A stretch of 64,000 nucleotides of DNA from Mesostigma viride (Eukaryota; Streptophyta; Mesostigmatophyceae; Mesostigmatales; Mesostigmataceae). The DNA is taken from assembly GCA_009746045.1 (NCBI GenBank), contig RPFO01000175.1, positions 2,601,634 to 2,665,633 on the forward strand, written 5' to 3'. Below are positions 1-64,000 of this stretch, piece by piece; position 1 is the first letter of the stretch; each line of letters opens with the position of its first letter. The translations under genes were made by a program, and so were the position numbers. Under the pieces are notes generated by a model, which was not told where the DNA came from, made no database searches, and was given only the letters and a program-made list of their open reading frames with translations.

Positions 1-1
1 G

Positions 2-7131
<7,130 letters not shown>

Positions 7132-7237
7132 CTTGGCTTTTGTCATTCAGAAACCATATTTATACTATCAACGAGACAACCAGCGCATATTTATACTATA
7201 TTTATACTGTTAATCTATCATTTTTGTTCCCACATTC

Positions 7238-7460
7238 TTGGGCATCGGCACCTGGCCCGCAAAGATCACGTGGATACATCAGATAGGCTGGCTGGCTCCG
7301 AGCCCCCCCAGCCAGAGCGCTTTGTTCTCACCTGGGAGGCTCCTGCCCGTGGGCAGCAAGGTGGCGCGCCACCCATGGACCTTTCGCAATAGGCTAGATA
7401 CGGACAATCTGTGCTATCCTAGGAAGCTAGAACGGGCTCACGCCCAGGCAGCTTAGCTCT
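7238..7460 (+). pseudogene. Degenerate C-terminal fragment of LINE-A ORF2
   Basis: The translation (WPAKITWIHQIG, RHPWTFRNRLDTDNLCYPRK) is a decayed match to the C-terminal part of the LINE-A reverse transcriptase ORF at 34860-35110 (HLARTDQVDTSDR, RHPWTFRDRLGMDMCYTRR). No upstream RT domain or 3' tail remains. The flanking DNA at 7132-7237 and 7461-7690 shows nothing recognisable. Confidence 0.7.
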
Positions 7461-7696
7461 TGGCTAGTCTTTGTGGTCTGGAGGCTGATGACTCGCAAAG
7501 GGAAATGGCAGGAGGATATAATACATAATTATGAAGGACACAACGTACCCCAAGTTGGTGGGGGTGACAATATTCGAGCCCGGGCGCCCGCCACCCCACA
7601 ACTAGATGTTAGATGGGCTCTCATTTCATTCAGGCTCATATGACACGTAGTCTATGCGATAGTAGCTAATCATCCCAATCTCCGTTTTCACCCACA

Positions 7697-7771
7697 ACCT
7701 CCATCTTCATCTCCATCTCCATCTCCATCTCCATCTCCATCTCCATCTCCATCTCCATCTCCATCTCCATC
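7697..7771. repeat. (CATCTC)n hexanucleotide microsatellite
   Basis: About 12 units immediately upstream of a truncated ORF1 element. The same hexamer recurs in the 8609-8966 array. Confidence 0.95.
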
Positions 7772-7776
7772 TTGCC

Positions 7777-8609
7777 CATGCAACTCACTGGTGAGCTGCG
7801 GATGTCGGCTGTCCGCCTCCCCCGCGCGCGGGGTAAGGCTGGCCTGGCACCCGTGCTCCTCACCTTCAAGTACATGGCGGACAAGCCGTGTCGTTCCTTA
7901 AATGCCGCAAGAAGCTCTCGCTGACTCGTTACACGCTGGACGACGACTTGACCCTGGCCCAGCAACAACGGCGACGCGAGCTATGGCCGACCTACCTTCA
8001 GCTCCGGCAGAGCGCAGGGGGGAAACCGGTATACTGGAGGGTGGCGGTCATCCACGTTGACCACAAGCCCTGGCAGGCACCTCCTGCCACCCCAGCAAAC
8101 TCAGTCTAGGGAATATATAACAGAAGCACTTGTAGATTAGTCAGGCTTAGCCTAGTACTGATGTGGCCTGCGCGCTGATGTGCGCCCATAATGGCCCCCC
8201 CATGGATGACGCCTTCAGAATTCAGCCTAGCCATGCCTACAATTGGATCCCCATGGATGCTGCATTAAGCATGTAGCCATGCTCTGCCTATGCAGAGAGT
8301 CACTCTCTGTTGAGAAGCCATGCCCTAGCGCTTGTATAGCTATATATATCTTCCACCCCATATGACATGCCGGCCTTCTAGGCCAGTTCCCCACGCCGCC
8401 CCGTGTGTGCCTGATCGGGATGCATGACCCATCATGGTGGTGCAGGTGCACCTTGTGCACCCAGAGCAGGTGCTAGTTTACATCCTACACCTGCAGGTTG
8501 TAGCCCAGAGCCCCAGACTGTATCTAAAACCCATAGATGCCCCTTTCTCAGGGCTATGGGTTACATATGCTCCCCACGGAGCTATGTTCTTAATTAATTA
8601 ATTACTTAA
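7777..8609 (+). mobile_element. 5'-truncated ORF1-only retroelement (half-LINE) with 3' UTR and (TTAA)n tail
   Basis: Positions 7777-8109 encode the C-terminal part of the ORF1-type protein found intact at 30485-32036 (-): the shared blocks are VRLPRARGKAG, DDDLTLAQQQRRRELWPTYL and PVYWRVAVIHVDHKPWQA. One frameshift lies near 7890. A 3' UTR of about 480 bp follows, conserved in at least six other copies in the window, and ends GAGCTATGTTC plus (TTAA)n. No reverse transcriptase ORF lies between ORF1 and the tail. Confidence 0.7.
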
Positions 8610-8966
8610 TCTCAATCTCCATCTCCATCTCCATCTCCATCTCTGGACATCTCCATGTCCATGTCCATGTCCATGTCCATGTCCATGTCCATGTCCATGT
8701 CCATGTCCATGTCCATGTCCATGTCCATGTCCATGTCCATGTCCATGTCCATGTCCATGTCCATGTCCATGTCCATGTCCATGTCCATGTCCATGTCCAT
8801 GTCCATGTCCATGTCCATGTCCATGTCCATGTCCATGTCCATGTCCATGTCCATGTCCATGTCCATGTCCATGTCCATGTCCATGTCCATCTCCATCTCC
8901 ATCTCCATCTCCATCTCCATCTCCATCTCCATCTCCATCTCCATCTCCATCTCCATCTCCATCTCC
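8609..8966. repeat. Compound hexanucleotide array (CATCTC)n-(CATGTC)n-(CATCTC)n
   Basis: A long CATGTC block (about 8651-8888) is flanked on both sides by CATCTC blocks. A second AT-rich (TTAA)n tract follows at 8967-9019. Met-Asp/Met-Glu and Met-Ser frames across it are repeat artefacts. Confidence 0.95.
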
Positions 8967-9019
8967 ACTATTAATTAATTAATTTATTAATTTATTAATT
9001 AATTAATTAATTACTTAAT

Positions 9020-10817
9020 AATCGGTGTTCTCTGAACGTAGTTTCTTTATAACAGATGAGAATGAACGCCGCTATGTGAGTGGTACTACGGGACGGTGGG
9101 CCTTGGGCTGGACCGGTTCCATGAGTTAGAATTAGTTGGCCAGTTTTGTATGGCCATTTCTAGTTCGTTAAGTTAAGTAGCAATTAAGTTACTGTTGCTG
9201 ACGGCTCATGAGGCGAGCCCGGGCTACGCCGCCCTAAAGTGCCATTTGCACGATGTTCTAGGTCTCTTTTTCTTGTAATCGGATGTATGGGGTATGGGTA
9301 TGGCGGATTACAAGAAATTTAATGCTGCCCTAATCGCGTCAGCCTTTTGGCTGGCGGTGGCCGATTAGAGATGGCGCGTGACTGACATAGCTTGAACAGT
9401 CACGTGACTGTGAAAAAGAAATTAAAATTACCCTCGTCGGTTTTCTCCCCGCAGCTGGGTTCTTGGCCGACGAGAGACTATAAAATACTTCGCGTTTGCC
9501 TGCGCGTGGCACCTGTACGGAACTCTGAAACCATGAGTAAGATTTCCGTGCCACGCTGCAGTGCCTACCGCTTTGCTGCGGAATGTCGCAGCAGGGTTGC
9601 AGTTCCTGACTGCTGACTGCCGAAGGGAGGGTGGTCGGGTTACTTTTAGTGGGCATTGTGATGGACGACAAGTCTGTCGGCCCTCGCGTAAGTAGAAAAA
9701 TATTTACCAGCATCCGCTCTTATGGGTGCGTGAGGTCTCGGGAATGTGGTGGGGACGAATTCCGGAATTATGCAATATTTCGATTCAGACCGAGACTTAA
9801 GGGGCCAGTTTAACAGACGGACCTGGGCCGGGCAGGACCAAATATTTTGGCCGGCCCAGTTGCGCTTGCGCTTTATCGGCCGCTGGGGTGTGTGATGAGA
9901 GCCTGCTCATCAACTAAAACCTGAAATATGGAAAGTTACTCCCCCAGGTGACAACGTTGACAGTAATCGAGATATGGTGGCATCGGGTGACGTCCTACAA
10001 GTTGTCGTCACGTTAGGGCGGCACTGGCCTTTGAGGGAGGTCCGTGATCGTTAAACGAGGCGTCTTCTTCCTTGTCTTTGCGTGCACATTCAACACCCTC
10101 TTTTACTGGCCGAGGGAGGAAGGCTGGGGGGGCCCTGCGAAGGGTTATCGTGCATGAGGCTCGCTACAGCCGCCGGCGATTGTAATGGTCGTGACCGTTG
10201 CGGCAGGGCAGCCTCGAGAGCCACTGAGCGAAAGTGGTTGGCGGAGCTTTGGAGATAAAGCACCAGGAAAGGGGGGTTGGGTAACGAGAACTACAATCAA
10301 TCATGAAATGGGTGCAGCGTGGCAGGCTCACTCATGGGTTCTGTAATTGCCCACTTATTGTTTTAATCAAATGTTGGTGGATTGGTAATAGTGGGAATAG
10401 AATCGGTGTTCTCTGAACGTAGTTTCTTTATAACAGATGAGAATGAACGCCGCTATGTGAGTGGTACTACGGGACGGTGGGCCTTGGGCTGGACCGGTTC
10501 CATGAGTTAGAATTAGTTGGCCAGTTTTGTATGGCCATTTCTAGTTCGTTAAGTTAAGTAGCAATTAAGTTACTGTTGCTGACGGCTCATGAGGCGAGCC
10601 CGGGCTACGCCGCCCTAAAGTGCCATTTGCACGATGTTCTAGGTCTCTTTTTCTTGTCCCGCCCCCCCTCCCTCTTCTTGTGTTTGTTTCTAGGGTAACG
10701 AGAACTACAATCAATCATGAAATGGGTGCAGCGTGGCAGGCTCACTCATGGGTTCTGTAATTGCCCACTTATTGTTTTAATCAAATGTTGGTGGATTGGT
10801 AATAGTGGGAATAGAAT
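9020..10817. repeat. Partial tandem duplication A-x-B / A'-y-B' of unknown sequence
   Basis: Segment A (9020-9276, 257 bp) recurs as A' at 10401-10657, and segment B (10279-10403, 125 bp) recurs as B' at 10693-10817. No difference was seen by eye. The copies differ only in the middle: about 1,002 bp (9277-10278) in the first and 35 bp (10658-10692, C-rich) in the second. B and A' overlap by AAT. The block is bounded on both sides by (TTAA)n tracts. No convincing ORF, TIR or RT motif was found. It could be a dimer insertion of an unknown element or a local tandem duplication with a deletion. Confidence 0.75.
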
Positions 10818-11255
10818 TAATTAATTTAATTAATTAATTAATTAATTAATTATTAATAGACACGTGACTGCGTCACGTGAGCATACATTGGTCCTCAGTG
10901 GGTGGGAGGGGAACATCATTGGGATGGAATGGATAATGAGAGCTATCTAGTTACAGGGTTGTGGGCACCACGGCCCGAATCTAGCTATGAATGCCATACA
11001 CGGTCATACGCGGAGCCCCCACAGACTTGGGGGTGGTCTCCTTCATCACTACTTGCCATCTATCCTTGCGTACCATCTGCCTCCATATTACAGACAGACC
11101 AGGAGGCTGCCCAGGTGTGAGCCCGTCACGTCTAGGGTAGCACATGTCCATGCCGAGTCTATCACGAAAAGTCCACGGGTGGCGGCCCTGCCGCGCGCGG
11201 CCTGGGGCACGCCAGGTGAGGACATAACGTCCAGGCTGGGCGGGCTTGCCTCCAG
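10818..11255 (-). mobile_element. 5'-truncated LINE-A 3' end
   Basis: The minus strand matches the last ~400 bp of the LINE-A copy ending at 35358. It comprises the C-terminal coding sequence (GRHPWTFR-like), the 3' UTR, the hairpin CACGTGACGCAGTCACGTG and the (TTAA)n tail, here at 10818-10857. Confidence 0.8.
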
Positions 11256-11975
11256 ACGCCCCAGCTTAGTAGGCCCGAATACAGCAGCATTAGTGTAGAA
11301 TAGTCAGGCCTGGCCACCGTGGCCTTCATTGATGTACGCCTATTACGGGCCCCATACCAGCTGATGCCTTAGCATTATTTAGCCATGTACATGTCAAGGA
11401 GACAATGTGTGCCTATGATGTGCCTTAGCATTATTTAGCCATGTACATATCAAGGAGACAATATGTGCCTATGATGTGCCACACCCCAGATGATGCCTAG
11501 CTTTATTTAGTCATGCTGGGCCCGGCCATGCAGATCAAGTATGGCATTCATAGCGATTCGGGCCGCGGTGCCCACACCCCTGTAACTAGGACCTAGATAG
11601 CTTACACCATCCATTCCATCCCATGTTCCCCTCCCACTGAGGACTTATGCTCACGTGACGCAGTCACGTGTCTACAAATTAATTAATTAATGCAGATCGA
11701 GTTTAACTCTCTACTGAGAAGCCATGCCCAACAAGCCATTGTTTAGCCAATGTGCTGATCTTCCACCCCATGCCAGACCCTTAGCTCTGATGAAACATGG
11801 TGGTGCACGTGCACTTGGTGCACCTAGAGCAGGTGTAGTTTACATCAGGACTACCCTTGCAGGAAGTATAGCCCAGAATGTATTAAAAGCCATATGCCCC
11901 TTCTCAGGGATATCAGTGCTACATGTACTCCCAACGGATTTATGTTCCTAACTAATTAATTAATTTTCCTAATAA
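11256..11975 (+). mobile_element. ORF1-element 3' UTR copy with a nested LINE-A tail
   Basis: The sequence follows the ORF1-element 3' UTR (compare 8110-8600 and 52430-52890). It is interrupted at 11541-11690 by a very short LINE-A 3' end in the same orientation, flanked by near-identical 12-bp duplications TGCAGATC(A/G)AGT at 11529-11540 and 11691-11702. It ends with GGATTTATGTTCC and a (TTAA)n tail. Confidence 0.75.
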
Positions 11976-12039
11976 ATCTCTGCCAGCCCACCAGGCCGGG
12001 GAAGTGACCTACATGCACCGTGGGTCGCGACAAATAGCT

Positions 12040-12720
12040 ATATACTCTGTAATATTAGGCAGGACCAGCCGCTGGATCCACGTCCGTCTTATCTATATCT
12101 CAGTCGGCACGACCGGCGTGGGAAAAAGACTGAACTGAACTGATCGAAAGTAATACGTTCTATAAGTTCGATGTATAGGGGGCATTGGACACGAGCTAGG
12201 TTGTCGGAGTGTCAAAAGCAAATTTCAGCGCACCCCGCGGCGAGCCGACATTTAACGATAAGAGACGTGCATGCATACATGTACAGAGCGACGCAGAGAC
12301 GAGGCACGCGTAACGAGCCACGAGCCATGAGGTTAGAGGTATAGCCATGGCTGACGGCGGAGTTCATAACTTTCACGTTTGGGCACCGAATTCGGCCGTG
12401 AATATCACAATCGCTTCGTCTTTCTAAGACGCACACGCTGATATAATTTCCCGAAGCTAGTACGCAACATCATGTCGAGCAAACGCACCTCGACGCAGCG
12501 CAGCTTAGCGGCAGCGCTGCTCTGATACATCATGGTGGTGCAGGTGCACTAGTTGTGCACCCAGAGGCTGGTGTAGTTTACACCGGAGTGCAGGAAGTAG
12601 CCCAGAATGTATTACAAGCCATACTTTAATATGCCCTTTCTCAGGGATATGTGCTACAAACATACTCCCCACGGAGTTAAGTGTTCCTTAGTAATTAAGT
12701 AAGTGAGTAAGTAAGTACTT
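12040..12720 (+). mobile_element. Internally deleted ORF1 element (5' end joined to 3' UTR)
   Basis: Positions 12290-12470 match the reverse complement of 31950-32110. This is the 5' leader plus the first ORF1 codons (TEFGREYHNRFVFLRRTR, then a stop). At about 12530 the sequence jumps to the 3' UTR (CATCATGGTGGTGCAGGTGC) and ends in a TAAG/TTAA-type tail. It is therefore a non-autonomous deletion derivative that keeps both ends. The 12040-12290 part is likely more of the 5' leader. Confidence 0.7.
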
Positions 12721-12828
12721 GCGTGTCATGCGCAAAGGCATGCCACGGCCGGAGTAGTATGCTAATCTCATTAGAAAAAACAAATATACACAAAAGTTTA
12801 AACAAATATCGTCTGCATAGTTCCCCAA

Positions 12829-13990
12829 CCATTAAGCACTAGATGAAACTAGATGGGGATGTAATCCTCATCCGAGCTGTCCTCTACTGTAATGGCAGAC
12901 GAGGCGGCGGTAGTGTAGCGGCTATCCTCAGCTAGGGCCAATAACCTCCACCTGCGGACTTCTACCCTGGCTAGCAACGGGCCGCGGGGCCCGTGGGGAG
13001 AAAACAGGAGCATACCCCTCAGGAAGGTGCTTATCACAGATGGCAGCCCATTTCTCCTTGTCAATCATGCGGGCGCGAAGTACGGATAGTCCCCTGGAAG
13101 CCCAGCTGCCAGGTGCATCTTCAAGCAGTTGTGTCACAAAGGACCGTCCGGGTCGCGCCGCGCCGGTGCCGGGCGCGCGCAAGTTTGCCAGTGGGTTGCG
13201 ATGGGACAAGGGGACCCTGCCATAGGAGGAGGTGTCTACCTGGTTGGCCCGGCAGGGCCCACATCGGTATTCACCTGGTCTGCATGTGCGGGCAAGATGG
13301 CCGGCAAAGAGGAGGCGGCGGTGTCGGATGGTATGGCCGTATGGGTGACAAGAGGGAGCTCGCAGTAGAGCTCGGCCCGGCCGGTGCGGCGTTCTTGGTA
13401 GCGGACGCCGAGGATTATTATGACGGAGCATTCGAGTGACGGTGCCGTCAAGCTGCTGGCTCAGCGCCTGGTCCAGGGTCCACGCCTCGCAGCCGTAAAG
13501 GAGGATGCTGCATGAGGACAAGGGCCTTGAACAGAATGCGCTTGCGTCGCTCCCTCAGGTAGCGGCAGGTCCAGAACCTGTCGAGGCGGCCGGCGGAGGG
13601 CCGCCCAGGCCTGGCCAATGCGGGTGTTGATGTCGTCGGCCGTGGAGGGAAGCCAGCTAGCTGCCAAGGAGCTTGAAGCGAGTCGCCGGGGGGACGGGGC
13701 TGCCGTCCATGCAGCAAGAGGAGGGTGGGTGGGGCTATCCCAGCAGGGAAGCTGATGGCCATGGCCTCCGTTTTCTTGCTGATCATAAGCCCCACCGCCC
13801 GCGCTTCCAGTACGTGATAAGCTGTCTAGCCAGAGTTGGGCTGACTCCGGGGTTTCCACGAGCGTCGTGTCATCAGCGTAGATCAGATCGCTCAGCTAGG
13901 CGGTAGGGTGGGTCAACCCCGCCGTAGCTGGCGTACTCTGTGACCTTGATCCCCGGCGGGCGCCCCTCCACCCGGGCGAACGGGCTTGTG
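12829..13990 (-). pseudogene. LINE-B ORF2 fragment (RT motif YADD to C terminus), frameshifted
   Basis: Read on the minus strand from 13990, the translation gives a reverse-transcriptase palm (LSDLIYADD), the block ETPESAQLWLDSL, and a C terminus ending DSSDEDYIPI. Several frameshifts break it. The family resembles LINE-A across the RT but has a distinct C terminus. It is 5'-truncated. It forms an inverted pair with the copy at 14344-15421. Confidence 0.8.
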
Positions 13991-14028
13991 CACGCCGCAT
14001 AATAATATTATTAGTTAATTAATTAATT

Positions 14029-14343
14029 AGGAACATAACTCCGTTGGGAGTATATATGTAGCACCTATAGCCCAGAGTAGGGGCATTAATTAATTAATCA
14101 TTAATAGACACGTGACTGCGTCACGTGAGCATAAGTCCTCAGTGGGAGGGGAACATGGGATGGAATGGATGGTGTAAGCTATCTAGGTCCTAGTTACAGG
14201 GGTGTGAGCACCGCGGCCCGAATCGCTATGAGAAGGGGCATATGCGCTGGTTGTCTCCTTGATATGGCCTATAATACATTCTAAGCTACTTCCTGCAAGG
14301 GTGGGAATGTAAACGACACTTGCTCTATAGGTGCACCAAGGGC
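14029..14343 (-). mobile_element. ORF1-element 3' UTR fragment with nested LINE-A tail
   Basis: The reverse-oriented 3' UTR (GGAACATAACTCCGTTGGGA after a (TTAA)n tract) is split at about 14088-14235 by a LINE-A 3' end containing the CACGTGACTGCGTCACGTG hairpin. The duplicated target is approximately GAG(T/A)AGGGGCAT. This fragment separates the two inverted LINE-B copies. Confidence 0.7.
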
Positions 14344-15421
14344 ACCCTACCGCCTGAGCGATCTGATCTACGCTGATGACACGACACTCGTGGAAACCCC
14401 GGAGTCAGCCCAACTCTGGCTAGACAGCTTATCACTGGAAGCGCGGGCGGTGGGGCTTATGATCTGCAAGAAAACGGAGGTCATGGCCATCGGCTTCCCT
14501 GCTGGGATAGCCCCACCCACCCTCCTCTTGCTGCATGGACGGCAGCCCCGTCCCCCCGGCGACTCACTTCAAGCTCCTTGGCAGCTAGCTGGCTTCCCTC
14601 CACGGCCGACGACATCAACACCCGCATTGGCCAGGCCTGGGCGGCCCTCCGCCGGCCGCCTCGACAGGTTCTGGACCTGCCTCCACCTGAGTGAGCGACG
14701 CAAGCGCATTCTGTTCAAGGCCCTTGTCCTCAGCATCCTCCTTTATGGCTGCGAGGCGTGGACCCTGGACCAGGCGCTGAGCTAGCCAGCAGCTTGACGG
14801 CACCGTCACTACATAGAATGCTCCGTCATATCCTCGGCGTCCGCTAGTAACCAAGAACGCCGCACCGGCCGGGCCGAGCTCTACTGCGAGCTCGCTCTTG
14901 TCACCCATACCATGATTCCGACACCGCCGCCTCCTCTTTGCCGGCCATCTTGCCCGCACAGACCAGGTGAATACCGATGTGGGCCCTGCCGGGGGGCTTA
15001 AGACGGGCCAACCAGGTAGACACCTCCTCCTATGGCAGGGTCCCCTTGTCCCATCGCAACCCACTGGCAAACTTGCGCGCGCCCGGCACCGGCGCGGCGC
15101 GACCCGGACGGTCCTTTGTGACACAACTGCTTGAAGATGCACCTGGCAGCTGGGCTTCCAGGGGACTATCCGTACTTCGCGCCCGCATGATTGACAAGGA
15201 AAAATGGGCTGCCATCTGCGATAAGCACCTTCCTGAGGGGTATGCTCCTGTTTTCTCCCCACGGGCCCCGTGGCCCGTTGCTAGCCAGGGTAGAAGTCCG
15301 CAGGTGGAGTTCAGTTATTGGTCCTGAGGATAGCCGCTACACTACCGCCTCGTCTGCCATTACAGTAGAGGACAGCTCGGATGAGGATTACATCCCCATC
15401 TAGTGCTTAACGGTTGGGGGA
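14344..15421 (+). pseudogene. LINE-B ORF2 fragment, second copy
   Basis: It starts at RLSDLIYADDTTLVETPESA and ends DSSDEDYIPI at about 15403, followed by a short 3' UTR (TGCTTAACGGTTGGGG). In-frame stops and frameshifts are present (for example a stop after TLDQALS at 14785). It is a close copy, with indels, of the minus-strand fragment at 12829-13905. Confidence 0.8.
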
Positions 15422-15736
15422 TGATGCCGAGGTCAACTACCCTACTTCAGGCCGCTTCAAGCTGCTCGGCAGTTGGCTTCCCGACTGCGAGGACGACATG
15501 ACGACACGGATCGGCATGGCGTGGGCGCACCTCCATGACCACCGCCGCTGCATGGTGGAGCAACCCCGCCCTACCCCGGATCGTCAAGCGTGACCTCTTC
15601 AAGGTCGTCATTCTGACGATCCTGACCTATACGGCGCCGAGACGTGGACACTGACGCAGGAGCTGGAGCAACGACTTGACGGCGCCGTCACCAAGATGCT
15701 GCGCAAGGCTCTTAACATCCCCTTTGGTTTGCACAT
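15421..15736 (+). pseudogene. LINE-A ORF2 fragment, left half of a copy split by a 9-kb transposon
   Basis: The sequence matches 34517-34823 of the LINE-A copy (GDDMTTRIGMAWAHLHDHRR-type region) with frameshifts. It stops at TTTGCACAT, where the 9-kb transposon begins. The right half resumes at 24766. Confidence 0.9.
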
Positions 15737-15768
15737 CCCTAAGCACGTCTGGATTTGTACTAGAACAC
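15737..15768 (+). repeat. Left 32-bp terminal inverted repeat
   Basis: It is identical to the reverse complement of 24734-24765. A looser similarity continues inward (ACTACAAATT beside both TIRs). Confidence 0.95.
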
Positions 15769-15852
15769 TACTACAAATTGAGATTTTTCAAACTTTGTTA
15801 TTTAGGGCCTCTCGTAAGTCCAAAGCATGTAGGTTATTGTCCCAACATGTTG

Positions 15853-16560
15853 TGACACCGCGACACCGTGACACCGTGACACCGTGACACCGTGACACCA
15901 TAACGCTAGTATTTTACGATTTTGTATGGTGTCACAAGGTTATGTGGCGCCCATGGGGTTGCAACAATGATATTACATTGCCCAGAAGCACTGATTAACA
16001 TGAGGTGACATTGTGACACCGTGACACCGTGACACCGTGACACAATGGCACCATAACGCTAGTATTTTACGATTTTGTATGGTGTCACAAGGTAATGTGG
16101 CGCCCATGGGGTTGCAACAATGATATTACATTGCCCAGAAGCACTGATTAACATGAGGTGACATTGTGACACCGTGACACCGTGACACCGTGACACCGTG
16201 ACACGATGGCACCATAACGCTAGTATTTTACGATTTTGTATGGTGTCACAAGGTAATGTGGCGCCCATGGGGTTGCAACAATGATATTACATTGCCCAGA
16301 AGCACTGATTAACATGAGGTGACATTGTGACACCGTGACACCGTGACACCGTGACACCGTGACACTGTGACACCGTGACACCGTGACACGATGGCACCAT
16401 AACGCTAGTATTTTACGATTTTGTATGGTGTCACAAGGTAATGTGGCGCCCATGGGGTTGCAACAATGATATTACATTGCCCAGAAGCACTGATTAACAT
16501 GAGGTGACATTGTGACACCGTGACATCGTGACATTGTGACACCGTGACAGCATGATAGTG
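15853..16560. repeat. Left subterminal array: GTGACACC octamers inside a 153-185 bp higher-order repeat
   Basis: Four copies of a module (TAACGCTAGTATTTTACGAT at 15901, 16054, 16215 and 16400) alternate with runs of the octamer GTGACACC. Successive periods are 153, 161 and 185 bp, differing by 8 and 24, so length changes are whole octamers. Position next to the TIR and the inverted counterpart on the right suggest transposase binding sites (inference). Confidence 0.9.
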
Positions 16561-17134
16561 ACAATATGACACAATAGCACTAGCATTTCATGATTTTGTT
16601 GTTTAGTGCCACAAAGTATTCACGCAACATTAATGTATTATGCAACCATGTATAAATAAAAGAAAATTCATGAATATGATGGATGACCAATAATCCCTAT
16701 TACATGGCCTAGCAAACTTGCATCTGCCAACTGTGTCTCTCTGCCTCTTTAATATCAAATGCAAGATAAAATAATGTATATTAGCTCAAACTTACCTGAC
16801 AATGATTTGCATACAGCTTTCTTTAATGCAGAATCTGGTGCCAAGCAAATGCCGTATCAAAACCATACATGCCCAATCTAATATGAACCATAATAATCGT
16901 CTACATCTTGCGAGTAGGGTGGCCTTTTCCGCGGTGGAGCCTGGGCATGTGGTTGTGGGGCCGGCCGGACGTGGGCCTTGTAGGCCCACGTCCCTTGCTC
17001 ATCAAAATCGCTATGACCCATGAAATGAGAATCCCTGGCTGCATAACCTCCTCCCTCATCATGATGTTGCCAGTCTTGCTCCCCGGCGGCCTTGGGGATT
17101 TGGGGCCTCGGCTTTGTCTTCCTTGGAGATCTCC

Positions 17135-19881
17135 TTACAGGGGGGCTGCGGCATAACGGTAAGTGCCGTCATTGTAATGCTGCACGGGCTCAGGGTTCTC
17201 AACGTAGGTGGTTTGTTGCAATGTGCCGCGACCTCGAGGCTGATGTGGATCAGCTGCCGACCCTTTGCCAGGCTGTGGATCGTACATGCCGGCATGGTAT
17301 AAATAAGCATTGGCCGCTTGCCTGCCAGCGGCAGTAGGCTGGGCATGCATTCCTTGGTCGTACGGCGCGTACACACCGTGCTCGCCGTACGGTTCCCCCT
17401 CCCGATGCAGCTGCCTCGGCCCATCCATTGCGACTGCGCGCGCGCGTGGCTCTTGTTGACGGTGTGCTGGTTGCAGTCCTGTCACTTGGCCATGGGCCGC
17501 GCTGAAGCTTTCGCGTTGCCCCAACGCGGCAGGCGCAGCGGGCCGGCGAAGCTCCGTGCCAACGCCAGTGCTGGAGCTGGGTGCAGCACTTGTTGGGGTG
17601 GATGGCATTCTTCGTTGGTTCTCCAAAGCATTGACCCTCTCGGTCAGGGCCTTAACCTGTTCTTGCAATTTCACGTTTGCAGCGTTCTCGGGGGGCGCAG
17701 CCACTGGCTTCGCACGCGCCGGCGCTGCCAATGACGTCTGGCACTTTGAAATTTTCGCGCTCAGCTCGCTGATTTGCGCTGGCAGATTGGGCGGCGCCTT
17801 TTTCCGGCCTTGCTTGGGTAGGAACCCCACCCATGCTTGAAGGTCCGTGAGGGCCGCCTGCGTTGCCTGCATCGCTTGATTCAACGGCTCCAGCCACTCT
17901 GCCGGGGGGGCAGTTGGCACCACATTCTCGGATATTGCTGCCTTTGTCCCCCCAGATGACAATGACTTCCCGCCTGGATATGCAATTTGGCGCGGGCGCA
18001 TGCTCCGATCGCTCGCCCCCAGTTGCCGCTGCGAGACTTGCTTCTTGTCCTTCTTGACGGGTGACACGTGTTCCGGCTCGCTGCCATCTTCGCCCGCCCC
18101 TCCTCCAATGTCATGCTCCTCCTCCTCCTCTCCCTCCAAGTCATAGCAGACATCATCCTCGCCCTCGCTTTCATCTTCACCGTCCTCGTTGGGTGCAGCA
18201 GGCGGGAGCAGAGCGAGCACCTGAAATTGCGCACATGCATGCATGAACAAAGGTTGACATCCACAATTCACCCAAGGTTAATGAAAATAATAAATTATGT
18301 TTTACTTATAAATACAAGTAACGGGTAATCTTCTAGTACGATGTAGATCATACTAATTTTAATTCTATACGTGCCAATGCGTATGGGTTGCACAAAAGAC
18401 ATGTCAGTCTAGCATAGGGGAATACCAACAATGCAAGATATTTATAATTTACTTACGTGATAGCGCGGTCCGCCCTTGGCAGTCGTTTTAATAGCGCCTT
18501 GGTGCGCGACTCCGGGCGGGTAAACGCTGACGTGATGTCCGCCACTGCATCCGCCAAGGTAGCACTTGATGTGTCGTGCAAGTCGGCGGTGGCGATAGAG
18601 TCAACCATTAACTGGAATGGTCGGCACCACGCCACCCGGATTTCACCGGATGCGAACGAGGTAACCTTCCATACTCCATCCTCATCGCTGTAAATGGGAC
18701 GCACCATCGCCATCCAACATGCGTGATCACGACTGTCGCTCGGTCCCCTCACACAAGCGAGTCCGACGATGAGAAGCCGCACAGTGGTTTGGCCCGTGGC
18801 ATTGGCGTGTAGGTCACGCATGATGATGGCCTCCTCTGCATGCGTGCAGATGTCACCGATGGAGAATGTCGTCAGATTCTTTGTGCTACCACCGCTGGCC
18901 GCTTTGCACGAAACGTGCAACTGAGGCCAGTCAGCCTTGCTGTTTAACTCGGAAAACCTGCTAACAAGCAGCTTGTGGAAATCCTGAGCCGGTGTGATGT
19001 TGAGCTCTGGGGTGGTCATTAACTGCTCCCCATTGACGAGCTTGGTAGTGCTCGGAAGGCCTTTGCCCAGGTCCAGCATCCGAAGAACAGCTGGCTTGGA
19101 GGAAGTGCCACCCTTCACGGTCACGCTCGAGGGGCCGGCTGCCTTCAGGTGCACCCCCAGAAATCCTAGGTATTTCACCAGGCACGTCTGCGGCCCTCGA
19201 TAGGTGTGTGCCTGTTGCAATTAAGAACGGCAATCATTCAAGCAATGTCACATTATAAAATGCTAGACGTGCCCCTGAGAAGCATAGAAATATCGAATTG
19301 TAATACTCACAATGAGATAGAAGCATGCATATAAATATCGGGGGTAGCATGGCTAATCATGAAAGCACATCGGCAAATATTGTCCTTGTTTTGAGCCGCC
19401 CACGAACAAAAAAAGGGTTCGGCATGCTGCCGGCACTAACTGTCAGAACCAAGCAAGCCTGCGCTCATGTGTGACTGAAAGCTAGCCCTGACAGCACTCG
19501 TAGAAAGGGAGCGATATTGCTGTGCTCCTTTATCACAAACCCTGGCAGCAAACGCCGACCCCCCCCCCTGTCGTAATTTACCTGTGATTTCCCTTGAGAG
19601 GCCGTCTTGCCTGTTCGGTCGTTTTCACCATCTTCAGAATCATCAGAGGCATCCGTTCTAGCGTGTCTATTAACTTCATTGACAGCACCCTTGACGTACA
19701 CGTGCGATTTCTTATTCCCCCGCCCTTCATCACCTACGGGTGTCCCCGCATCAACTGCGCTCTCAGTCTCCTCCCCCGTTGGCCGTGCTACGCCCGTTCC
19801 ATCGTCATGCTCCGCATTTTCGGCATCCACGCCATTGTTCCCAATACCTGCCGCCGGCTGCTGCTGCTCGCCGCTAGCCAT
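17135..19881 (-). CDS. Accessory gene of the 9-kb transposon: unknown acidic, coiled-coil protein
   Basis: Minus-strand exons: 19582..19881 (ATG start, Asp/Glu/Ser-rich, ending KSQ|gtaaat) and 18457..19211 (acceptor gcaacag, phase 0; 251 codons of unrecognised globular sequence, donor AC|gtaagt). The third block is about 17135..18234 (acceptor atttcag), with a strongly acidic start (EDGEDESEGEDD), coiled-coil heptads (VKLQEQVKALTERVNALENQ) and a Pro/Gln/Tyr-rich tail. The last junction does not keep frame: exon 2 ends in phase 2 while the acidic frame needs phase 0. Either a small exon is missed, or block 3 is a separate gene with ATG at about 18244, or the gene is damaged. The 3' end after 17135 is also unsure (a GT donor overlaps the stop). 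No known domain was recognised. Position suggests a second transposition protein. Confidence 0.55.
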
Positions 19882-19970
19882 TAATAGCTATCCTGACCAG
19901 AATGGCCGATGAATGGATAATTTCCTCGGGGATTGAAAGGAAATACCTGCTGCACACCTTGTGACACCGA

Positions 19971-20255
19971 TGTCTCAACATGTTTGTAGTTGGTTTGTAG
20001 TTGGTGTCTCGGTGTCTCAGAAACTCGTGGTCCGCATTGAGTGGGTGTCACGGTGTCACGACATCTGATTGGCCCGGTTCAGATTCGCCCCAAATTAAAA
20101 AAAAAAAAAAAACGAATTAAAAAAAAATTAAAAAAAAACGAATCTGAACCGGGCCAATCAGATGTCGTGACACCGTGACACCCACTCAATGCGGACCACG
20201 AGTTTCTGAGACACCGAGACACCAACTACAAACCAACTACAAACATGTTGAGACA
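19971..20255. promoter_or_regulatory. Perfect 117-bp inverted repeat between divergent transposon genes
   Basis: Arms 19971-20087 and 20139-20255 are exact reverse complements, separated by a 51-bp A-rich spacer. The hairpin lies between the start codons at 19881 (-) and 20499 (+), so it occupies the presumed bidirectional promoter. Both arms carry octamers GTGACACC and GAGACACC, like the subterminal arrays, plus duplicated CTACAAAC. Likely roles (inference) are an operator or transposase-binding site, or a replication or excision structure. Confidence 0.85.
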
Positions 20256-20498
20256 CCGTGACACCGTGCGCTTTCACCCCGAATTCACGAGAGCGGCAGC
20301 GATGGTGATCGCTGCCAAATGAGGTAACATGGGCTAAACAACTCGGGCAGACCGGGCTGGCGTGACATCCCGGTCTGCCATGTTTTATTCCCCCCCACAC
20401 ATGGCGTGGGGATCTACGTTTGCCATCTGCCAACGTAGAAATAGATGGGGAGGGGGGGGGACAAATGATGTTTGCAACATTGCCCAGTTGACATAGCC

Positions 20499-23400
20499 AT
20501 GGCGAGACCCGGCGTTTTCATGGAGCCCAGTGCGGGGGCGCTGGGTTGGCAGGTTTTGGGAATGTTCTTCTTGCTATTACTCCTGGGCGTCGTCGTGTTC
20601 AATATGATGGCGAGGCGCGGGGTCCGGTTATCTGCAGCCGCCGTGTTGGCGAAATGCACCCAGGATTCGTCCTTGGCTGCGGCACTTTGCAGGGACTGGG
20701 ACTGTGGTTGTGGCCGCCATTGTTTGAGAAGCGTGCATTTCGAGGAGCTCAGGACGATGAGGACCGACATGTGGTCTAAGAAGCCTGCGGATCGGAAAGA
20801 GTTTATAAAGAACCAGCTTTTTCAGGCCGGCCAGCGAGAAACTGAAATCCCGGGGAGCTTGCGTCACAAACGCAGTCGAGACGATGACTTCCTGTTCGCA
20901 GTGGATGGCTACGTTACTTACCCGGCTGACAGGCATCGGCCAGAGTCTACAGCCCCTTTTCGGCATCGCATGTGTGAAGCTGCTTTCCGCCGTGCTCTGT
21001 ATATCAACGAGAATGTTTGGCACTCGGCTGTGAAGGAAACTACCCGCCCTCCCCCTTCGCCTGGCGATCTTGATTTGGAGTCTGGCTTGGGTAGCACTGC
21101 TGGACGGCGCGTTAGGGGAGTCCGGTCAATGTCTGCCAAGATTGGGGAGGCCAAGGCGCTTTGTGAGCTGTGGATTCGGCGTTGGCTAAACCCAGCAATT
21201 GAGAAAGATCCCCGGGACGGCGTCAGCATCATTGAGCAACCGTGCAAGAAGACTTTATACTCGGAGTACACCATGGAGCAGCAAGATTATGGAGCCCCTG
21301 TAGTTAGCATTTCGCTTTTCAGGACAATATTTGAAGCAGTGAGAGTAAACATGGGTGTCCGGATTGAGCGTTATCGCACAAAAATTATGGGTGAGTGCTC
21401 CCGCTGCCGGAAGTTAAAGGATGCCATTTTGAGATACCGGACCACCAACCGGGCCATGTGGGAGGCCTGCAAAGAGAAATTAGCTGATCACACCGACTTC
21501 TTTAATGGGGAACGGATGGCTTACCTGCAACGAAGGTTTGAGGGCGCCAAGGGGTATTTTGTTTCCATAGTCATGGATGGTTTGGCAAAGATGAAAACAG
21601 CAGTTCCAACCAGGGGCAGCGCCTCAAAAGATTGGCTTGCCAGCCGCAAGCTACATATACCCTACCAGCTCGTTTGCTCGATTTTGCACGGAGTTAGGTC
21701 GTATTTTTGGGTGATTATGCCTTGGGTAGCTAATTCTGAGGTTTCTGGTAACTCAGGGCGTGTCACTGCGACGGTGCTCACACACCAATTGTTGGAAGTG
21801 GTGGTTGAGCGACCATGGGAAAGGTCCCACAATCCTGAGATCCGCGAGTTTGGCCTTGCCCCCACCCTCGTCCTTCAACTGGATGGGGGTGGGGACAACA
21901 TGAATCACGAGCTATTGGGCTTCCTAGCGGTTCTCATCGTCCGCCGTCTTTTCTCTCGCATCAGGGTGTGCCGCCTGCCCCCAGGGCACACGCATAATGA
22001 TGCTGATCAGAGATTCGGTTGGTTCATTCGGTGGTACAATGGGATGAAGAACCGGGTGTCAGATCTTCCACCGGTGCTTATGATGACGTTTCAAGACGTG
22101 TTGCAGGGCCTGACGCGTGCCTTTGCACATTTCTACGAGGAAGGCCCTTCCGGGAGCATGGCGACAATAAACCCACTGCCGCCATCTGCCAAGGTTGGTT
22201 TTCTTTATAATAATTTGCATGGTACATGATTGCATTATGAGTGTGTTGGTAGGTCGGGCTTAATTGTAATATGCAAAAGTTAAATTGTAACCACCGCGCG
22301 TACTCGCCTCTTAATGCCACTATTTGTTTTGTGTGTGTTGCTTGCAGCGCATCAACGCAGCGCTGGACTTCACCACATGGCTTCGTGGCTGCATGGACCC
22401 AGACCTTGGGCGTTGGGTCAAGTCTGCTGATGTTGTCATGGACGCGTCAACCAACCAACCTGTCGTGGAGCAGCGGCTGGTCAGCAAGATATTTGATATC
22501 GAGCTATTCGGCCACCGTGATGAACGTGCGCTAGTGGACGTTGGTGACGACTGCTTTTTGCGCTACCGTCTTGCCACGGCAGAGGCATTGGTAGATGTGC
22601 CCGCCAATTGCTGGAGGCCTCTCGGACCAAATGAGGAGCCGTGCGACATGGTTAGCGTCCAATTCAAGCGCGTGAGTGATGGCAAGGAGCTCCGCGGCGC
22701 GCTAGTCATGGAGGCGACCAAGGCGCCCAAGGGCAGCCCAGGTCTTGCGGCGTTCGCCGATTGGGATGGCGCTCGCGCAATCCGCTCCCATTGCAAGAAA
22801 ATCAGCCGACAGTTTCCAGAGATCATGACGGCGGCAAAGCAAGCAGAGCTCAACGAGGAGATCCGCGGCTTCCCTGCTGAGCCGGAGCAAGTGGAAGTGG
22901 AAGATGCATCGGTGTTTGACGTCATGATCCAGAAGCTGACGGAGTGCAGGGAGCAGCAAAAGGACAAGCCCCTCCCTTTTTGCCTCCACAGTGCAGGCGA
23001 TCAGGCGGTGATGCGGGCTACCCGTGCTTTGGAAGCGCCGCTGCACCCAATCGTCAGCCATGCAGGCGACCGCCGCCACCAGGTGCAAGCTGCCGTTCAG
23101 CGGGCACGACGCGCAGCTGAGCAACCGCCTGCCGCACCTGCCACGCTTGCCGCGCCTGCAGGTGCCTCGACTTCTGTTGCAGATGCTAGCGGTGCTGCAC
23201 AGACCATTGCGACTGCGGATCGTGTTTTTACTGTCAATCCCGGCATCATCTCCCGCGGAGACTTCCTAATTATCAAGAGACCTGCGGTGACGTGCGGGGA
23301 GGGCATGCCGTGGCCAGAGGAGCTCTTGGTGAAAGTTACGGATGCATCTGCAATTCGTTCATGCGGGACTCTCACTGTTTCCGTGTTTTACTCACCTTCA

Positions 23401-23991
23401 TGGGAAGGCCAGTTTAGCAAGCTGGCGCTCGCAGGCGGTGGGCCGGGCCTGACGGTGTCGGCATCGGAAATCATTGTTCAACACTGGACAGTGGGCGCGT
23501 CAGGGCAGGCTGTGCACATCCCGTCGCTGACATCCGCACGTAAGCTATCTCGTGCAACCCTCCAAGCCTTAGATGACCATCCACAAGTGCACTTTGTCGG
23601 TTTCAAAACGCAGCCAGCTGCCGCAGCAACGTCAAAAGCTGCATGTGCGGCATACTTTGCTGAGCACGGGCTGCAAGGGCTAAAAGGGAGAAGGCTGTGC
23701 GCCTTGTGGGGTTCGGCCAAGGCCCGCTTTCACGGGTGGGTCGTAGAAGTAGAGGAAAGTGACGGGGCTGTAAAAATCGAGACGGTGTGGTCTGACGGCA
23801 AGGGGTACACATACACCACATTAGAGGAAGTTTACAAGTTCATCTGTGGGTGCCCGCATGCAACTCATGCCTTTGGCCGCGCAAAGTTTTTTCCGGATGA
23901 CGCGGGGGGTGACGTGGCAACGGGGCTGGATGAGCTCCATGATGCTTCTAGTGACAGTAGTGATGATGATGACGAGGAGGCATGGGATTGA
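20499..23991 (+). CDS. DUF7869-like DDE transposase candidate of the 9-kb element
   Basis: Two exons, 20499..22193 and 22348..23991, are joined in phase 0 (AAG|gttggt...cttgcag|CGC), giving 1,112 aa. The ATG at 20499 has a good context (GCCATGG). A hydrophobic segment (MFFLLLLLGVVVF) lies near residues 25-45 and a Cys-rich stretch (CRDWDCGCGRHC) follows. C300xxC303 (CSRC) may bind zinc. The central domain has the hallmarks of DUF7869 proteins: VMDGLAKMKT (Asp360), LQLDGGGDNMNHE (Asp462) and PPGHTHNDADQRF (His497-Asp503). This spacing of acids fits an RNase H-fold DDE nuclease (inference). The C-terminal exon holds an Ala/Pro linker, a possible Tudor/SH3-like segment (CALWGSAKARFHGW) and an acidic tail. 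A chlorophyte-type TGTAA signal lies at 24041. No frameshift or stop interrupts it, so the element may be active. Confidence 0.8.
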
Positions 23992-24431
23992 TGGGAATAT
24001 GTGAAAGCCTTGGTAGTGCTTTAAAGCATGCTAGTGATGTTGTAAGAATGGAGCCCAGCATGCCATCGTCCACCATGTGTTATTGTGTTATGTGTGGGCA
24101 TTTTAGTGCTAAATGTTGTACATGGCGGCAATGTCTTCAAGTGATTTAATGACAAAGTGATTTTGATGGTTGCTTGCATGCATATTAAGTGAGACAACTA
24201 TTCCTGGACGCATGGCGTGCCAACATATATAAGTTGTTACCAGATATTAATCACATGCCCTATTGAAGCGACGTTGGACCGCATATACTTGTCATGACCC
24301 GGCAAGGTACCTACACGCACAACAAGAATACATCAACATGAGACGATATATGGTGAGATGACCGAGATGTATGGAGAAATGAATGTCTCTACTATAGGAT
24401 TATTATGAAGGTGTATACGTGGTATTTGCGG

Positions 24432-24645
24432 TGTCACGGTGTCACGGTGTCACGGTGTCACGGTGTCACGGTGTCACGGTGTCACGGTGTCACGGTGTCA
24501 CGGTGTCAGAAGCATAGGTAAAACTTGCAATGACCCATTGAATACATCATCCCCATTAATAATCACTGCATACATGCAAAGATGTGTGTTTATATGCATT
24601 TTGAGGTGTCACGGTGTCACGGTGTCACGATGTCACGGTGTCACG
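24432..24645. repeat. Right subterminal GGTGTCAC octamer arrays
   Basis: About nine tandem GGTGTCAC units at 24432-24507 and about five at 24605-24645. They are the exact complement of the left GTGACACC array, so the arrays are themselves in inverted orientation relative to the TIRs. Between 23992 and 24431 only the 3' UTR and AT-rich DNA are seen. Confidence 0.9.
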
Positions 24646-24733
24646 GGTCCTATGAACTTCCCCTTCCTCAGAGACTTTAGTTGAAACTTTAAATTCAATA
24701 AAATACAACTTTTCAAAATGAACTACAAATTGC

Positions 24734-24765
24734 GTGTTCTAGTACAAATCCAGACGTGCTTAGGG
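24734..24765 (-). repeat. Right 32-bp terminal inverted repeat
   Basis: Reverse complement of 15737-15768 with no mismatch. The CAT duplication follows directly. Confidence 0.95.
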
Positions 24766-24768
24766 CAT

Positions 24769-25295
24769 TAGTAATGAGGATTTGTACGCTGATTTGCCCT
24801 ATGTTTCCCACATTATTAGGCACAGGCGCCTGGGCCTAGCCGGGCACCTGGCCCGCACAGATCAGGTAGATACCTCAGATAGACTAGCTGGCACCAAGCC
24901 CGCCCAGCCTGGGCGATATGTCCTCACCTGGCGTGCGGCCCCCGGGCCGCGCGCGGCAGGGCCGCCACCCGTGGACATTTCGTGATAGACTCGGCATGGA
25001 CATGTGCTACACTAGACGTGACGGGCTCACCCCCGGGCAGCCTCCTGGTTTGTCTGTAATATGGAGGCAGATGGTGCGCAAGGATAGATGGCAAGCTAGT
25101 GATGAAGGAGACCAAAACCCCCCAAGCCTGTGGGGGCTCCGCGTGTGACCAAGTAAGTTCATAGCGATTCGGGCCGTGGTGCCCACACCCCTGTGACTAG
25201 GACCTAGATAGCTTATACCATCCATTCCATCCCATGTTCCCCTCCCACTGAGGACTTATGCTCACGTGACGCAGTCACGTGTCTATTAACTAATT
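24769..25295 (+). pseudogene. LINE-A ORF2 C terminus and tail, right half of the split copy
   Basis: It resumes at TTAGTAATGAGGATTTGTAC exactly where 15736 left off and matches 34824-35340: HIIRHRRLGLAGHLARTD, then WTFRDRLGMDMCYTRR, the 3' UTR, hairpin CACGTGACGCAGTCACGTG and a (TTAA)n tail. Small indels shift the frame near 24930. Confidence 0.9.
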
Positions 25296-25635
25296 AATTA
25301 AGGGTACCTGCACCCCCCAGAGTCTCAAGCAACACCCAACTAAGGGGAGCATGTCATGGGGCGGGAAAGATCATCGTGGCTATACAAGAGCTAGAGCGTG
25401 GCATCTTGAGCAGAGAGCAGCTCTCTGCATGGGCACAGCATAACTAAATACAGCTAGGCATCCTCTGGAGTGTGGCACAGCATAGGCACACATGTACATG
25501 GCTAAATAATGCTCGTGAATCAGCTGGTATAGTGCCTGTAGGAGGCGTACATGTACATGGCCACGGTCGATGTATTCTACACTACTACTGCTGTATTCCC
25601 CTATGTAAGCTGCATAATATTAATTAATTAATTAA
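25296..25635 (-). mobile_element. ORF1-element 3' UTR fragment
   Basis: It matches the 3' UTR of the ORF1 elements at 30053-30484 and 27558-27984 in the same orientation (GCATGGGCACAGCATAACTA, GTATTCTACACTACTACTGC). ORF1 itself is missing. (TTAA)n tracts lie on both sides. Confidence 0.75.
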
Positions 25636-27553
25636 GGGGACTCGGCGCGGCGAATATTTTCCGCGCCAACAAAATTCCGCGGTACCCTCCGTACCGTGAA
25701 AAGTGGGTGCACGGTGCGCGCACCCCTTGCGGAAGTGGCCATGGCGACTGCTTTTAGACGAAACGTGACAAATCTGGCTCGCGGAAAGCAGAAAAAATGC
25801 TCGATTGTTGGAGAAAATTAGTTACTGATTCTACTTTATGGTGGGATGGTTGCGATCTATCTATAATGTCGCGGGCTTTTTTTCTCTACCATCGGCAGGG
25901 GGGGTCCGGCCTGAATTTCTGTCGGGATGAATAAAGAATAATGGATGCCTGCCCGTGTGATTGTCGATTGTTGCCAGTTTTGATGGTCGTAAGGGAAGCT
26001 AGTTTAATGATGTTTCTAAAGCCGTGAAAATTCCCGCTGCTATCTTTACCTTTCCTGTCATTTTGCGGTAAGATACATTAGGCCTGCGCGATGCGCGCTC
26101 GACCTCTCCATGAAAGGCTGGCCTTTCTTGTGCGCCTGGGCACGAATAAATGCCCGTTATGGTACGTGCTTGTATTAAACGTCTTAAGCTGGCGTTTTCC
26201 GGCTTTCTTAGCTCGTTGAGCGTAAGCTTTTTGCCTTCTTTCCGGCCAGATGCAGCCATGAAGTTACGGGTGCTCGCGCTGCATCGCTAGATTCCTGGAT
26301 GTTTTTTAGCAAGCTCGTCTGTGACGTGGCTGGCTTGCTGCAGCGCGTGGCCCACAACCTGTCGGGAAGGTGTAATGCTTTTATTTCCATGCTTCTCTGA
26401 AATTTCTTTTGCTTTATAGACAGTTGTGTTCGAGGAAATTCACGCGGTCTTCTTAAGCAGCGGCATCATTTACCCCAGACACTGACGAGCTGGCACCTGT
26501 CTCCTAAAGAAAGTGGCTCGTGCTTGTTATAGAAAGGAGGCAGTGTGCATTTTGCGGGACACAATGCTTTGGTGGCACATGCGTCAGGTAGGTTGTTCCA
26601 ATGGTCTCTTCACCTTTCCCACTGATTAAATGATAGCCTTAGTCATGCTAACCAGAGCAGCTAGCCACAGGTTGGCTGGATAAAAAGTCAGCTTATTTTC
26701 TCTTTATATACTGCGTGTGTGTTCCTCCACATGTCCGGCTTGTTGGGCATTGCGGAAGATGGTTTTTAATGTGTTGTTGGGTGGAACAGCTTGGTTGTTG
26801 GCACAAAATCACAAATTATTAGCCTGAGATAGGCATGACATATGCTGCTCAGGCGTGTCGTCCTACCAGCCTTGTTGATAAGGGTAGACTCACAAGGCTG
26901 GCTGTGCCGATGGAGGGGTGGGGCGTATGACGCTCCGGACATCCTCCTCACACTCCGTGATCAAAGTGGGCATGTTTTTGGGTGTCTAGGGTAGCAAAAC
27001 AGATGTCATTTGGGCTCAGCACTAGCTCAGTTCTCTTTTTAATAGCGTCTACCCAGGTGGCATCACAGGAAAATCAATAGCTTGAGCTACGCTTGTCAGA
27101 ATGAGCTCAAACTTTGGGGTTGTGTTTCCCCTTACTCAGTGGAATTTCGAATGTATGGATGACCCCATTCGATGTGTTGATGATTTGATTTATTTTTTTT
27201 TGCTAAAAAAAGTACCCATTTTGCGGGGAAATTAATAACTCAAACAAATGTCATTATTTTGACCATGTGAATAGCCCAGATTTTTTAGAAGTGGGGAAAC
27301 TTTGCAGGAATGTATGGGCAGGTCATTTGGATAAGTGGTTTGTCTTGCAGGCAAAATATCTCATAGATAGCGTCTTTTTCTATTTTTAGCTCGCCACTGG
27401 TGCGTGGTTGGGGGTAGTACCCCCAACAAGTGGTGGCATGAATGTCCAAACATCATATTTATGGTACTCAATCATCACTAGATGGTTCCCAAGTGCATTG
27501 GAACTGATATTCATTAAAGTCAGTTTTTCAGGCTTTTGGACGTGCGAGTCCCC
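25636..27553. mobile_element. 1.9-kb TTAA-flanked TIR element, probably non-autonomous
   Basis: The ends GGGGACTCG and CGAGTCCCC form a 9-bp TIR, directly flanked by TTAA at 25632-25635 and 27554-27557. A TTAA duplication is typical of piggyBac-type elements, but the site lies in a (TTAA)n tract, so the TSD is not unique. The interior is AT-rich. The longest frame is an 86-aa minus-strand ORF (26259-25999, MAASGRKEGKKLTLNELRK...), which I do not recognise. No transposase was seen. Confidence 0.55.
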
Positions 27554-27557
27554 TTAA

Positions 27558-28312
27558 TTAATTAGAAACATAACTCCGTTGGGAGTACATGTAGCACATA
27601 TCCCTGAGAAGGGGCATATGGCTTTTAATACATTCTGGGCTACTTCCTGCAAGGGTGGGAATGTAAGCTACCCGTGCTCTAGGTGCACCAGGGCACCTGC
27701 ACCCTCATGAACTTCACACCATGCCCAGCTAAGGGGGAGTATGTCATGTGGGGGAAGATCATCATGGCTATACAAGAGCTAGGGCATGGCTTCTCGACAG
27801 AGAGCATTTCTCTGTATGGCATAGCATGGCTAAATTCTTAATGCGACGTCCATGGGGTCCCATTGTAGGCAGGGCGTGGCTAAATTATGAAGGCATCATC
27901 CATGGGGGCCATTATGGGCGCACATGCGCGTAGGCCACATGCTAGGCTAATACTGACTATTCTACACTACTGGTATATATTCCCTAGTCTGAGGTGGCAG
28001 GGGGGGCCTGCCAGGGCTTGTGGTCAACGTGGATGACCGCCCCCCTCCAGTATACCGGCTTCCCCCTTGCACTCTGCCGGAGCTGAAGGTAGGTCGGCCA
28101 TAGCTCGCGTCGCCGCTGTTGCTGGGCCAGGGTCAAGTCGTCGTCCAGCTTGAAGCGAGTCTCCGAGAGCTTCTTGCGGCATTTAAGGAACGACAGCTTG
28201 TCCGCCATGTACTTAAAGGTGAGGAGCACGGGTGCCGGGCCAGCCTTCCCCTGCGCGCGGGGGAGGCGGACAGCCGACATGTCCAGCTCACCAGTGAGTC
28301 GCATGGGGGCAA
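27558..28312 (-). mobile_element. 5'-truncated ORF1 element
   Basis: On the minus strand, 28304-27984 encodes the ORF1 RNA-binding and C-terminal region (VRLPRAQGKAGPAP, DDDLTLAQQQRRRELWPTYL, PVYWRGAVIHVDHKPWQ) ending in a stop. The ~420-bp 3' UTR and the (TTAA)n tail follow at the left end. Its 5' truncation point is close to that of the copy at 7777. Confidence 0.75.
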
Positions 28313-28331
28313 AAATTAATTAATTAATTAA

Positions 28332-30048
28332 CTCTTCAACCGTCTGGACTGGAACCACCGAAACGGACTGAGTTTGGGTATCTTTGTGCGCCTGAGAGTA
28401 ACTAGCCAAATAACATTTTCTGGCCCACCCTTGGAACCAAGCATGCTTTTATATCAAATAATGTTTGGGAAATTTGGTTGGTCACATATCTATGCCCCAT
28501 GCATGCTATAAATAGCACCCCCCCCAGGGGGGTACGGTGCACATGGGGTTGGAGACATATATAATGCATTATAGACCATTTACACAAATCAGGTGGCCCT
28601 GGCCTTTTAAAGGCAGTTTATTAGAATCACAGGCATGCCATCAATGCATTCACAGCATGAAATGTCACAGAACTGCACATGCTAGCTAGCAAACAGCCCA
28701 AAATAGCTCAGACCGTTATAACGGTGCAAGCTATTTTGGGACGGTTGCTAGAACTGCCGTATAGGTTTCCTATCCCAAAGTGGCACAAAACAACAACTAG
28801 ATGGCCACAAAAGCAATGCCAACACCATGTCCAGCATATAAGACACAAGCTCATGCTATACAATAGGTGTAAGGCTCATATCAAGGCCTAAAGCGCGCGT
28901 ACAAAGGGTGGCAAGGAGCTACATCACTAACACACCCAATGAACGACAAAACACCTCTATGTTCTTGGAAACAATGAATAAAACAATAGGAATAAGCTGG
29001 TATAATGCTCCCATGCAAACAGGTTATGGGTATCTCCACGATTTTCACATGCAATGGATGCAAAACAAGAAGGTGGGCGTTGGCCAGCAAAACAAGAAGC
29101 CACGCCTAACACTGGTCAGAAAAGAACTTGTCTCGGGGTGCTTGACCAAGGAAAAGCATTGGGTAATCAACGTTACCATATTAGTGACCGATAACAATCG
29201 TTACCTCGCTATTTCCATTGCAGCATCAGCTAACGGTGACCAAACATGGTCCAAAATCTGCTTGACCTGATGGTATTCCCCAACCATGACAAGCCGATGC
29301 GTAGAGGCAGCAAAACAACAAAAAGACAATCACAACCCCTCGGTAATAACTCTGATATTAGCTTTAAACGATAATACAACTATAAACGGCTAATAGAACA
29401 CGCTTGGAGGCTAGAACGTACCAGGTCGGTACAGCAGATTACCTTTCTTGCGCGAGCCAGCACGCCAGAGTAATGGACGTAGCCTCGAGCCTTTACTGGC
29501 TGCCAATGCTAATAAATCTTGTTGGGAACAACGTACTAAATTGATCGATGCGCAGATGTCTGGGAAAATTCGGCCTAGCAACATGCAGCACTCGCACCAT
29601 CACTGCCTGGCCGCTAACGTCATTTGCTGCGCTGACCAGCACCCCGAGACCCATCTACGTACCTCCGAACCTTCCATGGCTAGGGATATTCAATTTTTAG
29701 GATCTAAGAATCATGCCTACAAAATTTGAGTCCAATACGTCAAGCCATTCTCTCGTACCAGTCAGTTCTTGCACCGCCATAGCCGTGCGCGTCAATATTT
29801 TTCCTGCACGTCGGTCCCGTTGGACCATGGTACCCCCCTAACTTTGCTCAAGCATATCTCCCTGGCCAGGTGTCCAAAGTACGGTCTGAACTGCTCTACG
29901 GAAAGCTGACGTCTAGATCTTTCGATCCCCCCAGGTTTGACCGTTAAATTATTATTGGCGCGGCGCCTGGTAGGCGCACAAACCCAGTCCGTTAGAGTGG
30001 TAGGACTTCAACTGGTACCACGAAAACGGCGCGAGAACGGTTTAAGAG
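28332..30048. mobile_element. 1.7-kb TTAA-flanked element with long imperfect TIRs
   Basis: The left end CTCTTCAACCGT pairs with the right end ACGGTTTAAGAG, and similarity continues inward for roughly 65-80 bp (AACGGACTGAGTTTG and the complement of AACGGACTGGGTTTG). TTAA flanks it at 28328-28331 and 30049-30052. It contains a 120-aa plus-strand ORF (28908-29270, MARSYITNTPNERQNTSMFL...) and a 93-aa ORF (29448-29729) of unknown nature. No transposase was recognised. Confidence 0.6.
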
Positions 30049-30052
30049 TTAA

Positions 30053-32104
30053 TTATAGGAACATAACTCCTTTGGGAGTATATGTAGCACATAGCCCTTG
30101 AGAAGGGGCATATGGCCTATGATACATTCTAGGCTACTTCATGCAAGGATGGGAATGTAAGCTACCCTTGCTCTAGGTGCACCAAGGCACCTGCACCCTC
30201 ATGATGTATCGCGCTATGCCCAGCTAAGGGGGAGCGTGGCATGTGGGGGAAGATCATCATGGCTATACAAGAGCTATGGCATGGCTTCTCAGCAGAGACT
30301 CAGTGACTCCCTGCATGGGCACTGCATAAATAAATAAAGCTAGGCATTATCTGGAGGGTGGCTCATCATAGGCACACATGTACATGACTGAAAAGGCTAG
30401 GCCTTTGCTGGTATAGTGCCTGTAGTAGGCGGGCATGTACAAGGCCACTGTCTAACTATTCTACACTACTGCTGCTGTATTCCCCTAGGCTGGGGCTGGA
30501 GTTGCTGGGGCCGCGGTGGTCGAGGGGGTCGCTTGCCAGGGCTTGTGGCCGACGTAGATGGCCGCCCCCTTCCAGTACACCGGCTGGCCCGCCTTGGTCT
30601 GCCGGAGCTGGAGGTAGGTCGGCCATAGCTCCCGTCGCCGTTGTTGCTGTGCCAGGGTCAAGTCGTCGTCCACGGTGAAGTGAGTCTTCTCGAGCCGCTT
30701 GCGGCGTCTGAGAAACGAAATCTTGTCCGCTGGGCTATCAAAGATGAGAAGAAGCGGAGGTGCCCCTGCCTTACCCCGCGCGCGGGGGAGGCGGTGGGCG
30801 GTCAGCTTGATCTCACCAAGAAGGCCCATGCATGCAAGGATTTTGCTCTCAAACGCACGTGCAAGCTTGATCTCACCAAGAAGGCCCATGCGTGCAAGGG
30901 TTTTGCTCTCAAACGCACGTGCAAGCTTCTCGGAATTCTCACCTTCTTCCATGTCGAAGTTCTTGAGTATGGCGTTGAGGCTGCGCTTGGCGAGCTCGGC
31001 CTCCTCGCGGAGGTCAAGCGTCTGCCGCTGGAGCTGGGCTGCGACGGCGGAGGTGGTGGAGGTGGTATGTTGCTTAAGCATGTCCGCCCAGGTCGTGATG
31101 GGAGGAGCATCGCCGGCCAGGCCAGCCGGGGCTGGCTTGGCGGCAATGTCCTTCACTGCCTGGGCGGTGAGGCCTGCTGTGTTCTGCAAGACCTCGATAG
31201 CGATTGCATTATCCTTGAGGCGCTGGTCGATGTCGCGGAGCTGGGCGGTGATGGAGTCGGTGGAGGCGGAGGGGGGGGGGGGGGGAGGCGAGGAGGGGGG
31301 CGGTGGCGGTGGGGATGGTGGGAAGCTCAGCAGCCAGCGTGCCGCCAATTGCCGCCACATCTGCGGCAAGAGGGGTCACGTGCTGCTCGAAAGCTGCCTT
31401 GAGGAGGGTGCGGATGGTGGCTTCGGTGGGGAAGGTGGGGGGGGGCGATGGGGAAGGTGAGGAAGCCCAGATCGCGGATTCGGAGCGTCCAACAAGGGAG
31501 CAGAGGGCGAAGCGTTGAAGCTTGGGGCGAGTCATGCGGTGAAGGATTGGGAGAGCCTTGGCGGGGTCGACAAGCTGGCCATTACCAGGCCAGCGGCCGC
31601 GGTTGTGGGACGTGAGGTACACGCACAGGGCTAGAAGCGAGGCGTGATTGCCGAAAAACACGTCTTCCATGAACGGACCGGGGCTGCGTTGCCAGAAGCC
31701 GGAGCTGTTGACGTCAAAGGAGGTCTCTTCCCAGGGCGGCTCAGCAGAGCGACTGCGCTTAGGTTCAGGCGATGCAGATGGCGAGGCGAGCCCGGGAGGC
31801 TGGGCGAGCACCAGTGCACGACTAGTGTCACCGTTGCCATCTGGGCCGGTGGGCGAAGCTGCAGCCGAAGCTGCAGGCGTATTTTCATTGCCGAGCGCAG
31901 CCGCCAGGCTGCGTAATGCGTCGAGAGGCGTTTGCTCATCGTATATTGCGTAATAGCTTCGGAAAATTATATCAGCATATGTGCGTCGTAGAAAGACGCA
32001 TCGATTGTGATATTCACGGCTAAATTCGGTGCTCAAACGTGAAAGTTATGAGCTCCGCCGTCAGCCATGGCTACCTCGTGGCTCGTGGCTTGTTTTTGGG
32101 GGCA
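30053..32104 (-). mobile_element. Nearly complete ORF1-only retroelement
   Basis: In minus-strand order it has a 5' leader (32104-32037), ORF1 (32036-30485), a 3' UTR (30484-30060) and a short TTAATTA tail. The 3' UTR and tail follow the ORF1 stop directly, with no room for an RT. The leader matches the deleted derivative at 12290-12390. Confidence 0.75.
30485..32036 (-). CDS. ORF1 protein of a non-LTR element (L1 ORF1p / Transposase_22-like), split by a homopolymer
   Basis: The N-terminal frame starts at 32036 (MSTEFSREYHNRCVF) and runs to about 31285. The C-terminal frame continues from there to the stop at 30485. The shift falls exactly at a G17 run on the plus strand (31269-31285, poly-Pro/Ser region), so it may be slippage, a sequencing error or a true frameshift. 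The C-terminal half has a coiled coil (QLQRQTLDLREEAELAKRSL), an RRM-like region (RLPRARGKAGAPPLLLIF) and a CTD-like block (DDDLTLAQQQRRRELWPTYL, PVYWKGAAIYVGHKPW), an order typical of L1 ORF1 RNA chaperones. A 20-residue unit is tandemly duplicated by a 60-bp repeat at 30804-30923. Confidence 0.7.
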
Positions 32105-32310
32105 AAAATGTCGCGCTTAAATGCCTCCGAAGAAGGCTCGTGGAGGTCTCACCTGCCGGCTGGTCGAAGTGCTTGACGATGACATTGTGGCTGCGCCGGG
32201 CGATGTCGGCTTCCTCGCGAAGGTCGAGGGCTTGTTGCTTGAGTTGTGCCGTGATGGTGGAGGTGGTGGAGGTGGTGTGCTGCTTAACCCCGCATACTCA
32301 AGTCCGCCCA
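32105..32310 (-). pseudogene. ORF1 coiled-coil fragment of a second element
   Basis: The minus-strand translation QLKQQALDLREEADIARRSH aligns with QLQRQTLDLREEAELAKRSL of the neighbouring ORF1. Only the coiled-coil region remains. Confidence 0.75.
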
Positions 32311-32486
32311 GCTGCATAATATAGTCCATGCACCATAATGATGAATAGATATGGGGAGAGCACACAGCCCTGCCACACCCCGGTGTGCAGGGGGAACTGA
32401 ACGCCGGAGTGACGCCGTCGGCGGTACGGACCTGGGCTTGGGACCCTTCCTAGAACTGGCGGATGATCTCAACGATGTTCCTAATT
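32311..32486 (-). pseudogene. Reverse-transcriptase fragment (motif B region)
   Basis: The minus-strand translation contains SQAQVRTADGVTP, HTGVWQGCVLSPYLF and IIMV, the QGCVLSP motif of LINE reverse transcriptases. A stop occurs upstream of it. Length is about 170 bp. A (TTAA)n tract at 32484-32550 follows. Confidence 0.75.
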
Positions 32487-32562
32487 AATTAATTAATTAA
32501 TTAGTTAATTAATTAATTAATTAATTAATTAATTAATCAATTAATTAATGCATGTACAGTGC

Positions 32563-35358
32563 ATTAATCCAATGCCAACACTGAACTTTTTGCTGATTTG
32601 CTTACGACATGCGATTTGGTCACTGCCAGCACCCGCTTTCCACATAGTCCAGATGCTTTGGTCACACACACCTCGCCAACTGGCACTGAACGCTGCATTG
32701 ACTATGTTGTAATGCGCAAGCGTCATCAAGGATCTGTACTAGCTGCTCGCTCGCATGTGATCCCCCTGGTGCGCTCCGATCATCGCATCGTCACCGCCCG
32801 CATCCGCCTGCGATTCCCCTCGCCCTTTCGTAAGCACGTGGCACCACCTGATTTGCGCACACTTCAGTTGCTTGAGAAATCTGACGACGCTCTGGAGAAC
32901 TTCCCTGAAAAACGCGCCCACAAGCGCGCGGCAGAGGCGTTCGTCGACGCGCTAGACATCCCGGCCAGCCACGCCCAGCTGTTCGCTGCCGGCCCGGCAT
33001 CGGCCCTTCGGCACCTCGCTGACAAGCTGCTCGCGGCCGGGGCCCTGCTGCCCCCCCGCCGCCCGCCCCGCTTCGATCACCAGCCTGCACCGGCTCCCCG
33101 CCGTCATCCAGGCCCGGCAAGCCCTGCACGACAACAGCGACCCCGCCCGCTACGCCCGCCTCAAAGCCGATTACCACTCGGCCATCCGGCAGGCGACCAA
33201 GGAGCAGGAGGACCTTCATGTCCGCGAGTACTTCGCCCACCTCAAGGACCAGCACGGCAAGTACGCCTGGACCCGCCTGCGTCACGCCCAACGGCCCGCC
33301 GGCGGCGCGCAGCCGGCGCCGCGGACGCTCTCTGGCTCACCGCAGCAGCAGCTCGACCAGTGGTATTCCTCCCAGTCCCGGCTGCTCGGCGCCCCCCCGC
33401 CGCCTCCGCCGCTTGGCCCTCTGGCGGCCGCACGCCTGGCAGTAGCGCCTGCGGACGTCCCTGCGCCGTCCACGCCGCCCGCCGCTGAGCAGGACTACAC
33501 GTACCCAGCCCTGACGGAACCCCTGGCCGACCCCAACCAGCTCCCCGGCCGTTCACCGAGCTCGAGCTGAGCACCGCCGCCAAGCAACTCCGCTTCTATG
33601 CCGCCGTTGGCCCTGACCAGCTCCCCGCCCCGGTGATTAAGCTGACGGCGGCGGCGCTCACGGGGTTCCTGCTTGACGTCTGCAACCGGATCCTGCTTGC
33701 CGACGCGCCGCCGATTCCTGAGTGGCAGCACAGCTACCGTATTATGCTGTACAAAAACAAAGGTTCCCCTGACGACCCCGCCAACTACAGAGGAGTCTGC
33801 ATCCAGAGCGCCGCACTCAAGTTGTTCATGCGCATGATCCTCAACCGCCTTCGTTCTGCTCTCGACTGTCACCTTGGGGAAAGTCAAATGGGCTTCCGTC
33901 CTGGGCGCAACACCGTCATGGCCATCTTCGTCGCGCGTCGCCTCTTCGAGGAAATCGCTCTCCTGCAACCTGGTGAGTTTCCCGCCATATCCTGATCTTC
34001 GTCGACTTTATCAAGGCTTTTGATTCTGTCCTCTGGGACGCTCTATGGGCTGTAATTGCTCGCGCTCGCGTCCCCACTCCCCTGATTACCGTCATCCGCA
34101 CGCTGTATGAGGGGTCGACCACTTCGGTGTGCACTCAACGGCATTACCCCGCCATGCCCACTGCAGACCGGCGTCTGGCAGGGTTGCGTCCTGTCGCCGG
34201 CCGTACCTGTTTATTATTGTAGTGGATTATGTTATGCGCCAGGCACGTGCTCGCTTTGCTAGCATTGCAGGCCGTGCCCCTGGCCGAGCGATCACGAACG
34301 AGCTTGGGGAAGGGGGGCGGACTGACAAGCAGAATTTACTAGCTGACCTCATTTATGCCGACGACATCACGCTCATCGAGAAGCCGGAGTCTGCCCAACT
34401 TTGGCTGGACTGCCTGGCGCTCGAGGCTCGGGCGGTTGGTCTAGAAATCAGCCCCAAAACGGAGGCCCTGGCCCTCGGCATGGCAGGGCCCCCATCCACA
34501 CTCCGCCTCCTAGACGATGCCGAGGTCAACTACCCTCCTTCAGGCCGCTTCAAGCTGCTCGGCAGTTGGCTTCCCGACTGCGAGGACGACATGACGACAC
34601 GGATCGGCATGGCGTGGGCGCACCTCCATGACCACCGCCGCTGGTGGAGCAACCCCGCCCTACCCCGGATCGTCAAGCGTGACCTCTTCAAGGTCGTCAT
34701 TCTGACGATCCTGACCTACGGCGCCGAGACGTGGGCACTGACGCAGGAGCTGGAGCAACGACGCGACGGCGCCGTCACCAAGATGCTGCGCAAGGCCCTT
34801 AACATCCCCTTTGGTTTGCACATTAGTAATGAGGATTTGTACGCTGATTTGCCCTATGTTTCCCACATTATTAGGCACAGGCGCCTGGGCCTAGCCGGGC
34901 ACCTGGCCCGCACAGATCAGGTAGATACCTCAGATAGACTAGCTGGCACCAAGCCCGCCCAGCCTGGGCGATATGTCCTCACCTGGCGTGCCCCCGGCCG
35001 CGCGCGGCAGGGCCGCCACCCGTGGACATTTCGTGATAGACTCGGCATGGACATGTGCTACACTAGACGTGACGGGCTCACCCCCGGGCAGCCTCCTGGT
35101 TTGTCTGTAATATGGAGGCAGATGGTGCGCAAGGATAGATGGCAAGTAGCGATGAAGGAGACCACCCCCAATTAAGCTTGTGGGGGCTCCGCGTGTGACC
35201 AAGTATGGCATTCATAGCGATTCGGGCCGTGGTGCCCACACCCCTGTAACTAGGACCTAGATAGCTTATACCATCCATTCCATCCCATGTTCCCCTCCCA
35301 CTGAGGACTTATGCTCACGTGACGCAGTCACGTGTCTATTAATTAGTTAAATTAATTA
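32563..35358 (+). mobile_element. LINE-A copy (endonuclease C terminus, RT, tail) with 11-bp TSD
   Basis: The insertion is flanked by ATGTACAGTGC at 32552-32562 and 35359-35369. In order it contains the end of an APE endonuclease (CIDYVVMRKRHQ, PLVRSDHRIVTARI), RT fingers (YRIMLYKNKGSPDDPANYRG), motif A (FVDFIKAFDSV at about 34005), motif C (LIYADDITL at about 34350), a C-terminal region (RRLGLAGHLARTD), a 3' UTR with hairpin CACGTGACGCAGTCACGTG and a (TTAA)n tail. The 5' end is truncated inside the endonuclease. The shared CAT site at 34821 is the empty site for the 9-kb transposon. Confidence 0.88.
32598..35175 (+). pseudogene. LINE-A ORF2 (endonuclease/reverse transcriptase), frameshifted
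   Basis: The reading frame shifts at least four times: about 33050 in a C-rich run, about 33570 before PFTELELSTAAKQL, about 33990 before motif A, and about 34190 near motif B. The final frame runs 34129-35175 and ends KETTPN. Catalytic YADD is intact. This architecture (APE endonuclease, RT, HLARTD-type C terminus) is that of APE-type non-LTR elements; the clade was not determined. Confidence 0.8.
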
Positions 35359-35369
35359 ATGTACAGTGC

Positions 35370-36149
35370 GCTATCTGTTAATTATGCTGCGGTCACCTGC
35401 ATGAACCTGCTGGTTGAAATTAAGTGCAGGTTGGGAAGCATTCAAGGAAGCTCGATATTTTTATGTCCCATGAGCTATGTACGGACTTTAATTTGTTACC
35501 ACTTGGGCAACTGGTGCAGTTGCAACTGATACAATTGCAAAAATCGGTGCACGATGGCAGCATGGTGCATGGTGTTGGCTCCACTTCTAATGGCTCTGTC
35601 GGGTCACCGGAGAGTATTGCACTGACAGATACTGCATGATCATGTTGAACGAGAGTCTACGAAACAATTACCAGAAAATATCTGCAGTGACGTCCACAAC
35701 CCTATAACTAGAAACTAATTAACTAGTATAATCCATTCCATGCTGCAGATATCGCTAGGGGAATTTCACAGAATGTATCCTCATTGCTGATTATTAACAT
35801 CATAGGCCCATTGTAACAGAATAAAATGGTGGTCTCTGCTCCACTAAATGCACAGATCTTTTACCTCCTGTCATTAAAGACAGAACGGACTTATCAAACC
35901 CCAAGAGACAGGGGAGATTCCTAGCACTCTCCAGGAATCGTAGAGGGTGGTCGTTTCCCGTCTAGAGGCCATTCCTACGAGACGGTACTTACGCGGTAGA
36001 GAGCGGTGGTCCCCTTTTGGTCGGGCGTCTCTCTGCTTGTTCATACAGACACAAGACTTCCTGTCTATCGGATATGGCTGTCCAATAACAGGGCCTGAAG
36101 TGAGCATGTTTGGTTATTAGAAATTCACATAATTGGGGGTATCCGCGTG
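35370..36149. other. Intergenic stretch, nothing firmly recognised
   Basis: One 71-aa plus-strand frame (35424-35639) has no recognisable motif. The segment 35870-36110 is GC-richer but shows no gene, tRNA-like fold or repeat I can support. Confidence 0.4.
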
Positions 36150-36583
36150 ATGGCTAATAATGGTGACAAACAGGCAAAGCTTATGTCCCCGCCGACACAG
36201 AGGAGTCCAACGCAATCCTACAGGTCTCAGCCAATCAGAACACAGATGAACCGGTAAGGTTCTCTCTCTGTATGCTTTACACCCCTAACTTACGAAAGAT
36301 ACTAACTGACATCAGTCAGATTACACATAGATTCCAAGGTACTGTCCCGTACCGTCCAGGGCCCAACACAAAGGACCATCCAAAGGGCACTCCGCATATA
36401 AGTCCCAAAAAGTCAAGTCAGGCCAGGAATCATTACACTTTGGCCGTACAAAAGACTCAGCCATTTACACTGAACGCTGAACTCCAAGTTCACGTCCACT
36501 TGGATGTAACAGTATACACAGTGTCAGAAAATACTGTTACACCCATGAGCCATGGGGCATACATCCTTGGGAAGTATGGATGA
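36150..36583 (+). CDS. Possible small two-exon gene of unknown function
   Basis: Exon 1 is 36150..36253 (ATG, MANNGDKQAKLMSPPTQR...), with donor CG|gtaagg. Exon 2 is 36316..36583, with acceptor gacatcag|T. The phases agree (2 then 1), giving 123 codons and a TGA stop. The intron would be only 62 nt, unusually short next to the other introns here. The product is basic and Gln/Pro/Ser-rich, with a beta-like C-terminal part (ELQVHVHLDVTVYTVSENTV). No family was recognised. It could equally be a remnant exon of a mobile element. Confidence 0.35.
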
Positions 36584-36668
36584 TGGCGGTGATCACATGC
36601 TCATTCATACCGACAATACACAACTCACTCATTCATTCTGCCCAGCAGAACCTCCCAGCCTAAAGCTC

Positions 36669-36866
36669 GCAGGGCCTACAGCTCCCTAGCATCCGTCACA
36701 GCCGATCCTCGACCTCGTTGTACCCTATACCATGCAGGGCCTTCAGCTCCCTAGCATCCGTCACAGCCCATCCTCAGCCTCATTGTACCCTATACTATGC
36801 AGGGCCTACAGCTCCCTAGCATCTGTCACAGCCGATCCTCAGCCTCATTGTACCCTAGACCATACT
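36669..36866. repeat. 65-bp tandem repeat spanning the PRC-barrel gene stop
   Basis: Three copies start at 36669, 36734 and 36799 (GCAGGGCCTACAGCTCCCTA). On the minus strand the innermost copy contains the last codons (YNEAEDRL) and stop. The others repeat this end in the 3' UTR. Confidence 0.9.
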
Positions 36867-39800
36867 GGGGAGAGCTCGCCGCGTCCCTCCCTCCCACCAT
36901 CGAGCCCCCCATGCCCCCCGGGTACCTTCCACCATTCCCCCCCGACCGCGGAGCACCACCCCCGCGACCCCCCATAACCCCACTCCGCGCCCCCCCATCG
37001 TCCCTGTCCCACCCTGACGCTGGCCCTCCCTGCCTGGCCCCCCCCTGCCCCCCCTCTCCCCACATGCTGTCCATCGAGTCTGGCCGCCCCGACATGCCCC
37101 ATGCACCTCCCGGCCCTGGCCCAGCCTCCACCGCCCTCCCCCCATCCATGGTCCCATACATCTCCTCCATCTGTGGAGCGCGGCGGCGAGCCACCTCCTG
37201 CAGCGCGGCCTCATTCTTCCCTTCCTGGATCCATTCGTCGATACTTCGCACGCCCGCAGGCGGCGCCATCGCCTCCTGCTGCTGCCGTGCGACCTCCATC
37301 TGCTCCGCGTCCACGCGCCGCCGCGACGCCTCGTACTCGTACTGGAGCGCCATCTCGCGCTGGCGCTGCTGCTGCCGCTGCTGCTGCTGGGTCATCGGCG
37401 CCCGCTGCTGCTGCATCTGCTGCTGCTGCATGCCGGCCTCGTACTCGTATTGCTGCTGGCGCTCGTACACGCCCGCCTCGTAGCGCTGGCGGACGACCGC
37501 CTCGCGGTCAAAGTCCTCCTCGTACTCGTACTCACGCGCACTCTCGGCCTCTTCCAGCCAGGGGGGCTCGACGAGCGCCAGGCGCTCGAGGACACCCTGG
37601 GGACGGATGACAGCAAACCATGGCAATGATACAATGATATCGGCAGGCGAAGCAAAGCACCGGTACAAACGTGGACACAAAAAAGATTACATACACAGCG
37701 CATGCAGCTTGATGCCCTCCAGCCGGTCAAGAGCACCCTGCGCGGCGCCAGCGTTTAAGGGCGACACAAGCGAATCCGCAGGCAAGAATGCACGCAAAGA
37801 CGCGACCGGGCGAGTTCCGAGCTGGACTGGACCTGGACAACATGCACCACGCTATAGTCCATCAGTGCGAGGCACATAATGCTATCGCACGCACCACGCT
37901 CAGCTGCGTGAGCCGCATCTCGGTCCCTTCCAGCACGATGATGCGGTCGGGGCCGACGCTCACCACCTCCTTGACCGACAGCCGGAACGTGCTCACCTGC
38001 AAGAGGATTGTGTTGGATGCAACCGATGGGAACCCACGCCAACACGTTAGACAAGAAGATTGTGTTGGCTGCAAAAGACGTGAATCCACAACAACACATT
38101 AGGCAAACAAGGGGCGAGTAGAACGAGTATCGGCTGCAGGGGCAGGCATGGAGTTGCACGGCCTTGCACGACCAAGGAGGCCTTTCCTTGGCAGCCGGAC
38201 CCTGGGGAACAAACACAGCGAGCGACCTGGGAACAAACACAGCGAGCGACCTGGAAACAAACACAGCGAGCGACCTGGAAACAAACACAGCGAGCGACCT
38301 GGAAACAAACACAGCGAGCGACCTGGGAACAAACACAGCGAGCGACCTGGAAACAAACACAGCGAGCGACCTGGAAACAAACACAGCGAGCGACCTGGAA
38401 ACAAACACAGCGAGCGACCTGGGGAACAAACACAGCGAGCGACCTGGAAACAAACACAGCGAGCGACCTGGAAACAAACACAGCGAGCGACCTGGGGAAC
38501 AAACACAGCGAGCGACCTGGAAACAAACACAGCGAGCGACCTGGAAACAAACACAGCGAGCGACCTGGGAACAAACACAGCGAGCGACCTGGAAACAAAC
38601 ACAGCGAGCGACCTGGAAACAAACACAGCGAGCGACCTGGAAACAAACACAGCGAGCGACCTGGAAACAAACACAGCGAGCGACCTGGAAACAAACACAG
38701 CGAGCGACCTGGGAACAAACACAGCGAGCGACCTGGAAACAAACACAGCGAGCGACCTGGGGAACAAACACAGTGAGGAAAGAAGTGGCCAGGGAGGATA
38801 TGGGCGTTGGTCATGGTTGAAGGATGCGCGCGATGCCTGCACGACCATGCTGGGTTCAGAGTTCAGGGTTAAGCCCAGGGTTTAGGGTGCAGATTTTAGG
38901 TCTTTCATGGACAGCCCGAATGAGCTCGCGTGCGCGCGCCGAGTGAGTAGGTCACAAGGGGGGACACAGGTGTACACAGCAGGCAAGAATAGAAAAGTAG
39001 AAAACGAATAAAATAAAGAATCCGGGGTGTGCCATGGACATAAAACTACAGTAGATGAAAAGCTGGCATGTAGGCACACTTGCACGACACAGCTGACGTA
39101 AAACTGCACATTGCAACCAAGCCATGCGAAAATTCGGCACGGCCCCCAAAACTGGGCTAGCACATAGACGATAACCTGTTCATCTAGCGGCTACCGGCGA
39201 CAGGTGACAGGTGACAGGCGACAGGCGACAGGCGACAGGTGAGAGGCGACCGGCGACCGGCGACCGGCGACCGGCGACCGGGGACCGGCGACGGGCGAGA
39301 GGCGGCAGGCGACAGGCGACAGGCGACAGACGACAGGCGACGGGCGACGGGCGACGGGCGACAGGCGACAGGCGACAGGCGACAGGCGACAGGTGACAGC
39401 CAACAGCCAGCAGCCAGCAGCCAGCAGCCAGCCGCCAGCCGCCAGCCGCCAGCCGCCAGCCGCCAGCCGCCAGCCGCCAGCCGCCAGCCGCCAGCCGCCA
39501 GCCGCCAGCCGCCAGCCGCCAGCCGCCAGCAGCCAGCCGCCAGCCGCCAGCAGCCAGCAGCCAGCAGCCAGCAGCCAGCAGCCAGTAGCCAGCAGCCAGT
39601 CAACACAGCATAGTCACTCCACCGTCCGCAACGGTTAATGCCCCACACGTACCAACGTGGAAGGGACCAAGGGTAGCCCCAGGGAGTCGAACACGATGTT
39701 GACAATCGCTCCGTTCTCCGGATCAAAGTCATAGTCCCGGACCTGGCACCAGGGACACGCAAACGCAAGGGCCGCAGAAACCAAAAATCCCAAGGGGGGA

Positions 39801-42800
39801 GAGCGAAACAGGGGAGTGAGTTGGGGGCAGGGCGACGCGGGGAAGTGAGTTTGGGGCCGGGGGGACCAGGGCTGGTCTGGAGCACGGTGCCCCAAGGAGC
39901 AAGGCAGCGATCTTGCTGCCATCGACTTCGCATTTCGCAAACTTATAGTGACTTGTGGAATGGAGAAAGCTACTGGTACACGCCAGGCATCGCTCTCGAT
40001 TGGCCCTCATCGGCAGCTGCCTAACCCTAAATCTGTTTGCCCTGACCAACTACAACATGACCTACCCCCCCCCCCCCTGCAAACAAGGGGCAAGCTACAA
40101 AAAGTGGTCAGGCGCTTTCTGGGAATCCTTGATGGACTCTGCCATCATCGACCCTGCCAACCTCGTGCAAACCGCCGTAGTGAGGCGAAGGGGCGATCGC
40201 TTTTCTCGACAACTGGCAGCCGTCCGTCCTCCAAAATCCAGGATGACCGTCCTGGGAAAATTAACGGAATACTGGCAACCTAGTATCGGCGTTGGTGCGT
40301 CTCCAAAGGGTGAGGATGCCGTCCTTTCCGTGGCAGGGCAGCACGGGCTGGTGAAGCGGGCCATGTCATGCCTCTATAATGCCAAGGGCACCGCTGTTGC
40401 ACTGTGACCAGTTACATAATCATCATCAACGCTTGCCCCTGAGCCTGATGTGACCAGTGCATGGATAGCGCAAGATGCTGCAATGATGACAACAATGAAG
40501 GTGTTGAAAATAGTAATGACAATGATTAGAACGATTATGACGTCAGATCACAATGTGGCATCACAAGGCATGCACCCCTCACCTTTCCCAAATACACGCC
40601 AGCCTCTGTCAAAACTTCATTGCCGATCTGCGGAGACGCGTCACGGCCAGGGCACGTGGGCGGCAGGGTAGATTCATGAAACAGAAGCACATCAGGCAAG
40701 CGCTACAAACATACGGAAAGTGCTTCATACAATCACCCTAGATAAACTTTCGATGGGTTCAAAAGCATGACCACTGGCGACATCCATCTGAGTAGGCTAA
40801 CTGGTCCCTCATGTAAAGCATGTCCTTTAAGTAAGCCGTTTGTAAGTGCTGTGTTGTGTCTTTCACACACGGGGTGGCTTGCTGTGTGACGCACGTAATG
40901 CGATAAAGTCACCAAAGATAACATCAGTAAATTAGGTGGCGTTCCTCGTAATTTCCTTTCCATTTCCCTCACTTGTGGGGTGAAAGTGGCAAAATGAATT
41001 TGCCAAAATGCCGAGAAAAGAAAACGGAATTGACGAAATGCCTCAGACGGAAAAACAAAGAACACAAAAATTGCATGGGCAAGATTTTAACGGGAGATGT
41101 ACTAATCTACCAGCGGCCAGCACGCATGACAAGGGGAGATATTGATGTAGCCAGCACCTACACCGTATCCCCTGCGAATGACACAACAATACACAAATTT
41201 CACAGCATTGACAAGATCATTCCCTGAAGTGCTTGGCCTGCACATCTTCATCTTCTCCTCCTGATGGTAGTAGCATCATGAATAATCTACTACAATAGGG
41301 TGTCAATAAGGTGGCACCGGCTATTTTCATCAATCTACTCACGAGCGCGTTGATCAAGCCCGTACAAGGGCTGCTATAGGCATACCATGGACAATAACTA
41401 CATATAGTACACCACGGTGCACCCACCAGCGCGTTGAGCCCATAGAGGTTCATCTCCTCCTCGATCACGTCCTCATCGTGCACCAGGACGACGTCGCCGA
41501 CCTGGTGGCATTAGGGGCGATGGGCCAGATGATAACAGGGGTGAAGGGCCGGGCAAATAGCAATAGGGGTCATGGGTCAGATGATAACTAGGGTAAAGGG
41601 CCGGGCAGTAGCAATAGCGAGGATGGGCCAGACACAAACAGGGGTGAAGGGCCGGGCAATAGGGGCCATGGGCCAGGCAGCAAGTAGGGATATGGCCCAC
41701 ACAGCATATGGACGATGTCGCCAACTGGTGGCATCAGGGGCCATGGGCCAGAAAATGATAGGCATGATCGGCCAGTTGATAGCAGGGGTGATGGGCCAGG
41801 TGATGATTAGGGATGAAGGGGCCAGACAAAAGTAGAATTATGATAGCAGGGGTGATGGGCCAGGTGATGATTAGGGATGAAGGGGCCAGACAAAAGTAGA
41901 CTTATGATAGCAGGGGTGATGGGCCAGGTGATGATTAGGGATGAAGGGGCCAGACAAAAGTAGAATTATGGACCTTTGGCCTTGCCCCATATTAGATAGA
42001 TGTCCATTTGACACGATTGACGTGGATCTGGTAGATAGGTGGGTCTGGTAGATAGGTGGCTCTGGTAGATAGGTGGGTCTGGTAGATAGGTGGATCTGGT
42101 AGATAGGTGGGTCTGGTAGATAGGTGGGTCTGGTAGATAGGTGGATCTGGTAGATAGGTGGGTCTGGTAGATAGGTGGATCTGGTAGATAGGTGGGTCTG
42201 GTAGATAGGTGGATCCGGTAGACAGATGGATCTGGTAGATGGGTGGATCCGGTAGATAGGTGGATCTGGTAGATAGGTGGGTCTGGTAGATAGGTGGATC
42301 TGGTAGATAGGTGGGTCTGGTAGATAGGTGGATCTGGTAGATAGGTGGGTCTGGTAGATAGGTGGGTCTGGTAGATAGGTGGGTCTGGTAGATAGGTGGA
42401 TCTGGTAGATAGGTGGGTCTGGTAGATAGGTGGATCTGGTAGATAGGTGGGTCTGGTAGATAGGTGGGTCTGGTAGATAGGTGGGTCTGGTAGATAGGTG
42501 GATCTGGTGGGATCTTGGCAGGCCAGGCAGCGCTCACCACCCTGGGCCAGGCAGCGAAGGGGGTTGGCTTGCGATAATCTTAATCTTGGTCGTGACCGTG
42601 GGCCAGGCAACAAATTTGAAAACAAGGGCCAATCAAGGACCATAGCGTAGCGCAGGCAAACCAGACACTGCACAGTGCATAAAACATCCCAGTGATCAGG
42701 ATACTATCATCCAGCTACGAACAGGCACCTCGTTGCAGCTCACCCGCCATCTGGGACAAGAAGCGATCAGTTCTGACGGGTGTTGAACGAACAACTTGTA

Positions 42801-45127
42801 GTTAGCCAATATCGGCACAGCGCACTTGTGCGACTTCTCCGAAAAGGATGGTGTGCATGACCTCAACCTGATAGTTACTGTGAAAATTATTGGTACCATA
42901 CTGGATTCGAACTCAAGACCTCTAGCACGATTTGTCGACGATGACCCCATGATGTCTGGTATAGACCCTGCGGCTTGGCAAAATGCGCTCTTCCTTCCCC
43001 ATGAGTATCGGCGTCTGCCTCCCGGCAAGCCCGGGATGTGAACCGCAGCAACTGGTCTTGATATCATCCCACAGCAAATGTTATTGATTCCTCCGCTCAC
43101 CTGCCGCAAGCTGCTCAGCAAGATGCACTCCTCCTCCCCAAACAGTAGACTGGGCCGGATGTCCAGCGCCACCACCTCCCACTGCCCTCGGTGAGTTGGC
43201 ATTGGTTCAAAGGTTTGTAGTTGGTTCGGGTGTCCCCAAAACGTTGTCATTTGTCAAGGGTTTCAGTAATTGAAAAAGGAAGCCAATCGTTTCCACGGTT
43301 CATGGCATTGCAGGAAATGGGCCGTGGGGACAAAGGTGGGGGCGAGAATAATCATAAGGCAGGGCAGCCTCCCCCCCCCCCCCTCCACCAAGCTAAAAAA
43401 AAAAAAGAAAAAAGACAGCAACATCAAAAAGTCAGGTGCCAAGTCAGGACGAGGGACGGATGACCGTGACAACCTGATTGACGGATGACAACAATATCTT
43501 GAGGGAGTTAGCCAGTCCGTTCGGTAATCAAGGCGGATCATCCAAGGATTATACTGCTGCCCCCGGTAACGGGATCCAACATTTTCAGGATCCAACGCCG
43601 GCATCCGCACCGAGAAACCTCAGCGTGAAGCTACGATGAATTCATGACACTGTATGCCTAGAGCAGCATAGCGTTGCCGGCAGAACCCGCAAAAAATTTT
43701 AATGAACAGAATAACATGTTAACCACATTGTACAGCGATTACACAGGCTAGGCTTGCCAGCAGTAACGACAGATGCTCACCCAATCCTTCCCCCTCCCCA
43801 ATCTCTCCCCTTCCCCTCCTTTTCCCCTCCTTTTCCCCTCATTCCCCCCTCCTTCCCCCCCCTCCTTTCCGGTCTCCTTCCCCCCCCTTTCCCCCTTCCT
43901 TTCCCCCTTCCTTTCCCGCCTCCTTTCCCCCTGCTTTCCCCCTGCTTCCCCCCTGATTTCGACGCCCATGCAAGCGAATCACGCGCTCAGCTACCCACTG
44001 CTCCCCCCTCCCCTTCCTCTTCCCCGCTGCACTTGACCAACACAAACCATGTGCCCACGTACCCGCTGCGCTCGACCAACGCCAACCATGTGCCCACAGC
44101 ACGCACCTGCTGCGTGTCCACCCACATCTGGCTGACCACCCCGAGCACCACGCCTGTCGTGCGCGTGACCACCTGCTTCTTCACCAGCGCGTTGCGGGGG
44201 AGGATGACGGGCTCAGGAGAGCCCTGCTGGCCGCCGCCACGCCGATGGGACCCCGGCGCCTCCGCACCCGCCCCCCTTATGGACTGCTGCTGCTGCTGCT
44301 GCTGCTGCTCGGTGGCAACTCGCTGCCGGTCGCCGGCACGGCCCGTGGGCCAGGAACCGCTGGGAGAAGGGGCACTCGGCCTCCTGGCCGGCCTTGCAGG
44401 GGCCCCTGGGCCGACATCCCACGCCCGTTCCCCCTGCGCGTAGCTGTATTCGGTAGACGAGGGCATGTCTCGGTCGGGGTATCTGCCTGACGAGGTGTCC
44501 CAGGGCCCCATTCGGGCATAGGGGTCTTCATCGTCGAGCAAGGGTGGGCCCCTGGGTGGGGGCGGGGCTGAGCGAGGGCCTGAGCCACCCCAGGACGGGT
44601 CCGTGTTTGGCGAGTACGAGGCTGATGTCCTGACAGTGGTTTGACTTTCCAAGCGGCGGTCATGGCTTCGTCCGCGCCCACGAAGCAGCAGGACGGCGGA
44701 GCGCCAGCGTGAATGGGTAGCGAATGGCCTAGCGGGTTGTTTGGGCGCCACGTGGGAGATAGCGGCTGCAGTACGAGGCACTGCATGTAATTCGAAAGCA
44801 GATAAGACGCTATTGGCGTGCTGTAAGCAGGGACGTCGCAGGTTTACGATGAAATTACTAATCGCTTGTTTCACTTCGCGTCTCTAGACCACATCAAGGA
44901 AATTATGGGAGGAAAACGATGCCGCAACAATGTGCGTAGGACAGCCAAGGACACCTTGTCATAAGCACATCATGAATCGAACGATCGCCGGAGACATTGC
45001 CACCGGCCACCCGGGGCAAGTAGTACTTCCACGTCCGCTGCTTACAACGGGCGTCATCCTTACCTGCTATATTGACGCCTTGGGCTCCAACGACCCGCAA
45101 GTCAGCGAACGTTGTGGACAACGCCAT
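36826..45127 (-). CDS. PRC-barrel domain protein, probably plastid-targeted, multi-exon
   Basis: Minus-strand exons: 45064..45127 (ATG, tentative), 44107..44780, 43101..43181, 41427..41501, 39653..39742, 37895..37996 and 36826..37596 (stop). All junctions from 44107 onward are phase 0 with GT-AG signals. The exons read KKQVVTRTTGVVLGVVSQMW, WEVVALDIRPSLLFGEEE, VGDVVLVHDEDVIEEEMN, VRDYDFDPENGAIVNIVFDS and VSVGPDRIIVLEGTEMRL, the order and spacing of PRC-barrel proteins of cyanobacteria and plastids. A ~15-codon exon (the usual VVTxxG..IGK piece) is missing between 41427 and 39742. The N terminus (MALSTTFADLRVV..., Arg/Ser-rich) fits a transit peptide. A Gln-rich coiled coil (QQQQRQQQRQREMALQYEYE) and Gly-rich tail follow. 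A second candidate exon at about 37698-37737 (GALDRLEGIKLHAL) lacks a good donor. The function of this family is not well established. Confidence 0.75.
38200..38782. repeat. 24-bp minisatellite (GAAACAAACACAGCGAGCGACC) in a PRC-gene intron
   Basis: About 24 copies of 24-25 bp, differing only in the GGAAA/GGGAA/GGGGAA start. They lie in the intron between exons 39653-39742 and 37895-37996. Long frames on both strands are repeat artefacts. Confidence 0.95.
39190..39600. repeat. 7-bp repeat pair (GGCGACA)n then (CAGCCGC)n
   Basis: About 200 bp of GGCGACA-type heptamers (39190-39400) pass directly into about 200 bp of CAGCCGC/CAGCCAG heptamers (39400-39600), about 50 bp from the donor of the PRC exon at 39653. 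Confidence 0.95.
39955..40530 (+). CDS. Unknown ORF on the opposite strand of a PRC-gene intron
   Basis: A 150-codon frame (39955-40407) has coding-like composition from about 40085 (KKWSGAFWESLMDSAIIDPA, RFSRQLAAVRPPKSRMTVLG). After a gap a short acidic frame (DDNNEGVENSNDND, stop at about 40530) could be its next exon. No family was recognised. A decayed mobile-element gene is the simplest reading. The frame is weakly supported. Confidence 0.25.
41510..41966. repeat. Imperfect ~30-60 bp tandem repeats (GATGGGCCAGATGATA type)
   Basis: Degenerate GATGGGCCAG-based units at 41515-41780 lead into three near-identical ~61-bp copies (41775-41966, each with GTGATGGGCCAGGTGATGAT). They lie in the PRC-gene intron upstream (minus sense) of exon 41427-41501. 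Confidence 0.85.
42023..42513. repeat. 18-bp minisatellite (GGTCTGGTAGATAGGTGG)
   Basis: About 27 tandem 18-bp units with a T/A alternation (GGGTCTGG versus GGATCTGG). Position is in the PRC-gene intron between exons 43101-43181 and 41427-41501. Tyr/Pro-rich frames across it are artefacts. Confidence 0.95.
43784..43960. repeat. Polypyrimidine (C/T) tract, ~175 bp
   Basis: Plus strand almost entirely C and T (CCTTTTCCCCTCC-type units), purine on the transcribed minus strand. It lies in the PRC-gene intron after exon 44107-44780. Confidence 0.85.
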
Positions 45128-45691
45128 TTTCTATTATAGCAGCAGGGTAAGGCTACTTAAAACACTCATATTCCACGCCCTGCATTCAAGTTGCCTGCAA
45201 CGCGTGCCCTAACCTTGTCGGCAAACACTGTGGCAGCCATCATGAAAGCTCCTCATCAAATTAAGGGTAAGAGGGTTTCATTCAGAACGCTTAACTAGGA
45301 ATTCCGTGCTGTCATGTGCGCAAGCTGCCAAAACATTTGCACGAGTTGCATTGAGCACGAGGAAGTTGGGAAAAAAATTGTTCGGTGTTGTTGTGCCGAA
45401 GGTAGTATATGTAAGCCGGGAAAATTACATACGCGCAGGATACGCGGGGAATTGGAGCTCTGCCAGCGCCGGCAAAGTATTGACAACGTGCTCAAGCATA
45501 TTGCAGCCGTCCGAGGATTGCCACCCTCCAAGGACGGAAAATACAAAGGTGCGTCGGAATCTTGTCGATTCAGCAGACAGACAGCTTTCCAAAGCACCTG
45601 GGGCACCTTGGGAATTTGCCAACTCCCCCTGGTCACATAATGCTCCTTTCTAAACCTTTCACCTATCACACTACCCTCAGTGGGTAAGGGG
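45128..45691. other. Upstream region of the PRC gene; overlapping small ORFs
   Basis: Two overlapping plus-strand frames (45306-45653 and 45314-45640) are open. The second (MCASCQNICTSCIEHEEVGK...) is Cys-rich and plausible as a remnant exon, but nothing was identified. The remainder may hold the PRC promoter. Confidence 0.3.
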
Positions 45692-45872
45692 ATTTCTTAT
45701 TCCGGCGCCCAATGGCCTCCAGGACAGGCGCGCCGCGCCAGACTCGCCCGCCTTTGGGCTTTGGGCGTCTTGGAATTTGGCTTTGGGCGTCTTGGAAGTT
45801 GGCTTTGGGCGTTTGCTCTTTTGGCAGATTTCTACACTACACTGGTACTACGTAAAAAAGCACAGACTGGTG

Positions 45873-48543
45873 TCAATATTATAGGTCTTATTTTATTTTG
45901 GGATTTTGAAAAAGCATTCGACCGCATATGCTGGAAATACCTCGAGGCTATACTACACGGGCTTGGTTTTGGACCTAAACTTATTAAGGTCAGTCTAGGC
46001 ATGATCAAATCCCTCAGTCACTTGGCACCTACTAATTAATGGACATAAATCCCAAATAGGCCATAGCACACGCTCCCTCCCACAAGGCGACTGTCTCTCT
46101 CCCCTTCTCCTTTTGCTCGCTCACGCTGGCCTCTTCTTTCTTCATCAACAGGACAGCCGTATTCAAGGCTACCCCATCCCTCACCACACACGTGGTCTGT
46201 TTCAAACTGCCTACGCCGATGACACTACTAACATTTGCACCTCCTTGCGTGATGTTGATGCTGTGCTTGACAACATATCTACATACTGTACCGCCTCCCA
46301 ACAACGCTGCAACGTGCAAAAGTCCACGGGCTTGCATATTGGCAGAACAACCAACCCGACTCTCCAACCTACTAACCTGGCGGTGACATGGGTCCCGCCA
46401 GGAGGATACCACCTTTTGCATAACTGCCCTATCGGTCGGACAGCCGAAGGGAGGTTATTGGAAGTCAAAACCTTTCTATACGACGAATCACAACAACTGG
46501 GCAAACTTACTGGTGTACAACAGGTGGCCAACCGCTGGGCTGGCGTACACCGCCTCAGCCTCCGGGGCAAGGTCCTCGTCACGAACCAGCTGCTGTTCTC
46601 CAAGCTGCTGTACTTCGGTCAGGCCCACCCACCGGATGAACACACCGTGTCTCTTATTCAACGACTGGGGCATAACTTTGTTTGGAAAAAATCGAGCGAT
46701 CTCAGCCGCCAGGTACACGGATGGATCAGAGAGTCAATGTCTTTTATGCCGTGGCCTCTTGGAGGACTAGGCTTACACAATATGCAATGGCGTTTATGGT
46801 CTGTGTATGCCAAACAAGTTATCTCTGCCCACATTGGTGTCAACACACACCCTGGATGTCTTCTGGCACGTGTAACCCTCTCACGTCTTACTCATCACTC
46901 CAATGGTATTTCCTGGCACTCTGGAGCCGCACTGCTTACTGCTCGCCTCCCCTCCCCGAAGCTCACCAGAGGTCTTCCTTGGTACTGGGCTCGTATATGG
47001 CAAGGCTTTATGGCACTTAAACCCGACCGCCTATTATTCCCCACACTACGTGAGGAAGTTGCACGCCAACCCCTATTCTTTAATGATATATACCTCAACC
47101 CCCTTAATCGCCCCTTCGGATGCTTAAGTGGCCCTAACCCCTATGAAGGCTTCATAACATCCCCCCACCCTGTAACCACTATTCTCCACCTGTATATTCT
47201 CCACGGTGACTGCTACCGCCTCTTAACATATAACGAACTGGCTGCCTGGGTCCCCAATATGCCTACTTATGCTGCCTGGGCCGCGCTAGTACAAGCCATA
47301 CCCCCACGCTGGCACACACTCATGACTTCTCCCCGTGCCCCCTATAAAGCTGGTGAATGGTGCTGCTTTTGTCCATACAGCACGACCGCAACATGCTCGG
47401 GGAAGGTGATCGCAGAACTCCCCCTTGGAACCCTGCACGTTCAACTACTGGCGCCGCTGAGCGGCCACAATGGCTGTCTGGCTCAACTTACAACTGCAGT
47501 GGTGTTCCTCCCCACCCAGCTATGCCACCGGATTCGGGTTGTACCTTGGTCCCTTGAACAATCATGTGTATACCAACCCAACCCCAACCTTCCAGACGCT
47601 GCTATTATTTGGCTACATGTGGGATCAACTCGCCTGGACATGTTGTCATTGGATCCAGTGGAATTTGGCTGGGTGCTAAATCAGGGTGACAGCAGAATTG
47701 TAAAAGGCCTTTACGAGTACACGGCAGAGTGGGGCTACACAATGCTCCGGCATAAAAACCATCAATTCCACCCCGGACGGACACGCTGGGGCGCTACTGA
47801 GTGGCCTGGCCACACCTGGGTCCGCAACATCACCCTCGCCGCTGACCACCCGCTGATTGATCGCCGCGCGACCGACGTACAACACCTCTTGATGCACCGG
47901 TCCATCGGGGTAGGGGAGATCCTCCACCGGCGATTTCACCACCCTGCTACTTGTTTATGTACCAACCCCACTGAAACTGTGGAACACCGATTTTTATGGT
48001 GTAACCTCCAGGGAGTTTGGACCTGGTTGATTGGTTTATGGGCAGCCTGGACATCTGAGCCTATCATACCGGTGTCTACCCGCTCAATTATCTTTGGCAT
48101 CACTGGCACCCCTGGCCTTGAGCTCACCTTTTCACAACAAGCGTGGATATGGCTCCGCACATGCATGTTATATACAATCTGGACGGTGCGAAACGATGTG
48201 GTGTTCAATAGGCGCACAGTTTTCGACAAAGCTGGGGTTCTCTCACGCTTCATTTACCTATGGAACTCCGGCATGCGACGCTACTGGATGGTTGCAAATG
48301 AACAAAACAAAATCTGGGACCCTGGCGCGGACCAGGATAAGCCCAGCCCACTTGAGATCTTTCATGACCTCATGGGCAAAAACAGGATCTTTACCCACAT
48401 GCCCAATGACAACCCCTTAGAAGTCCAGTGGCTTCCGTGGTCTAGTAAGGCTCCGTTTTAGCCACTGACATCTTGATACCCTAGGCTTAGGAGGGATTAA
48501 CTACTGGCTATATTTGGAATAAACGTACACCTATTTACCTGGA
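45873..48543 (+). mobile_element. L1-type LINE (LINE-C), 5'-truncated, with 19-bp TSD
   Basis: It is flanked by AAAAAAGCACAGACTGGTG at 45854-45872 and 48544-48562. The uninterrupted counterpart in the other foldback arm (about 56800-56826, minus strand) has the site once, so the insertion happened after the arms were duplicated. The element starts inside the RT at motif A and ends just after GGAATAAACG with a short A run. Confidence 0.9.
46038..48461 (+). CDS. LINE-C ORF2, RT motif B to zinc-knuckle C terminus
   Basis: Open frame of about 807 codons from NGHKSQIGHSTRSLPQGDCL (motif B) through AYADDTTN (catalytic Asp pair), a thumb/connector region (LRGKVLVTNQLLFSKLLYFG) and a zf-RVT-like C-terminal module (CLCTNPTETVEHRFLWC) to a stop at 48461. 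Motif A (ILFWDFEKAFDRICW) lies just upstream in another frame (45880-46035), so one frameshift separates A from B. The endonuclease and ORF1 are absent. The zf-RVT module is typical of plant/algal L1 elements. The long intact frame suggests a recent insertion. Confidence 0.85.
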   Translation, partial: NGHKSQIGHSTRSLPQGDCLSPLLLLLAHAGLFFLHQQDSRIQGYPIPHHTRGLFQTAYADDTTNICTSLRDVDAVLDNISTYCTASQQRCNVQKSTGLHIGRTTNPTLQPTNLAVTWVPPGGYHLLHNCPIGRTAEGRLLEVKTFLYDESQQLGKLTGVQQVANRWAGVHRLSLRGKVLVTNQLLFSKLLYFGQAHPPDEHTVSLIQRLGHNFVWKKSSDLSRQVHGWIRESMSFMPWPLGGLGLHNMQWRLWSVYAKQVISAHIGVNTHPGCLLARVTLSRLTHHSNGISWHSGAALLTARLPSPKLTRGLPWYWARIWQGFMALKPDRLLFPTLREEVARQPLFFNDIYLNPLNRPFGCLSGPNPYEGFITSPHPVTTILHLYILHGDCYRLLTYNELAAWVPNMPTYAAWAALVQAIPPRWHTLMTSPRAPYKAGEWCCFCPYSTTATCSGKVIAELPLGTLHVQLLAPLSGHNGCLAQLTTAVVFLPTQLCHRIRVVPWSLEQSCVYQPNPNLPDAAIIWLHVGSTRLDMLSLDPVEFGWVLNQGDSRIVKGLYEYTAEWGYTMLRHKNHQFHPGRTRWGATEWPGHTWVRNITLAADHPLIDRRATDVQHLLMHRSIGVGEILHRRFHHPATCLCTNPTETVEHRFLWCNLQGVWTWLIGLWAAWTSEPIIPVSTRSIIFGITGTPGLELTFSQQAWIWLRTCMLYTIWTVRNDVVFNRRTVFDKAGVLSRFIYLWNSGMRRYWMVANEQNKIWDPGADQDKPSPLEIFHDLMGKNRIFTHMPNDNPLEVQWLPWSSKAPF

Positions 48544-49117
48544 AAAAAAGCACAGACTGGTGCGGCGTAACATTTTTAAACTTGGTAAAATTACCGCCGC
48601 ACAGCCAGCCAGAACTGGACAAGGTGATGGCCGCAAGTAGTCGTTGCTGGGCTATCGTATTTGTAGCATGGGGCGTTTCACCGAGTCTACGGTTAGCATG
48701 ATGGGGAGGATTCCTAACCTTCATTATGTGGGTTAAGTAGGGGTGCTCATAGTGGCCGGTTTCCCTCGCTTCCTTGTAAACCAGGCTCTGCGTCAAGATC
48801 ACAGACGACCGGGTAAGTAGTTGTTCCAGTCTGTTCTAGTTTGTATGACGCCTGCTATTAGGCGTTCTTGTTATTGTCGTTCATCATCGCCGTGACCGTC
48901 GTGGCCAGCAGCGTGCTTTTTTTACATACCGGATGGTGTCGACTTGTTTATTGATAGCGCATTGGTGAATATCGCTGCATGGAGGAATATCGGCTACAAC
49001 CCGCGGGAAAGTGCTGGCTCCAATGTTCTTTTTGTATGCAGGATGACGGCACTGCCAAGCCGGAGACGAATATGACGCTCGTTATAATGCCAGTCATTCA
49101 GACCGACTGCGCGACTG

Positions 49118-50150
49118 GTTGTGGGATACACGTTCCTGGTTGTGGGATGTGTTCCTTGTTGTGGGATACTTGTTCCTGGTTGTGGGATGCACGTTCCTGG
49201 TTGTAGGATACTTGTTCCTGGTTGTGGGATACACGTTCCTGGTTGTGGGATGTGTTCCTTGTTGTGGGATACTTGTTCCTGGTTGTGGAATGCACGTTCC
49301 TGGTTGTAGGATACTTGTTCCTGGTTGTGGGATAGCAGTTCTTGGTTGTGGGATGTGTTCCTGGTTGTGGGATGCACGTTCCATGTGTTGCTGGTTGTAG
49401 GATACTTGTTCCTGGTTGTGGGATAGCAGTTCTTGGTTGTGGGATGTGTTCCTGGTTGTGGGATGCACGTTCCATGTGTTGCTGGTTGTGGGATACTTGT
49501 TCCTGGTTGTGGGATAGTCGTTCCTGGTTGTGGGATAGTCGTTCCTGGTTGTGGGATACTTGTTCGTGGTGGTGGGAAACACGTTCCTGGTTGTGGGATA
49601 CTTGTTCCTGGTTGTGGGATAGTCGTTCCTGGTTGTGGGAAACACGTTCCTGGTTGTGGGAAACACGTTCCTGGTTGTGGGATACTTGTTCCTGGTTGTA
49701 GGATACTTGTTCCTGGTTGTGGGAAACACGTTCCTGGTTGTGGGAAACACGTTCCTGGTTGTGGGAAACACGTTCCTGGTTGTGGGATACTTGTTCCTGG
49801 TTGTGGGATACTTGTTCCTGGTTGTGGGAAACACGTTCCTGGTTGTGGGATACTTGTTCCTGGTTGTGGGAAACACGTTCCTGGTTGTGGGATACTTGTT
49901 CCTGGTTGTGGGAAACACGTTCCTTGTTGTGGGATACTTGTTCATGGTTGTGGAATGCACGTTCCTGGTTGTGGGATACTTGTTCCTGGTTGTGGGAAAC
50001 ACGTTCCTGGTTGTGGGAAACACGTTCCTGGTTGTGGGAAACACGTTCCTGGTTGTGGGATAGTCGTTCCTGGTTGTGGGATACACGTTCCTTGTTGTGG
50101 GAAACACGTTCCAGGTTGTGGGATAGTCGAGCCTAGTTGTGGGATGTGTT
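49118..50150 (+). repeat. Left-arm 21-bp repeat array (GTTGTGGGA-core-GTTCCTG)
   Basis: About 49 head-to-tail units. The constant parts GTTGTGGGA and GTTCCTG surround a short variable core drawn from a small set (TACAC, TACTT, AACAC, TAGTC, TGCAC, TAGCA). 19-bp units (GGGATGTGTTCCTG) also occur. Cys/Gly/Val- and Thr/Asn-rich frames are artefacts of a 21-bp (7-codon) period. Confidence 0.95.
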
Positions 50151-50259
50151 CCTGGTCCAAATATAAAGGGGCACGGGAATTAGCGATAGCAGAGGGGGCT
50201 CGGGAATAACGTTAGCAGAGGGGCAAGGGCACTAACGTTAGCAGAGGGGGTTGACACTA

Positions 50260-50842
50260 TACGTACCAACTTGATTATTTGGGTGGTTATGCCCTTTCAT
50301 ACGGCTTCACGATGCATGGCTTTACATTTCCCTTCCTTATTTAAGTGAATGACATGGGGAGACATGCTGTAGGACTTGGTGCACTTTGCCTGAGCAAGGT
50401 GTGACAATTAATTCACCGCTATAAATGTGAATGGACCAAGTTCGTCGAAACGGGGAAATAACGTTACTTGATACTAGATTTAGGGAGGTCCTGTGTTCGT
50501 AACTTGCTGGTAGCTACTGTGGTTTCTCATTTTCGGTGTTGTCCGTGGAATCTCATATTTGGGCAGCTAGCCCCATGCACGTTGAGCGCTTACTGACAAC
50601 AATACAAGATTTAGACGCGTAGGGGGGCAAGAATCAATTGTGCGTCGGCACGGTAGCTTGCATCATTCACGATTTGTGCGTTTTAATCGAAGGGCATCTA
50701 CTTAGTTCGGCAGAGCAACGGGGGTTGTTTAGTTAGTAGTTAGTTAGTACTTACTTAGTTAAAATAGTTAGTCAGTTAGTTAGCTAGTGAGCTAGTTAGA
50801 ACTTGATAGGTAGGTCAGGTAGGTAGGTAATTAATTAATTAA
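50260..50842. other. Foldback loop, unidentified DNA with (TTAG)n stretch
   Basis: No coding frame stands out. A degenerate TTAG/TAGG tetranucleotide region (50728-50828) ends in a (TTAA)n tract. Confidence 0.5.
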
Positions 50843-51016
50843 TTAATTTGACTCGTGCTCCCGTTGGGGAGTCACGGAGCCCGAACTGCCTTTCATCCCT
50901 TTGTTTGCACAACAGGAAGGAAGGTCAGAGACCCCCTTTCTCCTTCATGCTAGAGGCATGCCACAGCTGCGTGACTCCCAAACGGGAGCACGAGTCTAAT
51001 TAATTAATTAATTAAT
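50828..51016. repeat. Pair of inverted retroelement tails with (TTAA)n
   Basis: A tail sequence (GTGACTCCC..AACGGGAGC then ACGAGTC and (TTAA)n) appears in minus orientation at 50828-50871 and in plus orientation at about 50966-51014. The plus copy is flanked by ATGCCACAGCTGC (50953-50965 and just after the tail), a 13-bp TSD around an insertion of only about 50 bp. Confidence 0.6.
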
Positions 51017-51224
51017 GCCACAGCTGCAATCGGACACGCTAAACGATCCTGCAAGATCTGTGGGTGCAATGAGACCCATGTGAGCTTATCATAACAAGGA
51101 GCGTGGGCAAGTAATGTGAGCATAGCCAAGACGTAGCATCATTGGATGTACAAGGAAATATTTAATAGCTCTATCTTGATGTGCGTGTAGGAATAACTGC
51201 ATGGAGGAATAACGGCGAACATGT

Positions 51225-51390
51225 GAAGGAACAAGTATCCCACAACCAGGAACGTGCATCCCACAACCAGGAACGAGTATCCCACAACCAGGAACGTGTA
51301 TCCCACAACCAGGAACGTGTTTCCCACAACCAGGATTGTGTTTCCCACAACCAGGAACAAGTATCCCACAACCAGGAACAAGTATCCTCT
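51225..51390 (-). repeat. Third, short array of the 21-bp repeat in the loop
   Basis: About eight units in the same orientation as the right arm, preceded by GCATGGAGGAATAACGGCG, which resembles the arm sequence GCATGGAGGAATATCGGC. It could be a decayed internal copy of an arm. Confidence 0.85.
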
Positions 51391-51920
51391 GCCGGCAGTG
51401 CCACCCCATGCAAGACCCCACAAGCCGTCCTTGCATAAAGGGGACATGCAGTCATCACAAGGAGTGGTAACTGCCGGCAGTGCCACCCCATGCAAGAACA
51501 CACAAGCCGGGGGCATGCAGTCATCACAAGGAGTGGTGACTGCCGGCAGTGCCACGCCATGCAAGACCCCACAAGCCGTCCTTGCGTCAAGGGGACATGC
51601 AGTCATCACAAGGAGTGGTAACTGCCGGCAGTGCCACCCCATGCAAGAACACACAAGCCGGGGACATGCAGTCATCACAAGGAGTGGTGACTGCCGGCAG
51701 TGCCACGCCATGCAAGACCCCACAAGCCGTCCTTGCGTCAAGGGGACATGCAGTCATCACAAGGAGTGGTAACTGCCGGCAGTGCCACCCCATGCAAGAA
51801 CACACAAGCCGGGGACATGCAGTCATCACAAGGAGTGGTAACTGCCGGCAGTGCCACCCCATGCCAGAACCCACAAGCCATCCATGCAATCATCACAGGG
51901 AGTGGTAACTGCCGGCAGTG
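51390..51920. repeat. Alternating 82/69-bp higher-order repeat with TGCCGGCA
   Basis: The palindromic octamer TGCCGGCA recurs at 51390, 51472, 51541, 51623, 51692, 51774, 51843 and 51910, spacings 82, 69, 82, 69, 82, 69, 67. This is a 151-bp composite unit repeated three times. Confidence 0.9.
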
Positions 51921-51924
51921 CGTG

Positions 51925-53795
51925 GCCCTAACGTTAATTCCCACACCCCCTCTGCTAACGTTAGTGCCCAGCCCCCTCTGCTAACGTTAGTGCCCCCCCC
52001 TCCTTTGCTAACATTAGTTCCCACACCCCTCTGCTAACGTAAGTGCCCTCCCCCCCCCTGCTATCGTTAATGCCCACCCCCCTTCACTAACGTTATTCCC
52101 TAGCCCCTTCTGCTAACGTTAGTGCCCGCGCCCCTTTACTAACGTTAGTGCTCGTGCCCCTCTGCTAACGTTAGTGCCCCCCCCCTCTACTATAATTATT
52201 TCCCCCCTCTGCTAATAAACTTTAATTCCCACACCCCCTCTGCTATCGTTAGTGCCCGTGCCCCTTTACTAACGTTAGTGCCCATCCCCCTCTGCTAACG
52301 TTAGTGCCCGTGCCCCTTTACTAACGTTAGTGCCCAGCCCCCTCTGCTAACGTTAGTGCCCCCCCCTCCTTTGCTAACATTAGTTCCCACACCCCTCTGC
52401 TAACGGCAGGCGACCCCCGCGGCCCCAGCGACTCCAGGCGCCCCAGCTTAGGGGAATACAGCAGTAGTAGTGTAGAATAGATAGACCGTGGCCATGTACA
52501 TGTACGCCTCCTAGAGGCCCTATCCCAGCTAAGCCACGCGCTTTATTTAATCATGTACATGTGTGCCTATGATGAGCCACACTCCAGATGATGCCTAGCT
52601 TTATTTAGTTATGTTGTGCCCATGCAGGGAGTAACTCTCTGCTGAGCCGCCATGCCCTAGCTTCTTTGTATAGCTATGCTGATCTTCCCCCCCATGACAA
52701 GCTCCCCCTTCGCTGGGCATAGCTTGAAGATCATGGGGATGCACGTGCCCTGGTGCACCTACTAGAGCAAGGGTCCTTTACATCCCCACCCTTGCAGGAA
52801 GTAGCTTAGGATGTATGATAGGCCATATGCCCCCTCTCAAGGGCTATGTGCTACATATACTCCCAACGGAGTTATGTTACCATTCAATTCAATTCAATTC
52901 TGCTAACGTAAGTGCCCTCCCCCCCCCAGCTATCGTTAATGCCCACCCCCCTTCACTAACTTTATTCCCACACCCCCTCTGCTATCGTTAGTGCCCGTGC
53001 CCCTTTACTAACGTTAGTGCCCATCCCCCTCTGCTAACGTTAGTGCCCGTGCCCCTTCACTAACGTTAGTGCCCAGCCCCCTCTGCTAACGTTAGTGCCC
53101 CCCCCTCCTTTGCTAACATTAGTTCCCACACCCCTCTGCTAACGTAAGTGCCCTCCCCCCCCTGCTATCGTTAATGCCCACCCCCCTTCACTAACTTTAT
53201 TCCCACACCCCCTCTGCTAACGTTAGTGCCCGCGCCCCTTTACTAACGTTAGTGCTCGTGCCCCTCTGCTAACGTTAGTGCCCCCCCCCTCTACTATAAT
53301 TATTTCCCCCCTCTGCTAATAAACTTTAATTCCCACACCCCCTCTGCTATCGTTAGTGCCCGTGCCCCTTTACTAACGTTAGTGCCCAGCCCCCTCTGCT
53401 AATGTTAGTGCCCGTGCCCCTTTACTAACGTTAGTGCCCAGCCCCCTCTGCTATCGTTAGTGCCCGTGCCCCTTTACTAACGATAGTGCCCAGCCCCCTC
53501 TGCTAACGTTAGTGCCCGTGCCCCTTTACTAACGTTAGTGCCCAGCCCCCTCTGCTATCGTTAGTGCCCGTGCCCCTTTACTAACGATAGTGCCCAGCCC
53601 CCTCTGCTAACGTTAGTGCCCGTGCCCCTTTACTAACGTTAGTGCCCAGCCCCCTCTGCTAACGTTAGTGCCCGTGCCCCTTCACTAACGTTAGTGCCCG
53701 TGCCCCTTCACTAACGTTAGTGCCCGTGCCCCTCTGCTAACGTTATTCCCGAGCTCCCTCTGCTATCGCTAATTCCCGAGCCCCTTTATATTTGG
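51925..53795. repeat. TAACGTTA satellite (26-bp units, 52-bp composite)
   Basis: Dozens of units CTAACGTTAGTGCCC followed by CGTGCCCCTTTA or AGCCCCCTCTG, each centred on the palindrome TAACGTTA with TATCGTTA variants. The array continues into the right foldback arm and a few units lie at the left arm (50200-50250). It is split by an ORF1-element fragment at 52406-52895. Confidence 0.9.
52406..52895 (+). mobile_element. ORF1-element 3' end inserted in the TAACGTTA satellite
   Basis: It contains the last codons of ORF1 (QATPAAPATPGAPA, stop), the conserved 3' UTR and a tail of ATTCA units instead of (TTAA)n. The duplication CTGCTAACG flanks it (about 52397 and 52899). Confidence 0.8.
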
Positions 53796-53805
53796 ACCAG
53801 GAACA

Positions 53806-56250
53806 CATCCCACTAGGCTCGACTATCCCACAACCAGGAACGTGTTTCCCACAACCAAGAACGTGTTTCCCACAACCAGGAACGTGTTTCCCACAACCAG
53901 GAACAAGTATCCCACAACCAGGAACAAGTATCCCACAACCAGGAACAGGCATCCCACAACCAGGAACGTGTATCCCACATCCAGGAACGTGTATCCCACA
54001 ACCACGAACGACTATCCCACGACCAGGAACAAGTATCCCACAACCACGAACAAGTATCCCACAACCAGGAACAAGTATCCCACAACCAGGAACAAGTATC
54101 CCACAACCAGGAACGACTATCCCACAACCAAGAACGTGTTTCCCACAACCAGGAACGTGTATCCCACAACCAGGAACGTGTTTCCCACAACCAGGAACAA
54201 GTATCCCACAACCAGGAACAAGTATCCCACAACCAGGAACAAGTATCCCACAACCAGGAACAAGTAATAATCCCACAACCAGGAACGTGTTTTCCACAAC
54301 CAGGAACAAGTATCCCACAACCAGGAACCTGTTTCCCACAACCAGGAACGTGTTTCCCACAACCAGGAACAAGTATCCCACAACCAGGAACAAGTATCCC
54401 ACAACCAGGAACAAGTATCCCAAAACCATGAACGTGTTTCCCACAACCAGGAACAAGTATCCCACAACCAGGAACGTGTTTCCCACAACCAGGAACGTGT
54501 TTCCCACAACCAGGAACGTGTATCCCACAACCAGGAACAAGTATCCTACAACCAGGAACAAGTATCCTACAACCAGGAACGTGTTTCCCACAACCAGGAA
54601 CGTGTTTCCCACAACCAGGAACGTGTTTCCCACAACCAGGAACGTGTATCCCACAACCAGGAACGTGTTTCCCACAACCAGGAACGTGTTTCCCACAACC
54701 AGGAACAAGTATCCCACAACCAGGAACAAGTATCCTACAACCAGGAACAAGTATCCCACAACCAGGATTGTGTATCCCACAACCAGGAACGACTATCCCA
54801 CAACCAGGAACGTGTTTCCCACAACCACGAACGTGTTTCCTACAACCAGGAACAAGTATCCTACAACCAGGAACGTGTTTCCCACAACCACGAACGTGTT
54901 TCCCACAACCAGGAATACATCCCACAACCAGGAACAAGTATCCCACAACCAGGAACGTGTATCCCACAACCAGGAACGTGTTTCCCACAACAAGGAACGT
55001 GTTTCCCACAACCAGGAACGTGTTTCCCACAACCAGGAACAAGTATCCCACAACTAGGAACGTGTTTCCCACAACCAGGAACAAGTATCCCACAACCAGG
55101 AACAAGTATCCCACAACCAGGAACGTGTTTTCCACCACCAGGAACAAGTATCCCACAACCACGAACGACTATCCCACAACCAGGAACAAGTATCCCACAA
55201 CCAGGAACAAGTATCCCACAACCAGGAACAAGTATCCTACAACCAGGAACAAGTATCCTACAACCAGGAACGTGCATTCCACAACCAGGAACAAGTATCC
55301 CACAACAAGGAACACATCCCACAACCAGGAACGTGTATCCCACAACCAGGAACAAGTATCCTACAATCAGGAACGTGCATCCCACAACCAGGAACAAGTA
55401 TCCCACAACAAGGAACACATCCCACAACCAGGAACGTGTTTCCCACAACCAGGAACGTGTTTCGCACAACCAGGAACGTGTTTCCCACCACCAGGAACAA
55501 GTATCCTACAACCAGGAACAAGTATCCCACAACTAGGAACGTGTTTCCCACAACCAGGAACAAGTATCCCACAACCAGGAACAAGTATCCCACAACCAGG
55601 AACGTGCATCCCACAACCAGGAACACATCCCACAACCAAGAACTGCTATCCCACAACCAGGAACGTGTATCCCACAACCAGGAACATGTCCCACAACCAG
55701 GAACGTGTTTCCCACAACCAGGAACGTGTTTCCCACAACCAGGAACGTGTTTCCCACCACCAGGAACAAGTATCCTACAACCAGGAACAAGTATCCCACA
55801 ACAATTAAGGAACGTGTTTCCCACAACCAGGAACAAGTATCCCACAACCAGGAACAAGTATCCCACAACCAGGAACAAGTATCCCACAACCAGGAACGTG
55901 CATCCCACAACCAGGAACGTGCATCCCACAAGCAGGAACACATCCCACAACCAAGAACTGCTATCCCACAACCAGGAACAAGCATCCCACAACCAGCAAC
56001 ACATGGAACGTGCATCCCACAACCAGGAACATGTCCCACAACCAAGAACTGCTATCCCACAACCAGGAACAAGTATCCTACAACCAGGAACAAGTATCCC
56101 ACAACAAGGAACACATCCCACAACCAGGAACGTGTATCCCACAACCAGGAACAAGTATCCTACAACCAGGAACGTGCATCCCACAACCAGGAACAAGTAT
56201 CCCACAACAAGGAACACATCCCACAACCAGGAACGTGTATCCCACAACCA
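53806..56250 (-). repeat. Right-arm 21-bp repeat array
   Basis: About 115 units of the same repeat as the left arm in inverted orientation, with the same limited set of cores in shuffled order. It is more than twice as long as the left array, so the arms have changed length independently. Confidence 0.95.
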
Positions 56251-56986
56251 GTCGCGCAGTCGGTCTGAATGACTGGCATTATAACGAGCGTTATATTCGT
56301 CTCCGGCTTGGCAGTGCCGTCATCCTGCATACAAAAAGAACATTGGAGCCAGCACTTTCCCGCGGGTTGTAGCCGATATTCCTCCATGCAGCGATATTCA
56401 CCAATGCGCTATCAATAAACAAGTCGACACCATCCGGTATGTAAAAAAAGCACGCTGCTGGCCACGACGGTCACGGCGATGATGAACGACAATTACAAGA
56501 ACGCCTAATAGCAGGCGTCATACAAACTAGAACAGACTGGAACAACTACTTACCCGGTCGTCTGTGATCTTGACGCAGAGCCTGGTTTACAAGGAAGCGA
56601 GGGAAACCGGCCACTATGAGCACCCCTACTTAACCCACATAATGAAGGTTAGGAATCCTCCCCATCATGCTAACCGTAGACTCGGTGAAACGCCCCATGC
56701 TACAAATACGATAGCCCAGCAACGACTACTTGCGGCCATCACCTTGTCCAGTTCTGGCTGGCTGTGCGGCGGTAATTTTACCAAGTTTAAAAATGTTACG
56801 CCGCACCAGTCTGTGCTTTTTTACGTAGTACCAGTGTAGTGTAGCATCTGCCAAAAGAGCAAACGCCCAAAGCCAACTTCCAAGACGCCCAAAGCCAAAT
56901 TCCAAGACGCCCAAAGCCCAAAGGCGGGCGAGTCTGGCGCGGCGCGCCTGTCCTGGAGGCCATTGGGCGCCGGAATAAGAAATAAC

Positions 56987-58382
56987 CAGCTGGTCGATAT
57001 TCCTATTGGTTAATAAAAAATACCCATTTACCCAGGGGGGGTATCCAAAAACAAGAAAATTTACACGACGCTGGATTCGAGTAGATCTCGCGAAAACAAG
57101 CATGTTTGCCACTGGTCACAACCCCAGGGGGTCTCTAGGTTAGAAGTTACAGAGCCTCAAAAACCGTTAACTTAAAGGGTAGGTAGGTAGGGCGCCCGGC
57201 GCCGGGCCGATACTGTATGGGTTTTTTACAACAAAACACTTGGATTTCTGCTGCTCCCTGTATGGTCGGAATTTTGAAACGGTTTGACGGACAAACTGAT
57301 AGCACTTGGCGAGCTGATTCAGCTGAACCCAAATCTGCAGTCAATATTTTGGCAGGTACCATAGAGGGGGGGGGTTTGCCCGCAAGATGGTGCTGCCCCT
57401 AGGCACGGAAGTATGCTGCCGTCTGCCACCACTACAAGGCTTCAGCTATCCAGCGCCGTGCCGTGCCAGTATCGCGTCGCGCCGGCCAATGACCCATTTT
57501 AGAAAACCGGAATTTTCCCATACACAAATATGCTCAAACGGTAGAGCTCGCGGAGCTGATCATTTTGCTCCCTAGGTCGACCCCTATAACCCTTGGGACC
57601 TCAGGGTTTTGCTAGGTATAGCGCCTAAGTGCTACAGTAGGTAGGTAGGGTCCAAGGGCCAGCTTTTGGAAAATTTCAGCGTATGTGTCTGATATTTTTG
57701 TTTCGGACACCCCCCCTGATTTACCCGGAAAAATTTGCCAACTCCCATGAATTTAGAGATTCCCGAATTCCCGAGCTCAGTCTCAGAAAAGCCCGGTCAG
57801 ACCCTACAGCGTAGATTGTAGAGCGTACATTGGGTGTCGGACGCAGCATAAGGGACGATTCCCAGTTCCCGCGAATCCGCAGTCCCGACGCGACGCTTGC
57901 ATCTCATCGAAAAGCACGTTGCAGGGTGTGTCGTTCGGGTGTCGTGCTGGTTGGTGCTGTCGACGTATGGCGAAGGAATCAAGTACTTATAGTCTAGGCC
58001 GCATCGACCTGCAGTTGCTTTCCTTGGTGCCTAATTGCCGTGACAACTGATTCGGCCGTCGAATGGGGCGGGAAACGTCAGCCACAGTTACATAATATAT
58101 GGTTATTACGTTGTAATAACAATTTGCAGTTGATTGTAACAAATTGCAGTTTTTGCATCACCTTCTTGTAATTCTGGGGAGAAAAGATTGCGGGGAGCCG
58201 TAACCGTGCTGTGAGGGACTTACAAGTTTGTCCAATGGCTCTTCGTTCGGGTAATTTATTGTCTCTTTTGCGCAGTTCTCGTTTTTTCCCCCCAGAAAAC
58301 GTCACCGCGATGACAGTAGTGTGACTCTCTAGGGGAATTTTCCTGACTGGCTTTTATGAGTGGCATTTCCCTATATCAACAG
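56987..58382. other. Region upstream of the RanBP9-like exons, nothing recognised
   Basis: Short GTAG/GTAGG runs occur at 57179 and 57637. No convincing exon of the RanBP9-like gene was found here, although its 5' exons probably lie in this stretch. The exon acceptor at 58381-58382 implies an upstream intron. Confidence 0.4.
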
Positions 58383-61300
58383 GTGCAAGCACCGCTGTTG
58401 ATACTGGCAGCAGCTCGAGCGGGACCGCTCCTTTGCCCAGTTCGTGGAGCACCAAAGATGGCAAAGTCATGGAGTTTCTGGAGGTTAATGATCTCCGGGT
58501 GTCATACACAGGTATCACAGCTTCTTTGGCGAATTTATTGAGACTCAATTGTTAGCAAAGGGTTTTATCTTCTGAATTGCCGGGTTTAATCATTGTTATA
58601 TACTGGCGTCTCAAAACGTGTGGCAAAGTATAGGCACCTTTCGGTAATACTGGTGCATAGAGTCGTTCATATGAGGGCATTTGACCATTGCTGTGTTTGT
58701 TTTGGGCCTAATGGCATGGAACAGTATGAGTTTTGCTCTGCCATGGTGTTCTTTTTATGACTTACAGCGGATTCTCGGTTGTACGATTGGGCAGCAGCGT
58801 CGCCTGCCATTCCGCGTTCGACATATTTAAAATCAATTTTCTCTGCCGCCTGCAATTTATTTTGCACCTGCGATAGACATGTCCTTCCCCCGAGTAGACA
58901 TGTACTTCAAACTTAGTACACTTGTGTGTTTCACTGCTGGTCTGAAATTGCAGCCAGTCTCGTGGCTTCCCTCCTGCTCTAGCCGTGGGTGACCTGAATA
59001 GATCTAGCTGGGAGCGACTCATAAGTAGGTGCGGTGTCCAGCAGCTGTGTCGTTGCATGGGAAAGTGAGCATTCTTGTTAACCTTGCTGCTGTTGGCGTG
59101 GCTTGAGCGATTTTCAAACAGCTCATTACACATCTGCCTCCCCCTCTCTTTTTATGCACCCCTTGCTGTTTGTGCTCACCTCGTTCTTCATTTCTTTTGT
59201 GTCTGTTAATTCTACCAATGCGATGCAGTATCACACTTCATCCGGCGCCATTGTCGGTGTCGTCTCTCAAACCCCTTTGTAAAAATTAACAACCAACTCA
59301 TGCTTTTCGTCATCTGTCTCCGTCCTTTTTCTTTCCCTCCTGTTTGTGCCTTTCTTGTCCCATCCCCTCCTAGTTCGACTTTCTGAAACTCATGGCCTCA
59401 TTTTTCTCACTTTCCTTCTGAAAACTCATGGCGTCGGTTTTTCACATTCCCAGGTCCGGGCAAAAAGGACGAACACGCGGCGGCGGTTCGCACGATACAG
59501 CCCATTCCGACCAGCTGCCCACTCTTCTACTACGAGGTCACGATCATCGACAAGGGGTGCGAAGGGTGAGTGGGTCATTGTAGTTGACATGGGGCGGTTA
59601 GGGTGATCCCGCACCATGATGCGGAAAGAGGGCTCTGTGGCCTGCCCACTTGGGCAGTGAGAGAAGCTAGGGCGCCCTCCCTCCTTCTCATTGTGTTTAG
59701 GGGTTGAAGGTTCCTTTTTTGGTACCCATGTGACGCAGTCTATGTGATGATTAATGAATCAATGTTAGGGTTAATGCGCCACCCATACCGGACAAAGTGC
59801 ATTCTCCGATGCTGCTTGATCCCAGCTTGCTGCTCCTCTCTGTCCCGCGCTCTCCCCCTCACTCCCTCCTGAAAGCTCTCTCCGTCTCTCTTCCTCATTC
59901 CTTGCTTCCTGCTGCCCCCCTCCCTCCCTCCCTCTCCCCCCCCCCCTCCCCTCCCTCCTCCCGCCGGGGTCCCCCCTTGTGCACATCAACCTCGCAGCTT
60001 CATCGCCATCGGCCTGTGCGCAGCGGGGGTGTCCATGAACCGCCTGCCCGGGTGGGAGAAGGACTCGTTCGGGTATCACGGGGATGACGGCAACTGCTTC
60101 CGGAGCAGGTGTGTGTCATGGCTCCATATGGTTAGGTGGTTGGGGAGATGCAGGCAGCTTGGGGTGACGGCGACTGCCTCCGGAGCAGGTAGGCTTTCGT
60201 CACTTGACTCTGTAGCTCGTGAGAAAGTAGATGCACTAAAGAATGAAGGGAAGCAGGTAAGCTCGGGTGGTGGCAGCCGCTTCTGACACAGGCAAGCTTC
60301 GTGGTCCAGTGCCTGGGGGGCTTATCTGGTATGATTAAGGAGATTACAGTAGGAAGAGGGAAGTGATGTGAAACGGAAAACAGCAATGTGTTCTACCGGC
60401 TAGGTGTTAATTTTATTTTGTAGCTCTCGGATACTTGGAAGCAGGATCATAATGCACGAATCGCGCATGCTTTCGGGGTGCCAGTCTTGGGGTTGCACAC
60501 CAACCTGCTGTACAACCCAGAAGCCCTACCCACGCATAACTTCTACCCATGAGCACATCGGCGGGTAATGTATTGCGATGAGAACTCAAATAATTCTACA
60601 AAACATCGACTATAACAGCAGCATAAGCTGCACCTCATGGACCCAAATTTTTTGGGGGGTGGGGCTTGGGACATGGGCCTGGAAAGCATCGCCATGGCAT
60701 TGGAACGTGTGTGGCAGTAAGTTCTCATGGCACCGTTCCTCACATTTTAGAACATATGAACAAAAGCTGTTTGTATCCCAGCCGTTTAAAACATGTATTC
60801 AGGGTATGGTTGTACGGACCGTTGCATGCATGTTGACACGTGGCTCCCACGTGGTCCTTTCTCCCCTCCCTTACCCGCGCTCGCCCTCTCTGCGCAGCGG
60901 TAAAGGCACGCCCTTTGGGCCCACCTTCACCGCGGGCGATGTCATCGGGTGCTGCTTCAACCAGGTACGGAACTGCCGGACGGGGGGCGAAGCCAAAAGA
61001 CTGTTCTTGATTTTTTGGAACAGTTAATTTATTCTTTTCGGGAACAGTTTCCCTGCAGCTCATATCCTTGCCTGCAGATTGGTCGCAAATAAGAGTTTGA
61101 GTTATACCAAATCACAATTATGGAAGTACCAATATCCTTATTGTTTAGTACAGGGCGACGAGCCCGTAAAGGATCCACGTTTCCGCCTGTGGCGAGCTGC
61201 AATTGGTTGACGCAGCTGCGTTCAGATCACCCTGGCAGGGTCATGGGGGGTGGCATGCAGGCAATAGTGGTGTCATATATATATCATTCCATCATTCCGG

Positions 61301-63811
61301 CAGGCCTTCTCTTCCACACAAAGAAGCGTGGACCTATTAACGTGGACTTCAGCGTGGACTTATTTTAGTTGCTGTGTGTTATCTTTTGACATGGTGCTGC
61401 TGCATCAAGAGCATCGCCCCGCTTTCCTTCATTGTACGGTGACCAACCTTTCTGCTGAAATCCTGCGATGGTCCCTGTGTGCAGGTGGACAAGACGGTTT
61501 TGTACACAAAAAATGGCATCAGCCTCGGCGTGGCGTTTCGAGATGTTAAAGGTATAGAGGCGAGGTGTCTTGGCGCGTCCCCACTTTCGCTGCCCTCCCC
61601 ACCCATGCCTCACCAAGAGATCTACCTTCATATGTGCTTCCATGCCGCACGTGTACAGTCATTCATGCCTTAAGTTGGGTTTGAGGTTTTACTTGGGTCA
61701 ACCCAACTAAGGCGTGAACCCAACTTAAGGCATGAATGGCTCTACTAAATTGTACTAATTTGAACTCAATATACTAAAACATACTGCTCTGAACTACTTT
61801 GAACTTAGAATGCTGAAATCCTATCCGACCCAACTTAAGGCGTGAATGACTGTACCTACTTATGACTAAACTCTCTTGCCTCTGAGCATGCATGGTTGTC
61901 CTTGGGTATGCCACCGCTGTTCATGCTGTGTTGCATCGGGACTGGGCGAGCTGTCTGCGCTACCATTACAACCCTTTAATGTCACCTTCTAAATATCGAT
62001 GAGGGATTAAGTGCTGCAGGTAGGAGGTAAGAAAGAGAGTGGAAAGATAGAAGTGCTCGAGTGTGTGGCGCTGAGTAAAAGAGTTGGGGGGGGGAGAAGG
62101 GAATATGCACATGTACAGTTTGGGAGTTAGCTTTCCTGCCAAGCGGGCTAGTCCCGTGTGTCTCGGTTGCAAGGGCTGCACGGCAGACTCATGTAGCGGT
62201 GCCCTAAGGCTCATCAGCTTGTACCCTCACCAAGGTTTGGGCCAAGCTTTTGCTGCTGGGAATGCCTTTGTAGGGCATCCTGCGGGTGGGCTGCATCCTC
62301 ATGCCGGTGGCCTGCCTTCAGGCATCCGTGCCAATCTGCCGTCGTGGCCTCATCACCCATACTACCGCCTTGTGCGCGTGGTGTATGCTGATGGGCTCGC
62401 CATCATCCCTATTCTATCTCCCTATTCCTACCCCATCCGCCTTGTGCGCGTGGTGTATGCTGATGGGCTCGCCATCATCCCTATTCTATCTCCCTATTCC
62501 GATCCTACCCTACCCCCTTGTGCTCTGGCATACGACGGTTGACATGGCTTTCCAGTAGCTCCTACTTCCACTCACTACTGATACTGATACTAAGCTGTGC
62601 TGGACGCGTTCATGGTTTGCTGGGTGTGCTTGTGTGACTACCTCCGGTTGTGGGAATCGTCGCAGGCGTGCTCCATCCAACGATAGGCCTGCGTACCAAG
62701 GGGGAGGTGGTGGAAGCAAATTTTGGAGCGAAACCGTTCAAGTTTGATTGGAAGGGTTTTAGTCAGGTGAGATCTCTTGTCCAGAGCAAGAGTCTATATA
62801 TGGATAATGCACGGCGTAGGATGCGCAAAATCGGAAGTCATGAAAACCACAATGTTAACAGTATGTAATGGGAACGAAGGGGACACTGCAGTGAGGTCAA
62901 CGACAATTGCATGCGCTTCTGTGCAGTGGGTGGATGCTGTCAGATATCCAAGGGATGTTCTAGGCTTCGACCCCTTCCCATAAAGGGAAGCTACCTAGGG
63001 GTAGTGTTGTGCAGTTCAGTTACCAACCACTGCATGATGGGCAACAAATGATTGATTTATTGATTGATGCGTACTGTCGTGCTATGCGTCAGGGACCTGT
63101 TATTCGGATGATTAGGTTTTTGTGGTATCTACAGGATGCTATCATCTGGCACTCTGGGTGTGTTCCGCTTTTCCAGGGGCAGTGCTACCCGCTCCATGCA
63201 GGCCTGTTTGGCTGTATTGCCCATGTGTGTGCAGTATTAAGTAGAACATCTATGCATGTGGGTGGGTTGGGTGTGCATGGACAGATACCTCATGGTTCGG
63301 GAGGGAAGGGGACAAGTACAGGAGAGAACTTTCAAGAACGCCCTTCCCATAGTCGTTGGTTATCGCAGGCATACGAGAGCACCAACAACAAGGACACGAT
63401 ATGTGTACTAATGCCAAGTATTTTCACCACCAGGCATGCCTCTACAAAATCAACTGTCAAGTCATCTTTCAACAAGTACCAAGTCCTCTATCACTGTGCG
63501 GGGCTCAGAGCCGGCTGTAAATGGATCGTTCTAATACTGAGTATTGTATGACCGCAGGTGGCTCAACTAATACGGCTTTAAGTAGACCGGGGTTATGATG
63601 ATGTCTTGACGACTCTGAATGGGTCATGATGACACCTTGACGGGTGCCCCTTGCGTGCGGCTGATATCTTGACGGTCTAACTTAACCGGGTAATGATGAT
63701 GTCTCAACGGGCGCCCCTTCACCCCCTCGTGCGCAGTCGGTGCGGGACCGCGTGCTGCGCAGCATCCAGGACATCGTGGTGCCGCGCGCCAGCAGCGTGT
63801 ATTCCTCCCTC
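58383..63811 (+). CDS. RanBP9/RanBP10-like SPRY protein (GID/CTLH complex), partial at both ends
   Basis: Exons 58383..58511, 59454..59565, 59998..60108, 60898..60964, 61485..61551, 62666..62766 and 63737..63811 join in frame at every boundary (phases 1, 2, 2, 0, 1, 0, then 0 at the last donor). The joined protein reads [88 protein letters not shown] and [17 protein letters not shown], an entire SPRY domain with the GYHGDDG and FGPTF signatures of RanBP9/10. The last exon ([15 protein letters not shown]) is where these proteins lead into LisH/CTLH, beyond the window. In yeast and animals such proteins are core scaffold subunits of the GID/CTLH ubiquitin ligase. The 5' exons were not identified. 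Confidence 0.88.
61653..61855. mobile_element. 203-bp MITE with 28-bp TIRs, TA-flanked (mariner/Stowaway-like)
   Basis: The left end GTACAGTCATTCATGCC and right end GGCGTGAATGACTGTAC pair over 28 bp with one mismatch. Read as TA|CAGTCATTCA, the flanks are a TA dinucleotide on each side, as for Tc1/mariner-type elements. It lies in an intron of the RanBP9-like gene and is noncoding. Confidence 0.75.
62365..62508. repeat. 72-bp tandem duplication in a RanBP9-like intron
   Basis: CCGCCTTGTGCGCGTGGTG starts at 62365 and 62437. The two units are nearly identical. Confidence 0.85.
62767..63736 (+). other. Last complete intron of the RanBP9-like gene
   Basis: Donor CAG|gtgaga, acceptor gtgcgcag. 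A 180-aa open frame (63009-63551) lies inside but shows no recognisable motif. Nothing else was seen. Confidence 0.5.
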
Positions 63812-64000
63812 GTAAGTCGTCTCCCATGCACTCCTCCCTGGTGCAAGGATTTCCGTGTCCGCTGCTGGCTTCATGTTTGAGGTTCTCAACTTGAACATAA
63901 TGAGTACTGGATCAGTCGGACCCCATAAACATAAAGCCAGGAGTGCACTCCTCCCCCTCGGAAGTCAGGTTCCATGTATTCTTCCCTGTTACGTTGACCT

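Follow-up and report, generated by a model that had tools for sequence, protein, structure and literature searches.

DUF7869 proteins as likely transposases of TIR elements of a seemingly undescribed lineage in Mesostigma viride

A 64,000-nt stretch of the Mesostigma viride genome (assembly GCA_009746045.1, contig RPFO01000175.1, positions 2,601,634-2,665,633 of the forward strand; hereafter the window) contains a complete 9,029-bp DNA transposon at 15737-24765. The explanation that we favour, with a probability of roughly 0.87, is that this is a young autonomous element of the eukaryotic type with terminal inverted repeats (TIRs), and that its DUF7869 protein is its transposase. Together with two further families of the same genome, termed S6 and S1, it is best read as a lineage of TIR transposons that has apparently not been described before and that makes 3-bp target site duplications. 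All evidence at the level of elements comes from this one genome, in one assembly.

The 32 bases that start at 15737 are the reverse complement of the final 32 bases up to 24765, with a mismatch at base 33. The trinucleotide CAT lies on either side of the element, and the surroundings of position 34821 correspond to both flanks joined with a single CAT. The joined flanks align with 34513-35321 at 96.2% over 823 bp. This unoccupied site is a paralogous repeat copy, not an excision product. A complete element of about 9 kb with exact borders, recognised by its perfect 32-bp TIRs, CAT duplication and unoccupied site, had been described in the first-pass annotation of this DNA, and is confirmed by the following features:

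15734-15736, no strand: left target site duplication, CAT (comparison of flanks with the unoccupied site)
15737-15768, + strand: left TIR, 32 bp, perfect (inverted match of the ends; genome TIR search)
24734-24765, - strand: right TIR, 32 bp, perfect (inverted match of the ends; genome TIR search)
24766-24768, no strand: right target site duplication, CAT (comparison of flanks with the unoccupied site)
34821-34823, no strand: lone CAT at the unoccupied site, within a paralogous copy of the repeat (alignment of joined flanks)

A genome search with the 32-bp TIR, proposed earlier as a way to find more copies, did find them: 71 forward and 79 reverse matches at up to three mismatches, against 0 and 0 for a reversed-pattern control. 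Exact 3-bp duplications of varied sequence (CAT, GGG, AAG and CCG among them) flank 19 of the 20 paired copies examined, where chance would give about 1/64 per copy. Two further copies of the complete type carry the DUF7869 gene, one at 99.3% DNA identity (L021) and one at 98.9% (L022); the latter, which stands outside the 20 paired copies, has no right TIR in its stretch, and its alignment with the element reaches position 9024. The exon 1 protein is encoded at 100% identity in five places of the genome. The 18 shorter copies that we fetched (6.7-8.1 kb) are non-autonomous derivatives, with both ends present in all 18 and a 3-bp duplication in 17, and none of them has a match to DUF7869 residues 121-1112 or to the upstream frame of gene 2, described below (tblastn, E 1e-5). 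The four that were laid out have identical deletion points, so that their spread came after the loss of the DUF7869 gene and they were presumably moved in trans.

The DUF7869 gene is predicted to have two exons:

20499-22193, + strand: exon 1 of the proposed transposase gene, 565 aa, holding D360, D462, D501 and D503 (Pfam match, translation, alignment)
21576-21578, + strand: codon for D360, the first of the proposed catalytic Asp residues (alignment)
21882-21884, + strand: codon for D462, the second of the proposed catalytic Asp residues (alignment)
21999-22007, + strand: codons of D501-A502-D503, end of GHTHxDxD, with D503 (or D501) the proposed third catalytic acid (alignment)
22194-22347, + strand: predicted intron, 154 bp, GT-AG (same place in S6)
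22348-23991, + strand: exon 2, 547 aa and stop (translation)

The 1,112-aa protein that had been called uninterrupted is present only once the predicted 154-bp intron is removed; read unspliced, exon 1 runs into an in-frame stop ending at 22229, and in a 45%-identical S6 relative the reading frames break at the same place as the intron predicted in the window. The hallmarks VMDG, LQLD and PPGHTHNDAD, also noted before, start at residues 358, 459 and 494. The Pfam check that had been suggested yielded a match to DUF7869 (PF25273) on the exon 1 frame, at E=4e-12 and 46.6 bits against a curated cut-off of 26. All eight members of the family alignment match PF25273; the window protein shares the conserved core of these proteins and is a member. 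The residues D360, D462, H497, H499, D501 and D503 are invariant in eight sequences (the window protein, six environmental proteins and one MAG contig). In all nine sequences measured, 40-41 residues lie between D462 and D503, and 38-41 between the second and third acidic residues if either D501 or D503 is taken as the third. In DD(D/E) transposases with an RNase H fold, the second and third acidic residues are some 34-45 residues apart. The invariant D360, D462 and D501/D503 fit a DDD nuclease, which would have an RNase H fold with these as its catalytic residues. With E values of up to 10 allowed, none of the eight family members matched a Pfam nuclease or transposase model, although beyond 0.1 most matches are removed by the filters of HMMER. 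Between the exon 1 sequences of the window element and S6, dN is 0.54 and dS is 3.1 (saturated), which suggests that the gene is under purifying selection.

The S6 family encodes a protein with 44-46% amino acid identity to that of the window and has TIRs beginning with CCCTACCAGCC, and the S1 family, to which the set first separated as S2 also belongs, has about 24% identity and TIRs beginning with GGGTGGTTTTACC. The termini of the three families read CCCTAAG (window), CCCTACC and GGGTGG, and none is CACTA. Duplications of 3 bp are found at 10/10 copies of S6 and at 8/12 copies of S1 (6/10, plus 2/2 read from flanks), giving 37 of 42 paired copies over the window, S6 and S1 families; these counts leave out S4, another DUF7869 family of which only the right end was identified, and the other DUF7869 subfamilies. 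TIR control patterns for the other families gave 0 matches. It had been asked whether DUF7869 genes elsewhere lack flanking TIRs, and among the matches listed most are flanked: in the S6 band 11 of 13 have TIRs on both sides and two on one side, while the 15 S1-band genes on contigs covered by the TIR listing divide into eight with TIRs on both sides, five on one and two on neither, counting perfect TIR matches only and with most matches assigned to S1 or S6 by profile score band, not by sequence. The two S1-band genes with no perfect listed TIR nearby, together with the copies without matching flanks (one of 20 in the window family and four of 12 in S1), are points against the transposase reading.

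The second gene of unfamiliar type reported in the first-pass annotation is present. Gene 2 is oriented opposite to DUF7869 and has no Pfam match over the cut-off, Myb/SANT included. It and the subterminal arrays comprise the following:

17135-18244, - strand: downstream open frame of gene 2, 369 aa, with an acidic start and, by eye, a coiled-coil-like middle (translation; S6 counterpart by place)
18453-19079, - strand: upstream open frame of gene 2, 208 aa (homology with the gene-2 frame of S6)
15844-16549, + strand: left subterminal array, 8-bp motif GTGACACC in 153-185-bp tandem units (motif count)
24429-24646, - strand: right subterminal arrays, same 8-bp motif, inverted (motif count)

The upstream frame matches the S6 gene-2 frame at 28% over 201 aa (E 2e-16), and the match of the downstream frame to its S6 counterpart is not significant. 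Similarity of S1 gene 2 to that of the window or S6 was not detected, so gene 2 is homologous in two of the three families, and DUF7869 alone was detected in each of them. The motif GTGACACC occurs 20 times forward and four times reverse in 15737-16600, and 13 times reverse and never forward in 24301-24765.

We lean towards the view that DUF7869 elements are eukaryotic DDD transposons and constitute a new superfamily, which would be characterised by target duplications of 3 bp, two genes in opposite orientation, a length of about 9-11 kb and the GHTHxDxD signature. A distinct superfamily had been proposed before and is plausible on the sequences compared: no Pfam transposase model matches and a comparison with ISAzo13/Zator was negative, although DUF7869 may be linked very distantly to one of the known superfamilies. 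We consider it rather unlikely, though deserving of consideration, that DUF7869 is instead the transposase of a very divergent branch of such a superfamily, the likeliest being CACTA/EnSpm-Mirage-Chapaev-Transib or the Zator side of IS630-Tc1-mariner. Duplications of 3 bp are reported for EnSpm families in excerpts of PMC12730594 and for Zator in an excerpt of PMC10045372. The earlier statement that the TIR start and 3-bp duplication fit neither CACTA, hAT, piggyBac nor mariner holds for the last three and for the CACTA termini, but the 3-bp length itself matches CACTA/EnSpm. Furthermore, maize En/Spm is large, encodes two proteins, and has inverted subterminal arrays and internally deleted copies, and the DUF7869 elements resemble it in all of these properties. 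On the other hand, their TIRs start with CCCTA or GGGTGG and not CACTA, they have no match to a transposase among the Pfam models, and their third acidic residue is a D within GHTHxDxD. In addition, the family alignments lack the C(2)C...H(3-4)H that CACTA/EnSpm (CMCT) transposases have between the second and last catalytic residues; an invariant C-x2-C precedes the first D, and the stretch from D462 to D503 contains none.

With Zator/ISAzo13 (DDE_Tnp_ISAZ013, PF07592), the similarity beyond the 3-bp duplications consists of short look-alike DGGG.N ... PPG motifs. The window's LDGGGDN...LPPGHTHNDADQRFG resembles DGGGSNG...FPPGTSKWNKIEHRLFS of ISAzo13, as seen in one ISAzo13 locus (L094). However, DUF7869 has GHTHxDxD where ISAzo13 has TSKWNKIEH, and PF07592 is absent from its Pfam matches. 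For a profile comparison, ISAzo13 was found in 33 of 395 genomes, ten loci were fetched, and the eight that gave a protein with the signature were used. With these shallow alignments, hhalign returned probabilities of 0.46 (whole) and 2.33 (core) with the catalytic motifs out of register, and on this comparison the kinship was rejected, although the core score of 21.9 lies just over 20.8, the best of 40 column shuffles. PIF/Harbinger (PHIS) elements, as described in source excerpts, share 3-bp duplications and two genes, but the targets of the window family are varied and not TNA/TWA, DUF7869 has no Pfam match to them, and gene 2 has none to Myb/SANT. Kyakuja-Dileera-Zisupton and Plavaka are likewise eukaryotic TIR elements able to carry extra genes, but excerpts of PMC12730594 give 8-bp duplications for Zisupton and its own termini for Plavaka, whereas DUF7869 elements have 3-bp duplications, other termini and no Pfam match to these groups. 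The varied 3-bp duplications also do not fit hAT (8 bp), piggyBac (4-bp TTAA), Tc1-mariner (TA) or Zisupton (8 bp).

That DUF7869 is the transposase of these TIR elements, as the first-pass annotation had suggested, is strongly supported by the multicopy TIRs, the 3-bp duplications and its being the sole protein common to the three families. No other gene was found in each of the three branches examined, so DUF7869 is very probably the enzyme responsible for their movement. An accessory or passenger role of DUF7869, with the transposase coming from gene 2 or another element, is improbable. Gene 2 is likewise conserved between the window element and S6, and the shortened copies lost its upstream frame along with DUF7869, so the deletions alone cannot tell which protein is the enzyme. 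However, DUF7869 persists in S1, where no similarity of gene 2 was detected; Pfam gave no match over the cut-off for gene 2, and the invariant acidic residues sit in DUF7869. The empty TIR controls and the exact duplications at 37/42 examined paired copies of three families already refute the idea that the borders stem from faulty assembly, or from inverted repeats that happen to surround a normal host gene.

If DUF7869 is the transposase, it would bind and pair both ends of the element, cut them and join them across a 3-bp stagger in the target DNA, and host gap repair would then produce the duplication. Catalysis would be performed by an RNase-H-like DDD site of D360, D462 and D503 (or D501) in GHTHxDxD. 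Gene 2 would most likely have an accessory role, with a protein that forms coiled coils and binds DNA, reading the inverted GTGACACC arrays internal to the two ends. We infer present activity, and cut-and-paste rather than replicative movement.

These results offer a testable function for DUF7869, a domain with at least 150 matches in this genome, and an assay can now draw on exactly defined ends, a rule for the target site, a proposed active site and ready non-autonomous substrates. According to an excerpt of PMC12730594, Repbase recognises 24 superfamilies of eukaryotic DNA transposons; if the lineage is separate, it would add one more to these two dozen. DUF7869 proteins annotated as unknown elsewhere would, if the new superfamily is true, be transposases or domesticated relatives, and repeat libraries without DUF7869 elements would probably let their genes pass as host genes.

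In the literature library searched, no paper on DUF7869 or PF25273 was found, and the Pfam entry as returned has no function attached. Among the matches listed, titles and the starts of abstracts name no new or 3-bp-duplication superfamily like the DUF7869 elements. A PDB sequence search with the S1 protein gave a sole match at E 0.62, which we took as chance. DUF7869 relatives were not found in viral contigs, and bacterial and archaeal genomes yielded one contig with a relative (L049), which belongs to the MAG of an uncultured Bacteroidetes; it has no convincing TIR pair among 18 inverted repeats and is probably eukaryotic contamination of the MAG. The spliced window protein found nothing in the protein database at E 1e-3, and the S1 protein found one match. 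A three-sequence alignment retrieved six proteins from the same database, with the S1 match among them and DUF7869 in all.

The borders that the first-pass annotation had assigned to the transposon of the window proved correct to the single base, both in its terminal inverted repeats (TIRs) and in the CAT duplication. When the flanks of the element are joined with one CAT, they align to an unoccupied counterpart site at 34821 (96.2% over 823 bp). The 1,112-aa DUF7869 protein described in that annotation also exists, but it is not uninterrupted, since reading it requires the removal of an intron. The features of the window are as follows.

Features of the window
15737-24765: transposon with perfect 32-bp TIRs and CAT at either side
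22194-22347: inferred intron in the DUF7869 gene, 154 bp, GT-AG
18453-19079 and 17135-18244, minus strand: upstream and downstream open frames of the second gene (gene 2)
2940-5171, plus strand: probable host gene, with a frame of 743 aa that matches exostosin GT47 (E 1.4e-23) and EGF-like domains
46005-48461, plus strand: likely LINE-type retroelement, with a frame of 818 aa that matches reverse transcriptase weakly (E 1e-6), its 29.1 bits falling slightly short of the cut-off of 29.6

The size of the assembly searched (440 Mb, 2,243 contigs) and introns of the spliceosomal type suggest a eukaryotic host. In this assembly, the 32-bp TIR occurs 71 times in forward and 79 times in reverse orientation with at most three mismatches, while a reversed-pattern control gave no match. 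Identical 3-bp flanks, varying in sequence (GGG, ATA, AAG, TCG, CCG and TGG among others), border 19 of the 20 paired copies examined (the window copy, L021 and L023-L040; the exception is L038), so the further copies with 3-bp duplications that had been proposed as a check are present. Two full-type copies share 99.3% (L021) and 98.9% (L022) identity with the window element, whose own TIRs are perfect, so this family has spread recently. At the sequence level, the window element and its past mobility are established. The exon-1 protein is encoded at 100% identity in five genomic places, of which three lie between paired TIRs (at most one mismatch); the fourth is bordered by a TIR at its left alone, and for the fifth no nearby TIR is among the matches listed.

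Eighteen other fetched copies are shorter (6.7-8.1 kb) and keep both ends, and they match the DUF7869 protein at residues 1-120 only and the gene 2 upstream frame not at all (tblastn, E 1e-5). The four that were aligned against the window element share their deletion points. Since 17 of the 18 have 3-bp duplications, the short copies have spread after gene loss and are presumably served in trans. In L023, a non-autonomous copy of 7 kb, a long, largely low-complexity filler at about 3400-4600 replaces the lost genes, and its frames encode THPP, SLPP and like repeats.

Matches to DUF7869 number at least 150 across the genome and fall into several score bands. The S1 family, whose protein is 24% identical to that of the window, has an 11.0-kb element with a perfect 29-bp TIR, GGGTGGTTTTACCGGATTAGGATACATTT; the two copies compared base by base have duplications ATT and GTT, as read from their flanks, and 6 of 10 additional copies have 3-bp duplications. 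The TIR of the S6 family (about 45% protein identity), CCCTACCAGCCATTTAGAATGTACTCCAGCA, is 31 bp or longer. All 10 S6 copies examined show 3-bp duplications without a longer match. With at most two mismatches, the S1 TIR occurs 258+269 times in the genome and the first 25 bases of the S6 TIR 113+151 times (controls 0). Over the window, S1 and S6 families, 37 of 42 copies examined have 3-bp duplications. DUF7869 genes elsewhere in the genome, mostly assigned to families by score band, are for the most part flanked by TIRs: perfect TIRs lie at both sides of 11 of the 13 S6-band genes among the matches listed and at one side of the other two, and among the 15 S1-band matches on contigs covered by the TIR matches listed, the corresponding counts are eight and five, with two having none.

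Two further groups of DUF7869 loci were observed. The S4 family (L092, L093) terminates in GGGGATTCATAGGTGTTTGCTCAATTTCAC and contains long arrays of 173-bp tandem units; as its end pattern (141+137 in the genome) mostly has no nearby partner among the matches listed, its other end probably differs. At 26 places among the matches listed (for example C2:5885318-5886364), there are frames of 397-398 aa that are all 88% identical to residues 196-544 of the window protein and take only two score values. They suggest that an element whose DUF7869 frame is shortened went through its own recent burst.

DUF7869 is very probably the transposase, as no other protein was detected in each of the window, S1 and S6 families. 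Gene 2 of the window is homologous to that of S6 (28% over 201 aa, E 2e-16), and neither has detectable homology to S1, which also has a minus-strand frame left of its transposase gene; this frame contains paired cysteines and a region rich in glutamine. Among the window protein, six environmental proteins and one metagenome-assembled genome (MAG) contig, invariant positions include C300, C303, H331, D360, D462, N467, N469, G496, H497, T498, H499, D501, D503, F506 and G507, and the acidic positions and GHTH are kept in S1 and S6 too. In the window protein, 38 residues separate the second acidic position from D501 and 40 separate it from D503, and the spacing between second and third acidic positions is 38-41 across the nine sequences compared; we favour D503 as the putative third catalytic acid, from its position after the last hydrophobic run. 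Exon 1 of the window and S6 genes (dN 0.54; dS 3.1, which is saturated) appears to have evolved under constraint. A DUF7869-like protein in two open frames, with motifs D, D and GHTHEDID, also lies at 1927-3684 of a contig (L049) binned to an uncultured Bacteroidetes MAG, probably as eukaryotic contamination of that bin.

That these transposons form a distinct superfamily, as the first-pass annotation had it, is likely, though less firm than the transposase role. No Pfam transposase model matched any member scanned at E values up to 10, in a search whose filters drop most weak matches. The best look-alike with 3-bp duplications would be ISAzo13/Zator. Profile comparison gave this kinship no support, with probabilities of 0.46 and 2.33 and with the motifs failing to line up; a remote link is possible, since the alignments had little depth and the score for the core exceeded those of 40 shuffles by a narrow margin. 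Such an element may possibly have a differently named Repbase entry; neither DUF7869 nor PF25273 was mentioned in the literature searched, whose coverage excludes most subscription journals and preprints. CMCT transposases have a signature of C(2)C and H(3-4)H between the second and last catalytic residues (PMC12730594), which was not found here.

DUF7869 would probably assemble a transpososome on the TIRs, cut, and then insert with a 3-bp stagger. In the left 864 bases of the element, the motif GTGACACC occurs 20 times forward and four times reverse, whereas all 13 of its copies in the right 465 bases are reverse. It occurs four and two times between these end regions, and nowhere else in the window. 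Such inverted arrays would invite an accessory DNA-binding protein, for which gene 2 is the obvious candidate.
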